The notes below the pieces were generated by a model. That model was not told where the DNA came from, did no database searches, and saw only the letters and a program-made list of their open reading frames with translations. Of a stretch of 64,000 nt of DNA, positions 1-64,000 are shown piece by piece. The DNA is from Caballeronia sordidicola (lineage in GTDB: Bacteria; Pseudomonadota; Gammaproteobacteria; Burkholderiales; Burkholderiaceae): the NCBI RefSeq assembly GCF_000729995.1, contig NZ_JNFG01000004.1, positions 1-64,000 on the forward strand. The letters are read 5' to 3'. The position numbers and the translations under genes are program-made. Position 1 is the first letter of the stretch; each line of letters opens with the position of its first letter.

Positions 1-129
1 AAAGGGCGGTTTCATTGGCGCCCGTTCCGACAGGCCCTATACAAACCCCTTGCGTACCGCGACGCGCCTCGGTCATGCTCGCCGGCAACGGGGGGGCGCT
101 CGCACGCGGAAAGCCTGTTTTCAAACCTA

Positions 130-315
130 TCACCTCCCCCGCCAACAGCAGCCCCCACCACCAAACCCGATCCCCACACCAACCGTCGGCGCCGCGTAAT
201 ACGCGGGCGCATAGGCGTATCCATATCCCGGCGCCGGCGCATATCCATAAGGCGGCGCGACGATGCATCCCGAAAGGCCGATCGCAAGTCCTACAACGAG
301 AAAGAGCCTGACCAT
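130..315 (-). CDS. Small Tyr/Gly/Pro-rich lipoprotein
   Basis: A 61-residue protein with an N-terminal hydrophobic signal and a clear lipobox, LSGC, ending at Cys17, so it should be lipidated and anchored in the envelope. The mature part is repetitive and low in complexity, rich in Tyr, Pro, Ala and then Gly, ending in a GGGGCCWRGR tail. The ATG at 315 has a good Shine-Dalgarno (AGGGAG) about eight bases upstream on the minus strand. Small Tyr/Gly-rich lipoproteins of this kind are frequent in Burkholderiaceae, but no function is known to me. The gene call is fairly sure; the role is unknown. Confidence 0.65.
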   Translation of the reverse strand: MVRLFLVVGLAIGLSGCIVAPPYGYAPAPGYGYAYAPAYYAAPTVGVGIGFGGGGCCWRGR

Positions 316-533
316 GATTTTTCTCCCTGTTGTGGATTGGAGAGATAGAACCGGGTCATGGTTCGGCTGGAATTGTGTCGCTCGTCGCCTATTCGTTTCG
401 GAAAATTACAGGCAGCCCGAAGTCGGGAATCTGTTCAGGACAATCCTAGGGTTTTTACCTAAAACAACAATAATCTCTTGCGCGCATCGCACTTAATTTT
501 CAGAAACGGCTTACCTACACTTGACTCATAGAA

Positions 534-553
534 CGCGAACAAGGTTGTTCGCG
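534..553. promoter_or_regulatory. Operator-like inverted repeat upstream of the DUF4148 gene
   Basis: CGCGAACAA, two bases, TTGTTCGCG: nine-base perfect arms lying 28 bases before the start of the DUF4148 gene. A TTGACT hexamer stands at 521-526. The geometry suits a dimeric repressor or activator, but no regulator is identified, and it could also be a hairpin in the 5' leader. Confidence 0.4.
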
Positions 554-580
554 ACAAAACAAGATTCGGAGGTAAGTATC

Positions 581-901
581 ATGAAATCGCTCATTCAAGC
601 CGTTGTAGTTGCCGCAGTGCTCGCCGTGCCGGCCATGTCGTTTGCTCAATCAAGCGAACAACCATTGACCCGTGCTGAAGTGAGGGCGCAATTGATCCAG
701 ATTGAGAAGGCGGGCTACAACCCGGCAACGGCGAACGACTACGACTACCCAGCCAACATTCAAGCCGCAGAAGCACGCGTGGCGGCCCAAAATGGAGGCG
801 CCGGCAACTACGGTGGCGTGGCTAACGGGTCGTCGGATTCCGGGGCCGCTGTCCAATCGTCATTCGGTGACAACGTGCATTCGGTGTACATGGGGCATTA
901 A
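581..901 (+). CDS. DUF4148 domain-containing exported protein
   Basis: A 106-residue protein with a Sec signal peptide (about residues 1-22, cleavage after AMSFA) followed by the TRAEVRAQLIQIEKAGYNP segment that typifies the DUF4148 family of Burkholderiaceae, then a Gly/Asn/Ser-rich tail. These are small periplasmic or secreted proteins, highly copied in the family, often stress-induced and of unknown function. The ATG at 581 is chosen because GGAGGT lies at 568-573 and the signal peptide begins there; the reading frame extends further upstream without a ribosome site. A 20-base inverted repeat sits in the leader. Confidence 0.85.
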   Translation: MKSLIQAVVVAAVLAVPAMSFAQSSEQPLTRAEVRAQLIQIEKAGYNPATANDYDYPANIQAAEARVAAQNGGAGNYGGVANGSSDSGAAVQSSFGDNVHSVYMGH

Positions 902-1217
902 TCAGATTAATTATCAGGTGGTATGAGATGAAGCCGGCGGCTAACCGAGTGTGGGTCGCTTGGCAGCGTAGGCTGACCGAGCAGAATGCTTACGCGCAAC
1001 ATCTATAAAAGACCGCCTCCCGACCTCCTCCAACGGGTTTAATCCCGGTGGACTTGCCCAGCTTCGCTGTCTGGGCTTTTTTGCGCAGTTCGACGGTATA
1101 CGAAAGGCAAGCTCTAAAGCTCGTCCAGCAAAGACAGCGCCTACACGCCGCAAGATTCGCATTTCAAAATGCGTGACCTAAAATATAAGCAGGTTGCGAC
1201 GGATTTAGGAGGCGGCC
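902..1217. other. Intergenic stretch holding one terminator
   Basis: Between the DUF4148 gene and the small membrane-protein gene. Apart from the hairpin terminator at 1056-1082 I see no supported coding frame or RNA gene here. Confidence 0.5.
1056..1082 (+). terminator. Rho-independent terminator
   Basis: GCCCAG and CTGGGC arms separated by nine bases and followed directly by six T residues. It lies about 155 bases downstream of the DUF4148 gene and would end rightward transcription before the next small gene. Confidence 0.7.
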
Positions 1218-1388
1218 ATGACTGAGTCGATGATCGGTTTTGTGGTGGGCCTTGCGGTCCTGATAGTTATTGCTGCCATATTGGGCCGGCGCTATCGACG
1301 CGAGCACCCGGAAGACGGCAGCGGATGGCTACGTATGCGCGAGTGGCTCGATACGCACCACATGAGCTGGATGCACCACAGGCATTAA
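1218..1388 (+). CDS. Small single-span membrane protein (56 aa)
   Basis: A 56-codon frame opened by ATG with a strong ribosome site, AGGAGG at 1208-1213. Residues about 5-22 are a continuous hydrophobic span (MIGFVVGLAVLIVIAAIL) followed by a basic stop-transfer cluster (GRRYRR) and a soluble tail rich in Trp, Met and His. This is the usual look of a real small inner-membrane protein, with the tail in the cytoplasm by the positive-inside rule. I do not recognise a family. It has its own terminator upstream and a leftward terminator just downstream, so it is probably transcribed alone. Confidence 0.6.
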   Translation: MTESMIGFVVGLAVLIVIAAILGRRYRREHPEDGSGWLRMREWLDTHHMSWMHHRH

Positions 1389-1404
1389 TGCATTGATGCG
1401 TTGC

Positions 1405-1437
1405 CAAAAAAAAGCCCACTTGCGATGCGCAGTGGGC
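1405..1437 (-). terminator. Rho-independent terminator for the leftward hypothetical gene
   Basis: On the minus strand GCCCACT, a ten-base loop and AGTGGGC are followed by eight T residues. It sits 25 bases past the stop of the gene at 1462-1752. Confidence 0.75.
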
Positions 1438-1461
1438 AATGAAGAAATAGGTGACGAAACT

Positions 1462-1752
1462 TCATGGCGCAAGGGTGGGTGCGCCCGGGGGAGCAATGCG
1501 GTTCGTCCCCGGTTCAGTTTCGGCAGGAGACTTCAGGGCTCGCGGACGCCTCCGTCCGTCGACCTCTGCTTTTCCATATGCGATGGCAAACCGGCAGGCG
1601 TCGTCCGCTTGGGCGAAATGGCCCAACACACCTGATGCCCAGCGCGCGCCATTCGGTTTGGTGACAATAACCATTGACGCAAAACTGCCGCGCTCGCCCG
1701 CTGCAAGGGGCACCAAAACATGATCGTTATAGTTGAGTGGAATGGCGTGCAT
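1462..1752 (-). CDS. Conserved hypothetical protein (96 aa)
   Basis: A 96-residue protein with a compact N-terminal half (residues about 1-65, containing LVPLAAGERGSFASMVIV and a GVLGHF segment) that looks like a small beta-rich fold, and a Pro/Arg-rich disordered tail. I recall similar short proteins annotated only as hypothetical in Burkholderia genomes; no function is known to me. It has its own terminator on the same strand. The stretch upstream is AT-richer, as expected for a promoter. Confidence 0.55.
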   Translation of the reverse strand: MHAIPLNYNDHVLVPLAAGERGSFASMVIVTKPNGARWASGVLGHFAQADDACRFAIAYGKAEVDGRRRPRALKSPAETEPGTNRIAPPGAPTLAP

Positions 1753-2075
1753 TCGGTCTCCTCGTTAAACGATGTTTTCGATTGGTGATTTTCCCGTATT
1801 GGGGTAAACGTGGTTGTTAGTAATTGAAAAAAACGGAAACAACGCGTGCAAAAAGGCCGGCACGCGCGACGTAAGACTGTGAACGCAGGTCCTTGGTCCC
1901 AATAGGACCTTGCACACATCCGAAAAACAGATGCTTACGGCGAATAATCCTGCTTGAGCAATTTTCCATTACCGACCATAAATCGGGAATGCTTTCGGGA
2001 AGATTTTTGGGGTATTTTTATCGTGAAAGACAAGAATTGCGCAAAGTTAATGCATTAACTTTGACAGGCACATTG
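1753..2075. other. Intergenic stretch, no supported gene
   Basis: About 320 bases. A frame at 1893-2096 on the plus strand lacks a ribosome site and has no recognisable composition. A weak inverted repeat (AGGTCC ... GGACCT, near 1887-1910) is the only structure seen. Confidence 0.4.
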
Positions 2076-2270
2076 TTATTGGTAAGCTCGATTTAGCGCC
2101 GCCAAGTCTTTCGCTGTCATTTCATAGATCGGATGCATATTGGCGCACTCGGACGATTCACGCTGATAACGCCATTTTCCATCGCCGAGCATGGAGCGCG
2201 ACGCTATCGGCACGCGGATCGCTTGCTCCGCAGGCGACAGCCATTCGCTCGAATCTTCCAGCTGCCCCAC
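2076..2270 (-). CDS. Hypothetical small protein (64 aa)
   Basis: A 64-codon frame starting with GTG; GGAG lies nine bases upstream and an in-frame TGA lies just before, so the start is well delimited. The sequence is of mixed composition, not a low-complexity shadow, and ends in a helix-like segment (MTAKDLAALNRAYQ). There is no signal peptide, membrane span or motif I recognise. It is divergent from the MarR gene. It could still be a chance frame. Confidence 0.35.
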   Translation of the reverse strand: MGQLEDSSEWLSPAEQAIRVPIASRSMLGDGKWRYQRESSECANMHPIYEMTAKDLAALNRAYQ

Positions 2271-2404
2271 GTTTCACTCCCGGTTGCCGTTTACAGCATC
2301 CCAGGCCGGGGCATCGTGTCGATGCACTCGCTTGCGCTCATATCGCGATTATCTGGCCGTTTGAATCGTGGCCCCACACAGGGGTGCTCCGCTACCCAAA
2401 TGTG

Positions 2405-2415
2405 AAGTTTAACTT
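2405..2415. promoter_or_regulatory. Candidate MarR-family operator
   Basis: AAGTT-T-AACTT, a perfect palindrome about 35 bases before the ATG of the MarR gene. MarR regulators usually repress their own promoters by binding such palindromes, so autoregulation here is a reasonable inference, but the repeat is short. Confidence 0.3.
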
Positions 2416-2449
2416 GGTAGTTTGCCTTTGTATCTGCTAAGGTGCGGAC

Positions 2450-2914
2450 ATGAACACGAACGAGAAAACGCAACATACCGATCCCGAAGTCGCGCATGCG
2501 CACGCCGTCGCGGCGGAATTGCGCGTGGTGCTTGGCAAGCTGAAGCGGCGGTTGCGCGAAGAGGCGAATCTGGGAGAGTTCACTTTGTCCCAGATGTCAG
2601 CCCTTGGCCGTCTGGAGCGAGAGGGGCCCGCGACCGTCACCACGCTCGCGCGCGCCGAAGGTGTCCGCCCGCAATCCATGGGCGCCACCGTGTCCGTTCT
2701 CGAGGCGGCCGGGTTCGTCACAGGCGCACCGGATCCCGCCGATGGCCGTCAAACCATTTTGTCCCTCACCGACACTTGCCGCGAATGGATCAAGGCGACC
2801 CGTGCAGCTCGGGAAGACTGGTTGTTCCGTGCCATCCGAACCAGGCTCACGCCCGCGGAGCAGGAGGAATTTGCGACCACGGTGGCGCTGCTGAACCGGC
2901 TCGTCGATTCCTGA
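2450..2914 (+). CDS. MarR-family transcriptional regulator
   Basis: A 154-residue winged-helix protein. The N-terminal dimerisation helix is followed by a helix-turn-helix (about residues 45-85, with LSQMSALGRLEREGPATV and a recognition helix in VRPQSMGATVSVLEAAG) and the wing signature DPADGRQ (about 95-101), which is diagnostic for MarR. Such regulators sense small aromatic or oxidising compounds and repress an adjacent efflux or detoxification gene. It lies 106 bases before an isochorismatase-fold enzyme and an MFS exporter in the same direction, which are its likely targets. A short palindrome stands in front of it. Confidence 0.88.
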   Translation: MNTNEKTQHTDPEVAHAHAVAAELRVVLGKLKRRLREEANLGEFTLSQMSALGRLEREGPATVTTLARAEGVRPQSMGATVSVLEAAGFVTGAPDPADGRQTILSLTDTCREWIKATRAAREDWLFRAIRTRLTPAEQEEFATTVALLNRLVDS

Positions 2915-3020
2915 GTCACCCAAGCTCACTTGGCAGAAGCAGTGCCATCGGCTCATGTATTCCCTTTGCCGCGCCTGATTCAGGGCCCGTCGCAGTCCAA
3001 CTCGCAAGAAGGAAAACACC

Positions 3021-3584
3021 ATGACAATTACCACGCTCGACCCGAAGACGGCTCTTGTAATCATCGATTTGCAGAAGGGCATTGTTGCGCTTCCCACCGC
3101 GCACCCCGTCAATGAAGTCGTCAAACACGCCGTCGAGTTGCTTGACGCCTTCCGCAGCCACGGATTGCCCGTCGTGCTAGTCAACGTCGCCGGCGGCGCG
3201 CCGGGCCGGTCGGAGCAGGCTCGAAACCTTGCCGGGCTTCCCGCCGATTGGGCCGATCTTGTCTCTGAGTTGAAGCAGCAGCCGGAAGATCACATCGTCA
3301 CGAAGCGGACGTGGGGCGCGTTCACGAATACCGGTCTCGATGAACATCTGAAGAAGCTCGGTGTCACCCATGTCGTTATTGCCGGGGTGGCAACCAGCGT
3401 TGGTGTCGAGTCGACCGCACGTTATGCGCACGAGCTCGGGTTCAACGTGACATTGGCCACCGATGCCATGACCGACATGAATGCCGATGCCCACACCAAC
3501 AGCATCACGCGGATCTTCCCAAGGCTGGGCGAGACCGGCACGTGCCGGGAGATCATCGACCTCCTCGGGAGCACGCGCGCGTGA
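3021..3584 (+). CDS. Isochorismatase-family hydrolase, Gly at the usual Cys position
   Basis: A 187-residue Rossmann-like hydrolase. Asp16 (in ALVIIDLQKG) and Lys95 (in TKRTWG) match two members of the catalytic triad of the isochorismatase/cysteine-hydrolase superfamily. The third, normally a nucleophilic Cys in a motif like GVATNICVESTA, is Gly128 here (GVATSVGVESTA). True isochorismatases of the EntB/PhzD type, which cleave a vinyl ether, also have Gly there, whereas amidases need Cys. The substrate is unknown. The start has AAGGAAAA just upstream. It sits between a MarR regulator and an MFS exporter, which suggests a small detoxification unit. Confidence 0.85.
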   Translation: MTITTLDPKTALVIIDLQKGIVALPTAHPVNEVVKHAVELLDAFRSHGLPVVLVNVAGGAPGRSEQARNLAGLPADWADLVSELKQQPEDHIVTKRTWGAFTNTGLDEHLKKLGVTHVVIAGVATSVGVESTARYAHELGFNVTLATDAMTDMNADAHTNSITRIFPRLGETGTCREIIDLLGSTRA

Positions 3585-3624
3585 AGTATTTCAGCGCGGA
3601 GATAGCGGCCTCGGGAGCGGTTCG

Positions 3625-4890
3625 GTGAAGGGCACCTTCCGCTCGCTGAACAGCTTCAACTACCGGGTCTGGGCCGGTGGCGCGATCGTGTCCAATATTG
3701 GAACGTGGATGCAGCGCACGGCCCAGGATTGGCTCGTGCTTACGCAACTGACTCACCACAATGCGACCGCGGTCGGCGTGGTCATGGCGCTCCAGTTTGG
3801 CCCGCATCTTCTCTTGCTGCCCTTCACCGGTTTTGCGGCCGATCATCTCGATCGCCGCAAGCTCCTGATCGGCACCCAGGCGGCTTTGGGAACGCTCGCG
3901 CTTGGGCTGGGGATACTCACGGTCGCCGGATGGGTCCAGTTGTGGCACGTGTACGCGTTCGCGTTTTTGCTCGGCAGCGTCAGTGCGTTCGATGCCCCCG
4001 CGCGTCAAACGTTCGTCGCCGATCTGGTCGGTGAAACCGACCTGTCCAATGCCGTGGCGCTGAACTCCACATCGTTCAATGCTGCGCGAATGATTGGTCC
4101 CGCCATTGCCGGTGTGCTGATTGCATCGGTGGGAACAGGGTGGGTGTTCCTGATCAACTCGGCATCGTTTGTCGCGGTGCTCTGCTCGTTGGGGTTTCTT
4201 CGTGTTGGCGAATTTCATCCGAGCAAGCGGGCCGTCCGCGCGCGGGGGAGCCTGGCCGAAGGGTTCCGATATGTCTGGAAGCGGCCCGATCTGAAAGCGG
4301 TGCTGCTCATGCTGTTTCTGATCGGCACGTTCGGGCTGAACTTCCCGATCTTCATCTCCACGATGTCCGTCACCGTCTTTCATGCCGGAGCAAGTCAATA
4401 CGGACTCCTGACATCGATTATGGCCATCGGGACGATCGCGGGTGCGCTGCTTGCCGCAAGGCGAGCGAAGCCGCGGATTGGTGTGCTGTTCGCTAGTACC
4501 GCGGTCTTCGGGGGCGGTTGTGCGCTGGCGGCGATCGCGCCGAGCTATGGGTTCTTTGGTCTTGCGCTCGTGGTTATCGGCGTGTCCGCGCAGACCATCA
4601 CCACGACGACAAACAGCACGATGCAGCTGTCCACCGAGCCCGCCATGCGCGGACGCGTGATGGCGATCTTTCTGGCGATTGCGTTGGGTGGCACGCCTTT
4701 GGGTGCGCCGGTTGTAGGTTGGGTCGCCGATACCTTCGGCCCGCGTTGGGCACTTGGTGTTGCCGCGGCGGCGGGGTTTGCTGCGGCGATCGTCGGGATT
4801 CGATATTTGGCGAAGTACCGGCAGTTGCGAGTGTTTATCGATGCAGGGAGGGTGCGGTTTAGTATCGATGAGGGGGATGCGGTGGTTTGA
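3625..4890 (+). CDS. MFS transporter, EntS-like (MFS_3) exporter
   Basis: A 421-residue major facilitator with about 12 hydrophobic spans. Recognisable are NIGTWMQRTAQDWLV in the first span, the loop motif FAADHLDRRKLL (the MFS D-R-R signature between spans 2 and 3), and an AMRGRVMAIF segment in the second half, all typical of the EntS/MFS_3 group of drug or siderophore exporters. GTG at 3625 is chosen because GGGAGCGG lies four bases upstream and the conserved protein begins right after it; the frame extends upstream into the previous gene without homology. It is probably co-transcribed with the hydrolase and controlled by the MarR protein. Confidence 0.87.
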   Translation: MKGTFRSLNSFNYRVWAGGAIVSNIGTWMQRTAQDWLVLTQLTHHNATAVGVVMALQFGPHLLLLPFTGFAADHLDRRKLLIGTQAALGTLALGLGILTVAGWVQLWHVYAFAFLLGSVSAFDAPARQTFVADLVGETDLSNAVALNSTSFNAARMIGPAIAGVLIASVGTGWVFLINSASFVAVLCSLGFLRVGEFHPSKRAVRARGSLAEGFRYVWKRPDLKAVLLMLFLIGTFGLNFPIFISTMSVTVFHAGASQYGLLTSIMAIGTIAGALLAARRAKPRIGVLFASTAVFGGGCALAAIAPSYGFFGLALVVIGVSAQTITTTTNSTMQLSTEPAMRGRVMAIFLAIALGGTPLGAPVVGWVADTFGPRWALGVAAAAGFAAAIVGIRYLAKYRQLRVFIDAGRVRFSIDEGDAVV

Positions 4891-4937
4891 CGAGGGGTGT
4901 TTTTGAACTTCTCAGGCGATAAACGAAAGCCAAAATG

Positions 4938-4973
4938 AAAAAGGGTTTGCAAGCTAAAAAAGCTTGCAAACCC
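4938..4973 (-). terminator. Strong leftward terminator at the island edge
   Basis: Perfect 13-base arms (GGGTTTGCAAGCT / AGCTTGCAAACCC) around five A residues. On the minus strand the stem is followed by five T. It would stop leftward transcription coming from the SPFH operon or from the former tRNA whose fragment lies at 4992-5015; in the rightward direction there is no T-run. Confidence 0.75.
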
Positions 4974-4991
4974 GCTTAAATGCATAGTGCA

Positions 4992-5015
4992 GCGCGACAG
5001 ATTCGAACTGTCGAC
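4992..5015 (-). repeat. Partial tRNA-Lys T-arm copy (candidate att remnant)
   Basis: These 24 bases match 12961-12984, the T-arm and part of the acceptor strand of tRNA-Lys, at 23 of 24 positions and in the same orientation. The rest of a tRNA is absent on either side, and the acceptor end is diverged (no encoded CCA). A direct repeat of a tRNA 3' part far from the intact gene is the usual scar of site-specific integration. An IS256-type remnant begins right beside it. Confidence 0.6.
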
Positions 5016-5264
5016 ACCGGAGAACCAACGCGATCGAATCGATCAACATGAGTCTGCGCAGAGTCATCAAAACGCGCAGTTCGTTTCCGACTGACGACGC
5101 CGCAATGAAGCTGTTTTACCTGGCGCTGAACAACATCAGCAAGAAATGACCGATGCCGATCAGAGACTGGAAGGCGGCGCCAGACCGCGTCGCCATCCGG
5201 TTCGAAGACCGGATATCGCAGGGTTAAACAAAAACCCGATCACACAAAATGCGGGACACCCTCC
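5016..5264 (+). mobile_element. IS256-family element remnant (right end)
   Basis: The C-terminal coding end of an IS256/Mutator-type transposase followed by a downstream stretch ending near GGGACACCCTCC at about 5253-5264, which resembles the terminal repeat of Burkholderia IS256-type elements. The left two-thirds of the element is missing; the break coincides with the tRNA fragment. Confidence 0.6.
5021..5227 (+). pseudogene. IS256-family transposase, C-terminal fragment with nonsense codon
   Basis: Reading from 5021 gives [15 protein letters not shown], then [15 protein letters not shown] and LALNNISKK, the highly conserved C-terminal region of IS256 (Mutator) transposases. TGA at 5147-5149 stands where family members have Trp (KKWTMPI), after which the frame continues with PIRDWKAAPDR and ends at TAA 5225-5227. 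About 68 codons remain of a protein normally near 400, and there is no N-terminal or catalytic DDE part. It is non-functional. Confidence 0.85.
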
Positions 5265-5341
5265 ATGCCTTCTATCGCGCTAGCCGCCGACGGCATCTAC
5301 AGGTCTCAAACGATTGCCTCGCGTCACGTCAGAACCCGCAG

Positions 5342-6025
5342 CTACGCCGCAGCGCCGTTCGCAAACTGCTGCTGGTCGACCGGTTCAACGCGCAGGAACG
5401 GGATACTGCCAGGCTTTGCGGGGACCATCGACACGATCGGCGTCTGTTTTGCCAAGGTTCCCGGCGCGTGCATGCCATCGTTGAGCCAGGCCATGACCGT
5501 CGCCCGATCTGAGTTTGGTACCGAAACCAGCACGCGACACGGCTCTGCTCGCGACGCCGCCAATTGACCGCTCAGTTCGACACTCTTGCGCAAGTCAGGA
5601 CTTCGGCTCGCCAGCATGGTCTTCGGCAATCCGACTGTCGTGCCCTTCCAGGCGGTCACGGTCTGGCTAGCGCCGCCGTCGTCCTGACGGCTGAGCGGAG
5701 CGGTATCGGTCACAACAGGAACACCCGATGTGTGCAACGACTGCTCCAACACCCGTGCTTGCGCGAGATCCTGTTCCTTTCCGTGGCGCCAGCCGACGAA
5801 TGCGCCGGCCGCACCAACTAGCACGGCGGCATTTCGACACGTGACGTCGGAACCGTGGGCCGCCTTGCACAACACGAAACCAGCCAGAGCGCCCACCCCC
5901 GCGCCTACTGCGCCCTGCGTCGCGGCGTTGGACGGGCCACTGCCGTCCGGATTGGCGCACCCGGCGAGCGACACCGCCAAGGCGAGAGTCCAGGTCGATT
6001 TACGATTCAGGAAGATGGTGCTCAT
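5342..6025 (-). CDS. Glycine-zipper lipoprotein, last gene of the SPFH operon
   Basis: A 227-residue lipoprotein: signal peptide and lipobox SLAGC with Cys23, then a Gly/Ala-rich zipper (about residues 37-75, with QGAVGAGVGALAG and VGAAGAFVGW) of the kind that inserts in membranes, and a C-terminal soluble domain without a family I recognise. The ATG at 6025 overlaps the stop of the zinc-ribbon gene by four bases (ATGA), so the two are translationally coupled. The role is probably envelope-linked and tied to the SPFH protein; that is inference from the operon. It ends 77 bases before the IS256 remnant. Confidence 0.78.
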   Translation of the reverse strand: MSTIFLNRKSTWTLALAVSLAGCANPDGSGPSNAATQGAVGAGVGALAGFVLCKAAHGSDVTCRNAAVLVGAAGAFVGWRHGKEQDLAQARVLEQSLHTSGVPVVTDTAPLSRQDDGGASQTVTAWKGTTVGLPKTMLASRSPDLRKSVELSGQLAASRAEPCRVLVSVPNSDRATVMAWLNDGMHAPGTLAKQTPIVSMVPAKPGSIPFLRVEPVDQQQFANGAAA

Positions 6026-8274
6026 TTGGAGGTGCCCAAGTCCTTCAACTGCTGTTCGAGTTGTTGATTGATGCTGCGGACGTACGCTTGGTCGCCCTTC
6101 GACGGGGCTTCGCGAGATGCCAATGCAGGCGTGGGCGGCGGTACGAGCGTCGCGGTGCTGATCTTGGCGGTGTTGGCCATAGCGATCGGAATGTCCAGCG
6201 CGCGTTGCGACACCTGCATGCTGACTTGCTTGATGGCGTCGGAACGGCCACCCGCAGCCTGCTCCTGCAGAAATGCGAGGCTCCGGTCCCGATTCGAGGT
6301 GTAGTGGACTGCGATGCTTAACGCCGCCTCCGCCTCGGGCAGGTGGCCGCTCTCGGCCAGACTGCTCGCAAGATTGGCCCATGCCGATGAGCGCCTCGGA
6401 CTGCGGGTCAAAACGTCCGTCACGACATCGATCGCTTCCTGCTGGCGTCCCGCTTCCTCATAGGCAAAGCCCAGATTGTTTTGAATCTCGATGTCCGCTG
6501 GGTCGGCAGCTACACCGCGACGGAATGCATCGACTGCACCGAAGTAATTGGAGACCCCCAAAGCCGCCTTGCCCTCGATATTGGCCGCCCGCGCGGTCGC
6601 CCGGTCGCGTGGCGCCGCACTCGCTAAATCGGTGCGGCGGAGACGGTCCGCGGCGATATCGACGGATGACCAGTCGTTCTGCGCGGCAGCGCTGAGGACA
6701 TCGACAACCGGCACTGGGACGGAAACCTGGGCGTGCGCTATCGGCGATACCTGGGCCGGCGTCGCGGTGTTTGCCAAGGTATCGGCGATCTGAGCGGGCA
6801 CTTGCACAGGGGGCGCCGGCGGCGGCGCAACACTGGCTTCGACGGCTGCGACGGCTGCGACGGCTTGTTGTGGTTCCGGCGATGCTGTCGTGACAGGTTG
6901 CGTCGCCGGGGCCTGAGCGAGCGTTTCCGGCGGAGCAGGGTTATCGGCGACCGGCACCGGTGTTTCCACGGCTGGCGCCAACGTCGCCGTCGCTTCCAAC
7001 TGCTGCGCGTGCATCCGTACCTGCTCGTGCAGTCGCGGCGTCAGTACGAACGCGAGCGCTGCGACCGATGCGAGCGGCAGGATCACGGAGTCCTTCATCG
7101 TTCCCGCCAGCCACGGGCGGTCCGGCCGCTTGCAGGATTCCATCAGGCGACCGCGCTCGGCTTCATCAACGTTCGCGGTGTTCGTTGCCGCCATTTTGCG
7201 TTGCGCGAGGATGGCGTGCCGGAGCTTCAGAGAGTAGGAAAGGATCGAGTGCCGGCGCAGCACGCCATAAGCGATTGAACCGATCAGCCCGGCCCACATG
7301 AGCGGCACTTCGGGCAAGGCGCTGAGCTGTCCGTTCGTGGTCGCGGCCACGCCGGCGAACGCCGCCATTCCGGCCAGCGCAGGAATGAAGCCATAACGCA
7401 CGGCGCGCCTGCGGCCATGGTCTTCAGGTCCCGCATCGGCGACCAGGTTTGCCGTCGATGTACCGTCTGTCCAAACGTTGTAAGCTTTGCCCTGATATTC
7501 GTACACGATGTGACAGACAGGAATGAGGACACGCGAAGCGTTTTTTTTCGTCGATGCTGTCCAGTGCCAGTCTTTTTGCGAATCGCCCTGGGCGTGCTGT
7601 TTGACGCCTTGATCGATGATCGCGTTTACGAGTGCTTCCCCGCGATTTCCATAGGCCTCGTTAGGACGCTGGCTGTAGGCTTCTACCTCAAAACCGCTGG
7701 TGAACGATGCGCTGTAGTCGGCAAGGTCACCCTTCATCTGGCAACGTTCGACAAGGCGGGTTGTCAGGTCGAGCGAGGCATCCAGAAAACGGCTGCCGCC
7801 ATACGTGAGCACGCTGAATCCGCCGCTGTCCGAGCCGTTCACCGGACGCCAGTCGGTCACAGTTCGCGTGCGGCTGACTGCCTGGCTGTTGCCGCGGCTG
7901 TCCTTGACGAAGTCCGTGTAGTGCTCAGTGCGGTTATAGCCGAAGCTCGCCGTCCAATTTGCTTCGTATTTACCGGTGAACGCATAAGCCGGCACGAAGA
8001 ACTGTTCGACTTTCGTGAACGTTGCGTGCTCGAGCAAGTTGTCCGGCGTATATTTTCCTTCGGCCAGGTGTTGGAATACTGCGTCCTCCAACTGGTTGCG
8101 CGTTACCACTAGCGTGACAATGTGATCGGGTGTCGCGTCGATCTCATCCTCACTCGCTCTCGGGATCTCAGTCACGGCAGCGCAGTAGACGCACTTTAGC
8201 GCCCTTGCGCCGGCCGAGTATTCAAGACTCGCGCCACACCCGCTGCATAGCAGCTTCAACTCTCCGCTTTCCAT
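6022..8274 (-). CDS. Zinc-ribbon (TFIIB-like) membrane protein with TPR domain, YdjG-like
   Basis: A 750-residue protein. Residues 10-31 form a zinc ribbon with two knuckles, C10xxC13 and C28xxC31. A beta-rich region follows (about 50-290), then hydrophobic spans near 300-320, 330-345 and 400-418, a long Pro/Ala/Val-rich linker (about 425-540) and TPR-like helices (about 565-665). The N-terminal ribbon plus membrane spans next to an SPFH gene recalls Bacillus YdjG, a membrane partner of PspA and YdjI; the long linker and TPR part are extra. The start is supported by GGGAG six bases upstream. The homology to YdjG is by architecture and neighbourhood, not alignment. Confidence 0.75.
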   Translation of the reverse strand: MESGELKLLCSGCGASLEYSAGARALKCVYCAAVTEIPRASEDEIDATPDHIVTLVVTRNQLEDAVFQHLAEGKYTPDNLLEHATFTKVEQFFVPAYAFTGKYEANWTASFGYNRTEHYTDFVKDSRGNSQAVSRTRTVTDWRPVNGSDSGGFSVLTYGGSRFLDASLDLTTRLVERCQMKGDLADYSASFTSGFEVEAYSQRPNEAYGNRGEALVNAIIDQGVKQHAQGDSQKDWHWTASTKKNASRVLIPVCHIVYEYQGKAYNVWTDGTSTANLVADAGPEDHGRRRAVRYGFIPALAGMAAFAGVAATTNGQLSALPEVPLMWAGLIGSIAYGVLRRHSILSYSLKLRHAILAQRKMAATNTANVDEAERGRLMESCKRPDRPWLAGTMKDSVILPLASVAALAFVLTPRLHEQVRMHAQQLEATATLAPAVETPVPVADNPAPPETLAQAPATQPVTTASPEPQQAVAAVAAVEASVAPPPAPPVQVPAQIADTLANTATPAQVSPIAHAQVSVPVPVVDVLSAAAQNDWSSVDIAADRLRRTDLASAAPRDRATARAANIEGKAALGVSNYFGAVDAFRRGVAADPADIEIQNNLGFAYEEAGRQQEAIDVVTDVLTRSPRRSSAWANLASSLAESGHLPEAEAALSIAVHYTSNRDRSLAFLQEQAAGGRSDAIKQVSMQVSQRALDIPIAMANTAKISTATLVPPPTPALASREAPSKGDQAYVRSINQQLEQQLKDLGTSK

Positions 8275-8347
8275 CGTTGCTCCCGACTCGTGCTTTGTTT
8301 GTTCGAATTATTTGCTGTCCGGCGTTTCACGGACCAGCCGACCCGAC

Positions 8348-9037
8348 CTATGCATGCGAGCGCAGCGCGGCCAAAGCCGACGCATGCAACGCGATCATTC
8401 GGCGAAGATGATTGAGCTCCCTGGCAATCTCGTCGTTGCTGCCGGCCGAAGCCTTTTGCTGCAGGATCGTCAGTGCCGATGCGACCTGACTTGCCTCGAC
8501 CACGGCATCGGACGCGCGAGCCGAAGGTGCGTAGCGCAACTCTTCCGCCATTTGCGTGCAATGGGTCTTGAGAGTCGTATCGGTCATAGAGTGGGAAACG
8601 CTGACCAACGAGGCGGCCCACGCTGTGTAGCGGCCATCCTTTTGCTCCGTGGCCTGGATTCGGTCTACGACATTCCCGGTGACGTTCGCGAGCAACGTTC
8701 CCACGATGAAGACCGCGGCGCATGCGATCAGCAACGCCCACGAGAGCCCCGTATGACGCAGAACGCTGGCTGACAACGCAGCGGTGGCCAGAAGCACGGT
8801 CAACAGAAGCGTGGCGCCCATCGGCCCGACGATGGCGAGCCGCCCTGACTGCGTCTTGCCCGATGCGATTGGCGCGTAGGGAAGGTGCACCATCGCGCCC
8901 AGCGCCAACGCGACGGCCACGGCGCAGAGCCATGTGTCGACCGTCCACGTATCGACGGGGAGAACGAAATAGAGAACGCCAAGCGCTGCCAGCACGACGA
9001 CGACTGCCGCCATCGCGAGATGAGTTCGGATATTCAT
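8348..9037 (-). CDS. Four-span membrane protein with helical cytoplasmic tail
   Basis: A 229-residue protein with four hydrophobic spans in the first 120 residues (near 8-27, 36-52, 67-90 and 98-118) and a helical, soluble C-terminal part (about 125-229) rich in Ala, Thr and charged residues, ending in a predicted amphipathic helix. I do not recognise a family. It lies between the SPFH gene (12-base gap) and the zinc-ribbon gene (73-base gap), all leftward, so it is probably a membrane partner in the same complex. No clear ribosome site precedes the ATG, so coupling to the upstream gene is likely. Confidence 0.7.
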   Translation of the reverse strand: MNIRTHLAMAAVVVVLAALGVLYFVLPVDTWTVDTWLCAVAVALALGAMVHLPYAPIASGKTQSGRLAIVGPMGATLLLTVLLATAALSASVLRHTGLSWALLIACAAVFIVGTLLANVTGNVVDRIQATEQKDGRYTAWAASLVSVSHSMTDTTLKTHCTQMAEELRYAPSARASDAVVEASQVASALTILQQKASAGSNDEIARELNHLRRMIALHASALAALRSHA

Positions 9038-9049
9038 GGTGTCGGTCGC

Positions 9050-10108
9050 TCAGGAGGCCAGGATTTTTTGTTTTTCGGTGTTGATTTCGTCATCAGTGAG
9101 AATGCCGGCCGCTTTGAGTTCAGCGAGCTCCTTGAGCAGGCGGATTCGCTCGGCCGAACCCAGGCGCGGAGCGGCGACGCTCGTAGTTGTCGCCGCGGAC
9201 GCGGACGGCGGAGGCGGAGGGGGCGCCGAGGGCTGTACCTGTTGCGACATCTGCGCGAAGCCTTGCCCGATCGCAGGGCCAATTCCAAGTCCCGCTCCCA
9301 CTCCGATCCCCGCACCCATCAAGGTACCCGCCGAGCCCTCGTTGCCAGCGGCCGTTTCCATCACGTCGAAGCTGCGTTCTTGCTGATAGGTAAAACCGAT
9401 GATTCCCATTTCCGCGCGCTTGGCCAGCGCGGCCTTGAGCGTCTTCACCGCCGGATCGTCCTCCGGCACGTTGATCGAATGGATGTTGAACTGAGCCAGG
9501 CCGACGCCGTACTCGGCCATCTCAACCGACAACGACAGCTTGAGCGCGTCTGACAGCGCCTCGAGTTGCGTATTTATCTCCAGCACGGACACGCCGGCAC
9601 GCGAGATCGCATTTGCGATCTCGGTTTTAATCCGCGTGATGAAGACACCGCGAAAGTATTCGGCCAGCGTCGTCGAGTCGAAGCCCGACAGCGTGCCTAC
9701 GAGCTTGAGGAGGAACTTCTTTGGATCGACAATGCGCACACCGTACTGGCCGAATGCGCGCACGGGGACCATGACGCCATATTTGGGATCTTGCAGCTGG
9801 ATCGAGTCGGGCGTGCCCCACCGGACATCCAGGTTGGTAACCCGGTTGACGTACCAGACCTCGGCGGTGAACGGCGACTTGCCGCCGAACGGGATGCCGA
9901 TCAGCGTGCGCAGCAGCGGCAAGTTTTCCGTACTGAGTGTGTGCCGGCCTGCGCCGAACGGACCTTCGTACACACCACCGCGCACGAGATAAGCTTCCTG
10001 CGACTCATTGACGACGAGTTGCGTCCACGTCGACAGTTCTTCAGAAGGATATTTCCACGCAAGTAGATTGGGACTGCCGCTCCACTTCACTAAATCAATG
10101 ATCGCCAT
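9050..10108 (-). CDS. SPFH/Band-7 domain protein with C-terminal SHOCT, YdjI-like
   Basis: A 352-residue protein of the COG4260 'virion core'/YdjI group: an N-terminal SPFH (Band-7) domain over about residues 30-240, a Gly-rich stretch (about 260-285), a proline run near 300 and a C-terminal SHOCT motif (LLKELAELKAAGILTDDEI). There is no transmembrane span; SPFH proteins form membrane-attached scaffolds. In Bacillus YdjI recruits PspA to damaged membrane. The ATG at 10108 is chosen because the conserved MAIIDLVKW start lies there; the frame continues 17 codons upstream without a ribosome site. It is the first gene of the four-gene leftward operon. Confidence 0.87.
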   Translation of the reverse strand: MAIIDLVKWSGSPNLLAWKYPSEELSTWTQLVVNESQEAYLVRGGVYEGPFGAGRHTLSTENLPLLRTLIGIPFGGKSPFTAEVWYVNRVTNLDVRWGTPDSIQLQDPKYGVMVPVRAFGQYGVRIVDPKKFLLKLVGTLSGFDSTTLAEYFRGVFITRIKTEIANAISRAGVSVLEINTQLEALSDALKLSLSVEMAEYGVGLAQFNIHSINVPEDDPAVKTLKAALAKRAEMGIIGFTYQQERSFDVMETAAGNEGSAGTLMGAGIGVGAGLGIGPAIGQGFAQMSQQVQPSAPPPPPPSASAATTTSVAAPRLGSAERIRLLKELAELKAAGILTDDEINTEKQKILAS

Positions 10109-10178
10109 TTTTTGCTTTTCTCTTTCGGGCAGATGCCGAGCGACTGAAACGCCTCTCAACGCGATTACGCCTTGTTCG

Positions 10179-10193
10179 AGGTCCAGTGGACCT
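10179..10193. promoter_or_regulatory. Perfect palindrome upstream of the SPFH operon
   Basis: AGGTCCA-G-TGGACCT, a perfect 15-base palindrome about 70 bases before the SPFH start. It is well placed to be an operator for the four-gene operon. No regulator is encoded nearby in the island. Confidence 0.4.
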
Positions 10194-10909
10194 GTTGTTT
10201 TAGCCGCTGCTGATTATCTGTCTTGTGCAAAGCGGACGGCAGCCGAGCGGCGCGAATCAAGGAACTACTGCTTCGATAACGGCATAATTCCTATCAACTT
10301 GAGAGGTAATTTTGAGGATCGTGCCGTGGTCACTTTGTTGTCATGCGCGGCCAGGCGGTTAGCCGCGCACCTCGAAACGAGAAACGTCGTCTTTCGCCAG
10401 CGCAAGATGAGTCTCCAAGCCATCGCCCTCTGCTCGGCAGCAATGCGCACAAGTCATCACCAGCAACTCGAGGCCGACGCGCCGGCACGTGCAGATGAAG
10501 ATTGGCGAAGGATTCGTAGCATTTCTTGAAAGGAGCGCACTCCGGTGGTTTTCGCTTGCGTAGATCCACCATCTATTCTGCAGTCGTGTTGAAGGGGAAA
10601 CGAAACGTGGGCATTTAGGCCGTCTGCGGATGACATCAATCAGCGAGGCGTAGTCCCAACGGGTCGCATCACTGCCCAAGCGGAACTGCTAACGCCGGTG
10701 TCGTCCATCGACTGACGTGCGGGCCGAGCAGGCAGCCGCCGGCCTGAGCAAAAGGGGCACGGCGGGCGTGCTTCGTTCAACATGGTTTACTCCGCCATGC
10801 GCCCGTAGGTGTGTGGAACAAGCGACAAAATGTCAGGGTCAACGTCACAAACTGCCCGGCACATATTTGCAAGTAAGCATTGGCTATCGACATCGGGCCA
10901 AGTCATGCG
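10194..10909. other. Gene-poor stretch within the island
   Basis: About 700 bases upstream of the SPFH operon. Frames of up to about 110 codons occur on both strands, but none has a ribosome site or a recognisable product, and the text reads like decayed coding DNA. The operon promoter should lie at its left end. Confidence 0.4.
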
Positions 10910-11329
10910 CTAGGGCATGGAGCGCAATCGCTCGACCGTCGCGATTGCATCCGCGCGATGTTCGCCGAGAAACATTCCGGCAAAGCTATACGCGTCCTTC
11001 CAATTGGGAAACGCCATTGCAAACTTCACTAATTTTTCTTCGAGTTTGTGCAGTACCTCGTCGGTGGGTGTCGCCTCGCCGACAATGCCATCAATAACCA
11101 TCGCCTGAACAGTCGATTTGAGCGAAGCCAGGAACCGCGAGTACGATTCGACGCCTTTGTCTCTTCCAAAAAACGTTTTTTTGTTCGCATTCTTTACGGT
11201 CTCCGCCATCGTCGTGACGAGTCTCTGAAGAGCATTGAATGTGTGCGGAGTCGCGATCTGCAACTGCTCTGCGAACATGCGGATGGGAGTTGTAACTTGC
11301 AAATCAACAAAAGTGCGGATGCTGCTCAC
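10910..11329 (-). CDS. Hypothetical helical protein (139 aa)
   Basis: A 139-residue soluble, mostly helical protein starting at GTG, with a very good ribosome site (AAGGAGG five to ten bases upstream). It has no signal peptide, Cys or transmembrane span; charged and hydrophobic residues alternate as in helical bundles (for example LHKLEEKLVKFAMAF). I do not recognise a family. It is on the same strand as the SPFH operon but 800 bases upstream of it, so it is probably transcribed separately. Confidence 0.6.
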   Translation of the reverse strand: MSSIRTFVDLQVTTPIRMFAEQLQIATPHTFNALQRLVTTMAETVKNANKKTFFGRDKGVESYSRFLASLKSTVQAMVIDGIVGEATPTDEVLHKLEEKLVKFAMAFPNWKDAYSFAGMFLGEHRADAIATVERLRSMP

Positions 11330-11987
11330 GCTTCCTCCTTGAGATTGTCTTATTCCCTAGGCTTCGTCATTACTATCCGGCTCTACCGATGAATGACCAA
11401 ACAGTCGGGTCAGGCTCGGATCTCGACTTTGCCGCAAGCATCGGCAATGCCGATTCGCAATGCAAATTGGCTCGATAGACATGTTCTGCCCTCTGTGGCG
11501 CTTATTTACCGTTAAACGGCACAAGGCGCCTTGCGGTGTAACGTTCGGCGGCAACTTGACCTCGACCGTTACGACGAACGTAGGTTGCCACGAGCCTGGA
11601 GGCATCGTACGTGCGACCTCGCGCATACCGGCGACGCAATCGCCTTTCTTTGGTGTGCGCGAGATACGAGCAGGACTGCGATCCATCGCAGAGCGTTTAG
11701 TGTTTCGGGTAGCCGGCACATATGCGTCGTCCCATGGTGCGTGCCATTGGCAGGTGCTTCGCTCACTCCTCTGCCGTGTCGACTTGGACCTCACGCGCCT
11801 GATCGTCTGACGGGTCGCGTTGTTGCTTATACGGTCTTTTTCTCTCTTTACGGCTCGGCTCGACTTTGGAGGACCAGTTTCCGCTCCGCATAGCATTTAC
11901 TTGATGAACAGGATCCTAACGTTGAAATCGCCGTTACTAAGCTATCGCATGGCACTTTGTTGGTGTCCCCGCCTTCGAGCGCAGTAA
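11330..11987. other. Gene-poor stretch within the island
   Basis: About 650 bases. Open frames at 11357-11896 (minus) and 11460-11810 (plus) overlap each other, have no ribosome sites and give no recognisable protein. I see no supported gene. Confidence 0.4.
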
Positions 11988-12012
11988 TGAAAAAGCCCCG
12001 AATTGCGGGGCT
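11988..12012 (-). terminator. Rho-independent terminator
   Basis: On the minus strand AGCCCCG, five bases, CGGGGCT, then a T-rich run. It lies 24 bases past the stop of the leftward gene at 12036-12692. Confidence 0.75.
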
Positions 12013-12035
12013 CCGTTTGTTTCTGGCAGAATTAT

Positions 12036-12692
12036 TCAATAATCGTGTCCGAGGTAGACCGTTACAACCTTGTCTTTCACCGGGTCATAATCACAACGGT
12101 ACACGGCACCTAAGTAACCACCATACTGCTGCAACAATTCTATGTTCCGACCGAAATACGAAATTGTCTTATGTGTTTCGTCCGTCCAATCGAAGCGCGA
12201 AAACATCGGGGATGAATCATTAGTCGTCCACTGTGCGCCATATCTCGCCGCTCGCTCTAGCAACGGTGCGCAAGCAATGTTCGCTTGCGATTGATGTCGC
12301 TTGCCCCAGCAGTGCCCATCCTTACGGCAGCCAGCTTCTAACGAGGCTTCTAGTTCTGCTGAAGCCTTCAATTGCGCAGCAGTTAGCGGGGTTTCTCCAA
12401 CAACGGACGCCGCCGCTTGTTCAGCAACAGACGCCGCCGCTACTACACTAGCGCGTGAAACTGCATTGTTATATGCGGGTTCTGCTTCAGATGTTTGTAT
12501 CGTGGGAGTGTGTGGCGGATCGTCGGTACTGCGGGTTGCTATCCCCATCACAGTAGCCGCGACCACCGCTGCGCCAATGACGCCAATAACCCAATCCGAC
12601 GCTCGATTAAACTTACTTTTACCGCCCTTCAATTCCACCACTTCGACCCCTGTTGGTTTCGCGTTCTGAGCGCGAAACGTTCGCGCTCGCAT
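12036..12692 (-). CDS. Hypothetical single-span membrane protein
   Basis: A protein of up to 218 residues. It has a basic N-terminus, one hydrophobic span (about 34-51, WVIGVIGAAVVAATVMGI), an Ala/Ser-rich middle and a C-terminal domain (about 138-218) with conserved-looking Cys, Trp and aromatic residues. I recall a C-terminal domain of this look in hypothetical proteins of Pseudomonas and Burkholderia; no function is known. The ATG at 12692 has no ribosome site; a GTG about 17 codons further in, preceded by AGGGG, is an alternative start. It is the island gene nearest to tRNA-Lys, where an integrase would be expected, but it is not one. Confidence 0.6.
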   Translation of the reverse strand: MRARTFRAQNAKPTGVEVVELKGGKSKFNRASDWVIGVIGAAVVAATVMGIATRSTDDPPHTPTIQTSEAEPAYNNAVSRASVVAAASVAEQAAASVVGETPLTAAQLKASAELEASLEAGCRKDGHCWGKRHQSQANIACAPLLERAARYGAQWTTNDSSPMFSRFDWTDETHKTISYFGRNIELLQQYGGYLGAVYRCDYDPVKDKVVTVYLGHDY

Positions 12693-12914
12693 GAGGGTCG
12701 AAAGTTAATACGAAGCAGATATCTCATAAATCAGCAGATGCCTATTCGCCCAAAAGGCCAAGTCACGCGTCAACGTTCGCAGATAGCTCGCATCGATCAC
12801 GGTGCCGATGCAAGGTCGGAACCGCATCGTTGGCCAGTGTTTGCGGAAATTGACGGAGTAATTTTGAGCAAGATATTTTTCGTGAATGTAACCCCGGCGT
12901 TACCCCGACCAAAA

Positions 12915-12943
12915 CGAAAAAGGCTCCCGATCCTCTGGGAGCC
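12915..12943 (-). terminator. Terminator behind tRNA-Lys
   Basis: On the minus strand GGCTCCC, eight bases, GGGAGCC and five T. It starts 11 bases after the tRNA 3' end. Confidence 0.8.
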
Positions 12944-12953
12944 TTACGTGTCT

Positions 12954-13029
12954 TGGTGGGGCGTGACAGATTCGAACTGTCGACCTACGGATTAAGAGTC
13001 CGCTGCTCTACCAGCTGAGCTAACGCCCC
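12954..13029 (-). tRNA. tRNA-Lys (anticodon CUU)
   Basis: A 76-base tRNA with encoded CCA. The acceptor GGGGCGT pairs with ACGCCCC; the D-arm is GCTC/GAGC, the anticodon loop CTCTTAA gives CUU, and the T-arm is GACAG-TTCGAAT-CTGTC. It is on the minus strand with its own terminator. Its T-arm region is repeated at 4992-5015. Confidence 0.97.
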
Positions 13030-13288
13030 GAAAAACTGAATCCGAATTATAGCGACGTTTTCGCCGATTGCGCAACTGTCCGCAACGCAAAACCTGAAAA
13101 AACCGTCTCGCAGACGCCTGAAAGCCTTGCCGCACCTCGTACGGGCGCGCATCGATCATCCCAAAATAGCCTCGCTTCGGGCAATTGTCACGAGCCGTTA
13201 TCATGACGGACGCATGAAACACGCACTCGTTGCGGCCCCGGCAAACGCACGAAAGTAGCCACGAGACCAACGTCACCAAACCAAATCC

Positions 13289-13693
13289 ATGGACGAATCC
13301 GCTATCCGCGCTTTGCTCGACACCACCTTCGCGCCGTGGATCCGCGACCTGGGCCTGAAGCCGGAAAGCTCCTCCGATACCAGCGTTACCCTGCGCCTGC
13401 CAAACGCGGACAAACTCCGCCACGTGGGCGGCGTGATCTGCGGCCAGGTTTTCATGGCCGCCGCTGACACCGCCATGATCGTCGCGATCGCACACGTGCT
13501 AGGCGGTTTCCAGCCGATGACCACCGTCTCGTTAACAACAAGCTTCCTGCGCCCGGTAAAAGCCGGTGATGTCCTGGTCACGGCCAATATCCTGCGCCGC
13601 GGCCGCAACCTGATCTTCGGCGAAATCGAAGTCCACGACGAAACCGGCGCACTCGCTGCTCACGCGACCACCACGGTCATGCTTCTCACATAA
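13289..13693 (+). CDS. PaaI-like hotdog-fold thioesterase
   Basis: A 134-residue protein of the PaaI/YbgC hotdog superfamily, which hydrolyses acyl-CoA thioesters. The central helix segment is HVGGVICGQVFMAAADTAM; the Asp of the AADTAM turn matches the catalytic acid region of PaaI-type enzymes, and the C-terminal strands (DVLVTANILRRGRNLIF, then FGEIEV) complete the fold. The substrate cannot be read from the sequence. It is followed after seven bases by a patatin-like lipase gene and then an OsmC gene, in one likely transcript. Confidence 0.85.
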   Translation: MDESAIRALLDTTFAPWIRDLGLKPESSSDTSVTLRLPNADKLRHVGGVICGQVFMAAADTAMIVAIAHVLGGFQPMTTVSLTTSFLRPVKAGDVLVTANILRRGRNLIFGEIEVHDETGALAAHATTTVMLLT

Positions 13694-13700
13694 AAAACCT

Positions 13701-14576
13701 ATGTTCGATCAAGTCGTATTCGCCGGCGGCGGCAACCGCTGCTGGTGGCAAGCCGGTTTCTGGGACGTCGTCCAGCCGGAACTCAAGCTGCGCCCGCGCG
13801 TGATTACCAGCATCTCGGCCGGCGCGGCCACGGCCTGCATGCTGTACATGAACCGCTCCGAGTGGGTAATGGACTACTACGCGCACGTGCTGCGCGACAA
13901 CCCGAAGAACGCGTATTGGGGCAATTTGTTGCGCAGCGAATCGGTGTTTCCTCACTATCGGATCTACCGGCAGGCACTACTCGATATCTACGGCGCCGAG
14001 TTTGCATCGCTGCAAGACGCGCCGGAGATTCGTATCGGCGTATCGCATTTACCGCGTTGGCTAGGCGCACGAAGCGCCGTGGCTGCAGGGTTGATCGCCT
14101 ATAACATCGAAAAGTACGTGCGCAAGAAGCTGCATCCCACGCTCGGTCAGTCCCTCGGCTTCCATCCCGAATTCGTGAAGGCGCAAGAGTGCGCGAGCGT
14201 CGATGATCTCGCCGACCTGATCCTGCAATCGTCGTGTACGCCGCCATTCACGCCGGTGATGCACCGGCACGGCCGCCCGGTGCTCGATGGCGGCATGGTC
14301 GACAATGTGCCGGTCGGCGCGCTGGATGCATCGCCGGGACTGGTTCTCGTGATGGTGACGCGCGTGTATCCGCGGCCGCAGATGTTTGTCGTGGAGCACG
14401 GCGCGAACCGCGACCAGCGTCGCGTTTATGTGCAGCCATCCCGCAAGGTGCCCATTTCGGCATGGGATTACACGAGTCCGTCGCTGATGCGGCCCGCGTA
14501 CGACCTGGGCCGTGCCGACGGCGAGCAATTCCTGACCCGTTTGCCCGACCTGCTCGGCGCAGCGGCGCATCTCTAA
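13701..14576 (+). CDS. Patatin-like phospholipase family protein
   Basis: A 291-residue protein. It has the oxyanion-hole motif GGGNRCWW (about residues 9-16), a nucleophile elbow SISAGA (Ser near 40 in the GxSxG-like turn) and the catalytic-dyad motif LDGG (about 196-199, Asp), the three signatures of bacterial patatin lipases, in the right order and spacing. Such enzymes release fatty acids from phospholipids or acylglycerols. There is no signal peptide, so it is probably cytoplasmic or peripheral. Neighbours are a thioesterase and an OsmC protein; a joint lipid-turnover role is only suggested. Confidence 0.85.
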   Translation: MFDQVVFAGGGNRCWWQAGFWDVVQPELKLRPRVITSISAGAATACMLYMNRSEWVMDYYAHVLRDNPKNAYWGNLLRSESVFPHYRIYRQALLDIYGAEFASLQDAPEIRIGVSHLPRWLGARSAVAAGLIAYNIEKYVRKKLHPTLGQSLGFHPEFVKAQECASVDDLADLILQSSCTPPFTPVMHRHGRPVLDGGMVDNVPVGALDASPGLVLVMVTRVYPRPQMFVVEHGANRDQRRVYVQPSRKVPISAWDYTSPSLMRPAYDLGRADGEQFLTRLPDLLGAAAHL

Positions 14577-14592
14577 AAGGAGTATCGAACCG

Positions 14593-15069
14593 ATGACCAA
14601 ACACCACACATACACGCTGCAAGTCGTCTGGACCGGCGATCAGGGCTCCGGCACGTCACGCTACGACGCCTACTCCCGCGATCATCTGGTGCGTGCAGCG
14701 AACAAACCGGCCATCGAGGCATCGAGCGATCCGGCGTTTCGCGGCGACGCCACGCGCCACAACCCGGAGGAGTTGTTCGTCGCGTCGCTGTCGTCGTGCC
14801 ACATGCTCTGGTACCTGCACCTTTGCGCGGTGAATGGCATCGCGGTCACGGGTTACGTGGATGACCCCATTGGCACGATGGAGGAATCGAAACAAGGAAG
14901 CGGCCGCTTCACCGACGTCGTCCTGCGCCCGCAAGTGACAATTGGCGCGGGCGGTGACGTGAAGCTGGCCGGCCGTTTGCACGAGGAAGCGCACAAGTTC
15001 TGCTTTATCGCGAACTCGGTCAACTTCCCCGTCCGATGTGAGCCGTCCACGGACATTTCCACCATCTGA
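14593..15069 (+). CDS. OsmC-family peroxidase
   Basis: A 158-residue OsmC/Ohr-fold protein. The conserved catalytic Cys lies in SLSSCHMLWYL (about residue 74), and a second Cys (about 138, HKFCFIANSVN) lies in the region where OsmC proteins carry the resolving Cys. The family reduces organic hydroperoxides. AAGGAG lies ten bases before the ATG, and the gene follows the lipase by 16 bases, so it is probably the third gene of that unit. Confidence 0.85.
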   Translation: MTKHHTYTLQVVWTGDQGSGTSRYDAYSRDHLVRAANKPAIEASSDPAFRGDATRHNPEELFVASLSSCHMLWYLHLCAVNGIAVTGYVDDPIGTMEESKQGSGRFTDVVLRPQVTIGAGGDVKLAGRLHEEAHKFCFIANSVNFPVRCEPSTDISTI

Positions 15070-15078
15070 CTAACTTGA

Positions 15079-16119
15079 CTATCGCCGGCGTCCGCCCACC
15101 AGCGCTTCCGGATTGGCGACACTCGATGTATCGCCGGCATCGAAGGCGAGGATGTTCTTGAACGCCGCCGTGAAGTAGAGCTCGTAACTCTCCCTCTCCA
15201 CGTACCCGATGTGCGGCGTACAAATGACGTTCTCCATGCGCAGCAGGCTATAACCCTGCAGGATCGGCTCGCTCTCGAATACATCGATGGCAACCATCCC
15301 CGGCCGGTTGTGATGCAGCGCATTGAGCAGCGCGTTTTCTTCGAGCAATTCGGCGCGGCTGGTATTCACAAACAGCGCGGTGGGCTTCATGCGCATCAGG
15401 TCGGCGGCCGTGACAATGCCGCGCGTTTCGTCGTTCAGCCGCAGATGCAACGAGAGCACGTCGCTCTGTTCGAACAGCGCTTCCCGGCTCTCGGCGACAT
15501 CCACACCGTCCGCCCGCGCGGCAGCCTGCGAGTGCTCCCGGCCCCAGACCACCACTTTCATGCCAAACGCCTTGCCGTAACCGGCGAGCAATTGGCCAAT
15601 TTTTCCATATCCCCAGATCCCGAGCGTCTGGCCTCGAAGCACTTGGCCCAAGCCGAAATTCGGCGGCAGCGCGGAGGTCTTCAGACCGGACTGCTGCCAC
15701 GCACCCTGCTTCAGGTTCGCGACGTACTGCGGAATCCGGCGTTGCGCGGCCATGATCAGCGCCCAGGTCAGCTCGGCCGGGGCGATTGGCGAACCGGTGC
15801 CTTCGAGCACGGCGATTCCGCGCTCGGTACAGGCGTCAACTTCAATATGGCCGCCCGCTTTGCCGGTCTGGCTGATCATGCGCAGCCGCGGCAGTTTGTC
15901 GAGCAGTTGCGAGCTGATCCGGGTGCGCTCGCGGATCAAGACGAGCGCTTCTACTTCCGACAGTCTGCTAGCCAACTGTCCGAGTCCGCGCACCGTGTTA
16001 TTGAATACTTTCACCTCGTGATCGGCGAGCAGACTGAAGCAATCGAGCTTGCGAACGGCGTCTTGATAGTCGTCCAGGATGGCAATTTTGATTGGCATGG
16101 ATTGGCTTTTGATAGGCAT
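15079..16119 (-). CDS. D-isomer-specific 2-hydroxyacid dehydrogenase
   Basis: A protein of about 346 residues with the two-domain architecture of NAD-dependent D-2-hydroxyacid dehydrogenases. The nucleotide-binding motif is GIWGYGKIGQLLAGYG (about 150-165). A conserved Arg (NTSRAELL), Glu (FESEP) and His (CTPHIGY) form the catalytic set. The substrate (phosphoglycerate, glyoxylate or another 2-oxoacid) cannot be told. ATG 16119 and ATG 16098 are both possible starts; the conserved part begins at the second (MPIKIAILDDY). It converges with the OsmC gene nine bases away. Confidence 0.85.
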   Translation of the reverse strand: MPIKSQSMPIKIAILDDYQDAVRKLDCFSLLADHEVKVFNNTVRGLGQLASRLSEVEALVLIRERTRISSQLLDKLPRLRMISQTGKAGGHIEVDACTERGIAVLEGTGSPIAPAELTWALIMAAQRRIPQYVANLKQGAWQQSGLKTSALPPNFGLGQVLRGQTLGIWGYGKIGQLLAGYGKAFGMKVVVWGREHSQAAARADGVDVAESREALFEQSDVLSLHLRLNDETRGIVTAADLMRMKPTALFVNTSRAELLEENALLNALHHNRPGMVAIDVFESEPILQGYSLLRMENVICTPHIGYVERESYELYFTAAFKNILAFDAGDTSSVANPEALVGGRRR

Positions 16120-16590
16120 CAAACGTGCTGCGGAAATTCGAGGATGGACAGGAATCGACGTGGTAAGTTCGGGTAACTACGGATAAATCGGGTAATTACG
16201 TATAAATTTGTCGAAATACGGGCATCGCGTCGCGTTAAGCTGCTGGTGTAGCCCGGCGAATTTACCGGTCGCCGGATGGGTGTTTGAAAGAATTCGAATG
16301 CGGAATAGGGCAGTTTAGCCATTCACGTGTCACTAAAGCCGGAAACCGGCAAACGACGGAGACAATTCCTATCCCTTTTTAACAGTTTGTTCCGTGCCGA
16401 CGCAAGCCGCGATTTCAGGACGGCAGTCGCTACCAGACCAGACAACTCCCCGACGCATGCCTTGTTTTTGTGTCGCCGTCTGCCACGTGAATTTCTCCGT
16501 GCAGGCAAACCGGCGACTCGAAATGCGCCTCTCGCGAGCAGCGCCGGCGGGTTGCAAACCGTTTTCTCTTCCAAGAACGGAGTGTGCTCG
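16120..16590. other. pckG upstream region, no gene seen
   Basis: About 470 bases between divergent genes. Open frames extend from pckG upstream into it, but without a ribosome site or homology. It should hold the promoters for pckG and for the dehydrogenase; I cannot place them with confidence. Confidence 0.4.
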
Positions 16591-18444
16591 ATGAACCAGC
16601 CCGCAGTAGTAGATCAAAACGTGGCCGCCGACTGTGACGTACCGGCTTACGTGAAGAACCAGAAACTCATCGAGTGGGTGCAGCAGGTCGCCGCGCTGAC
16701 GAAGCCGGACCGGATCGAATGGTGCGATGGATCGAAGGAAGAATACGACCGCCTGTCACAACTCATGGTCGATGCCGGCACGCTCAAACGCCTCAATCCC
16801 GCCAAACGGCCTAATTCCTACCTTGCCTGCTCGGATCCGTCCGACGTCGCGCGGGTGGAAGATCGCACGTTCATCTGCTCGGCGCGCCCGGAGCAAGCAG
16901 GTCCGACAAACAACTGGATCGATCCTGCTGAAATGCGTCTCACGCTGGACGGTCTCTTCGACGGCTGCATGAGCGGCCGCACGATGTTCGTCGTCCCATT
17001 TTCGATGGGTCCGCTCGGCTCGCCGATCGCACACATTGGCGTGGAATTGACCGACAGCCCATACGTGGTCACCAACATGCGCATCATGACGCGCATGGGA
17101 CGCGCGGTGTACGACGTGCTGGGCGCCGGCGGCCAGTTCGTGCCCTGCGTGCATTCGGTTGGCGCGCCTTTGCAACAGGGGCAGAAGGACGTTCCCTGGC
17201 CATGCAACGATACGAAATACATCGTCCATTTTCCGGAGAGCCGCGAGATCTGGAGCTTTGGTTCGGGTTATGGCGGCAACGCGCTGCTCGGCAAGAAATG
17301 TTTCGCGCTGCGGATTGCATCGACGATGGGACGCGACGAAGGCTGGCTCGCCGAACACATGCTGATTCTCGGCGTGACGTCGCCGGAAGGGCGCAAATAT
17401 CATGTCGCGGCGGCGTTTCCGTCGGCGTGCGGCAAGACCAACTTCGCCATGCTGATTCCGCCGCAAGACATGGCGGGCTGGAAAATCTCCACGATCGGCG
17501 ATGACATCGCCTGGATCAAGCCAGGCCGCGACGGCCGGCTCTACGCGATCAACCCCGAAGCGGGCTACTTCGGCGTGGCGCCGGGCACAAGCGAGAAGAC
17601 CAACTTCAACGCCATGGCGACGCTCAAGGAAAACGTGATCTTCACAAACGTGGCGCTCACCGACGACGGCGACGTCTGGTGGGAAGGCATGACGGACACG
17701 CCGCCGGCGCACCTGATCGACTGGCAGGGCAACGACTGGACGCCCGAGTCGGGCAAGAAGGCGGCACACCCAAACGCACGCTTCACGGCGCCCGCCGCGC
17801 AATGCCCGTCTATCGATGCTGATTGGGAGAATCCGGCCGGCGTTGCGATCGATGCGTTTATCTTCGGCGGCCGCCGCTCCGACACCGTGCCGCTCGTCAC
17901 GGAAGCGCGCAACTGGAACGAGGGCGTCTACATGGCCGCGACCATGGGCTCGGAAACCACCGCCGCCGCGGCCGGCCAGCAGGGCGTGGTCAGGCGCGAC
18001 CCGTTCGCGATGTTGCCGTTCTGCGGCTACAACATGAGCGACTATTTCGACCACTGGCTGAAAGTGGGCGAACGGCTGGAGCGACTCGACGCCAAACTGC
18101 CGAAGTTTTTCTGCGTGAACTGGTTCCGCAAGGACGGCGACGGCAAGTTCGTGTGGCCGGGGTTCGGCGACAACATGCGCGTGCTTAGCTGGATGATCGG
18201 CCGTATCGAAGGCACCGCTAAGGGCGAGGAACATGCGTTCGGGCTTTCGCCGCGCTTTGAGGATATCGACTGGGGCGCACTCGATTTCACCCGCGAGCAA
18301 TTCGAACGCGTTATCTCCGTGCAGGACTCGGCATGGCGGGCTGAGCTCGAACTACACGATGAGTTATTCACGAAACTCGCCCAAGGACTGCCGGCCGAAC
18401 TTGCAGAGACGAAAGCCGCGATCGGAAAGAGGGTCTCGGCCTGA
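16591..18444 (+). CDS. pckG: Phosphoenolpyruvate carboxykinase (GTP)
   Basis: A 617-residue enzyme, the usual length for GTP-dependent PEPCK, which turns oxaloacetate and GTP into PEP and CO2 at the start of gluconeogenesis. The kinase P-loop is [11 protein letters not shown] (about 274-284), containing the reactive Cys typical of the GTP family; FVVPFSMGP and the metal-site region GDDIAWIK are also present. ATG 16591 is chosen: CGGAG lies about eight bases upstream and the conserved protein starts shortly after, although the frame runs 88 codons further upstream. It is transcribed alone. Confidence 0.96.
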
Positions 18445-18779
18445 CTTTTTGTTAAAGCTAGTTAAGCGCGATTAGTGACAGAAGTCGACATAATCGATGA
18501 AATAAGGGCCGCATTAGTGGCCCTTATGCATTTCTCGCCGTACTGCGTCAAAATTGCTTCAGCCAGCTATTCAGAATTGTGTGGGTGGAATTTCCATAGC
18601 GACATCGTTCCGAATTTCGCAACAATGTGCCGTGTTTCACCTTGCCGAATGGCTAAGCGGAAATCTTTTGTCAGAAAAAGTCACATTTAAGGCAACTTCT
18701 GCACGAAAACGGGAGTCCTAGGATAATTCCGAATTGCTTCTGGAATTAAAAGAGGCTGTCTAGCAGCAGGAGTTGTCTC
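18445..18779. other. Intergenic stretch with one hairpin
   Basis: About 335 bases between pckG and the LysR gene. A 71-codon frame at 18475-18690 has no ribosome site or recognisable product. The only structure seen is the inverted repeat at 18502-18527. Confidence 0.4.
18502..18527 (+). terminator. Hairpin downstream of pckG, possible terminator
   Basis: ATAAGGGCC and GGCCCTTAT around an eight-base loop, about 58 bases after the pckG stop. The T-run that follows is poor, so it may be only a 3'-end stabilising stem. Confidence 0.45.
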
Positions 18780-19898
18780 ATGGATCATTTGCAGTCGATG
18801 AAAGTATTCGTCCGTGTGGCGGATCTCGGCAGTTTTGCCCGCGCGGCCGGCGCGATGGATATCTCGAATGCAGTGGCAACACGTCATATTGCTGACCTGG
18901 AAGGGCGCCTGGGCACGCGCTTGCTCAACCGCACCACGCGCAGCCTGTCGCTGACCGAGTCCGGCCAGGTGTACCTGGAACGCGCCCGTCAGATCCTCGA
19001 CGAGCTCGAGGACGTCGAACAAATGGTGGTTGCACGTAACCACGAGCCGGTTGGATCGCTACGAATTGTCGCACCCGTTGTGTTTGGCCTGCACAACCTC
19101 GCGCCCGTGCTGCAGACCTATACGGAGCGGTATCCCAAAGTTGTGCCGGACGTCACGCTGGTCGACCGGCAAGTCGATCTGGTGGAAGAGGGCTTCGACG
19201 TGGGCATTGTGATCGCGCGCCAGATGCGCAGCGCGAGCATTGTCACGCGACGCCTCACGACGGGTTGCCTCACCGTATGCGCCACGCCCGGGTATCTGGA
19301 AAAGCACGGCGTGCCGACGCGGCCGGAAGACCTGTCCGAGCATCCGTCGCTGAGTTTGCCGTCCGAATATTTCGGCGATGAGCGCGTGTTCACCGGCCCG
19401 GAAGGCGAAGTGCGCGTGCGGCCGACGAACGTGATCGTCGCGAACAATACCGAGATGCTGCGCCAGTTCGCGCTGCTCGGCATGGGCATCGCCATCCTGC
19501 CTAGTTACCTGATCGGCAACGACACCACACGCGGCAAGCTCGTGCGCCTGCTGAGCGACTACCAGTTGCCGGAGGTGGAAATCAACGTCGCGTATCCGAG
19601 CCGGCGCCATTTGCCCGCAAAGGTGCGCACGTTCATCGATCACCTGGTCGAGCATTTCAGCCAGACGCCGAATCATCAGCTTAGCGAGCAGTGGGTGAAG
19701 GACGGGTTCGTGAAGCCGGGAGCGCCGGCAATTGACGAACGCAATTCCGAGCCGCTGGTCGCGCACGCAGCTTATGCGGAAGCGGAAGGCGGTGCACGAT
19801 TCGAAGCCGACGTGTCTCCCGCCGATGACAACAAGCTCGGTAGCAAGCCTGCGAAGTCGCGCTCGCGTGCGACGCCGGCCATGCCCTCGCCGTTCTGA
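18780..19898 (+). CDS. LysR-family transcriptional regulator with extended tail
   Basis: A 372-residue LysR-type regulator. The N-terminal winged helix (MDHLQSMKVFVRVADLGSF, then AVATRHIADLEGRLGTRLL) is canonical, and the effector-binding domain runs from about 90 to 295. The last 70 residues form a polar, Ala/Ser/Glu-rich tail not found in most LysR proteins (typical length about 300). It resembles the CrgA/AaeR-like subgroup regulating aromatic or efflux genes. No divergent target is adjacent; pckG upstream and topB downstream are unlikely partners. AGGAG lies before the ATG. Confidence 0.88.
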   Translation: MDHLQSMKVFVRVADLGSFARAAGAMDISNAVATRHIADLEGRLGTRLLNRTTRSLSLTESGQVYLERARQILDELEDVEQMVVARNHEPVGSLRIVAPVVFGLHNLAPVLQTYTERYPKVVPDVTLVDRQVDLVEEGFDVGIVIARQMRSASIVTRRLTTGCLTVCATPGYLEKHGVPTRPEDLSEHPSLSLPSEYFGDERVFTGPEGEVRVRPTNVIVANNTEMLRQFALLGMGIAILPSYLIGNDTTRGKLVRLLSDYQLPEVEINVAYPSRRHLPAKVRTFIDHLVEHFSQTPNHQLSEQWVKDGFVKPGAPAIDERNSEPLVAHAAYAEAEGGARFEADVSPADDNKLGSKPAKSRSRATPAMPSPF

Positions 19899-19945
19899 GG
19901 GGGCCGCTGTGGTGAGACTTCCCCAGTGGTTAAGCGTTGATGAGC

Positions 19946-19982
19946 GAAAAAAAGCCCGCGAATGATTCGCGGGCTTTTTTTA
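19946..19982. terminator. Bidirectional terminator between LysR gene and topB
   Basis: AGCCCGCGAA and TTCGCGGGCT around TGA, with seven A before and seven T after, so it can end transcripts from both sides. Converging genes flank it. Confidence 0.85.
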
Positions 19983-20021
19983 TACTGCCGTGCCTGTTCA
20001 ACCGGCCTCGAAAACTGAAAA

Positions 20022-22658
20022 CTAACCCGCCTTGCGAGCCGGCGCCTTCTTGGCCGCGACTTTCTTCGCAGGCGCCTTCTTCGCCGCAGGCTTCACGGTT
20101 GTTTTCTTGGCAGCCACGGCGACATCGCCGTCACCTTCATCTTCCGCTTCGGTAGCTGCCGCCGCGCCGCGCTTGACGGCCGGTTTCGCACCGGGCTTCG
20201 GCTCTTTCTTCTCGAACTCGAAGCCGATCTTGCCGTCCGGCTGCTTAACCAGGAATGCCTTGAAGTTCCGGCCTGTGCGCGACGACTTGAAACCCGTCAG
20301 CAAGTCCGTGCGGCCTTCCTCAAGCAGCTTCGTCATCTGCTCGCGTGTCATTTCCTGCTGCAGGATCACCTTGCCCGAACGGAAATCGCAGGTCTTCGGA
20401 TTCGCCACCGAGTTCTCGCAGACATAACTCATGCCGTGCTCGTACACCCGCGACTGGCACTTCGGACACGCGCCAACCGGCGTTTGCTCCGAGAAATCCA
20501 CCGGTTCGCCGTCTTCGCCGCCTGAATCCTGACCGAAGTCGAACTCGAGCTTCCAGTTCTTGATTTCGTCATCGAAGGAAAGCTTCAGGATCGCAGAGAA
20601 CGGCCGGCCCATCTTGCTGCGAAAACCCGACAGCGGTCCGATAGTCTTGTCCTTGATCAACTGCTCGACTTCGGGAATTTCGAACTGCCGTCCGCCAGGA
20701 ATCTTCGACATCGAGAATTCGCACTTCGTACAAGCGAATCGCCGATAGTTCTCTTTAATCTGGCTGCCGCAATTCGGGCACGGTGTTTCGAGCGTTGAAT
20801 AATCGCCGGGGATGGTGTCCGAGTCGTATTCCTTCGCGCGCTTCACGATGGTCTGTGTCATGCGCGCGATTTCCTGCATGAACTCGTCGCGCGGGAGCTT
20901 GCCGCGTTCCATCTGCGAGAGCTTGTGCTCCCACTCGCCGGTCAGTTCGGGCGCCGTCAACTCCTCGACGCCGAGACCGCGCAGCAAGGTCATCAACTGG
21001 AACGCCTTCGCCGTCGGAATCAGCTCACGGCCTTCGCGCACCATGTACTTTTCACCCAGCAGCCCTTCGATGACCGCCGCGCGCGTAGCCGGCGTGCCCA
21101 GGCCCTTTGCGGCCATCGCCTCGCGCAATTCCTCGTCTTCAATGAGCTTGCCTGCACCTTCCATGGCCGAGAGCAACGACGCTTCGTTGTAGCGCGCCGG
21201 CGGTTTTGTCACGAGGCCGATCGCCGCGACCTTCTCGACATCGACCTTCTCGTCCTTCTGAACCTGCACGAGATTGGCGTCTTCGCCGCCCACTTCCTTG
21301 CCGTACACCTGCAGCCAACCGGGTTCGACAAGTACCTTGCCTTCGGTCTTGAAATGATGACCGGAAACTTCGGTGATCCGCGTGGTGACGAGATACTCGG
21401 CCGCCGGGAAAAACACCGCGAGGAAACGCTTCACGACCAGGTCGTAGAGCTTCTGCTCCGGCTCGGACAACGCTTTCGGCGCCTGCAGGGTCGGGATGAT
21501 GGCGAAGTGATCGCTGATCTTCGAGTTATCGAAGATGCGCTTGTTCGGCTTCACCCAGCCCTTGTCCAACACCTGCTTCGCGTGCGGCAAGTAGTTGTTG
21601 CTCTCCTTGAGCATCGCGAGCGTGTCTTTCACCGTCGGGATGTAATCCTCGGGCAGAGCGCGGGCGTCAGTACGCGGGTAGGTCAGGACCTTGTGCTTTT
21701 CATACAGCGCCTGAGCAAGGCCGAGCGTGTTCTTGGCCGAAAAGCCAAAGCGGCCGTTGGCCTCGCGCTGCAAGCTGGTCAGGTCGAACAGCAAGGGAGA
21801 CATTTGCGTGGACGGCTTCGCTTCTTCCGTGACCGTACCGGTCTTGCCACGGCAGGCCGCGACAATGGTTTCAGCAGCCGGCAACGCCCACAGCCGCGAA
21901 TCGCGCTGCTCTGGATCGCCCTCGACGCGCTTGAATTTCGGGTCAAACCACCGGCCTTCGTACATGCCCTTCGCAGCGATAAATTCCGCACGCACTTCCC
22001 AATAATCGCGCGGCACGAAACGACGGATCTTTTCCTCGCGCTCCACGACAATAGACAACGTTGGCGTCTGAACCCGGCCAACAGTCGTCAGGAAGAAACC
22101 GCCGCCCTTGCTGTTGAACGCGGTCATCGCGCGCGTACCGTTGATGCCCACGAGCCAGTCGGCTTCGGAGCGGCAACGGGCGGCGTCCGCGAGCGGCTGC
22201 ATGTCGGCGTCGCTGCGCAGATGAGCAAATCCGTCGCGGATGGAGCCGGCGGTCATCGACTGGAGCCAGAGGCGCTGCACCGGCTGCTTGGCTTTTGCGT
22301 GTTGCGCTATCAGGCGAAAAATCAGCTCGCCTTCGCGCCCCGCGTCACAGGCGTTGATCAGGCGATCGACGTCCTTGCGTTTGAGCAGCTTGGTCAGCAC
22401 TTTCAACCGCGATTCGCTCTTGGCGATCGGATTCAGATCGAAATGCGGCGGGATGACGGGCAAATTGGCGAAGCTCCACTTGCCGCGCTTGACCTCGTAC
22501 TCCTCCGGCGCGGCAATTTCGAGCAAGTGGCCGACAGCCGACGACAGCACGTAGTCTTCGCTTTCGTAATATTCGTCATGCTTGGTGAAGCCGCCCAAAG
22601 CGCGCGCGATGTCGTTCGCGACAGAAGGCTTTTCAGCAATGATCAGGGCTTTGGACAT
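20022..22658 (-). CDS. topB: DNA topoisomerase III
   Basis: An 878-residue type IA topoisomerase. The N-terminal Toprim domain (KALIIAEKPSVANDIARAL, Glu in AEKPS, DxD-like NACDAGREGE) is followed by the topoisomerase core with the catalytic Tyr in TYPRTDAR. Zinc-ribbon modules with CPNCG/CTKC (about 600-625) and CPKC (about 715) come next, and a Lys/Ala/Pro-rich tail of about 30 residues (KKAPAKK repeats) ends the protein. Type IA enzymes decatenate replication intermediates using single-strand passage. The basic tail is usual for Burkholderia proteins that bind DNA. Confidence 0.95.
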   Translation of the reverse strand: MSKALIIAEKPSVANDIARALGGFTKHDEYYESEDYVLSSAVGHLLEIAAPEEYEVKRGKWSFANLPVIPPHFDLNPIAKSESRLKVLTKLLKRKDVDRLINACDAGREGELIFRLIAQHAKAKQPVQRLWLQSMTAGSIRDGFAHLRSDADMQPLADAARCRSEADWLVGINGTRAMTAFNSKGGGFFLTTVGRVQTPTLSIVVEREEKIRRFVPRDYWEVRAEFIAAKGMYEGRWFDPKFKRVEGDPEQRDSRLWALPAAETIVAACRGKTGTVTEEAKPSTQMSPLLFDLTSLQREANGRFGFSAKNTLGLAQALYEKHKVLTYPRTDARALPEDYIPTVKDTLAMLKESNNYLPHAKQVLDKGWVKPNKRIFDNSKISDHFAIIPTLQAPKALSEPEQKLYDLVVKRFLAVFFPAAEYLVTTRITEVSGHHFKTEGKVLVEPGWLQVYGKEVGGEDANLVQVQKDEKVDVEKVAAIGLVTKPPARYNEASLLSAMEGAGKLIEDEELREAMAAKGLGTPATRAAVIEGLLGEKYMVREGRELIPTAKAFQLMTLLRGLGVEELTAPELTGEWEHKLSQMERGKLPRDEFMQEIARMTQTIVKRAKEYDSDTIPGDYSTLETPCPNCGSQIKENYRRFACTKCEFSMSKIPGGRQFEIPEVEQLIKDKTIGPLSGFRSKMGRPFSAILKLSFDDEIKNWKLEFDFGQDSGGEDGEPVDFSEQTPVGACPKCQSRVYEHGMSYVCENSVANPKTCDFRSGKVILQQEMTREQMTKLLEEGRTDLLTGFKSSRTGRNFKAFLVKQPDGKIGFEFEKKEPKPGAKPAVKRGAAAATEAEDEGDGDVAVAAKKTTVKPAAKKAPAKKVAAKKAPARKAG

Positions 22659-22894
22659 GACTCGATTCTAGTTAGGGACTGGCATGAGGCCGGGTTTCGG
22701 GGGCTTGCGCCACCGCGGTTCGGGCCCGTTAACGTCCGCTTTATAGCATATGGCGTGCGGCGCGCGGTCTGGCATTTGGTGAAACGCGGGGTGCCGAACG
22801 GTGAATGTGGTTGCTTTGTGATGCAAGCGCGAAAGCCGTTTCAGCTTACGGGCGTGCATTGTTGCGCATGATGTTCTTGCCGGATGGATTCGAC

Positions 22895-23272
22895 TCAAGC
22901 GGCGACCAGGGCGGGCCGGATCTTCGGCGCACCCACCACGCCCGGCAACGCGCTGAGGTCGGTCAACATGCGCGCAACAATCGACGTTTGCGGCAGCACC
23001 GTTCCAAAAAACCGGGTTGTCACGGCGTCTTCGATCAAGACGGTCGGAAAATTTTCCACATCGAGGTCATCGAAGCGATCCGCCTGGTTTTCGATGTCAA
23101 TCCATGCAAAGCAGATATCCGGATGGGCATCGGCAAGCAGGTTGAAACCCTCGCGATAATCGCGGCACGTCCCGCACCATTCGGCGCACAGGCAGGCGAC
23201 GAGCAGCGTGCCGGCGCTGGCCAGGCGCTCGGCAATCTGATCGGCGTCGGTGTCGAGATTCAGCGCGGGCAT
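22895..23272 (-). CDS. Thioredoxin-family protein
   Basis: A 125-residue thioredoxin-fold protein with the active site WCGTC (about residues 32-36), instead of the usual WCGPC. There is no signal peptide, so it is cytoplasmic. It lies between dprA and topB, all leftward, with a gap of over 200 bases on the topB side. It could act as a disulphide reductase or a redox helper; the partner is unknown. Confidence 0.85.
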   Translation of the reverse strand: MPALNLDTDADQIAERLASAGTLLVACLCAEWCGTCRDYREGFNLLADAHPDICFAWIDIENQADRFDDLDVENFPTVLIEDAVTTRFFGTVLPQTSIVARMLTDLSALPGVVGAPKIRPALVAA

Positions 23273-23356
23273 GGTTCGTTGCAGTCCTTTTCGTCAGTAA
23301 TTTGTTGGCAGTGCAGGGAGCGGATTTTGTCGCGAATGTAGCATGGCGTCGAAAAA

Positions 23357-24670
23357 TCAGCGTTCAAGCCGGGTAAAGCGTCCTCCCGGCAATGCCCCAA
23401 TCCGCCCCGACAATTCGAGCTGGAGCAACAGGCTTTGCAACGTTGCGCCATCCATTTCGGTCCGTTCTGCGAGAATTTCAAGCGTCGCAGGCGAGTGCCC
23501 GAGTGCATCGAGCAGGCGTTCGGCTTCGGGGTTGGCAGGTTTTAGCGATGCGGACGCCCAGGATGCACTCGCCGGCTTGCCGCGAACGATGGAACGTAAG
23601 CCCGACGCGTCCTGTAGCTCCAGCGCGAATTCGCTGGTAGCCGGTTCGGTGCCGGCGTCCTCCGTTGGACGTGTTTTTGCACGCCTTCGCGGCTTGGAAA
23701 CGGGAGCCGCCACCGCCTCGCTTTGAACCGCAATACCAAACTCTTCGAGAATATCTTCGGGCGTTTCCGCAAGCTTCGCCCCCTGCTTGATCATCCGATG
23801 ACACCCGCGCGACAGCGGCGCGTGGATCGATCCGGGAATCGCGAAAACATCGCGCCCCATTTCGTTGGCGAGGCGGGCGGTAATCAAAGAACCCGAGCGA
23901 GTGGCCGCTTCGACGATCAGCACGCCACTCGCCAGCCCCGCGATCAACCGGTTACGCTGCGGAAAGTTTGCCGGCCGGGCCGGCGTACCGAGCGGCCATT
24001 CCGACACGATCGTGCCGCTTAACGCAATTTCGTGCGCCAGCGAGTGATGCAGCGGCGGATAGACGAGATCCGCGCCCGTTCCGATAACCGCAATCGTGCC
24101 GCCTGGACCGCTTAGCCCACCGCGATGCGCCGCGCCATCTATCCCCAACGCGAGCCCCGACACAATCACCAAGCCGGCCTCCGAAAGTGCTTGAGCGAAG
24201 CGGCGAGCGTCGTCGATGCCTTGCGGCGTCGCGCTCCGGCTGCCGACAATAGCAACTGCCCGGGTCTGCAGCAGATCCAACCGCCCCTTTATATATAGCA
24301 ACGGTGGCGGATCTGGCATGGTCAGGAGTGCCGGCGGGTACGCTGAATCCGCAAGCGTGACGATCTTGTTGCCCGGAGCCGACGCCCACTCAAGCGTGCA
24401 CGCGAGGCATTCGTCAAATGAGCCGAGTTCGGAGCGTGACGGTGGGCCAAGAACGGCACGTGCGGCTTTCTCTCCGGCGATGACCGCGAGCGCGTCGAAT
24501 GACTGGTTCAACACGGCTTGCGGCCCGCCGAATTCGGCAAGCAATGCGCGCAGCGCAATGGGCGGCAAACCGCTCGCATTCGCTAGCCGCAGCCAGGCTG
24601 AAACGTCCTGCAATTCGGTTTCTCTCAGACAGGGCTTGGCGTCGGGCGTCGGCAACAGGAAAGGCGTCAT
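23357..24670 (-). CDS. dprA: DNA processing protein DprA (Smf)
   Basis: A 437-residue protein that loads RecA on incoming single-stranded DNA during natural transformation. The N-terminal helical region is followed by the Rossmann-fold core with AIVGSRSATPQG and VSGLALGIDGAAHRGGL, hallmark DprA motifs, and a C-terminal winged helix (about 375-437, PEAERLLDALGHSPATLEIL). Between core and winged helix is a poorly conserved, charged linker. ATG 24670 (MTPFLLP) is chosen; the upstream frame has no ribosome site or homology. It is divergent from def. Confidence 0.93.
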   Translation of the reverse strand: MTPFLLPTPDAKPCLRETELQDVSAWLRLANASGLPPIALRALLAEFGGPQAVLNQSFDALAVIAGEKAARAVLGPPSRSELGSFDECLACTLEWASAPGNKIVTLADSAYPPALLTMPDPPPLLYIKGRLDLLQTRAVAIVGSRSATPQGIDDARRFAQALSEAGLVIVSGLALGIDGAAHRGGLSGPGGTIAVIGTGADLVYPPLHHSLAHEIALSGTIVSEWPLGTPARPANFPQRNRLIAGLASGVLIVEAATRSGSLITARLANEMGRDVFAIPGSIHAPLSRGCHRMIKQGAKLAETPEDILEEFGIAVQSEAVAAPVSKPRRRAKTRPTEDAGTEPATSEFALELQDASGLRSIVRGKPASASWASASLKPANPEAERLLDALGHSPATLEILAERTEMDGATLQSLLLQLELSGRIGALPGGRFTRLER

Positions 24671-24881
24671 GTTAAAATTTTCATATCCCGAAATAAGAAA
24701 GGATTGTCGAGCGGCCCGGTTTCCGGCTGTTCGGACAACGCGTTGCCGCCCACGAGCGGCGCTAAAACGACGTTGAAGCGCTGCGTTTCGGCCCAATCAT
24801 CTTCCCGATACCGGCACTCTTTTACAACCTGGCCGAATGGCCGACTTTCGCGCGCTGCGGCGTGCGTCGATAATCTGAATC

Positions 24882-25385
24882 ATGGCTCTGCTCAACATAC
24901 TCAAGTACCCGGACAAGCGACTGCACAAGGTCGCGAAGCCCGTAGAGGTCGTCAACGACCGGATTCGCAAGCTCGTCGCCGACATGGCTGAAACCATGTA
25001 CGCGGCGCCTGGCGTCGGCCTTGCCGCGACCCAGGTGGACGTGCATGAACGCCTGATCGTGATCGACACCTCGGACACGCACGACCAGCTCCAGGTCTTC
25101 ATCAATCCGGAGATCGTCTGGTCGAGCGACGAGAAGAAGGATCACGAGGAAGGCTGCTTGTCGGTGCCGGGCATCTACGACTTCGTCGAGCGGCCGGAAA
25201 AGGTGCGCGTGCGCGCGCTGAACGGGAAGGGCGAGACGTTCGAAATCGACTGCGACGAGTTGCTCGCCGTGTGCATCCAGCATGAGATGGATCACTTGAT
25301 GGGGCGCGTGTTTGTCGAATACCTGTCGTCGCTCAAGCAGACGCGGATCCGCGGCAAGATGAGAAAGCTCGAAAAGGCGCTGTGA
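24882..25385 (+). CDS. def: Peptide deformylase
   Basis: A 167-residue metalloenzyme that removes the formyl group from new proteins. All three family motifs are intact: GVGLAATQ (motif 1), EEGCLSVPG (motif 2, metal-binding Cys) and HEMDHL (motif 3, the HExxH metal and catalytic residues). It is followed 49 bases later by fmt, its functional partner in the formylation cycle; a joint transcript is the rule in bacteria. Confidence 0.97.
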
Positions 25386-25434
25386 CGTGTCGAATCACTA
25401 AGACGGATGATGGAATTTGCAGGTTGCTGAATCG

Positions 25435-26427
25435 ATGACTCAATCGCTGCGTGTCGTATTTGCTGGAACACCCGAGTTTGCCGCTGCCGCGCTGGCTGCT
25501 ATTCACGCGGCGGGTTTTCATGTGCCGCTCGTATTGACGCAGCCGGACCGTCCCGCCGGGCGTGGAATGAAACTGGCCGCGGGGCCGGTGAAACGCTTTG
25601 CAGTCGAGCACGGCTTGGCCGTAGCGCAGCCGACCTCATTGCGGCGCAACGGCAAGTATCCCGAGGAAGCGGCCGCTGCTATCGAACTTCTGAAGGCCAC
25701 GCCGCACGACGTCATGGTGGTTGCGGCGTACGGGCTGATCCTGCCGCAGGAAGTGCTCGACATTGCGCCGCTGGGCGCGATCAATATCCATGGCTCACTG
25801 CTGCCGCGCTGGCGAGGTGCCGCACCTATTCATCGTGCGCTTGAGGCTGGTGACGCCGAGACTGGCATCACGTTGATGCAGATGGATGCAGGACTCGACA
25901 CCGGCGCGATGATCGTCAAAGGTCATATCGCGATCACGTCCGCCGACACCACTGCAACGCTGCACGACCGGATGGCCCAACTCGGGGCTGAACTGATCGT
26001 CGAAGCGTTGCGGGATCTCGAGCGCGACGGCGCCTTGCCCGCCGCGCCACAACCGCAGGACGGCGCGACATACGCTGAGAAGATTGCCAAGCATGAAGCA
26101 GCGCTCGACTGGCGTCGTCCGGCGAGCATGCTTGCTCGTCAGATTCGTGCCTTCGATCCGTTTCCCGGCGCGTACGGTGCGCTCGATGGCGTGGTCGTGA
26201 AGATCTGGGCCGCCGAGCCAGTGGAACTGACGGGTAATGCCGAGGCCGGCGTAATTGTCGAAAGCGGTGCGGAGGGTGTCGTGGTCGCCTGCGGTCAGGG
26301 CGGCTTGCGTCTCACGCAGTTGCAAAAGCCCGGCGGCAAACGGCTCCCAGTGCGCGAATTTCTTGCCGGATCGCCTATTGTTAAAGGGCAACGATTCGAA
26401 CTTCGGGAAGTCGCGCCGGGTGCATAG
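25435..26427 (+). CDS. fmt: Methionyl-tRNA formyltransferase
   Basis: A 330-residue enzyme that formylates initiator Met-tRNA using 10-formyl-THF. It has the N-terminal catalytic domain with [10 protein letters not shown], the catalytic Asn/His/Asp region in [18 protein letters not shown], and a C-terminal OB-like domain ([18 protein letters not shown]). ATG 25435 (MTQSLRVVF) is chosen since the protein family begins there; TTG 25417 would add six residues. It follows def. Confidence 0.96.
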
Positions 26428-26497
26428 AGCGGCGTTTGCGTATTTCCCGCGCCGTCGCTGCGACGGCTGAAGCCAGCCAAAAAACAAAGGTCTCGCA

Positions 26498-27157
26498 ATG
26501 CTTGGAATCACCGGTTTCACGCTATTTATCGTCGCCGTCATGTTGCTGAGCGTGACGCCGGGGCCGGATACGGCGTACATCGTCGGCCGAAGCGTTGCGC
26601 AAGGACGGGGCGCGGGCGTGGTGTCGGCGCTGGGCATCGCGCTCGGCTGCATCGTGCATACGCTGGCCTGCGCATTCGGGTTGACGGCGTTGCTGGCGGC
26701 ATCGGTGACGGCATTCACTATCGTCAAGTTCGCAGGCGCGATTTATCTGATCTATCTTGGCGTGCGGCTGATTTTCGCGAAGCCGGCAGCCGCGAAAACC
26801 AGCGACAAGCAGAGCGAAGCAGAAGCGACCCGGGTTCGCGCAGCGCCGAAATCGCTGCAGCAACTCTTCACGCAAGGCTTCGTCACCAATGTGCTGAACC
26901 CGAAAGTGGTGCTGTTTTTTGTCTCGTTCATCCCGCAATTCGTTGCTGTCGACAGCACACACAAGACGCTTGCCTTCCTCGCGCTCGGTTTGGTGTTCGT
27001 GCTGGTCAGCACGTTCTGGAACACCTTTGTGGCGTGGATCGCGGGTAGCGTGACGCAACGCTTCTCCGGCAAGCCGAGCGTCAAGCTATGGCTGGACAAG
27101 GTGGTGGGCAGCGCGTTCGTCGGATTGGGCATCAAGCTGGCGACTTCGCACAGGTGA
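26498..27157 (+). CDS. LysE/RhtB-family amino-acid exporter
   Basis: A 219-residue inner-membrane protein with about six spans. The family signature TPGPDTAYIVGRSVAQGRGAG (about 21-41) follows the first span, and GFVTNVLNPKVVLFFVSF (about 125-142) is the second RhtB/LysE signature. These proteins export amino acids or homoserine lactone. A charged loop of about 25 residues separates the third and fourth spans. It follows fmt by 70 bases; the link to formylation is not functional. Confidence 0.9.
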   Translation: MLGITGFTLFIVAVMLLSVTPGPDTAYIVGRSVAQGRGAGVVSALGIALGCIVHTLACAFGLTALLAASVTAFTIVKFAGAIYLIYLGVRLIFAKPAAAKTSDKQSEAEATRVRAAPKSLQQLFTQGFVTNVLNPKVVLFFVSFIPQFVAVDSTHKTLAFLALGLVFVLVSTFWNTFVAWIAGSVTQRFSGKPSVKLWLDKVVGSAFVGLGIKLATSHR

Positions 27158-27302
27158 TTGAATTTTTCTGAGATGCCCTTATCTAACATTTTGCTTACAA
27201 TCTGGGCTGATGAATCGTTGAACGATTGTTTGGTCAGGCAAAAAAGGCCGTTTCGGCCGCTCGCGCTTAACGCGCATTGATATTGGGTGAGGAGTTCAAG
27301 AC

Positions 27303-28160
27303 ATGTTCAACTGGGTCAAAACGGCGATGCTGATGGCAGCGATCACGGCCCTTTTTGTCGTGATCGGAGGAATGATCGGCGGCAGCAAGGGGATGATGCT
27401 TGCGTTGATCGTCGCCCTCGCTATGAATTTCTTCTCGTACTGGTTCTCCGACAAGCTCGTGCTGAAGATGTACAACGCACAGGAAGTGGACGAAGCCAGC
27501 GCGCCGCAGTTTTATCGGATGGTTCGCGAGCTTGCCACGCGGGCGCAGTTGCCGATGCCGAAGGTGTATCTCATCGACGAAAACGCGCCCAACGCGTTTG
27601 CAACCGGGCGTAATCCGGAACACGCGGCTGTTGCGGCGACGACCGGCATCTTGCGGGTGTTGTCCGAGCGCGAGTTGCGCGGCGTGATGGCGCATGAATT
27701 GGCGCACGTGAAGCACCGCGACATCCTGATCTCGACGGTTTCGGCGACCATGGCCGGAGCGATCTCGGCGCTGGCCAACTTCGCCATGTTCTTTGGCGGC
27801 AGGGATTCCGACGGCCGGCGCTCAAATCCGATCGCCAGTATTGCTGTTGCCATGCTGGCGCCGCTGGCGGGTGCGCTGATCCAGATGGCGATATCTCGGG
27901 CGCGGGAATTCGAAGCTGATCGCGGCGGCGCGCAGATTTCCGGCGATCCGCAAGCGCTCGCCAGCGCGCTCGAGAAAATCCATGCGTATGCCGCGGGCGT
28001 ACCGTTCCCGACGGCCGAGCAGCATCCCGCCACCGCGCAGATGATGATCATGAACCCGCTGGCGGGCGGCGGAATCTCCAAGCTCTTTTCCACGCACCCG
28101 GCGACCGAGGAGCGCGTCGCGCGCCTGATGGAGATGGCGCGAACCGGGCGGATGGAGTGA
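27303..28160 (+). CDS. htpX: Protease HtpX
   Basis: A 285-residue membrane-bound M48 zinc metalloprotease for quality control of inner-membrane proteins, heat- and envelope-stress linked in other bacteria. Two N-terminal spans (about 5-22 and 28-47) precede the zinc site HELAHVKH (HExxH), with the third ligand in the [11 protein letters not shown] region. GGTGAGGAG is a good ribosome site before the ATG. It ends 29 bases before a strong terminator. Confidence 0.95.
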
Positions 28161-28188
28161 TGACGCCTGTCTAAGGCCGCAGTGATGG

Positions 28189-28221
28189 ACCCATCGCCGC
28201 GCAAGCGGCGATGGGTCTTTT
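28189..28221 (+). terminator. Terminator of htpX
   Basis: Twelve-base perfect arms (ACCCATCGCCGC / GCGGCGATGGGT) closed by a GCAA tetraloop and followed by TCTTTT. Confidence 0.85.
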
Positions 28222-28355
28222 AAAAACAACGATCAGTCTAGAATCCCGTCCGTTCGACCAGCATCCGGGCCCCAATCTCGGCCCAAACCCCTCGCAAGTT
28301 ACAATGTTCGTTTGTGCGGACCGGCATTGGCCGGCTCGAACGCCTTCGCCCCGAC

Positions 28356-29840
28356 ATGATCGAAAAGCCTTCCCGACGCCGCGCCGTTTCATTAGCGGAT
28401 AGCAGCCGAGCGTCGTCCGACGCCCGTCTCGCTACGCTTCAGCTTGCTCCCGACTCACTGGCGTTCGCGCTCGATGCCGCCGCGCAAGCGGTCGGCGCGG
28501 TGCGCGCCGGTTCCGCGCTGCCCGCAGCTTTGCAAACGGTCATTGCGGCAACGCACGTGGCGGTATCGCGTGGGGCGACACAGGATATTGCGTACCGCAC
28601 GTTGAGGCGTCTCGCCGTAGCCGACGCGCTGCTCGCGAAACTGGTGCGCAAGGCGCCGCCACCGCATGTATCGAATGTGATGGCCTGCGCGTTCGCGCTG
28701 CTGGTCGATGACGAAGCGCACGCCGCGTATACGCCCTTCACCGTTGTCGATCAAGCCGTCAACGTGATCGCCGCGAGGCGCGAATTCGCGTTTGCGAAGG
28801 GGCTGGTCAACGCGGTGCTGCGCTCATTCCTGCGTGAACGTGATGCGATGCTGGCCGAGGTTCAAAGCAACCCCGTTGCACGTTTCAACTATCCCGCGTG
28901 GTGGATCGACGCGGTCAAGCGCGCTCAGCCTGACGAATGGGAAAACATCCTCGAAGCCGGTAATCGGCAAGGCCCGCTCACGTTGCGCGTCAACGCACGA
29001 CGGATGAGTGTCGCGCAATATCTCGAGGTCCTCGAGGCCGAGCACATAGAAGCCGAAGCAGTGGGCATTCACGCCGTGCGCCTCAAGACGGCAATGACCG
29101 TCGACAAGATTCCCGGTTTCGCCGATGGTGTCGTCTCGGTTCAGGACGCCGGCGCGCAACTCGCCGCGCAGTTGCTGAACGCGCGCGATGGCATGCGTGT
29201 GCTCGACGCATGCGCCGCGCCCGGTGGCAAGACGGGCCACGTGCTGGAACTGGCGAACGTCGAGTTGATCGCGGTGGAAAGCGATCCGGGGCGCGCACGG
29301 CGTATCGGCGAGAACCTGCAGCGCCTGAACTTGCAGGCGGAAATTCGCGTAGGCGATGCCGGCGAACCGTCGGGCTGGTCGGACGGCGATCCGTTCGATC
29401 GCGTTCTCGCCGACGTACCGTGTTCGGCATCGGGGATCGTGCGGCGTCATCCGGACATTCGCTGGTTGCGCCGTCCGTCCGATATCGGCGCCCTGGTCGA
29501 AGAGCAGCGCCGCATTCTCTCCGCGCTCTGGCCGCTGGTCGCGAGCGGCGGCGAGTTGCTTTACGTTACGTGCTCGATCTTCCCCGAAGAGGGCGAGTTG
29601 CAGGCGCAGTGGTTTGGAGAGGTTCACGAAGATGCGGTACGATTGGACGCGCCGGGGCAATTATTGCCGACAGCCAGCCGCACCGGCGCGGTTGGTTTGC
29701 CAGTATCACCGGACCCGGTCACGAACTCGCTGACGGACAATTCAGGCGAGGCGCAACGTACCCGTTCAACATCGACGCGGGACGCGGAAGCCTTTGCGGA
29801 CCATGACGGATTCTTCTACGCGCGCTTTCAGAAACGGTGA
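28356..29840 (+). CDS. rsmB: 16S rRNA (cytosine-967-C5)-methyltransferase RsmB
   Basis: A 494-residue protein with an N-terminal NusB-like RNA-binding domain (about 30-165) and a C-terminal SAM-dependent Rossmann methyltransferase. Visible are the SAM loop DACAAPGGKTGH, the DVPCSASGIVRRHPD motif with a conserved Cys and the TCS motif (YVTCSIFPEEGE) with the catalytic Cys, as in RsmB/NOL1-type enzymes. It methylates C967 of 16S rRNA. ATG 28356 is chosen over a start 14 codons upstream; neither has a clear ribosome site. Its last four bases overlap the next gene (GTGA). Confidence 0.93.
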   Translation: MIEKPSRRRAVSLADSSRASSDARLATLQLAPDSLAFALDAAAQAVGAVRAGSALPAALQTVIAATHVAVSRGATQDIAYRTLRRLAVADALLAKLVRKAPPPHVSNVMACAFALLVDDEAHAAYTPFTVVDQAVNVIAARREFAFAKGLVNAVLRSFLRERDAMLAEVQSNPVARFNYPAWWIDAVKRAQPDEWENILEAGNRQGPLTLRVNARRMSVAQYLEVLEAEHIEAEAVGIHAVRLKTAMTVDKIPGFADGVVSVQDAGAQLAAQLLNARDGMRVLDACAAPGGKTGHVLELANVELIAVESDPGRARRIGENLQRLNLQAEIRVGDAGEPSGWSDGDPFDRVLADVPCSASGIVRRHPDIRWLRRPSDIGALVEEQRRILSALWPLVASGGELLYVTCSIFPEEGELQAQWFGEVHEDAVRLDAPGQLLPTASRTGAVGLPVSPDPVTNSLTDNSGEAQRTRSTSTRDAEAFADHDGFFYARFQKR

Positions 29841-30445
29841 CGATCAAACGCTTTTTCCCGCTGCGGCTCGCGCCTGCCGGCCTGGCCGTGCTGGCCATGT
29901 TGCTGAGCCTCGCGCTGTCGTTCATGCCCGTTTCGGCCGCGCAGGCCGATCCCATCGCTGTGCAGCGCGCGTCGTTGCAGGCGGATGGGTCGGGCTGGAG
30001 TATCGACGCCCGTTTCGACTTCGATCTCAACAGCAGCCTTGAAGACGCCGTGAACAAGGGCGTGCCTTTGTATTTCACCACCGATTTCAATTTGTCGCGG
30101 CCGCGCTGGTATTGGTTCGACGAAGAACCGGTGAACGTGTCGCAAAGCATCCGACTGTCGTTTCAACCGCTGACACGCGAATATCGTGTCTCCACGGGCG
30201 GCTTGCAGCTGGGTTTCGCCACGCTCGAGGAGGCGCTTGCTGTCATCAAGCACGTGACGTCGTGGCATGTGATCGATCGTAACCAGGTCAAGCCCGGCGA
30301 GACGTATAACGCGTCGGTGCGCATGCAACTCGACATTGCCCTGATGCCCAAGCCGTTCCAGATCGACGCGGTGAACAACCGCGACTGGAATCTCTCTTCC
30401 GAGTGGAAGCGTTTTACTTTTACGGCGGCGACCAGTGCTAAATAA
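29837..30445 (+). CDS. DUF4390 domain-containing exported protein
   Basis: A 202-residue protein with a signal peptide (about 1-36) and the DUF4390 domain, a beta-rich module (DFDLNSSLEDAVNKGVPLYF, RPRWYWFDE) of unknown function. It begins with GTG inside the rsmB stop and overlaps the histidine kinase gene by 11 bases, so rsmB, this gene, ntrY and ntrX form one translational chain. In Burkholderiales it is always found with the ntrY-like kinase, to my knowledge, so it may sense something in the periplasm for it; that is inference. Confidence 0.88.
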   Translation: MTIKRFFPLRLAPAGLAVLAMLLSLALSFMPVSAAQADPIAVQRASLQADGSGWSIDARFDFDLNSSLEDAVNKGVPLYFTTDFNLSRPRWYWFDEEPVNVSQSIRLSFQPLTREYRVSTGGLQLGFATLEEALAVIKHVTSWHVIDRNQVKPGETYNASVRMQLDIALMPKPFQIDAVNNRDWNLSSEWKRFTFTAATSAK

Positions 30446-32861
30446 ACTACGCCGCCGGCCGCTGCGCCGCACGAACATAACAGGCCTCGTGGTTCGCGTG
30501 CTCGTGACAACGGTCGCGCTCACGGCCATCCTGCTGCTGGTCATGCTGGCGCTTGCCAGTGCGAACACCGAGTTCTTCGACCGCTATTATCAGTGGCTCT
30601 ATGCCGCGAATCTTGCGGTGGCGGTTGTGCTCATCCTGATCGTCATCGGGCTGGTGGCGATCATCATTACCAGGGTACGGCAGGGCAAGTTCGGCACGCG
30701 GCTGCTCGCGAAACTCGCGTTTATCTTTGCGCTCGTGGGCGTGGTTCCGGGCGGCATTATCTACGTGGTGTCGTATCAGTTTGTGTCACGCAGTATCGAA
30801 TCATGGTTCGACGTGAACGTGGAAACCGCACTCACGTCCGGGCTGAATCTCGGGCGCGGAATGCTCGATGCATCGCTATCCGATCTGCAGAACAAGGGCC
30901 GCCTGATGGGCGACCAGCTCGCCAGCGCCGATCCGACCAGCCTCACGCTGACGCTGTTGCGCTTGCGTGATCAGTTCAATGTGCAGGATGCGACCATCGT
31001 CGAACCGGCGAGAAGCGGTTCCGGTACCGCGCCCGATGTGCGCGTGGTGGCGCAGGCATCGAGTAATTTCGCGGCGCTCGTGCCCGACGACTTGCCCACT
31101 CCCCTGCAACTGAATCAGGCGCGCGGCAGGCCGTACGGAGCGATTGAAGGTGAGGTCGATGGCGATGCAAGTCAGACCGGTGCAAAGGGCGCATTGAGGT
31201 TACGGGTGATCGTGAAGATCCCCGACAGTTCGACCACTGAACTGCAGCCAACAGAGCGGTTCCTGCAGATCGAACAGCCGGTCAGTACCGGACTCGCTCG
31301 CAATGCCGACGCCGTGCAGCGCGCGTATCGCGAGTATCAGGAGAAGGCGCTCGGGCGCACGGGCTTGCGCAAGATGTATATCGGCACGCTGACGCTGGCG
31401 TTGTTCCTCGCCACCTTCATCGCAATGATGCTTGCGCTCGCGCTCGGCAATCAGCTCGCGCGGCCGTTGTTCCTGCTCGCGCAAGGCACGAAGGAAGTTG
31501 CCGAGGGCGATTACACGCCCAAGCGTGAAGTGAAATCGCGTGATGAACTTGGTTTCCTCACGCAGTCGTTCAACGCAATGACGCGGCAATTGTCCGAGGC
31601 GCGTGCGGCGGTTGAGAACAACCGGATCGCACTCGAACATTCGAAGGCGTATCTCGAGAGCATTCTCGCGAACCTGACCGCGGGCGTGTTCGTGTTCGAC
31701 CGGCAGTTCCGCCTGACCACGGCGAATCGCGGCGCCGAGCGCATCTTCCGGCAGCCGTTCAATGCATCGCTTAACCTGCCGCTTGAGCAGATCGGCGTGT
31801 TGTCCGAGTTTGGCGCGATGGTGCGAAAGGCATTTGCTGATCGCGATGCAGCGGCAAGCGGCAGCGGCCGGCCTATTGGGGACCGTGGTCACTGGCAACA
31901 GCAACTCGCCGTTCCGGTGCCCGGCGAGACTGAACCGTTGACCTTGTTGGTACGCGGTACGCAGTTGTTGACCCTGACCGAAAGCGATACCGACGACGCC
32001 GAAACGACTGGCTACGTAGTCGTATTCGACGACATCTCCGACGTCATCTCGGCACAGCGTTCGGTTGCATGGGGCGAAGTGGCGCGGCGGTTGGCGCACG
32101 AGATCAAGAATCCGCTCACACCGATTCAGCTATCGGCGGAACGGTTGCAGATGAAGCTCACTGACAAGCTTGCTCCCGCCGACGCCGAAGTGCTCAAGCG
32201 CGGTGCAACCACCATCGTGAACCAGGTCCAGGCGATGAAGCAGATGGTCGACGACTTCCGCGAATACGCGCGTACGCCGCCAGCCGTCCTGGGCAACCTG
32301 CAGCTCAATGATCTCGTGGCCGAAGTGCTGACGTTGTATGGCATTGAAGAGCGCAAGAGTCATATCACTGTGGATCTGACAAAATTGCCGGTGATTCGCG
32401 GCGATGCCACGCAGCTTCGGCAGGTCATTCACAATCTTTTGCAGAACGCGCAGGATGCGGTGGCCGATGTCGCCGAACCGCGCGTGCTGCTTGAAACGAA
32501 GACAGTAGAATATGGCGACCCCGATGCCTCCGGACATGCCCGCGTGGCGGTGCGGTTGACGGTATCGGATAACGGTTCTGGTTTTCCCGCGCGAATTCTC
32601 TCGCGCGCATTCGAGCCTTATGTGACAACGAAGGCGAAGGGCACGGGTCTGGGTCTTGCAACGGTAAAGAAGATCGTCGACGAGCATGGCGCGCGCATCG
32701 ACATCCGCAATCGTTCGAAGACACCTGACGTGATCGAAGGCGCGCAGATCTCAATTCTGTTCCTGCAACTCGCGGAAGATTCCGCTGAACCGGGCGCGAC
32801 ACCGCCCTCGGCGGCGAGCCACGGAACGACAAAAGCATTAGTGCAGACAAGGGCAGCGTAA
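30435..32861 (+). CDS. NtrY-like sensor histidine kinase
   Basis: An 808-residue kinase. There are several hydrophobic spans in the first 110 residues and one at about 315-335, a HAMP region after it (NQLARPLFLLAQGTKEVAEGDY), and a PAS-like domain (about 400-530). The HisKA phospho-acceptor is in LAHEIKNPLTPIQLSAERL, and HATPase motifs follow: HNLLQNAQDA (N-box), DNGSGFP (G1) and KGTGLGLATVKKI (G2). This is the layout of NtrY, which phosphorylates NtrX and affects nitrogen and redox control. It starts with GTG and is followed directly by the regulator gene. Confidence 0.92.
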   Translation: MLNKLRRRPLRRTNITGLVVRVLVTTVALTAILLLVMLALASANTEFFDRYYQWLYAANLAVAVVLILIVIGLVAIIITRVRQGKFGTRLLAKLAFIFALVGVVPGGIIYVVSYQFVSRSIESWFDVNVETALTSGLNLGRGMLDASLSDLQNKGRLMGDQLASADPTSLTLTLLRLRDQFNVQDATIVEPARSGSGTAPDVRVVAQASSNFAALVPDDLPTPLQLNQARGRPYGAIEGEVDGDASQTGAKGALRLRVIVKIPDSSTTELQPTERFLQIEQPVSTGLARNADAVQRAYREYQEKALGRTGLRKMYIGTLTLALFLATFIAMMLALALGNQLARPLFLLAQGTKEVAEGDYTPKREVKSRDELGFLTQSFNAMTRQLSEARAAVENNRIALEHSKAYLESILANLTAGVFVFDRQFRLTTANRGAERIFRQPFNASLNLPLEQIGVLSEFGAMVRKAFADRDAAASGSGRPIGDRGHWQQQLAVPVPGETEPLTLLVRGTQLLTLTESDTDDAETTGYVVVFDDISDVISAQRSVAWGEVARRLAHEIKNPLTPIQLSAERLQMKLTDKLAPADAEVLKRGATTIVNQVQAMKQMVDDFREYARTPPAVLGNLQLNDLVAEVLTLYGIEERKSHITVDLTKLPVIRGDATQLRQVIHNLLQNAQDAVADVAEPRVLLETKTVEYGDPDASGHARVAVRLTVSDNGSGFPARILSRAFEPYVTTKAKGTGLGLATVKKIVDEHGARIDIRNRSKTPDVIEGAQISILFLQLAEDSAEPGATPPSAASHGTTKALVQTRAA

Positions 32862-33581
32862 ATGGCAACCATCCTGGTGGTAGACGACGAAATGGGTATC
32901 CGGGAATTGCTCTCGGAGATCCTGAGCGACGAAGGTCACGTGGTGGAGACGGCGGAGAATGCGCAGCATGCGCGGGAGTATCGGTTGCGGCAGGCGCCGG
33001 ATCTCGTGCTGCTGGACATCTGGATGCCCGATACCGACGGCGTGACGCTGCTGAAAGAGTGGGCGGCGCAGGGCAAGCTGACCATGCCGGTGATCATGAT
33101 GTCGGGCCATGCGACTATCGATACGGCGGTTGAGGCCACGAAGATTGGTGCGCTCAACTTCCTCGAGAAGCCGATCGCGTTGCAAAAGTTGCTCAAGGCT
33201 GTCGAGCAAGGTCTTGCGCGCGGCACGGCGGCCGCGCCGATCGCAAATGCGGCGATCCGACCGGCGTTGCCGCCGAGTGGTTCGACGGTGCCGGCTTCCG
33301 CTGCGTTGCCGGTGGCTTCGTCGCTGAGTCTCGGTGGTGGAGATTCAACTGCTCTAGGGGCAGCGGCAGGTCCGGCAGGCGCGACGGCGTCCATCTCCTT
33401 CGACATCCCGTTACGCGATGCCCGCGATGCCTTCGAGCGCGCGTACTTCGAGTATCACCTGGCGCGCGAGAACGGCAGCATGACGCGGGTGGCGGAGAAG
33501 ACGGGACTAGAGCGCACGCACTTGTATCGCAAGCTCAAGCAGCTTGGTGTGGATCTGGGCAAGAACAAGAGCGAGGCATGA
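32862..33581 (+). CDS. NtrX-like response regulator lacking the AAA+ domain
   Basis: A 239-residue regulator. The receiver domain (about 1-120) has the acidic pocket DDE, the phospho-acceptor in LVLLDIWMP (Asp about 51), the conserved Thr/Ser (MMSGHAT) and Lys (NFLEKP). A Pro/Ala/Ser/Gly-rich linker (about 125-185) leads to a Fis-type helix-turn-helix (about 190-235, NGSMTRVAEKTGLERTHLYRKLKQLG). Full NtrX/NtrC proteins (about 450 residues) carry a sigma-54-activating AAA+ module between these parts; here it is absent, so sigma-54 contact is not expected. It forms the end of the rsmB-DUF4390-ntrY chain. Confidence 0.9.
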   Translation: MATILVVDDEMGIRELLSEILSDEGHVVETAENAQHAREYRLRQAPDLVLLDIWMPDTDGVTLLKEWAAQGKLTMPVIMMSGHATIDTAVEATKIGALNFLEKPIALQKLLKAVEQGLARGTAAAPIANAAIRPALPPSGSTVPASAALPVASSLSLGGGDSTALGAAAGPAGATASISFDIPLRDARDAFERAYFEYHLARENGSMTRVAEKTGLERTHLYRKLKQLGVDLGKNKSEA

Positions 33582-33670
33582 CTGGCGGGGATTCCAGGAT
33601 CGTTTCAGTAAAAAGGTGCCAAAAAGCACTTGAGCGACATAATCCCCTTTGATATACTTTCGTTCTTCGT

Positions 33671-33746
33671 GGCCCGGTAGCTCAGTTGGTAGAGCAGCGG
33701 ATTGAAAATCCGCGTGTCGATGGTTCGATTCCGTCCCAGGCCACCA
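33671..33746 (+). tRNA. tRNA-Phe (anticodon GAA)
   Basis: A 76-base tRNA with encoded CCA. The D-arm GCTC/GAGC, anticodon stem-loop GCGGA-TTGAAAA-TCCGC (GAA) and T-arm GATGG-TTCGATT-CCGTC are all paired. The acceptor pairs except position 5 (C) against 68 (A). A strong hairpin terminator follows. Confidence 0.95.
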
Positions 33747-33754
33747 CAGTTGCA

Positions 33755-33790
33755 AAAATGCCCGGAAACCGCAAGGTTTCCGGGCATTTT
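33755..33790. terminator. Strong terminator behind tRNA-Phe
   Basis: Sixteen-base perfect arms (AAAATGCCCGGAAACC / GGTTTCCGGGCATTTT) closed by a GCAA tetraloop. Confidence 0.9.
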
Positions 33791-34027
33791 CAATTGGGTT
33801 TCCTTCGGGGTTGCTGCCTACGCGCCCGCGAGCGGACTGCCAGCCTTGAAAGCGCCGAGCCGTCTGCGGACACCTTCCCGCCGAGTCAAGCCGCACCAAG
33901 AGCGAACACCCGCCTTCGTGATAAAATCCTTGGTTCTTCAAAGACTTGGCTAAGATAGAACGCGCGCAGCGGCCGCTTCTGAACGTTAGCCAAATCGCGT
34001 ATCCCTCTTCTCCATTGGAGTTTCACG

Positions 34028-34762
34028 GTGACTCGGACAGACGCTAAAGACAGCGCACTGGTGCTGTTTTCCGGCGGCCAGGATTCGGCCACATGCCTCG
34101 CCTGGGCGCTCGATCGCTTTACGACCGTCGAGACGCTCGGCTTCGACTATGGCCAGCGCCATCGCGTGGAACTCGAGTGCCGGGAAGGCTTCCGGGAATC
34201 GGTGAAACAGCAATTTCCGCAGTGGGCGGAACGGCTCGGCGAAGATCACATGATCGATCTGTCCGTGCTCGGCGCAATCAGCGACACCGCCATGACACGC
34301 GAGATCGAAATAGAAGCCAGCGCGAACGGTTTGCCCAACACCTTCGTGCCCGGCCGCAATCTCATGTTCATGACGATCGCCGCCGCCATCGCGTACAGGC
34401 GAGGTCTGAAGGTGCTCGTCGGTGGTATGTGCGAGACGGATTTCTCGGGCTATCCCGATTGCCGCGATGACACCATGAAGGCGCTGCAAGTCGCCCTCAA
34501 TCTCGGCATGGACAGCCGCTTCCTGCTCGAGACACCGCTCATGTGGCTCGATAAAGCCGACACGTGGCGCCTGGCCGAGAAGCTAGGCGGAGAGGCGCTG
34601 GTGGAACTGATCCGCGTCGAGACGCACACGTGTTATGTCGGCGAGCGCGCCGAGCTGCATGAGTGGGGTTTTGGTTGCGGCCAATGCCCGGCGTGCAAGC
34701 TGCGCAAGCGCGGCTACGAAGCCTACAAGTCGGGTGAGCAAGTCACCACTGAACCGGTCTGA
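34028..34762 (+). CDS. queC: 7-cyano-7-deazaguanine synthase
   Basis: A 244-residue ATP-dependent enzyme converting 7-carboxy-7-deazaguanine to preQ0, for queuosine. It has the PP-loop SGGQDS (about 14-19) near the start and a zinc site of four Cys near the end ([23 protein letters not shown]). GTG start at 34028. The downstream queE begins two bases after the stop; queD follows, so the three make one operon. I saw no clear preQ1 riboswitch in the leader. Confidence 0.96.
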
Positions 34763-34764
34763 TC

Positions 34765-35397
34765 ATGACGTACGCAGTAAAGGAAATTTTCTACACGTTG
34801 CAGGGCGAAGGCGCAAACGCCGGCCGTCCGGCTGTGTTTTGCCGCTTCGCCGGCTGCAATCTCTGGTCGGGTCGCGAGGAAGATCGCGCGGACGCCGTGT
34901 GCCAGTTTTGCGATACGGATTTCGTCGGCACCGATGGCGAGAACGGCGGCAAATACAAAACGCCGGCTGATCTTGTCGCCATGATTTCATTGCAATGGCC
35001 GGAAGGCGAAGCGCATAAGTTCGTGGTCTGCACAGGCGGTGAGCCAATGCTTCAGATCGACCCGCCTTTCGTCGATGCCCTGCATGCGGCCGGCTTTGAA
35101 ATGGCGATTGAAACGAACGGGTCACTGCCGGTGCTGGACAGTATCGACTGGATTTGCGTGAGCCCGAAAGCCGGCGCGCCGCTGGTGGTGACGAAGGGCA
35201 ACGAGTTGAAGGTCGTCGTGCCGCAAGACAACCAGCCGCTGGCCGATTACGCCAAGCTCGACTTCGAGTATTTCCTCGTGCAACCCATGGACGGCCCGTC
35301 GCGCGACATCAATACGAAGCTCGCTATCGACTGGTGCAAGCGGCATCCGCAATGGCGCCTGTCCATGCAGACGCACAAGTACCTGAACATCCCCTAA
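34765..35397 (+). CDS. queE: 7-carboxy-7-deazaguanine synthase (radical SAM)
   Basis: A 210-residue radical SAM enzyme that rearranges 6-carboxytetrahydropterin to 7-carboxy-7-deazaguanine. The iron-sulphur cluster motif is the Burkholderia-type variant: Cys in CNLWSGREEDRADAVCQFC, a CX14CX2C spacing instead of the standard CX3CX2C. The glycine-rich SAM motif CTGGEPML follows. Length is in the normal range. It is the second gene of queCED. Confidence 0.95.
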   Translation: MTYAVKEIFYTLQGEGANAGRPAVFCRFAGCNLWSGREEDRADAVCQFCDTDFVGTDGENGGKYKTPADLVAMISLQWPEGEAHKFVVCTGGEPMLQIDPPFVDALHAAGFEMAIETNGSLPVLDSIDWICVSPKAGAPLVVTKGNELKVVVPQDNQPLADYAKLDFEYFLVQPMDGPSRDINTKLAIDWCKRHPQWRLSMQTHKYLNIP

Positions 35398-35422
35398 CGC
35401 GAATCACCCAAGCTGAGCAGAC

Positions 35423-35869
35423 GTGCAGACGATCACCCGAAAACTCGAATTCGATGCGGGCCACCGCATCCCCGATCACCGCAGCCAGTGCCGTAACCTG
35501 CACGGTCATCGGTATGTGCTGGAAATCACGCTGCAAGGCGAAATCGTCGAAACGGAAGGCGCGCCGGATCGCGGCATGGTAATGGACTTCGCCGACGTCA
35601 AAGCGCTGGCCATGGAACATCTCGTCAACAAGTGGGACCACGCGTTTATCGTCTATGCACGCGACGAAGTCGTGCGCAGCTTTCTCGAGAAGATGGCCGA
35701 CCACAAGACCGTCGTGCTCGACCGCATTCCTACCGTTGAAAACCTTGCCGCCGAGGCGTTCCGGATTCTCTCCGAGGTCTACAACGACCATTACGGCGTC
35801 GATCTGAAGTTGAAGCGCGTGCGTCTCTACGAAACGCCGAATTGCTGGGCGGACGTCGAAGGCGTCTGA
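35423..35869 (+). CDS. queD: 6-carboxytetrahydropterin synthase
   Basis: A 148-residue PTPS-fold enzyme making 6-carboxytetrahydropterin from dihydroneopterin triphosphate, the first step in the preQ0 branch. Zinc ligands are in FDAGHRIP and LHGHRYVLEI, the catalytic Cys in HRSQCRNLHGH, and the end RLYETPNCWADV carries the conserved Glu. GTG start at 35423. It is the third gene of queCED, 25 bases behind queE. Confidence 0.95.
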   Translation: MQTITRKLEFDAGHRIPDHRSQCRNLHGHRYVLEITLQGEIVETEGAPDRGMVMDFADVKALAMEHLVNKWDHAFIVYARDEVVRSFLEKMADHKTVVLDRIPTVENLAAEAFRILSEVYNDHYGVDLKLKRVRLYETPNCWADVEGV

Positions 35870-36035
35870 CGCTTCACAGCTCTTCAAAGCGGGCTCCTGT
35901 CAGCACTCTTTTGTCACGGTATGATCTTTGGACAAGCCGCACGTTTTGTTGCGGCGCATTCCAGCGACATAGCCAATTGGAGCGAGACATGCCTGCCAGC
36001 CATCCCGCCGCGCCTGATCTACCAGGGACCACGCG

Positions 36036-36818
36036 ATGAGCACCTACACCAACCTCCTCAAACAGCGGTTCACCGAGTCCGGCACCTTGTACGGCCTGTG
36101 GCTGTCGCTCGGCAGTGCGGACGTGGCCGAAGCCGTGGCACATGCCGGTTTCGACTGGCTGTGTATCGACATGGAGCATTCCCCGAACGACAGTCATGAC
36201 GTCGTCGCGCAACTTCGTGCGATCGCCGCCGCGCACTTGCCGACCGAACCGATCGTCCGCGTGCCGGCGCATGAAGGCTGGCTGGTCAAGCGCGTGCTCG
36301 ACGCGGGCGCGCGCACCCTGATGTTCCCGAACGTGGAAACGGCGGAAGAGGCGGCGCATGTTGTGCGCCTCACGCAGTATCCGAACGCCGATGCCCGCGA
36401 TGGCCTGCGCGGCGCCGCCAGTGCCGTGCGCGCAGCGGCGTACGGAATCCGGCGTGATTACGTGAATTCGGCGAACGCACAGATATCGACGATCGTCCAG
36501 ATTGAATCCGAGCAGTCGTTAGCAAACGTGGAAGCGATCGCGGCTACGCCGGGCGTCGATTGCCTGTTCATCGGCCCCGCCGATCTGGCCGCGAGTCTCG
36601 GTCATCTTGGTGATACGAAACATCCGGACGTCCAGGCGGCTATCACGAAAATTATCGATACTGCGAAACAAGCAGGCATCGCGAGCGGCATTTTTGCGCT
36701 CGATGTCGCGAGTGCTCGGTCATATGCAGAAGCGGGTGTGAAGGCAATCGCGTTATCGGCCGATGTGGGCTGGCTGTTAAAAGCAACGCGACAGGCGTTG
36801 CAGGAGGCAAGGGCATGA
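36036..36818 (+). CDS. HpcH/HpaI-family aldolase
   Basis: A 260-residue class II (metal-dependent) pyruvate aldolase of the HpaI/GarL type. Motifs are CIDMEHSPND with the base-helping His, the metal-binding Glu in VQIESEQSL and the Asp in LFIGPADLAASLG. Such enzymes split 4-hydroxy-2-oxoacids (from hydroxyphenylacetate, glucarate or rhamnonate breakdown) into pyruvate and an aldehyde; which one cannot be said, as no other pathway gene is adjacent. Its stop overlaps the following ATG by four bases. Confidence 0.88.
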   Translation: MSTYTNLLKQRFTESGTLYGLWLSLGSADVAEAVAHAGFDWLCIDMEHSPNDSHDVVAQLRAIAAAHLPTEPIVRVPAHEGWLVKRVLDAGARTLMFPNVETAEEAAHVVRLTQYPNADARDGLRGAASAVRAAAYGIRRDYVNSANAQISTIVQIESEQSLANVEAIAATPGVDCLFIGPADLAASLGHLGDTKHPDVQAAITKIIDTAKQAGIASGIFALDVASARSYAEAGVKAIALSADVGWLLKATRQALQEARA

Positions 36819-37495
36819 AACCCGGAATATTGGGCGCAATATCAGTATCCGTAGCGTTGTTGATGGCGTGCAGTGCGGTAAGCGCACAGACGGTCAAGGG
36901 CAGTGACAAGGCGACGCAAAACGCTGTCGCCGATTACAACGCGGGCAATCTCAGCGTCGCGCGCTCGGAGTTTCTGCGTGCCGCGAAGAACGGCAGCCGT
37001 CTCGCCGAATTCAATTACGCGATGATGCTCGTGAACGGCGAAGGCGGCGCGGCCGACGTGGACGAAGGCAAGAAGTGGCTGCGCAAAGCCGCCGACGCCA
37101 ACATGACACAAGCGCAATACGTGTACGGCAAGATGTACGACGATGGCGAGTTTGTCGATCGTGATCCGGCCGAGGCACATCGCTGGTTCTTGCGGGCGGC
37201 GAACCAGGGCCATGTGTTGGCGGAGCTCGCGCTGGCGAACCAGTTCCTCGATGGCCGCGGCACGCCGCGCGACAACGCTCAAGCGTTCGTCTGGTACAAG
37301 AAGGCGGCCGAAGGCGGAGACATGACCGCGCAATACGTGGCCGGATCGTTTTACGAGCGCGGTGGCGATGGCGTTAAGAAGAACATCAACGTGGCGCGCG
37401 CCTATTACGCGGCGGCGGCGGCCCAGGGCGATCCTGCGGCGAAGCTGAAGTTCCAGCAACTCAGCGCGGAACTCGCACACGAACAGCCGCAATAA
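36815..37495 (+). CDS. Sel1-repeat (TPR-like) exported protein
   Basis: A 226-residue protein with a signal peptide (about 1-24, cleavage after AVSA) and four Sel1-like repeats of 36 residues: pieces such as GKKWLRKAADAN, AHRWFLRAANQG, AFVWYKKAAEGG and ARAYYAAAAAQG end each repeat. Sel1 arrays are protein-protein interaction scaffolds, often periplasmic in proteobacteria. The overlap with the aldolase gene suggests cotranslation. The partner and role are unknown. Confidence 0.87.
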   Translation: MKPGILGAISVSVALLMACSAVSAQTVKGSDKATQNAVADYNAGNLSVARSEFLRAAKNGSRLAEFNYAMMLVNGEGGAADVDEGKKWLRKAADANMTQAQYVYGKMYDDGEFVDRDPAEAHRWFLRAANQGHVLAELALANQFLDGRGTPRDNAQAFVWYKKAAEGGDMTAQYVAGSFYERGGDGVKKNINVARAYYAAAAAQGDPAAKLKFQQLSAELAHEQPQ

Positions 37496-37499
37496 AACA

Positions 37500-37536
37500 A
37501 AAGCCCACGATGATGGATCAATTCATCGTGGGCTTT
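37500..37536. terminator. Bidirectional terminator between Sel1 gene and mrdB
   Basis: AAAGCCCACGATGA and TCATCGTGGGCTTT, 14-base perfect arms with A-run before and T-run after, between converging genes. Confidence 0.88.
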
Positions 37537-37572
37537 ACTTAAGCATAAGCACCGGATCGCTTAGGAAAAACG

Positions 37573-38730
37573 CTAGCTCTTCATCAGCCGCTTTTGCCGT
37601 GACACGCTCATGATCAGCCCCACCGCAACGCCGAGCGTTGTCAGCGCGGTTCCACCGTAACTCATGAACGGCAATGGCACGCCGACCACCGGCAAGATCC
37701 CGCTCACCATCCCAATATTCACGAACGCGTAAGTAAAGAACGCCATGGTCAGCGATCCGGCCAGCAGGCGTCCGAACAGCGTCGCCCCGGCCGCCGCGAT
37801 AAACAGCCCTCGCGCGATCAACGCCATGTAAAGGAATAGCAGCACAAGCCCGCCCGCGAGCCCGAACTCCTCCGAAAACACCGCGAAAATGAAGTCGGTA
37901 TGTTTTTCAGGGATGAACTCCAGATGCGACTGCGTACCCTTTAGCCAGCCTTTTCCGAAGGTCCCGCCCGAGCCGATCGCAATGACGGCCTGAATAGTGT
38001 GAAAGCCTTTGCCGAGCGGATCGGAGGTTGGATCCAGCAGCGTGCAGATGCGATGCTTCTGGTAATCGTGCATCAGCGGCCAGTTCACTTCCGGCTGGCA
38101 AATGCGCTCCTGGAATACGCCGATACTCGCGACCATGAGCACAGCCGCCACGAGCACCGGCACGATCAGCTTGAAACTCAAGCCCGCGAAATAGATCACG
38201 AAGAGGCCGGCCGCGAACACGAGCACGGCGGTGCCGAGGTCCGGCTGCTTGGCGATGATCGCGACCGGCAGGATCAGGATGATGAAGCCGACGATGTAAT
38301 CCCACCATCGGATGCCGCCCTCGCGCCGCTGGAAATACCAAGCGAGCATGAGTGGCATCGCAATCTTCATGATCTCCGAGGGCTGGATCACCACGCCCAC
38401 GTTCAGCCAGCGTTTCGCGCCTTTGCGTGTCAGCCCGAAGGTGGCGACCGCGATCAGCAGCGCCATGCCGATGGTGTAAAGCGGCACGGCGAAACGCATC
38501 AGCGTGGGCGGCGGCACGTTGGCGAGAATCCACATCAGCCCGAACGTCAGCATGATGTTACGCAACTGATCTTCTACGCGGCCGGGGACATCGAGGCTCG
38601 CGCTGTACAGCGTCACGATGCCCACGCACAGCAGCAGGAACACAATCAGCGCGAGCGGTTTATCGAAGCCCGCGAACATGCGCTTCGCGCGTTCGAGCCA
38701 GACGCGCTTGTCGAATTGCAGCGCTTGCAT
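37573..38730 (-). CDS. mrdB: Peptidoglycan polymerase RodA
   Basis: A 385-residue SEDS-family glycosyltransferase with about ten spans that polymerises glycan strands for lateral growth. It has the PDLGTAVLV segment with the catalytic Asp in the large periplasmic loop region, IGSGGTFGKGWLKGTQSHL, and the C-terminal signature GVPLPFMSYGGTALTTLG. It is the last gene of the mreBCD-mrdAB block, 12 bases after mrdA. Confidence 0.95.
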   Translation of the reverse strand: MQALQFDKRVWLERAKRMFAGFDKPLALIVFLLLCVGIVTLYSASLDVPGRVEDQLRNIMLTFGLMWILANVPPPTLMRFAVPLYTIGMALLIAVATFGLTRKGAKRWLNVGVVIQPSEIMKIAMPLMLAWYFQRREGGIRWWDYIVGFIILILPVAIIAKQPDLGTAVLVFAAGLFVIYFAGLSFKLIVPVLVAAVLMVASIGVFQERICQPEVNWPLMHDYQKHRICTLLDPTSDPLGKGFHTIQAVIAIGSGGTFGKGWLKGTQSHLEFIPEKHTDFIFAVFSEEFGLAGGLVLLFLYMALIARGLFIAAAGATLFGRLLAGSLTMAFFTYAFVNIGMVSGILPVVGVPLPFMSYGGTALTTLGVAVGLIMSVSRQKRLMKS

Positions 38731-38742
38731 GGCGATTCTCCT

Positions 38743-41205
38743 TTACTCGTCGATGCCGCCAGACGGCGTCAACGTCTGGATGGCGCTTTTGCCGGTGTTG
38801 CGCGGGATCGCGGCGGTCGGCGCCGGTTCTTTCGGTCGCGGCGGGGGCGTGGGTGCTGCCGGCGCCTTGCGGACCTCGGCGGTGCGGGTTGTTTCTTTCG
38901 CGTTGGCCGTGGCCGAAGTTTTCGTTTCGGTCGCCGGGCGCGCTGTTTCGCGCGCTTCGGTGATGATAGGCGCGACCGGCACGCGCGGCGCTTCGAGCGC
39001 GCGCAGCATGCTCGGCGCGACAGGAACGGCCGATGCAGCCGGCACACTCGATGCCGCTGCTGGCCCACTGCTCGCAGGCGCAGACGCAGACGCAGCCGCA
39101 GCCGTTGCCGCCGCCGAATCAGACGCCGCCGCGCCAGCGCTCGCACTTGCCGCCGCCGGACCGGACGCTGCCAGTGGCTTGAACGCCGGCGACGCACCCG
39201 CCACCGAGGCTGGCAGCGCCGCGTCCAACGGGCTTTGCGCGCCGCCAATCACCGGTGCATTCGCATCTTCCGTCGCTGATGCCGCTGCCGCTACAGCCGC
39301 CGCTTCCGCGCCCGGTTTCAACCGGTCGACGAGATAATAATCGAGCACTTTCCGAGCGATCGGGCCCGCCGATTCCGCACCCCAGCCGCCGTTTTCCACG
39401 ATCAACGCAACCGCGATAGTCGGATGGTCAGCCGGCGCGAACGCAATAAACAACGCGTGATCGCGCAGACGTTCCGCGATCGCGCTGTGCGAATAATTCG
39501 CGCCTTGCAGCGAATAAACCTGCGCCGTCCCGGTTTTGCCGGCCGCTTGATAGGGCGCGCCGCGGAAGATCTTGGCGCCCGTACCAGTAGTCACCACGCC
39601 TTCCATGGCACGCTTGATGAAGTCGACATCCGCCTGCTTGACCGCAATTTTGTCGCTCGGATCGCGTACGGTGACGCGGACCGCCTTGCTGATCGGATTC
39701 TCGACTTCCTTGACCAAGTGCGGCTTCATGACCACACCGTCGTTCGCGAGCGTCGCCGTGGCGTGCGCGAGTTGCAGGATCGTGAACGAGTTATAACCCT
39801 GCCCAATACCCAGGCTGATCGTCTCGCCTTCATACCAGCGCTGCTGTTCCGGCTTCCGATACGCTTTCTTTTTCCACTCGGTGGACGGAAGAATGCCGCG
39901 CGCTTCGCCGTTTATATCGATACCCGTGATCTGGCCGAATCCCCACGGTTTCATGAAACCGGCCATCGCGTTCACGCCGAGATCGTGCGCCAGCATGTAG
40001 AAATAGGTGTCGTTGGACACCACGATCGCGCGGTTCATGTCGACCCAGCCCTGACCTGCGCGCACGTCGTTGCGGAAGGTGTGACCGCCGAACGTGTACG
40101 AACCCGGGTCCTGGAAACCCCAGCTGGTTGTGCGCTTGTGCAGCGTCAGTGCGGCCAGCGCCATGAACGGCTTGTAGGTGGAACCAGGCGGATAGGTGCC
40201 GTGCAGCGGGCGGTTCAGCAGCGGATGATCGGGCGAATTGTTGAGCGAATCCCAGGTCTGCTGGTCGATGCCATCGACGAAGGAATTCGGGTCGAAACTG
40301 GGTGCCGATACGAACGCGAGTACATCGCCCGTCGCCGGTTCGATAGCGACCAGCGCACCGCGCTTGCCCGCGAACGCCTGCTCGGCGACCTGCTGCAACG
40401 CGATATCCAGCGACAACACCAGGTTATTCCCCGGCGTAGCCTGCGTGCGCGACAACGTGCGCACGGGCCGGCCACCGGCAGTGACTTCCACTTCCTCGAA
40501 GCCGGTCAGGCCATGCAGCTCGGTTTCGTAGCTCTGTTCCACACCAATCTTGCCGATGTAGTCCGTGCCCTTGTAGTTGTTCGCGTCCACACGGGGATCG
40601 TAGTGATCGGTGTCGGCGTCGTTCTGGTCGCTCGCTTCGTCGATACGTTCCTGATCGCGCTGCGAAATCCGCCCGATATAGCCGATCACATGTGCCGCCG
40701 TGGGTCCGAGCGGGTATTGCCGGAACAGCCGCGCGCGCACTTCCACGCCCGGAAAGCGGAACCGCTGTGCGGTGAAACGGGCGACTTCTTCGTCGGTTAA
40801 GCGGGTGCGAATCGGCAGGCTCTCGAAATTCTTCGAGTCCTCCAGCAGCTTTTTAAAACGCCGCCGGTCGCGCTGATCGACGGGAATCACCGTCGCGATG
40901 CGGTCGATTTCATCGTCGAGCGTGGTGTTGATCTTCGATGGCGTGATTTCCAGCGTATAAGCCGAATAATTCTTCGCCAGCACCACGCCGTTGCGGTCGG
41001 TGATGATGCCGCGGTTCGGCACGATGGGCGCGACCGAGATGCGGTTTTCATCGGCCTGCAGCGAGTATTTGCTGAAATGCCAGACCTGCAGATACAGGAA
41101 GCGCACGCCGATCAGCCCGAAACAGACGAACACGAACAGGCCGGCGGCAGCCACACGCAGGCGAAACTTCGATAACTGTTGTTCGGCGTTCTGAAATTCG
41201 GTCAT
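38743..41205 (-). CDS. mrdA: Penicillin-binding protein 2, with a long low-complexity tail
   Basis: An 820-residue class B transpeptidase for cell elongation. It has one N-terminal span (about 17-38), a dimerisation domain and the transpeptidase domain with SxxK in PPGSTYKPF, SxN in VSNDTY and KTG in AGKTGTAQV. Compared with Escherichia coli PBP2 (633) it carries some 170 additional residues after the catalytic domain, dominated by Ala, Ser, Pro and Thr, with many AAA/ASA runs. The tail faces the periplasm; its function is unknown. It overlaps no neighbour but is 12 bases before mrdB. Confidence 0.95.
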   Translation of the reverse strand: MTEFQNAEQQLSKFRLRVAAAGLFVFVCFGLIGVRFLYLQVWHFSKYSLQADENRISVAPIVPNRGIITDRNGVVLAKNYSAYTLEITPSKINTTLDDEIDRIATVIPVDQRDRRRFKKLLEDSKNFESLPIRTRLTDEEVARFTAQRFRFPGVEVRARLFRQYPLGPTAAHVIGYIGRISQRDQERIDEASDQNDADTDHYDPRVDANNYKGTDYIGKIGVEQSYETELHGLTGFEEVEVTAGGRPVRTLSRTQATPGNNLVLSLDIALQQVAEQAFAGKRGALVAIEPATGDVLAFVSAPSFDPNSFVDGIDQQTWDSLNNSPDHPLLNRPLHGTYPPGSTYKPFMALAALTLHKRTTSWGFQDPGSYTFGGHTFRNDVRAGQGWVDMNRAIVVSNDTYFYMLAHDLGVNAMAGFMKPWGFGQITGIDINGEARGILPSTEWKKKAYRKPEQQRWYEGETISLGIGQGYNSFTILQLAHATATLANDGVVMKPHLVKEVENPISKAVRVTVRDPSDKIAVKQADVDFIKRAMEGVVTTGTGAKIFRGAPYQAAGKTGTAQVYSLQGANYSHSAIAERLRDHALFIAFAPADHPTIAVALIVENGGWGAESAGPIARKVLDYYLVDRLKPGAEAAAVAAAASATEDANAPVIGGAQSPLDAALPASVAGASPAFKPLAASGPAAASASAGAAASDSAAATAAAASASAPASSGPAAASSVPAASAVPVAPSMLRALEAPRVPVAPIITEARETARPATETKTSATANAKETTRTAEVRKAPAAPTPPPRPKEPAPTAAIPRNTGKSAIQTLTPSGGIDE

Positions 41206-41277
41206 GCAATGTTCGCGGGGACCGCGTGTGTGGCGTGCAGCGGTTGCAGCAGGCGCTTAGTTAACTTGTTAGTCAAC

Positions 41278-41790
41278 TCAGATTGGCCGCGTGTCGTCGG
41301 GATCGGTGGCGCGGCGCTGCGGAATCAGCAGCAGGAAACTTGCGACCGGCCACAAGATAGCCTCCACGAACCCGTCGATCAGATAACCCCAGCCGGGAAA
41401 AGCCGCGCCCGTCAGCAGGCGGATCACGAACGGCACGATCTGCGCGCCGATCAGCAAAGGCGCGACCACGAACGTTTGCACCGGCAGAGACATCCACAAT
41501 ACGCGCCTGTGGATCGTGATGGCGCCATACGACAACAGCGTATACGCGAGCGCGTGCTCACCGAGCAGACTGGCATTGTGAACGTCCATGAGCATGCCCA
41601 GCATGAACGCGATACCCATGCCCACGCGGCGTGGCTGATGGACGTTCCAGAACAGCAGCACGACCGCGACGAAATCCGGGATGCCGAAGGTTCTGCCCCA
41701 AGGCATCAGGTTCAACAGGAACGCTGCCGCCAGACTGAACGTAATGAAGTACGGATTGACCGGCTGCAGGATGTATTGCGGACGGTTCAT
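41278..41790 (-). CDS. mreD: Rod shape-determining protein MreD
   Basis: A 170-residue, five- to six-span inner-membrane protein of the elongasome. Its N-terminus (LQPVNPYFITFSLAAAFLLNLMPWG) is typical of betaproteobacterial MreD. The ATG overlaps the mreC stop by four bases (ATGA). It lies between mreC and mrdA in the same leftward block. Confidence 0.93.
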   Translation of the reverse strand: MNRPQYILQPVNPYFITFSLAAAFLLNLMPWGRTFGIPDFVAVVLLFWNVHQPRRVGMGIAFMLGMLMDVHNASLLGEHALAYTLLSYGAITIHRRVLWMSLPVQTFVVAPLLIGAQIVPFVIRLLTGAAFPGWGYLIDGFVEAILWPVASFLLLIPQRRATDPDDTRPI

Positions 41791-42893
41791 GGTGCTACTC
41801 CGGGCGCGGGCTTGCGGACAGGTTCAGCTTTCCTGGCGTGCTCGGATTTTTCAGCTTTCTTCACGGCGGCGGGTTCGGTTTTCTTCACTGCCGCCGGCGG
41901 TTCAGGTTTTTTCGCGGCGGGCGTACTCGCCGCAGCGGCAGCCGCAGGGGCGGCCGCGCTGGCGCTTTTCGCCGGCGCCGCCTTGCCCTTCTTGCCCTTG
42001 TTGTCCTTCGCTTCCTTGGCCGCGGCCGCTTCCTCGGCTTCTTCCGGATTTGGCGGCTGGTTGATCTCGTAGTGCAGCACAAGCAACTGGCGCGCACCGC
42101 GGACCGGTGCGACCGGCAGGCAGACTACGCGGGCGAATGCGGTATCCGCTTGTTTATCGACGCGAACCACTTTCGCCACCGGCAATCCCGGCGGGTAAAT
42201 GCCGTCCAGACCACTGGTCACGAGTTCGTCGCCGGTTTGTACGTCGGCGCTGATGGGCACGAAACGCAGATCGAGCGTGTCGCCCTTCGGCGTGCCGTAG
42301 ATCACGCTGCGCAATCCGGTCCGTACGATCTGCACGGGCACGGCCTCGTCTTTGTCGGAGAGCAGCGTGACTTCCGATTGCAGCGGAAACACACGCGTGA
42401 CCTGTCCGATGACGCCGTCTTCGTTCACCACCGGCGCGCCGTTCTGGATACCTTGCTGCGAACCCTTGCCGATCACGACTTTCTGCGTGAAGGGATCGCG
42501 GGTGTCGTACTGGACTTCGACCGGTGTGGTTTTCGTACTGGCCCGCGAGCCGAGCTCGAGCAGCGAGCGAAGATGCGCGTTCTCGGCGGTGAGCTGGGTC
42601 GCGTCACCTGCTTTCACCGACAACTCGAGGTTCTTTTCTTTCAGCTTGCCGTTCTCAGTGCGCAGGGTGGCGCTGGTGACGGCCAGGTCGGCCGCACCCA
42701 TGAAAATATCGCGCGGTACGAGCGCCGCGCGCTGCAGCGGATACAAACCCGCTCCCAGCACGCCGCGCACGATCTCGAGCGTGTTGAAGCGGGCGTCAGA
42801 GATCAGCAGGGCGAGGGCAAGCACCACGAAGAAGATCAATCGCGCGAGAGCGGATGGACCTTGCTTAAATAGTGGCGGCGGACTGTATTCCAT
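41787..42893 (-). CDS. mreC: Rod shape-determining protein MreC
   Basis: A 368-residue protein with one span (about 17-38), a coiled coil (about 65-105, TLRTENGKLKEKNLEL, ENAHLRSLLELG) and the periplasmic double beta-barrel (about 110-270). It scaffolds PBP2-RodA. The last 75 residues are a Lys/Ala/Pro-rich low-complexity tail, longer than in Escherichia coli. It is separated from mreB by about 200 bases without a supported gene. Confidence 0.94.
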   Translation of the reverse strand: MEYSPPPLFKQGPSALARLIFFVVLALALLISDARFNTLEIVRGVLGAGLYPLQRAALVPRDIFMGAADLAVTSATLRTENGKLKEKNLELSVKAGDATQLTAENAHLRSLLELGSRASTKTTPVEVQYDTRDPFTQKVVIGKGSQQGIQNGAPVVNEDGVIGQVTRVFPLQSEVTLLSDKDEAVPVQIVRTGLRSVIYGTPKGDTLDLRFVPISADVQTGDELVTSGLDGIYPPGLPVAKVVRVDKQADTAFARVVCLPVAPVRGARQLLVLHYEINQPPNPEEAEEAAAAKEAKDNKGKKGKAAPAKSASAAAPAAAAAASTPAAKKPEPPAAVKKTEPAAVKKAEKSEHARKAEPVRKPAPGVAP

Positions 42894-43092
42894 GGTCGGC
42901 GCCGAGGGCGTGATCGGTTGGTTCGATGCTGCGGGTCCGCGTGGGGGCGCGGCCCTGCCCAGCGCTGTTCGCCGCGGCCCGGATCAAGCCGGACCACGTG
43001 AACCATTGCGCAAGTCGCATACTTCGCGCACGTCGCCGTTGTTGCCTTGAGCGAGTGCGTGCTGTTGGCGCCTTGATGAAAGGCGTCAAGGC

Positions 43093-44136
<1,044 letters not shown>

Positions 44137-44527
44137 TCAAAATCCTGTCTCGCTGGGAGCCGTGCCTCGCTTCGAGCGCCAAAGGACGGCAGCGGAAAAA
44201 AATGACAGCCTGCAGCGGGACCCATTCTTGGCCACGCAAATTGCAAGACTGCGGAGAAATCTACCGGAGGATGCAAGCGAACCAGGCGTGCACTTTTCTT
44301 AAAAATCTGAAACTAAGAACGGGCCGCTGGTAAGTCGATCCGGATTTGGGTCGAACGCGTAATGATACCTTATAATTTTGGGGTGTTCGTAGGAAAAGGG
44401 CGGTACATTTTGCCACCGTCAAGCCTGCTTTTAAGGGCTCCTTTATCTCGAATTGGGGTCTCTCTTCTAGATGCTCTTGCAGTCGCGCTGTTTATCAGCG
44501 TGTAAGTCGAAAAAAACCGGTGATCGA
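44137..44527. promoter_or_regulatory. Divergent mreB / gatC promoter region
   Basis: About 390 bases between divergent operons, AT-richer than its surroundings. TATAAT at 44371-44376 is a perfect -10 hexamer for rightward (gatC) transcription, with only a poor -35 (TTGGGT near 44346). No supported gene lies here. Confidence 0.4.
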
Positions 44528-44827
44528 ATGTCTCTGACCCTGACCGATGTAAAACGCATTGCACACCTCGCACGGCTCGAATTGCCCGAGCAAGAAGCCG
44601 AACCCACGCTGGCGCGGCTGAACGACTTCTTCGGTCTCGTCGAGCAAATGCAGGCGGTGGATACCACGGGTATCGAACCGCTTGCTCATCCGATCGAACA
44701 GATCGAGAAAGCCGAGCTGCGTTTGCGAAATGACGTTGTTACAGAGCATGTAAACCGCGAAGAGTTCCAACGGCCCGCGCCCGCCGTGCGCGATGGGTTG
44801 TATCTCGTGCCTAAAGTGATCGAATGA
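44528..44827 (+). CDS. gatC: Asp-tRNA(Asn)/Glu-tRNA(Gln) amidotransferase subunit C
   Basis: A 99-residue protein with the family's N-terminal helix ([17 protein letters not shown]) and C-terminal strap ([24 protein letters not shown]). GatC stabilises GatA and links it to GatB. ATG 44528 is chosen because the conserved protein starts there; a start 19 codons upstream would add an unrelated leader. gatA follows after 130 bases, then gatB. Confidence 0.94.
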
Positions 44828-44957
44828 ACGTCGTGCTTTGAGTTGCGCCTCCGAGGCAATGTAATTGAGGCACTGCAATATACGTACGAAAAGCACGAAA
44901 ACAAAAAGGCGCGCGGGACCCGATATCGGGCATCCGGCGCCCATCAGGAAGAACGCA

Positions 44958-46451
44958 ATGCATCAAAAAAGCTTGACCGAACTGCGCGCGGCACTCGACG
45001 CAAAGACTCTCTCCGCCGTCGAACTCGCGCAGATTTTTTTGCAGCGCATCGACGCAGCGAAGGATCTCAACGCGTTCATCAGCGTCGACCCTGAACTCAC
45101 GCTCGAGCAGGCGAAAGCAGCGGATGCGCTGATTGCCAAGGGCGAAGCAGGTGTGCTGACCGGCCTTCCGATCGCGCATAAAGACGTGTTTGTCACGCGC
45201 GGCTGGACCTCCACGGCCGGTTCGAAAATGCTCGCCAATTACGCGAGCCCGTTCGACGCTACCGTTGTGGAGCGCCTCAAGAACGCAGGCGTGGTCACGC
45301 TCGGCAAGACCAACATGGACGAATTCGCGATGGGTTCGTCCAACGAGAATTCGTACTTCGGCCCGGTCAAGAACCCCTGGGATCGGAAAGCCGTTCCGGG
45401 TGGCTCATCGGGCGGCTCGGCTGCGGCGGTCGCCGCACGCTTGGCGCCGGCTGCCACCGGCACTGACACCGGCGGCTCGATTCGCCAACCGGCGTCGTTC
45501 ACCGGCATTACCGGAATCAAGCCGACGTACGGGCGCGTTTCGCGTTACGGCATGATCGCGTTCGCGTCGTCGCTCGATCAGGGCGGACCCATGGCCCGCA
45601 GCGCGTCGGATTGCGCGCTGTTGCTCAACGCCATTGCGTCGTTCGATCCGCGCGATTCAACCAGCCTCCAGCGCGAGGACGAAGATTACACGCGCTATAT
45701 CGGCCAGAACTGGTCCGGTACGGACGTGGCCAAACCGCTCGCCGGCTTGCGCATCGGCTTGCCGAAAGAGTTCTTCGGCGAAGGCTTGAGCGCTGAAGTG
45801 CGTGCCGCCATTGACGTCGCCCTGAAGCAATACGAAGCGCTCGGTGCAACGCTGGTCGAGGTGTCGCTGCCGAAGACCGAGCTGTCCATTCCGGTGTATT
45901 ACATCATCGCGCCGGCGGAAGCTTCGTCGAACCTGTCGCGTTTCGATGGCGTGCGCTACGGGCATCGCGCGGCTGAATACACCGACCTTCTCGATATGTA
46001 CAAGAAGTCGCGTGCCGAAGGTTTCGGGCCGGAAGTAAAGCGCCGGATACTGGTGGGCGCGTACGTGCTGTCGCACGGTTATTACGACGCGTATTACCTG
46101 CAGGCGCAGAAAATCCGCCGCATCATCGCGCAGGATTTCCAGGAAGCATTCAATCACTGCGATGTGATCATGGGACCTGTGGCGCCATCGGTGGCATGGA
46201 ATCTCGGTGAAAAAGCCGACGATCCCGTCCAGATGTATCTCGCCGATATCTACACGCTCTCGATCAGTCTTGCCGGCTTGCCGGGCATGAGCGTGCCGTG
46301 CGGTTTTGGCGCTGCCGGCAGCGCGCATTCCACGCGGCCGGTCGGCTTGCAAATCATTGGCAACTATTTCAACGAAGCCCGATTGCTGCAGGTCGCCGAC
46401 GCTTTCCAGCGCGCGACGGACTGGCACGTGCAATCACCGGCAGGAGTATGA
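44958..46451 (+). CDS. gatA: Asp-tRNA(Asn)/Glu-tRNA(Gln) amidotransferase subunit A
   Basis: A 497-residue amidase-signature enzyme that releases ammonia from glutamine. The catalytic triad is visible: Lys in LPIAHKDVF, cis-Ser in [14 protein letters not shown] and nucleophile Ser in [20 protein letters not shown] stands before the ATG. Its stop overlaps a possible gatB ATG. With GatB and GatC it makes Gln-tRNA(Gln) or Asn-tRNA(Asn) by transamidation, needed where the direct synthetase is absent. Confidence 0.97.
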
Positions 46452-46453
46452 GT

Positions 46454-47932
46454 ATGGGTACGCAATGGGAAGTAGTTATAGGACTGGAGACGCACGCGCA
46501 GCTGTCGACCGTCTCCAAGATTTTTTCGGGCGCGCCCACGCAGTTCGGCGCTGAACCGAACACGCAGGCTTGTCCGGTGGATCTGGCATTGCCGGGCTCG
46601 TTGCCCGTGATGAACCGCGGCGCTGTGGAGCGTGCGATTCGTCTTGGTCTTGCGGTCGGCTCGACCATTGCGCCGCGCAGCATTTTCGCGCGAAAGAATT
46701 ATTTCTATCCCGATTTGCCGAAGGGCTATCAGATCAGCCAGTTTGAGATTCCGGTCGTGCAGGGCGGCAGCGTCACGATCCAGGTGCCGGCCAACGAAAA
46801 AACGGGTGCCGCCGCATACGAAAAAACCGTCAACCTGACGCGTGCCCATCTGGAAGAAGATGCAGGCAAGTCGCTGCACGAAGACTTCGCTGGTATGACG
46901 GGTATCGACTTGAATCGCGCAGGCACGCCGTTGCTCGAGATTGTGACGGAACCTGAAATGCGCAGCGCCGCCGAAGCAGTCGCTTACGCCAAGAGCCTGC
47001 ACAGTCTCGTGCAATGGCTTGGTATCTGCGACGGCAACATGCAGGAAGGCTCATTCCGTTGCGACGCGAACGTCTCCGTGCGCCCGGTCGGGCAAGCCGA
47101 ATTCGGTACGCGTGCCGAGATCAAGAACCTGAACTCGTTTCGTTTCCTTGAAGAGGCCATTCAGTACGAAGTGCGGCGGCAGATCGAGTTGATAGAAGAC
47201 GGCGGGAAGGTGGTGCAGGAAACGCGTCTCTACGATCCCGACAAGCGCGAAACGCGGTCGATGCGCACCAAGGAAGACTCGCACGATTACCGCTATTTTC
47301 CCGATCCCGACCTGATGCCTTTAGTCATCGATGAAGCGTGGATCGCGCGGGTTCGCAGCGAATTGCCGGAGTTGCCTGAAGCGATGCAAACGCGTTTCGT
47401 CGAGCAATACGGTTTGACGCCGTATGACGCGGCGGGGCTGACGTCGTCGAAGGGGATGTCGGCGTATTTTGAAAGCGTTGTTGGCGTAGTCGGGCCGACG
47501 CATGCGAAGCTCGCGGCCAACTGGCTGATGGGCGAAGTATCGTCGCAACTGAACCGCGATTCGCTGGATATTGCGGACTCGCCGGTTTCTCCCGCGCAAC
47601 TCGGGCTCGTGATTCAGCGCGTGGCCGACGGCACGATCTCCAACAAGATCGCCAAGGATATTTTCCAGGCGATCTGGGAAGAGAAAGCCACCGACGACAC
47701 CGCCGCCGACCGCATTATTGAAGCGAAGGGGTTGAAGCAGATTTCGGATACGGGCGCGCTGGAAGCGATCATCGATGAGGTGATGGCCGCGAATCAGAAG
47801 TCCGTCGATGAGTATCGTTCAGGTAAGGAAAAGGCGTTCAACGCGCTGATCGGCCAGGCGATGAAAGCGACCAAGGGCAAGGCGAATCCGCAGCAGGTCA
47901 ACGAGCTTTTGAAGAAGAAACTATCCTCTTGA
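46454..47932 (+). CDS. gatB: Asp-tRNA(Asn)/Glu-tRNA(Gln) amidotransferase subunit B
   Basis: A 492-residue kinase/transamidase subunit. The N-terminal cradle domain starts with [15 protein letters not shown]; zinc- and ATP-site regions and RFEVK-like [11 protein letters not shown] follow, and the C-terminal YqeY/tail domain (about 350-492) binds tRNA. ATG 46454 is preferred to ATG 46448, because CAGGAG at 46441-46446 is at correct spacing only from the second. It is the third gene of gatCAB. Confidence 0.96.
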
Positions 47933-47953
47933 GTTGACGGCTGGACTATTCGC

Positions 47954-47995
47954 GGGTTGCTGTCGGGTTTTGTCTGGCAGCAACCCTTTCTTTTA
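47954..47995 (+). terminator. Terminator of the gatCAB operon
   Basis: GGGTTGCTG and CAGCAACCC around a 15-base loop, followed by TTTCTTTTAT. Confidence 0.75.
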
Positions 47996-48024
47996 TCAAC
48001 CGAGATCAACCGAGAACCGCACGC

Positions 48025-48861
48025 GTGGCTAAAAAACCTGAGCTGGACGATTATCGCGTGCCGTATTTCGACGGCAAGAAGATCGAGCCGTTTGATCTGG
48101 CTTCCATCGATACTGCGTCGAAGCCGTTTTCGTCCGGCGCGAAAGACGCGGATCGCGAGCGGTTGAGCGAGTTGAGCTCAGCACTCGATGGCTTGCAGGA
48201 AAAACTCCACGCACAACGCTCGCATCGCATTCTGCTGATCCTTCAAGGCATGGATACGAGCGGCAAGGACGGCACGGTTCGCGGTGTCTTCCACGAAGTC
48301 GATCCACTGGGTTTGCGTGTCGTGCCGTTCAAGGCGCCTTCCGAAACCGAAGCCGCGCATGATTTTCTCTGGCGCGTTCATTCGCAAGTGCCGGCGGCAG
48401 GCGAGTTCGCCATTTTCAATCGCAGCCAGTATGAAGACGTGCTCGTGCCGCGCGTGCTGAAACAGATAGATCAAGAAGCGTGGGAACGCCGATACCGGCA
48501 GATTCGCGACTTCGAAGCGATGCTTGCCGAAAACGGCACGACGATCGTGAAGTGCTTTCTGCATATATCGAAGGACGAGCAGAAGGCGCGTTTGCAGGCG
48601 CGTATTGATAATCCCGAGAAGCACTGGAAGTTTGACCCATCGGATCTCGATGCCCGCAAACTCTGGGACGAGTATTGCAAGGCTTATGAAGACGCGCTTG
48701 GCGCGACATCGACGGATATTGCGCCCTGGTACGTGATTCCCGCCGATTCAAAGACGCACCGCAACGTGATGATCGGGGAATTGATGGTGCGCACGCTGCA
48801 GGGTTTGAAGCTCGAATATCCGCCGGCGAAAGAGTCGCTGAAAGGGATCAAGGTCGAGTAG
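48025..48861 (+). CDS. PPK2-family polyphosphate kinase
   Basis: A 278-residue enzyme of the PPK2 family (polyphosphate:nucleotide phosphotransferase), which makes nucleoside di- or triphosphates from polyphosphate or the reverse. The Walker A is LQGMDTSGKDGTV (about 71-83), the second motif is FNRSQYEDVLVPRV, and the lid region has an Arg-rich helix. Length and the single domain fit the PPK2 class III or related group. It has a GTG start. It stands alone behind gatCAB. Confidence 0.9.
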   Translation: MAKKPELDDYRVPYFDGKKIEPFDLASIDTASKPFSSGAKDADRERLSELSSALDGLQEKLHAQRSHRILLILQGMDTSGKDGTVRGVFHEVDPLGLRVVPFKAPSETEAAHDFLWRVHSQVPAAGEFAIFNRSQYEDVLVPRVLKQIDQEAWERRYRQIRDFEAMLAENGTTIVKCFLHISKDEQKARLQARIDNPEKHWKFDPSDLDARKLWDEYCKAYEDALGATSTDIAPWYVIPADSKTHRNVMIGELMVRTLQGLKLEYPPAKESLKGIKVE

Positions 48862-48885
48862 TTCACCAACATACAAGGATGCTTC

Positions 48886-49659
48886 ATGTTTCGTGTCATC
48901 ACCGCTAATTTGAACGGCATTCGGTCGGCCGCCAAGAAGGGTTTCTTCGACTGGTTTGGCGAGCAGGATGCTGACGTTGTCTGTGTGCAGGAGATCAAGT
49001 GTTCGCAAGACGATCTCACGCCGGAATTTCTCGCACCGCACGGTTTTCAGGGTTACTTCCAGCACGCTGTAAAAAAGGGTTATTCCGGCGCGGGGCTTTA
49101 TACGAAGCACGAACCGGATGAAGTGATCATCGGTTTTGGCAGCGAGGAATTCGATCCGGAAGGGCGTTATGTGGAGGCGCGCTTTGGGGATTTATCGGTG
49201 ATATCGGTGTATGTGCCGTCGGGCTCCAGCGGCGAAGAACGGCAGCAGGCCAAATATCGGTTCATGGACGAGTTCATGCCGCATCTGGAGAAGCTGGCGA
49301 AAAAGCGCGAAGTGATCTTGTGTGGCGATGTGAATATCGTACACAAGGAAATCGACATCAAGAACTGGAAGAGCAACCAGAAGAACTCCGGTTGCCTGCC
49401 GGAAGAACGTGCGTGGCTCACACAACTCTTCGATGAAAAAGCTTACGTGGATGTCTTCAGAACGCTGGACCAGCGGCCTGAGCAATATACGTGGTGGAGC
49501 AATCGCGGCCAGGCTTACGCGAAGAACGTAGGGTGGCGGATCGATTACCAGATCGCGACGAAGGGCGTGGCGGACACGGCGGCGGCGACTTCCGTTTTCC
49601 GCGATATCAAGTTCAGCGACCATGCGCCGCTGATCATTGACTACGAGTGGAAAATCTAA
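48886..49659 (+). CDS. xth: Exodeoxyribonuclease III
   Basis: A 257-residue AP endonuclease/3'-exonuclease for base-excision repair. Recognisable are TANLNGIRSAAKKGF at the start, CVQEIKC with the metal Glu, the GDVNIVHKEID motif and the end KFSDHAPLIIDYEWKI with the catalytic Asp-His. AAGGATG-like bases precede the ATG. Its last four bases overlap the stop of the converging protease gene. Confidence 0.94.
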   Translation: MFRVITANLNGIRSAAKKGFFDWFGEQDADVVCVQEIKCSQDDLTPEFLAPHGFQGYFQHAVKKGYSGAGLYTKHEPDEVIIGFGSEEFDPEGRYVEARFGDLSVISVYVPSGSSGEERQQAKYRFMDEFMPHLEKLAKKREVILCGDVNIVHKEIDIKNWKSNQKNSGCLPEERAWLTQLFDEKAYVDVFRTLDQRPEQYTWWSNRGQAYAKNVGWRIDYQIATKGVADTAAATSVFRDIKFSDHAPLIIDYEWKI

Positions 49660-50588
49660 AGCCGCGGCTTCTTGAACCGGCCCATTCCCGCGTAATTGGG
49701 CAACTGGTCCACCGTTTTCCCGATCGCTTTTGCGTACAACGGCATCATGTCGGGCAAGCGTTTCATCAGGTCGTGTACGCGCGCAGCGTCATACGGATGC
49801 ATCCAGATAAAACCGTTCGGCGTGCGCCGCGTACGCGCATCAATCTTCTTCCATAACGTGATGGCGGCGCGCGGATCGTAACCCGCACGCGATGCAATCT
49901 CGCTACCGATCACATCGGCTTCGGTTTCATCGGCGGGCGTATATCGCATGGCCAGCAACTGCTCGCCGATTCCCAGCGGGGTCGAGCTGATATCGGCGAA
50001 ACCGAATAACGGCGGAATCGTTCCGGTGCTTAATTGCGCCGCCTGCTGACGTCCCAGCCGGTCACGCGCATGTTCGCGCAACGCATGCGCAATCTCATGG
50101 CCGATCATCATGCCGAGTTCGTTATCGTTGAGACCCAACCGGTCGATCAATCCGCTATAAATCACAATCTTGCCGCCCGGCAGACAATACATGCGGATCT
50201 CGTCCGAACGCACGACATTGACTTCCCACTTCCAGTTCTTCGAGCGGTCATTCCACTTCAGCGCAAACGGAATCTCGCGATTGGCAATTTCGCGTGCACG
50301 CTTCACGAGCGGATTGTCGTCGCCGAGAAGATGCTTCGTGCGCCGCGCTTCGCGAAGGATTTGAGCGTATTCGTCGGCGGACTGCTGTTCCAATGTCGCC
50401 GATGAAATCAGGTTGCGGAACAACGCCGCATTGCCGAACCGGATCTGGTCGCTGGCTGTGGAATAGGGTGGTTGTGCATTGGCTGCAGCAGCCGGCTCAG
50501 CATCGGACGCCCCAGATGCCGCGAAGCTCAGGCCAGCATGTAGCACGACGGCGCAAGCGGCGACGCGGATCAAGGCGTGCACCTTCAT
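49656..50588 (-). CDS. M48-family periplasmic metalloprotease
   Basis: A 310-residue protein with a signal peptide (about 1-24, ending SFAASG) and the zinc site MIGHEIAHALREHARD (HExxH near residue 155) plus a distal Glu in ETEADVIGSEIA. BepA/LoiP-type proteases of this family degrade misfolded outer-membrane proteins. ATG 50588 is chosen: it starts the signal peptide and overlaps the stop of the upstream permease gene by four bases (ATGA), so the two are coupled. The upstream frame extension is an antisense shadow of that permease. Confidence 0.9.
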   Translation of the reverse strand: MKVHALIRVAACAVVLHAGLSFAASGASDAEPAAAANAQPPYSTASDQIRFGNAALFRNLISSATLEQQSADEYAQILREARRTKHLLGDDNPLVKRAREIANREIPFALKWNDRSKNWKWEVNVVRSDEIRMYCLPGGKIVIYSGLIDRLGLNDNELGMMIGHEIAHALREHARDRLGRQQAAQLSTGTIPPLFGFADISSTPLGIGEQLLAMRYTPADETEADVIGSEIASRAGYDPRAAITLWKKIDARTRRTPNGFIWMHPYDAARVHDLMKRLPDMMPLYAKAIGKTVDQLPNYAGMGRFKKPRL

Positions 50589-51871
50589 CGGACAGGTCTC
50601 CAGGGCGCGATTTTCGGCAACAGTAACATGCCCGGAATAGACAGCGCCGCGCAGATCATGAAGTACTCGAACCAGCCGGTTTGCGCGACCACAAAGCCAC
50701 TCGATGCCGACGCCAGCGTCCGTGGTACCGACGCGAGGCTCGTAAAGAGCGCGAATTGCGTGGCGGTATATCGCGGATCGGTCGTGCTCGCTATGTAAGC
50801 CACGAACGCGGCCATGGTGAGGCCGGTGGCGAAGGTTTCGAACCCGTAGAGTGCGGCCAGCGCCAAGGGCGACGGCCCGATTTTCGCAAGCCACGCAAAG
50901 CCGAGCGTGGAAACGATCTGCAGCACACCAAAGATCCAGAGCCCGCGCGAAATACCGATCTTCACCAACCACACGCCGCCGACGATGCCGCCCGCCAGGC
51001 TCGCCCAGAACGCGACGGTCTTTGCGATGACGCCGATCTGTGTCTTGTTGAAGCCGATATCGAGGAAAAACGACGTGGAGAGCGTGGTCGCCATCGTGTC
51101 GCCGAGCTTGTACAGGAAGATGAAACCGAGGATCAGCAGCGCCGTTCGCCAGCCATCCCGGGCGATGAATTCGCGAAACGGCTGGATGATGGCATCGCGT
51201 AGATTCTTGGGTGGCGTGCCGTGTATTTCAGGTTCTTTGACCACGAGCGTCAGCACCATGCCCGGCAGCATGAACGCCGCCGTGACGATGAAGACAGTGG
51301 TCCACGGCAGGTGATCGGCGAGAATCAACCCAAGCGAGCCGGGGATAAGCGCCGCAATCTTGTACGCGTTGACGAAGACGGCGTTGCCGAGTCCTTGCTC
51401 GGTATCGGCGAGGAGTTCGCGGCGGTAAGCATCGATTGCAATGTCCTGGCTCGCGCCGAAAAACGCGACAAGCGCGGTCAGCGCGGCGACGGTCCAGATC
51501 TGGTCTTTCGGCGATGTAAATCCAAGCGCACCAATCGCGACGGCCACAAGCAACTGCGTGACGAGCATCCAGCCGCGTCGCCGCCCGGGGCGCCAGCCTG
51601 GCAGGCGCGGCACGTAGCGGTCCATCAGCGGTGCCCAGATGAATTTCCAGGTGTAAGGAAACTGGATCAGCGCAAACAGGCCGATCTCTTTGAGGTTCAC
51701 GCCTTCGGTCCGTAACCACGCCTGGACCAGATAGACGAGCGTGAAGAGCGGCAGCCCCGACGTGAAGCCGATAAACACGCAAATCAACATGCGTTTGTTG
51801 AGAAACGCGCGCCAGCCGGGGTGGTCTTCGTGAGCGGAAAGAGCGGGCGCCTCGTGTGGCGAGTTGGACAT
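50585..51871 (-). CDS. AmpG-type MFS permease
   Basis: A 428-residue, 12- to 14-span transporter of the AmpG family, which imports anhydromuropeptides from cell-wall turnover in other bacteria. It has the opening GFTSGLPLFTLVYLVQAWLR (first span) and DRYVPRLPGWRPGRRRGWML (loop 2-3) characteristic of AmpG. It is translationally coupled to the M48 protease. Muropeptide uptake is by family; the substrate has not been shown. Confidence 0.9.
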   Translation of the reverse strand: MSNSPHEAPALSAHEDHPGWRAFLNKRMLICVFIGFTSGLPLFTLVYLVQAWLRTEGVNLKEIGLFALIQFPYTWKFIWAPLMDRYVPRLPGWRPGRRRGWMLVTQLLVAVAIGALGFTSPKDQIWTVAALTALVAFFGASQDIAIDAYRRELLADTEQGLGNAVFVNAYKIAALIPGSLGLILADHLPWTTVFIVTAAFMLPGMVLTLVVKEPEIHGTPPKNLRDAIIQPFREFIARDGWRTALLILGFIFLYKLGDTMATTLSTSFFLDIGFNKTQIGVIAKTVAFWASLAGGIVGGVWLVKIGISRGLWIFGVLQIVSTLGFAWLAKIGPSPLALAALYGFETFATGLTMAAFVAYIASTTDPRYTATQFALFTSLASVPRTLASASSGFVVAQTGWFEYFMICAALSIPGMLLLPKIAPWRPVR

Positions 51872-51925
51872 AGGGTCGATTCGAAGCAGTAAGCGGTGCG
51901 CGAGCGACGAACCGGCAAGCTCAGT

Positions 51926-52534
51926 TCAGCTTCGCTTTACGCGATAGACCGCAAGGCTACCACGCCAGTTCGCCCCCCAACGGATGGACTGCCCACCGTG
52001 CAGCACCGCGCGATCGAGGATCTCGATACCCACTTCCGGCGCCAGCGCCTCGAAATCCCGAATGGTGAGAACGCGCACGTTCGGCGTGTTATGCCATTGA
52101 TACGGCAGCGTTTTCGACACCGGCATGCGTCCCTGCAACACGGTCAGCCGATGCCGCCAGTAACCGAAGTTAGGAAACGACACGATGCATTCGCGCCCGA
52201 CCCGCACCGTTTCACGCAGTATCGCGGCGGTTTGATGGATCGTTTGCAGCGTCTGCGACAGGATCGCGAAGTCGAAACTGCTGTCTTCGAACAGGCGCAA
52301 ACCGTCTTCCAGGTTCTGCTGGATGACGTTCACGCCTTTCTGGGCGCACGCAAGCACGCCGGCGTCGTTGATTTCAATGCCATAGCCCATCACATCGAGT
52401 TCTTCGGCGAGCAGCGAGAGCAGCGACCCATCGCCGCAACCCAGATCGAGCACCGATGAGTTCGGTTCAACCCAGCGCGCGATTGCCCGAAAGTCCGAGC
52501 GCAAAGAGAGAGAGTCCAGCGTGATTTGGTTCAT
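51926..52534 (-). CDS. metW: Methionine biosynthesis protein MetW
   Basis: A 202-residue methyltransferase-fold protein with the SAM loop [12 protein letters not shown] near residue 30 and the [10 protein letters not shown] segment. It is coupled to metX by a four-base overlap (ATGA), the usual arrangement in proteobacteria; MetW is needed for, or boosts, MetX activity there. ATG 52534 is chosen because it begins the conserved [14 protein letters not shown]; the frame upstream is a shadow of metX. Confidence 0.93.
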
Positions 52535-53676
52535 GCGCCCACCTCGGCGGCAATGCGTTCGTAATAGGCGCGCATCAGGTTGTGATAACGGGCGTCGTCG
52601 AGCAGGAAGGCATCGTGGCCATGTGGCGCATCGATTTCGGCGTAGCTCACCGTGCGTTTGTGATCGAGCAGCGATTTCACCAGTTCGCGCGAGCGCGCGG
52701 GTGCAAAGCGCCAATCTGTCGAGAAGCTTGCGATCAGGTATTTCGCAGTGGTGTGGGCGAGCGACTTGGTCAGGTCGCCGTCGAACGCCTTGGCGGGATC
52801 GAAATAATCCAGCGCGCGCGTGATCAGCAGATACGTGTTGGCATCGAAGTATTCGGCGAATTTATCGCCTTGATATCGCAGATACGACTCCACTTCGAAC
52901 TCGACATCGAAGTTGAAGTTGTACGCATCCACAGCGCCTTCCGCCCGACGCAACGCGCGGCCGAACTTGGCGGCCATGTCGTCGTCCGACAGATATGTGA
53001 TGTGCCCGATCATGCGCGCGACCCGCAAGCCACGACGCGGCTTGATGTTGTGCGCGTAATAATCGCCGCCGTGGAAATCAGGATCGGACAGGATGGCGGA
53101 GCGTGCGACTTCGTTGAACGCAATGTTTTGCGCGGAGAGTTTCGGCGTCGATGCCACCACAATGCAATGCGCCACGCGATCCGGATACATCATGCTCCAG
53201 GCCAAAGCCTGCATGCCGCCGAGGCTGCCGCCCATGACCGCGGCGAAGCGCTCGATACCGTATAGATCCGCTACGCGAGCCTGCGCGTGGACCCAGTCTT
53301 CAACCGTGACAACGGGGAAACTCGCGCCGTAGGGTTTGCCGGTGGCGGCGTTCACGCTCATGGGGCCGGTCGAGCCGAAACACGAGCCGAGGTTATTGAT
53401 GCCGATGACAAAAAAACGGCTGGTATCGAGCGGCTTGCCCGGTCCCACCATGTTGTCCCACCAGCCGACGTTCTTGGGGTCATCGGCATAAACGCCCGCG
53501 ACGTGATGCGAGGCGTTCAGCGCATGGCAGACCAGCACGGCGTTCGAGCGGGCGGCATTGAGCGTGCCGTAGGTTTCGACGACGAGATCGTAGTCACCGA
53601 GCAAGCTGCCATTTTGCATGCGCAGCGGTTCAGTGAAATGCAGTGTTTGGGGAGTGACGATGCCGATTGATTCCAT
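52531..53676 (-). CDS. metX: Homoserine O-acyltransferase MetX
   Basis: A 381-residue alpha/beta-hydrolase that acylates homoserine in methionine synthesis. The nucleophile elbow is [14 protein letters not shown] with Ser151; the catalytic Asp and His are near the end ([12 protein letters not shown]). [11 protein letters not shown] is a family motif. Acetyl- or succinyl-CoA specificity cannot be told by eye; in proteobacteria with metW, succinyl use has been reported. A structured leader precedes it. Confidence 0.93.
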
Positions 53677-53699
53677 TCATTCCGCCTAGAGAAAACAGG

Positions 53700-53767
53700 G
53701 CGGCTAAACGGCGTCGGCGATGCGCTGCAGAGACCCAAGCGGCGCGGCTGACAACCTCTTTAGCCGC
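53700..53767 (-). promoter_or_regulatory. Structured leader in front of metX
   Basis: Nine-base perfect arms (GCGGCTAAA / TTTAGCCGC, plus-strand 53700-53708 and 53759-53767) enclose 50 GC-rich bases with shorter internal complementarity, ending 23 bases before the metX start. A TATAAA stands just upstream at 53774-53769. I do not match it to a known SAM or SAH riboswitch class. It could be an RNA switch or merely a hairpin. Confidence 0.35.
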
Positions 53768-53769
53768 AT
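53704..53769 (-). CDS. Possible 21-residue leader ORF upstream of metX
   Basis: ATG to TAG gives MRLKRLSAAPLGSLQRIADAV, a basic 21-residue peptide inside the inverted repeat before metX. There is no clear ribosome site, and a -10-like TATAAA overlaps its ATG, which would place transcription start inside the ORF. It contains a single Met, so Met-codon attenuation is not evident. Speculative. Confidence 0.2.
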   Translation of the reverse strand: MRLKRLSAAPLGSLQRIADAV

Positions 53770-53967
53770 TTATAGTGAACCGGGTCAGGGTTCGCGCGCC
53801 CGCAATCGAGTCAGCAAATCGGCGCGTTGAAACAAATCAGGATAGCGGTGAAGTATATCGGAAAAACGGGAAAGGGAGCTACGGGGTGGCCCGGAGCACC
53901 GAGACAGGCGATGACGTTTGAAGTCCGTACTACTTTTGCGCTTCGGGTTGATTGCGCGCGATTGGGT

Positions 53968-55649
<1,682 letters not shown>

Positions 55650-55881
55650 TTAAACAGGCGGAATTGTACAGGACTGACGCGCTGCATCATGCGTTTCCGA
55701 TAGCATTCCGGCGACGGGTGAAAGTTAGCCTCTGGTCGCGCCAGTATGGGGTTGGCGCGTGAAATAATAATGCGATCGGGCATTCGTGGGCGGGTCGAAA
55801 CGTGGCGCTTCGGCAACGGCCGCGTCGCGCGCAATGCGGCTCGTGACTGTGTGCTGCGTTTTCAAAAGGCTTGCCCCAATC

Positions 55882-56076
55882 ATGAGTTCAACCGACCCCG
55901 CTCCTCAACGCTGCGCCTTGTGCGGAGCGTTTTTCCGCTGTGCCCAGCAATCCGGCGATGCGCAATGCTGGTGCGGAGCGTTTCCGGCTTTGCCGGCCGA
56001 GCGCTTGAATCCGCGCATGACGTGTCTCTGCCCGGATTGTTTGCGTGAAGAAACGCAACGTAGCATAAACATGTGA
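55882..56076 (+). CDS. Cysteine-rich CWC-family protein (64 aa)
   Basis: A 64-residue protein with seven or more Cys: RCALCGAFFRC, the signature CWCGAFP and CLCPDCL, as in the CWC family of small metal-binding (probably zinc) proteins. ATG 55882 is chosen as the family starts there (MSSTDPAP); the open frame runs further upstream without homology. Role unknown. It is divergent from argB and convergent with the glycosyltransferase-like gene. Confidence 0.8.
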   Translation: MSSTDPAPQRCALCGAFFRCAQQSGDAQCWCGAFPALPAERLNPRMTCLCPDCLREETQRSINM

Positions 56077-56163
56077 ATGACGCGTTCGCTGCTGAGTTGC
56101 AGGGATGTGTGAGCACGTGGTTTTCGTGTCGGCGCAGTGGCCCAAGTGGAGCAATCGCGCACG

Positions 56164-56199
56164 CAAAAAAGCGGCGATTCGTTGCCGAATCGCCGCTTT
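56164..56199 (-). terminator. Terminator of the TPR/glycosyltransferase-like gene
   Basis: AAAGCGGCGATTCG / CGAATCGCCGCTTT, 14-base perfect arms with a GCAA tetraloop on the minus strand followed by T6. Confidence 0.87.
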
Positions 56200-56225
56200 C
56201 TGCTGACTTGAAACCCTCTTGGCGC

Positions 56226-57932
56226 TTACACAGCCGCTTTCTTCACTCGCTTGCGGGGCGCCGCGCCCGTATGTGTTGCCGCTAGCGCAGCCAAATCACG
56301 TGCGACGTCGTCCATCACCGGCTCCCACTTCGAAAATTCTTCCTGCCTGTAAAGCGTCGCGGTCGGATACCACGGGCTGTCAGTGCGCTCCAGTTGCCAG
56401 ACCCAGTGCGGATTGGTGTCGAGGAGAATCCAGGTCGGCTTGCCGAGCGCCGCCGCCAGATGCGCCACGCTCGTGCAAACGGTAATAACGAGATCAAGTG
56501 AGTCGATGAACGCTGCCGTGTCGTCGAACGTTTCAAACTTGCCGGTGCGATCCGCGATCTCGAAGCCACCGTCCCGAGCCGTGGATACCGCGCCCGACGC
56601 ATCCTTCTGCAGCGAGAAGAACGCCACATTCTCGATCCCGCTGAACGCTTTCGCATACCGCTCGATGCCCACGCTGCGGAACATGTTGCGCTGATGGCCT
56701 TCGCTGCCGCTCCATACAAGGCCTACGCGCAAGCGTTTGTCGGCGGCGAACTCAGTGCGCCAGTCGGCGGCGAGGTCGGCATCGGCGGAAAGATACGCGC
56801 GCTTCGCCGGAATAGTGTCCGCATCGATCCCGAAGTGCAGCGGCAGGCTTAGCAACGGGAAATGGAAGTCGAACGCGGGCAGCGGTGCGTCGTGCGGCAG
56901 GCACTCGACTCCTTTCGGCGCCATACGCGCCATCAGCGGATGCACTGCCTTAAAGGCGACCCATATCAGCGTGCCGCCCTGCGCGTGAACCTTTTTCGCG
57001 AGCATCGGGAGGAAACGCGAGAACTGCAGCGCGTCGCCGAAACCTTGCTCGCCCCACAGCAACAAGGTCTTGTCGCGCAGAGATTCGCCGTTCCATCGTG
57101 GCATGGCGAAGTTGGGGTGTGAGTTGCGCAGTTCGCTTGAACCGTTCCAGCGTGTTTCAAAATTGGCCCAGCCGCGCGCGTAATTGCCCTGCACGAGATC
57201 GAGAATGGAGAGATTGAACGGAAGACGTGCCATTCCGGGCGCGATGTCGGCGGCGGTCTTCGCTGCTTCAGTGGCCTCCGGCCAGCGCTGCGCTTCTTTC
57301 AGCGCGAGACTGTAGTTCGACAACGCGAGCGCATTCGACGGATTGATCTCAACCGCGCGCTTGCCGGCCGCCAGCGCATGCTCAAGTTGCAGGCGGCGCG
57401 GATACACGCGCGTCAGATTCGTCCACGCTTCGATATCGTCGGCATTCGCGGCGACGGCTTCTTCCAGCATGGTCAGTGCTTTATCTTCGCTGCCAGTGAG
57501 TTCGTACGCGACCGCCAGGTTGTTGCGCAGGGTCGGGACGGCCGGATTGATTGCGTGGGCGCGTTCGTAGAAGGGAATGGCGTCCGTGTGACGGTTGGCG
57601 AGCTGGAGCGCATAACCGAGATGCCAGAGCGCAAGCGCGTGCTGCGGATGACGATCGACAAGTTGAGCCGCGAGCTGAATTCCATCGCCAATGCGGTTTT
57701 GTTTCAGCATGGAGTCGACCAGGTCGAGGCCCGTCTCCGGCTGATCGGATTGCAACATCATGGCGGCCTGCAGCCAAACGGCGCGCTCGACCTGATTGCC
57801 TTGCGCGTTCGCGCTGCGAGCGTTGTCAATGAATGCGTTCAGCGCGCGCGGGATAATGGTGTCTTGAACGGCGCCGGTTTGCGGCGCTTCGCTGAGAAGC
57901 TGATTGGGGCGGGAGGATGGGCTGTTAGTCAT
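56226..57932 (-). CDS. TPR-repeat protein with glycosyltransferase-9-like C-terminus
   Basis: A 568-residue protein. TPR helices occupy about residues 60-270 (repeat pieces LALWHLGYALQLANRH, PTLRNNLAVAYELTGSEDKAL). A C-terminal region (about 290-550) resembles glycosyltransferase family 9 and the TPR-linked transferases of Burkholderia: KTLLLWGEQGFGDALQFSRF, RVGLVWSGSEGHQRN and VITVCTSVAHLAAALGKPTW. It may glycosylate a protein or surface glycan; the acceptor is unknown. ATG 57932 (MTNSPSS) is chosen; the upstream frame is a shadow of the divergent kinase gene. Confidence 0.85.
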   Translation of the reverse strand: MTNSPSSRPNQLLSEAPQTGAVQDTIIPRALNAFIDNARSANAQGNQVERAVWLQAAMMLQSDQPETGLDLVDSMLKQNRIGDGIQLAAQLVDRHPQHALALWHLGYALQLANRHTDAIPFYERAHAINPAVPTLRNNLAVAYELTGSEDKALTMLEEAVAANADDIEAWTNLTRVYPRRLQLEHALAAGKRAVEINPSNALALSNYSLALKEAQRWPEATEAAKTAADIAPGMARLPFNLSILDLVQGNYARGWANFETRWNGSSELRNSHPNFAMPRWNGESLRDKTLLLWGEQGFGDALQFSRFLPMLAKKVHAQGGTLIWVAFKAVHPLMARMAPKGVECLPHDAPLPAFDFHFPLLSLPLHFGIDADTIPAKRAYLSADADLAADWRTEFAADKRLRVGLVWSGSEGHQRNMFRSVGIERYAKAFSGIENVAFFSLQKDASGAVSTARDGGFEIADRTGKFETFDDTAAFIDSLDLVITVCTSVAHLAAALGKPTWILLDTNPHWVWQLERTDSPWYPTATLYRQEEFSKWEPVMDDVARDLAALAATHTGAAPRKRVKKAAV

Positions 57933-58040
57933 TTTGTGTATGCGGCCTGGCCGCCCTGTACGAGACAACGCTAGATGGTGCGGCAAGCGGCTATATCCAA
58001 CCATTAGACTAATCTGAAATTTGAGGTGAAATTCACCGCG

Positions 58041-59399
58041 ATGCATCGAATAACGAACACCGGCCGCGTCAATCTCGGTCACCTGTTTTGGCTTCGCAGT
58101 CTGGCGATCATCGGTCAATTGGGGACGATCGCTGTCGTACAGACGTTCTATGGTGCGCATCTCCCGCTAGCGGCCATGCTGACCGTTGTCGCGCTCGAGG
58201 TATTGTTCAACGCGTTGACATGGGTACGCGTTGCGCGCGCGCAGCCTGAAACGAATCTGGAGTTGTTCGGGCAGCTTTGGGTCGATCTCGGTGCGTTGTC
58301 CGCCTTGCTGTTCCTGAGCGGCGGCGCGACGAATCCTTTTGTCACGCTGTACCTGCCGTCGCTGGCAATTGCTTCCGCCGTGCTGCCGTGGCGGCTGATG
58401 GCCTGGCTCGCGTTGTTCGCGGTCGTCTGTTATTCGTTGCTGACGGTCAGCTACGTGCCGCTGAACATAGAAGATCCGCTGAATTTGTTCGAATATTTCC
58501 GCATTGGGCTGTGGGTGAACTTCATGGTCAGCGTGGGGTTGATCGGCTGGTTCGTGGCGCGGATGTCGCGGGCGCTGCGAGCGCGGGATTTTGCGCTGGC
58601 CGATGCCCAGGAGCGGCTTCTGCGCGACGAGCGCGCCGTGGCGCTGGGTGTCCAGGCGGCAACGGTCGCGCACGAAATTGGCACGCCGCTGTCGACCATC
58701 GCGATGCTGAGCGAGGAGTTACGCGATTCCGCCCGTCACGACCCACATCTCGCCCCTTATTCCGCCGATATCGAACTCCTCGAGCAGCAAATGACGCTGT
58801 GCACGTCCGCGCTCGCGCGCCTGCGCAGTCGCGCGACCGTACCCGCGCCGCGGCAACCGCTGGATGACTGGCTGCATGGGTTTGTCGAACAATGGCGGCT
58901 GCGCCATCCGCACGTGCGTTTCGAGTTGATTGAGTCAGGAAATGAGTCGGAAAATGAAGCGGAGGAGCACAAGCGCGCGGGGCTGTTTCTCAGCGATCCC
59001 GTCGCGGTAGGGCAAATACTGACTATTCTGCTGGATAATGCTGCGCGGGCCAGCAGCGATTCGGTGACGCTGATGACGTCGGCAAACCGGCATCTTGGCG
59101 AGCCCGTGATTCAATTCGATGTCCGCGATCAAGGCCCCGGGATTCCGGCGGCATTGCGGGGTTCGCTCGGCGCGATGCCCGTCGACAGTACGCAAGGCGG
59201 CCACGGTGTCGGCTTGTATCTGGCATTCTCAGCGGCAACGCGGCTTGGCGGGTCGATCGAACTCACGCCAGCCAGTCCGCACGGTACGCACGCCATCCTG
59301 CGTCTCACCGACACAAGCGCCCCCGAATCGCGGGAAAAAGCAGCACGGACGGGCCGCGGCGGGGTCGCCGCTTCCGTCACTACGGAGAAAAGAGCATGA
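58041..59399 (+). CDS. RegB/PrrB-like redox sensor histidine kinase
   Basis: A 452-residue kinase with about six spans in the first 170 residues, including the loop GGATNPF, the quinone-binding motif of RegB/PrrB, and a HisKA H-box VAHEIGTPLSTIAMLSEEL close to the RegB consensus. HATPase parts include LLDNAARASSD and DVRDQGPGIP. RegB senses the quinone-pool redox state. ATG 58041 is preferred to GTG 58026, because GAGGTG precedes it. Its stop overlaps the next ATG by four bases. Confidence 0.92.
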   Translation: MHRITNTGRVNLGHLFWLRSLAIIGQLGTIAVVQTFYGAHLPLAAMLTVVALEVLFNALTWVRVARAQPETNLELFGQLWVDLGALSALLFLSGGATNPFVTLYLPSLAIASAVLPWRLMAWLALFAVVCYSLLTVSYVPLNIEDPLNLFEYFRIGLWVNFMVSVGLIGWFVARMSRALRARDFALADAQERLLRDERAVALGVQAATVAHEIGTPLSTIAMLSEELRDSARHDPHLAPYSADIELLEQQMTLCTSALARLRSRATVPAPRQPLDDWLHGFVEQWRLRHPHVRFELIESGNESENEAEEHKRAGLFLSDPVAVGQILTILLDNAARASSDSVTLMTSANRHLGEPVIQFDVRDQGPGIPAALRGSLGAMPVDSTQGGHGVGLYLAFSAATRLGGSIELTPASPHGTHAILRLTDTSAPESREKAARTGRGGVAASVTTEKRA

Positions 59400-59938
59400 G
59401 CGATACAAATTTTTTGGTCATCGACGACGATGAGGTCTTCTCGGGCATCCTCGCGCGCGGACTGACGCGCCGCGGCTATACGCCGCATCAGGCGCACGAC
59501 GCCGCCACGGCGTTGCGATTGGCGAACACGCAGAAGTTCGGCCAGATCACTGTCGATCTGCACCTCGGCCACGATTCAGGATTGACGCTCGTCGCGCCCT
59601 TGCGCGATCTTCAACCTGATGCGCGAATTCTCGTGCTAACGGGTTATGCGAGCATCGCGACGGCGGTTCAGGCCGTGAAGGACGGCGCCGATAATTATCT
59701 GGCGAAGCCGGCAAACGTCGAGACAATCCTGTCCGCGCTGCAGGAGGAGGCCAGCGAGCAGACGGCCGAAGAAGCGATCGAGCACCCGGCGTTGTTATCT
59801 GTTGCGCGCCTGGAGTGGGAGCATATTCAGCGCGTGCTTGCCGAGAACGGCAACAATATTTCGGCTACGGCGCGAGCATTGAACATGCATCGGCGGACAC
59901 TGCAGCGCAAGCTGGCGAAGAAACCCGTGCGGCAATAA
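59396..59938 (+). CDS. RegA/PrrA-like response regulator
   Basis: A 180-residue regulator. The receiver has DDDE (acidic pocket), the phospho-acceptor Asp in ITVDLHLGHDSG, the Thr in LVLTGYASI and Lys in NYLAKPANV. The C-terminal Fis-type helix-turn-helix is NNISATARALNMHRRTLQRKL, close to the RegA/ActR/PrrA effector, which binds DNA and controls respiratory, carbon-fixation and electron-transfer genes. Coupled by ATGA to the kinase gene; a terminator follows. Confidence 0.93.
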   Translation: MSDTNFLVIDDDEVFSGILARGLTRRGYTPHQAHDAATALRLANTQKFGQITVDLHLGHDSGLTLVAPLRDLQPDARILVLTGYASIATAVQAVKDGADNYLAKPANVETILSALQEEASEQTAEEAIEHPALLSVARLEWEHIQRVLAENGNNISATARALNMHRRTLQRKLAKKPVRQ

Positions 59939-59953
59939 ACGTTATGTAGAACG

Positions 59954-60009
59954 TAAAAGGGCGGTTCACGATTTCAGTCATTTGCTGAAACCGTGAACCG
60001 CCCTTTTTT
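59954..60009. terminator. Bidirectional terminator between regA-like gene and hslU
   Basis: A long hairpin: AAAAGGGCGGTTCACG at the left, its complement at the right, with inner TTTCAG/CTGAAA pairing; A4 before and T6 after, between converging genes. Confidence 0.88.
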
Positions 60010-60022
60010 GACTCGAATCGCG

Positions 60023-61363
60023 TTACAGCACGTAGCGCGACAAATCTTCGTCTTCGGCTACATCGTTCAACGCTTTATCGACATAAGCGGCGTCAATTTT
60101 CACCGGATGACCCGTGTGATTGCCCGCCGCAAACGACACTTCTTCGAGCAACTTTTCGATCACGGTATAAAGCCGCCGCGCACCGATATTCTCCGTCTTC
60201 TCATTCACTGAAAACGCAATCTCTGCCATCCGGCGAATACCGTCCGTGCTGAAAGCCAGTTCGACGTCTTCCGTTGCCAACAACGCCGTGTACTGCTTCA
60301 CAAGACTGGCGTCGGTCGTATTCAGAATGGATTCGAAATCCTCAACGGACAGCGAATCCAGTTCGACGCGAATCGGAAAACGCCCTTGCAGTTCGGGGAT
60401 CAGGTCGCTCGGCTTGGCCAGATGGAACGCACCGCTGGCGATAAACAGGATGTGGTCGGTCTTGATCATCCCGTATTTCGTATTGATGGTGGTGCCTTCC
60501 ACAAGCGGCAGCAGGTCGCGCTGCACACCGGCCCGCGATACTTCCGCGCCACCCGTCTCACTGCGCGACGCGATCTTGTCGATCTCGTCCAGGAACACGA
60601 TGCCATTCTGCTCGACGTTCTGAATAGCCTTCGTCTTGACCTCTTCGTCATTCAGCAGCTTGCCGGCTTCTTCGTCGGTGAGCAGCTTCAGCGCGTCCTT
60701 GACCTTCACCTTGCGGTGCGTCTTCTTGCCGCCGCCGATATTCGCGAACATGGAGCGGATCTGGTCGGTCATTTCCTCCATGCCCGGCGGCCCCATGATG
60801 TCCATGCTTGGCTGCGGCCCTTCAATGTCGATCTCCACTTCCTTGTCGTCGAGCAGACCTTCGCGCAGGCGCTTGCGGAACGTCTGGCGCGTGCTGTTCG
60901 CGCTGTCGTCCTGCAACTCGGCCGTGCCGAAACCTGCCGCCGGCCGCGCGCTCGGCAGCAGAATGTCCAGGATCCGATCCTCGGCGCGATCGATGGCGCG
61001 CGAACGCACTTTGCGCATCTCGCTTTCGCGCGTCTGCTTGACCGAAATTTCGATCAGGTCGCGCACGATGCTGTCCACATCGCGACCGACGTAGCCGACT
61101 TCGGTGAACTTCGTTGCTTCAATCTTGATGAACGGCGCGTCGGCAAGCTTCGCCAGACGCCGCGCGATTTCCGTCTTGCCGACGCCGGTCGGTCCGATCA
61201 TCAGGATGTTCTTCGGGGTGATTTCCTGGCGCAGCGGTTCGGCGACCTGCTGACGCCGCCACCGGTTGCGCAGCGCGACAGCGACCGCTTTTTTCGCGCG
61301 GCCCTGGCCGATGATGTGTTTATCGAGTTCCGAGACGATCTCGGCGGGAGTCATGGTTGTCAT
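60023..61363 (-). CDS. hslU: ATP-dependent protease ATPase subunit HslU (ClpY)
   Basis: A 446-residue AAA+ unfoldase. The Walker A is [17 protein letters not shown] and the Walker B is VFLDEIDKI; between them is the I domain (about 110-245) with a Met/Gly-rich segment. The C-terminal sensor-2 and tail ([12 protein letters not shown]) insert in HslV. The ATG is 42 bases downstream of hslV. With HslV it forms the heat-induced bacterial proteasome-like protease. Confidence 0.97.
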
Positions 61364-61405
61364 CGTTGGTCCTTGTCCTGTGCTCGCGAATACGCGAAAG
61401 CCGTG

Positions 61406-61942
61406 TTACTCGATCGTCTCGATGACGCGATTGTGATTCGTATAAATGCACATGTCGCCCGCGATTGTCAGTGCCTTTTCGACGATATCGCGCGGCGAGA
61501 GTTCGGTGTTTTCGGCGAGCGCTTGTGCTGCGGCCTGCGCGTACGCACCGCCCGAACCGATCGCGCAAATGCCGTTTTCCGGATCGAGTACGTCGCCGTT
61601 ACCCGTGATGACGAGCGTGGTTTGGGCGTCGGCGGCAATCAGCATGGCTTCCAGACGGCGCAGCATGCGGTCCGTGCGCCAGTCTTTCGCAAGCTCGACG
61701 GCGGCGCGTGTCAGGTTGCCCTGGTGTTTTTCCAGCTTGGCTTCGAAGCGGTCGAGGAGTGAAAACGCGTCGGCTGTGCCCCCCGCGAAACCGACCAGGA
61801 CCTTGCCGCCATAGATGCGGCGCACTTTCTTCGCGCCGCCTTTCATCACGATATTGCCGAGGGTGACCTGGCCGTCGCCACCGAGGGCGACCTTGTCGCC
61901 GAGTCTTACGGAGACGATAGTCGTGCCGTGAAATTGTTCCAT
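61406..61942 (-). CDS. hslV: ATP-dependent protease proteolytic subunit HslV (ClpQ)
   Basis: A 178-residue N-terminal nucleophile hydrolase. After a six-residue propeptide (MEQFHG) comes [20 protein letters not shown], whose first Thr is the catalytic residue. ATG 61942 is chosen because AGGA lies six bases upstream. ATG 61948 would add two residues. It is the first gene of hslVU. Confidence 0.96.
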
Positions 61943-62359
61943 GTGCATTCCTATGAAAGCGGAGTGGGCGCGGCAGCCGGTTGACCGGTATGCCGCCGCG
62001 CCGCCGGGGAATCCTTGGGGAGCGTGAGGAGCCCGGACGCGCTGCAAGGTTGCGCTCGACCGGACCCTGGCCACGTCCGCGCTACGAGAGCGCGTCCAGT
62101 TCATTTTAGGGCGCTGCGGAGTTTATCAAGGCGCGTCTTGCGGCATCTTGTGCGGGATGGCGTTTTGGACGTGCCAGCCTTATGGAATAAGCCTTATCAG
62201 CCGAAAAAACGGGGCACAAAAACAAAAAGGCACACGATTTTTCGTGTGCCTTTTGTGTTTCAAGCGTGTTTTCAAGCGCTTTCCAATCTCTTCGATACAA
62301 ATCCCAGCCGGCAAGTTTCCCGCCGCGGCCCAGGCCGCAGCGTATGCTCGACCGGCCGA
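61943..62359. other. hslV upstream / dksA downstream region
   Basis: About 415 bases. It holds the dksA terminator at 62224-62254. No gene is supported; the hslVU promoter should be here, but I could not place a clear heat-shock sigma site. Confidence 0.4.
62224..62254. terminator. Terminator of dksA
   Basis: AAAAGGCACACGA / TCGTGTGCCTTTT with a four-base loop, A-run on one side and T-run on the other, 106 bases past the dksA stop. Confidence 0.8.
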
Positions 62360-62779
62360 TCAGTCCCCGAACAGCTTCTGGCGCAGTTCGCGTCGTTCCT
62401 GCGCTTCGAGCGAGAGCGTCGCCGTCGGGCGCGCGATCAGGCGCGGAATGCCGATCGGCTCGCCTGTTTCCTCGCACCAGCCGTAATCGCCCGACTCGAT
62501 ACGCGCCAGCGATTGCTGAACTTTCTTCAGCAGCTTGCGTTCGCGGTCGCGCGTGCGCAGTTCGAGCGCGTGCTCTTCCTCGATCGTCGCGCGATCAGCC
62601 GGGTCCGGAACGATGACGGTTTCCCGCAGGTTTTCCGTCGTCTGGCCCGCATTCTTGAGAATGTCGGTCTGCAGCTGTTCCAGTCGGATCCTGAAGAACG
62701 CGAGTTGATCCTCGTTCATGTAATCCTTGTCGGCCATCTTCAGGATTTCGTCTTCGGTCAACAATCGTTTCGTCGTCAT
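62360..62779 (-). CDS. dksA: RNA polymerase-binding factor DksA, single-Cys type
   Basis: A 139-residue DksA. The long coiled coil (about 25-95, with the DPADRATIEEEHALELRTRDRERKL acidic tip region) and the C-terminal globular part (WCEETGEPIGIPRLIARPT) are in place. Of the four zinc-ligand Cys of Escherichia coli DksA (CxxC ... CxxC) only the first remains; the others are Thr, Ser and Ala. This zinc-free, single-Cys form is common in alpha- and betaproteobacteria and is linked to redox insensitivity in published work on DksA cysteines. It mediates the stringent response with ppGpp. Confidence 0.93.
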   Translation of the reverse strand: MTTKRLLTEDEILKMADKDYMNEDQLAFFRIRLEQLQTDILKNAGQTTENLRETVIVPDPADRATIEEEHALELRTRDRERKLLKKVQQSLARIESGDYGWCEETGEPIGIPRLIARPTATLSLEAQERRELRQKLFGD

Positions 62780-63540
62780 CTGGCTTGCTTCTTCAATGTG
62801 GGGCGATGTCGTTCGCCATCTTCGCGGTCGCTCGCCGCGCTCGCCGCCGCTGTCGTTCGGTTACCCTCACTCCAGCGATACTCGCCAACAATTACTGCAT
62901 GCACTTACTACGCTAAACGGGCTGCGACTCTCGGGCGCTGGACGGCGCCACGCGGGGCCGGATTCATCTAGACCGATTCATCTGTACTGATTTTCAAGCG
63001 ATTCGACCGGTGCCCGATGTTCGGAACAACACCTTACTCGTCACTTCCACTCTCTTGCCGGGTTTGCAATATAACGGTGAAACGTTGCTCGCGGCGCCGG
63101 CGGGAGCCTTTTTTAGCGTCTTTTCAGCAAGCCCTCGCGCCGGGCTTTGCAGTCAAGGCTTGGCGGCGTACCGGCTTCTCCAGTGGGGCTGTATTGTAAC
63201 TGAATCGCAAATGCGTACTACACCTGAGCAAAACGCCGGCGCGATTCGTTCGTTATCTCAAAAATATAACGCGCTGACGTTTAAAAAGCGATGGTTCTTG
63301 GCGTGCGTGAACACATATTGCAACGACGCTCATCGCAAAAAAAGCAGCGGCCCCTAAAGGCGCAGCGATTTTAGCTTCGCTGAAGCGCCGCAATGGTTGC
63401 GCTACAGGAGAGAAATAGCGAGAACTGTGCCGAGAATGGAGGTTTTGGATCGAGCGGCGGCGCGAAGCCTTCGTGTGAAGGCTTCGCGTTCGCCGGTTAC
63501 TTCGGTTACTTTCGCGCTTCAGCGTATTCCGCTTCTTCGA
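62780..63540. other. dksA upstream region, no supported gene
   Basis: About 760 bases between cobW and dksA, both leftward. A 115-codon frame at 63010-63357 has no ribosome site or recognisable product. The dksA promoter should lie here. A split palindrome GTTAT-N9-ATAAC at 63252-63270 and the hairpin at 63462-63487 are the structures I see. Confidence 0.4.
63462..63487 (-). repeat. Hairpin downstream of cobW
   Basis: GCGAAGCCTTC / GAAGGCTTCGC, 11-base perfect arms with a four-base loop, 54 bases past the cobW stop. There is no T-run, so it is not a classic terminator. Confidence 0.5.
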
Positions 63541-64000
63541 TCAGACCAGGCAGGCGGTCAGTCCGTCGATGATCAAATCCTGCGGCAGCTCAATGCCAAT
63601 GAACACCATCTTGCTGTTCTTCTTTTCGATCGGTTGCCATTTCGCGGCAAGATCGCTGCCCATCATCTGATGCACACCCTGGAACACGACCTTGCGATCG
63701 ACACCCTTCATATACAGCACGCCCTTGTAGCGCAGCAGGCGTTCGCCGTAGATCTGCAGGATGCCGCCGAGGAAATCTTCGAGCCGGTTCGGATCGAAGG
63801 CGCGGTCGCTGCGGAATACAAACGACTTGATTTTGTCGTCGTGATGCGCGTGATGGTGATTCGCGTGGCCATGCTCATGGTCGTGGCTGTGATCGTGGCC
63901 GCAGGTGGCGTGGTCGTGATCGTCGTCGTGCGCATGATCGTGCTCGGCATGGTCGTGCGCGTGATCGTCTTCCGCCAGGAAATCCGGATCGATTTCGAGC
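63541..64000 (-). CDS. CobW/COG0523 GTPase, C-terminal part (runs off window)
   Basis: The last 152 codons of a leftward gene whose start lies beyond 64000. First comes a His/Asp-rich stretch with repeated HDH, HAH and DHDHA units and a TCGHDHSHDH segment, typical of COG0523 metal-chaperone GTPases, which load or insert zinc or other metals. The CobW C-terminal domain follows: KSFVFRSDRAFDPNRLEDFL, LLRYKGVLYMKGVDRK, VFQGVHQMMGSD, ending ACLV. The Walker motifs are outside the window. Neighbouring dksA is a usual partner in Burkholderia. Confidence 0.9.
   Translation of the reverse strand, partial: LEIDPDFLAEDDHAHDHAEHDHAHDDDHDHATCGHDHSHDHEHGHANHHHAHHDDKIKSFVFRSDRAFDPNRLEDFLGGILQIYGERLLRYKGVLYMKGVDRKVVFQGVHQMMGSDLAAKWQPIEKKNSKMVFIGIELPQDLIIDGLTACLV

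Follow-up and report, generated by a model that had tools for sequence, protein, structure and literature searches.

What is a leftward operon for an SPFH protein, two membrane proteins and a lipoprotein doing between two copies of a tRNA-Lys fragment, and does it move between genomes as a unit? The window (the whole stretch of DNA that we analysed) is 64,000 nucleotides long, and a sequence-only reading of it had proposed a tRNA-bounded island with a membrane-stress or phage-defence module. We find that the operon sits on a horizontally acquired, site-specific island at tRNA-Lys and that its conserved unit is the gene trio SPFH, four-span membrane protein (4TM) and zinc ribbon. These three core genes, found together in scattered and distantly related bacteria, probably serve to monitor the cell envelope or to stabilise it. 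The features are given below; coordinates of the four operon genes include stop codons and are corrected relative to the first reading.

4987..5015, plus strand: att-like repeat, left copy, 20 bp exact and 29 bp at 90%; collinearity with an empty-site relative stops here
5024..5265, strand not given: remnant of a putatively IS-like element close to the left tRNA fragment, so labelled from copy number (multi-copy in some congeners)
5342..6025, minus strand: glycine-zipper lipoprotein, 227 aa; its start overlaps the zinc-ribbon stop (ATGA)
6022..8274, minus strand: 750-aa zinc-ribbon protein with an LSD1 ribbon and a beta domain of long strands, three likely transmembrane helices, a Pro/Ala linker and TPR
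8348..9037, minus strand: membrane protein of 229 aa with four spans; its C-terminal part is predicted to form four helices
9050..10108, minus strand: SPFH protein, 352 aa; PF13421 Band_7_1, SHOCT-like C-terminus
10910..11329, minus strand: ORF of 139 aa inside the island, no family over its cut-off
12036..12692, minus strand: ORF of 218 aa inside the island, no family over cut-off, one strong hydrophobic segment (35-53)
12954..13029, minus strand: tRNA-Lys (ctt), the integration target (ARAGORN)
12956..12984, plus strand: att-like repeat, right copy, inside the tRNA-Lys 3' half

Exact copies of GACAGATTCGAACTGTCGAC lie at 4996-5015 and 12965-12984; allowing up to three mismatches, the 64 kb contains no further copy, and the recurrence expected from 100 shuffles is 0. 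The in-register tRNA-Lys repeat is 29 nt at 90% with a spacing of 7,969 bp, and both ends of the island carry the tRNA 3' end in direct repeat, which bears out the integration scar proposed earlier. In one congener (G033, locus L053) the site is empty: DNA matching window positions 2390-5015 abuts DNA matching 12952-14460, the shared part is 33 bp containing the repeat, and tRNA-Lys is intact. A second empty site (G009, L065) has pieces of an MFS gene followed directly by 12953-13915 (the tRNA scan covered G033). When the island was compared with 57 other genomes of the genus, with five candidate stretches scored per genome, it matched the IS-like remnant in 4 genomes and 33- to 39-bp stretches in 8, and nothing more. 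The proposed island is thereby confirmed. A PF00589 search of the same genome found no integrase in the island; one match lies on contig C4 at 66269-66814, beyond both the island and the window.

All four genes of the operon are present between the repeats and on the minus strand. The SPFH assignment is firm (Band_7_1, E = 2e-45, 155.4 bits against a Pfam cut-off of 24), but the SHOCT tail that had been read at its C-terminus stays below threshold at 16.5 bits against 27; the protein has no strong transmembrane segment, and a PDB sequence search with it gave no match. SHOCT is reported to be joined most often to the Band_7_1 band 7 family (PMC3581485). Four hydrophobic segments agree with the proposed four-span membrane protein, for which no Pfam family passes its cut-off. 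The expected combination of zinc ribbon, membrane spans and TPR is likewise there in the third protein, with the LSD1 ribbon at 22.7 over an NCBIfam cut-off of 15.5, three likely spans and a clear TPR match; a fourth, weak hydrophobic stretch lies at 512-530. As for the lipoprotein, the gene is present and its product carries LAGC, which we take to be a lipobox, but the glycine zipper falls below the Pfam cut-off. No promoter pattern is common to the loci: four of the nine loci have sigma-54 or sigma-70 patterns upstream of the SPFH gene, but their positions differ, and the window has none.

Profile alignment (hhalign) shows homology between the zinc-ribbon core and a large family with one member adjoining an SPFH gene: against the SPFH-neighbouring zinc-ribbon family of Comamonas the match is 99.5% (E 2.7e-22) over 259 columns. 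This family is very large (7,043 of 8,000 scored candidates match), with SPFH linkage examined in one record, that of Comamonas. There, on the C. odontotermitis plasmid NZ_CP083452.1, the TFIIB-type protein has an SPFH gene immediately upstream; it differs in being short (362 aa), with two ribbons, no tail and no 4TM gene annotated in between. The two N-terminal ribbons of the SPFH-paired TFIIB-type family are absent here, where a single CxxC...CxxC pair is found (C10, C13, C28, C31). Among 45 aligned homologues, the three-span pattern occurs in 29 and is missing in 16 at the threshold used; lysine and arginine counts strictly fit an N-in/C-out orientation in 25 of the 29, and four break the charge rule. 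What follows the last span varies: TPR_19 in 23 of the 45, LprI in two, and DUF4189 and Adhesin_E in one each (the window's own row in this count being limited to residues 1-430), while seven rows stop at most 10 residues beyond it.

That the genes travel together in different loci holds for the trio but not for the whole operon. Among 48 loci recovered by the zinc-ribbon search, the SPFH, 4TM and zinc-ribbon genes occur in that order at 32, the SPFH gene lying within 4 kb of the zinc-ribbon gene at 30 of these. Half of the trio loci (16 of 32) are MAGs titled Deltaproteobacteria; the others include Betaproteobacteria, Sulfurospirillum and one Chlorobi MAG, and the trio is present in several phyla. 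We detected the lipoprotein in copies from Burkholderiaceae alone (the window, L003, L005 and G120), and not in L004. The trio is not obligatory, because seven loci, including four from Massilia, carry a zinc-ribbon gene without an upstream SPFH gene despite at least 5 kb of available sequence, and at three the SPFH gene is present with no 4TM gene detected. Distribution is patchy: 5 of 398 genomes of the family have a zinc-ribbon protein of near-full length (one genome scan scored three candidate stretches per genome), and the flanks of the trio are unrelated among the four Burkholderiaceae loci compared, which belong to different genera. Around the cassettes of L004, L006, L021 and L009, we found no tRNA repeat of at least 13 bp except one 14-bp match beside the L006 tRNA.

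We propose, with a probability of roughly 60%, that the cassette is a mobile, SPFH-scaffolded envelope-surveillance complex of the inner membrane that acts independently of PspA and carries exchangeable periplasmic tails. The SPFH protein would oligomerise on the inner leaflet of the inner membrane, held there by the zinc-ribbon and 4TM proteins. The zinc-ribbon protein would have its N-terminus and beta domain in the cytoplasm, then three spans and a periplasmic C-terminus; the helical part of the 4TM protein would also face the cytoplasm. Beyond the third span comes a tail (TPR in the window; in relatives LprI, DUF4189, Adhesin_E or almost nothing), which could read the periplasm or dock an outer-membrane or peptidoglycan partner, in the window possibly the glycine-zipper lipoprotein. 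By way of the spans, a signal might reach the cytoplasmic zinc-ribbon/beta domain and alter assembly of the SPFH scaffold, which would then stabilise the membrane or organise membrane proteins around damage, in a mode of action like that of YdjGHI but with no need for PspA. More tentatively, such cassettes could represent a trans-envelope surveillance system that is widespread, moves horizontally and is separate from Psp. In it a zinc-ribbon/long-beta-strand membrane protein would couple an SPFH scaffold to exchangeable periplasmic sensor tails, and the whole would act without PspA, possibly against membrane damage by phages or competitors.

The phage-defence idea, for which we find little support, is improbable, even if it fares best among the alternatives. 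It would have the periplasmic tail or zinc ribbon sense infection damage and the 4TM protein or beta domain permeabilise or seal the membrane, as an anti-phage or anti-plasmid device. The island setting, patchy occurrence and unrelated flanks would suit it, as would zinc-ribbon core branches much longer than those of SPFH in trees of 18 rows selected from the loci. Only one of 10 neighbourhoods is clearly a defence locus, that of Sulfurospirillum (L007), where the trio directly follows HsdM-SIR2-HerA-HsdR and a phage integrase lies about 3 kb downstream; L003 has a C5 methyltransferase some 2.2 kb downstream of its cassette. Zorya III beside L004 was dropped as defence evidence because it is genus-core, with a strong ZorB3 in 31 of 32 genomes. 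Against a defensive role, none of the four proteins is hit by a PADLOC model at E 0.001 (the best is a TPR match at E 0.037), and no confirmed relative was found in the viral contigs and phage records searched. The neighbourhood scan covered 101 of 125 ORFs, all of L026 and some others being left out. Since it gave 25 of 137 families, a second scan took the 69 ORFs of the seven loci other than L003, L004 and L007. These seven loci gave five defence families (PDC-M37B twice, mad3, DolB and C3a194), much like the 11 families in 12 control windows from three genomes (G120, G277 and G000; 96 of 108 ORFs). Furthermore, the Oxalobacter trio precedes genes whose sequences we take to be 2-oxoglutarate dehydrogenase-like.

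Also improbable, and ranking behind defence, is a scaffold for membrane-protein quality control or complex assembly, flotillin- or HflKC-like, which would sense no stress and use the TPR tail as a chaperone platform. Stabilising unfolded proteins or regulating respiration are reported roles of SPFH scaffolds (PMC11222466, PMC12005517), and many homologues do have a TPR tail; however, its exchange for LprI, DUF4189 or Adhesin_E, and its near-absence in 7 of 45, are more in keeping with a variable sensor than with a fixed chaperone.

The earlier comparison with Bacillus YdjI and YdjG holds for the protein types and weakens where PspA is concerned. Like B. subtilis pspA-ydjGHI (YdjG zinc ribbons, YdjH, YdjI SPFH), the cassette joins an SPFH protein, a zinc-ribbon membrane protein and a second membrane protein in one operon, the likeness to YdjG being one of protein type and domains. 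Unlike it, the cassette is mobile, has the SPFH gene first instead of last, and adds a predicted periplasmic tail and a lipoprotein. Nor, as had been noted, is a PspA adjacent; the search elsewhere in the genome found a single one, on contig C202. Among 12 other carrier genomes tested, 10 have no PspA/IM30 match, among them Sulfurospirillum diekertiae, whose record is titled complete genome, and two genomes of 99% completeness, so the cassette is not simply a Psp accessory. YdjH is reported to have a TPM domain and YdjI a C-terminal ribbon (PMC11237479); the 4TM protein, with no Pfam match over cut-off, gives no sign of TPM above the detection level, below which a remote relation may lie, and SPFH here has a SHOCT-like tail in place of that ribbon. 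Membrane repair that recruits a PspA encoded elsewhere ranks last: it accords with PspA on C202 and in both Paraburkholderia carriers (the two that have it), and with B. subtilis, where YdjG and YdjH hold YdjI and PspA at the membrane, YdjI depends on its membrane partners and PspA on YdjI (PMC8581546), but the PspA-less carriers, the missing TPM domain and the SHOCT-like tail speak against it.

Other relatives share parts of the PspA-independent complex that we favour. PF13421 SPFH proteins with SHOCT form a family from which the locus differs in its three- to four-gene operon. Ravi et al. 2024 (PMC11237479) describe operons linked to Band-7 and PspA that, like the locus, have Band-7, SHOCT and zinc-ribbon components around the inner membrane; the available part of that paper describes no SPFH-4TM-zinc ribbon trio without PspA. 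In bacteria the family of the zinc-ribbon core is very large, and the one studied SPFH/zinc-ribbon operon that we found, pspA-ydjGHI, works through PspA. A compact mobile cassette that keeps the SPFH/zinc-ribbon/membrane core, and whose tested carriers mostly have no PspA, offers a clean setting for the SPFH scaffold's own role, and for asking how a periplasmic signal reaches it. In a PDB search with the zinc-ribbon profile, the best 60 of 189 matches have their top stretch in the TPR region. In the SPFH tree of the 18 selected rows, Sulfurospirillum groups beside Gallionella.

The four-gene cassette is apparently an undescribed, mobile and mostly PspA-free version of an SPFH/zinc-ribbon membrane module. 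A full-text literature search of open-licence papers yielded no recognised description of its first three genes (the trio: SPFH, four-span membrane [4TM] and zinc-ribbon genes), and a subscription paper may exist. The architecture, together with the analogy to YdjGHI of Bacillus subtilis, suggests that the cassette might serve in envelope surveillance.

Features of the island and its flanks
3481-4890, MFS gene, the island's left neighbour
5024 to about 5265, IS-like remnant, multi-copy, within a few bases of the left att copy
5342-6025, leftward, lipoprotein gene
6022-8274, leftward, zinc-ribbon gene
8348-9037, leftward, 4TM gene
9050-10108, leftward, SPFH gene
12954-13029, minus strand, tRNA-Lys

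The stretch between the MFS gene and tRNA-Lys is an insertion, an authentic island. The tRNA sequence GACAGATTCGAACTGTCGAC bounds it at 4996-5015 and 12965-12984 (chance expectation 0); in register, the repeat covers 29 nt at 90% with a spacing of 7,969. In G033, a genome of the same genus, window positions 2390-5015 and 12952-14460 are contiguous, overlap only in the repeat and meet at an intact tRNA-Lys, and G009 has the same flank join. The sequence-only reading of a tRNA-Lys-bounded, site-specifically inserted island is thus borne out by the repeat copies and by the joined flanks in both genomes. No integrase was found within the island. The window opens contig C4 of a 10.26-Mb genome (completeness 100%, contamination 5.85%), to which the contig belongs, because the flanking MFS gene is about 86-92% like that of congeners in the best rows.

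Four other congeners (G029, G032, G042 and G050; stretches L056, L052, L054 and L058) end the same site in a 46-51-bp 3' piece of tRNA-Lys, with the complete tRNA absent from the fetched stretch, and in G035 about 1.4 kb separates the MFS gene from the tRNA; this is therefore probably a hotspot for integration within the genus. A search of 58 genus genomes with island DNA, scoring five candidate stretches per genome, returned nothing outside the window's own genome beyond the IS-like remnant (G001, G029, G046 and G055) and matches of 33-39 bp in eight further genomes. The remnant possibly caused the truncation of the left att copy. The SPFH protein occurs in one of the 58 genomes, the window's own.

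The proposed leftward operon holds, with four leftward genes separated by gaps of 12 and 73 nt and then an ATGA overlap. The SPFH protein matches PF13421 (155 bits), has a SHOCT match of 16.5 bits, below the cut-off of 27, and showed no strong hydrophobic segment by hydropathy. The 4TM protein is modelled (pLDDT 89) with four long helices and then another four, and the lipoprotein has a LAGC motif and weak glycine-zipper matches. The zinc-ribbon protein matches the LSD1 model above cut-off and TPR models from about 567 to 655. For its residues 1-430, AlphaFold (pLDDT 89) predicts a small ribbon at lower confidence, next a domain whose strands are very long (85-124, 130-158 and 232-260), then helices at 286-312, 323-363 and 395-429. 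Three spans emerge from hydropathy (295-313, 317-335, 397-415), along with weak hydrophobicity across 512-530, and Pro + Ala make up 39% of the linker, 413-540. This three-span pattern recurs in 29 of 45 aligned homologues, 25 of which fit N-in/C-out by charge.

A pattern-based scan of an 84,980-species collection with the zinc-ribbon alignment found 48 loci, a lower bound. By title, these are Betaproteobacteria (22), MAGs titled Deltaproteobacteria (20) and six others (Sulfurospirillum, Chlorobi, Granulicella, Opitutae and two 'uncultured proteobacterium'). SPFH, a 4TM-type ORF and the zinc ribbon are ordered within 4 kb in 30 loci and with a larger gap in two more; the Deltaproteobacteria-titled MAGs supply 16 of these 32. 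The 4TM test (an ORF of 170-330 aa with at least three hydrophobic segments) is loose, and fewer loci match the window's 4TM protein directly. In three loci SPFH and zinc ribbon occur but no 4TM was detected; in seven (L009, L012, L020, L022, L023, L028 and L050), four of them Massilia, the zinc ribbon has no SPFH gene in the 5 kb or more available upstream; contig ends interrupt six. As to whether the four proteins travel together, the trio does; the lipoprotein gene was located in two other Burkholderiaceae loci (L003 and L005) and genome G120. DNA similarity between the window and loci L003, L004 and L005 is limited to cassette genes. Near-full-length zinc-ribbon matches occur in 5 of 398 family genomes; the rest of that search's tally of 380 consists, in the rows listed, of TPR-type partial matches. 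Local variants include an Oxalobacter MAG, one of the 30, with a tRNA-Val separating its SPFH gene from its 4TM gene (L021, 7812-7887), an SPFH gene in two ORFs in Dakarella massiliensis (L016, 8260-9312; a single ORF in Mesosutterella, L026), and a small, helix-turn-helix-like ORF on the opposite strand ahead of the cassette in Gallionella (L008, 513-896; L010, 7052-7420).

The SPFH and zinc-ribbon trees (18 rows each) are alike in outline; several rows of the zinc-ribbon tree are long and uncertain, and support is missing for many inner branches. Four Burkholderiaceae rows cluster in both (100/99 and 100/100), and in the zinc-ribbon tree the window's row falls with Pandoraea and not Paraburkholderia (96/91). 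Sulfurospirillum joins Gallionella in the SPFH tree (97/92), and both fall within one five-row set in the zinc-ribbon tree (99/99). The four Deltaproteobacteria-titled rows are placed in Myxococcota. Median end branches are 0.9 for the zinc ribbon versus 0.15 for SPFH. Viral contigs and phage records gave no confirmed relative, and plasmids gave distant relatives only (five records, <25% identity).

A phage-defence role had also been suggested. None of the four proteins matched a PADLOC model at E 0.001. In a scan of 101 ORFs (170 aa or longer) at 10 loci, strong defence matches (1e-10) came from three loci. In Sulfurospirillum diekertiae (L007, 1-15732), HsdM, SIR2, HerA and HsdR lie immediately upstream of the trio, which has a phage integrase on its downstream side; L003 has a C5 methyltransferase. 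Zorya III at L004 was rejected as a defence link, since 31 of 32 genomes in the genus of L004 carry strong ZorB3. From the 69 ORFs of the remaining seven loci came five families (PDC-M37B twice, mad3, DolB and C3a194), versus 11 in 12 control windows (96 ORFs, three genomes), including mad3, RtcR types, PDC-S34, mad8, pVip and AriA, and none named restriction, SIR2 or HerA. The outcome is one striking case, and enrichment is not proven.

In B. subtilis, YdjI and PspA are anchored by YdjG and YdjH (PMC8581546). PspA is not the cassette's partner in general: a PspA/IM30 match turned up in 2 of the 12 other carriers whose genomes were tested. Four of the 12 have a stated completeness (99-100%), and PspA is missing from two of these; the L007 genome, titled complete, has no match either. 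Several of the other carriers are MAGs, for which a missing match counts for less. In the window's own genome, a single PspA sits on another contig, C202. A Comamonas plasmid encodes SPFH and then a 362-aa 'TFIIB-type zinc ribbon' protein, whose family matches the cassette zinc-ribbon core (hhalign 99.5%, E 2.7e-22, 259 columns) and is very large, with 7,043 matches among 8,000 scored candidates. The two CxxC-pair ribbons of the 362-aa protein resemble the published description of YdjG, in which a pair of zinc ribbons is combined with a YpeB-related domain and one TM segment (PMC11237479).

In the alignment, the predicted periplasmic tail of the cassette zinc-ribbon proteins is exchanged among TPR, LprI, DUF4189 and Adhesin_E (P0009, P0045, P0046, P0049 and P0050). 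The C-terminus of P0009 resembles an SH3-type domain.
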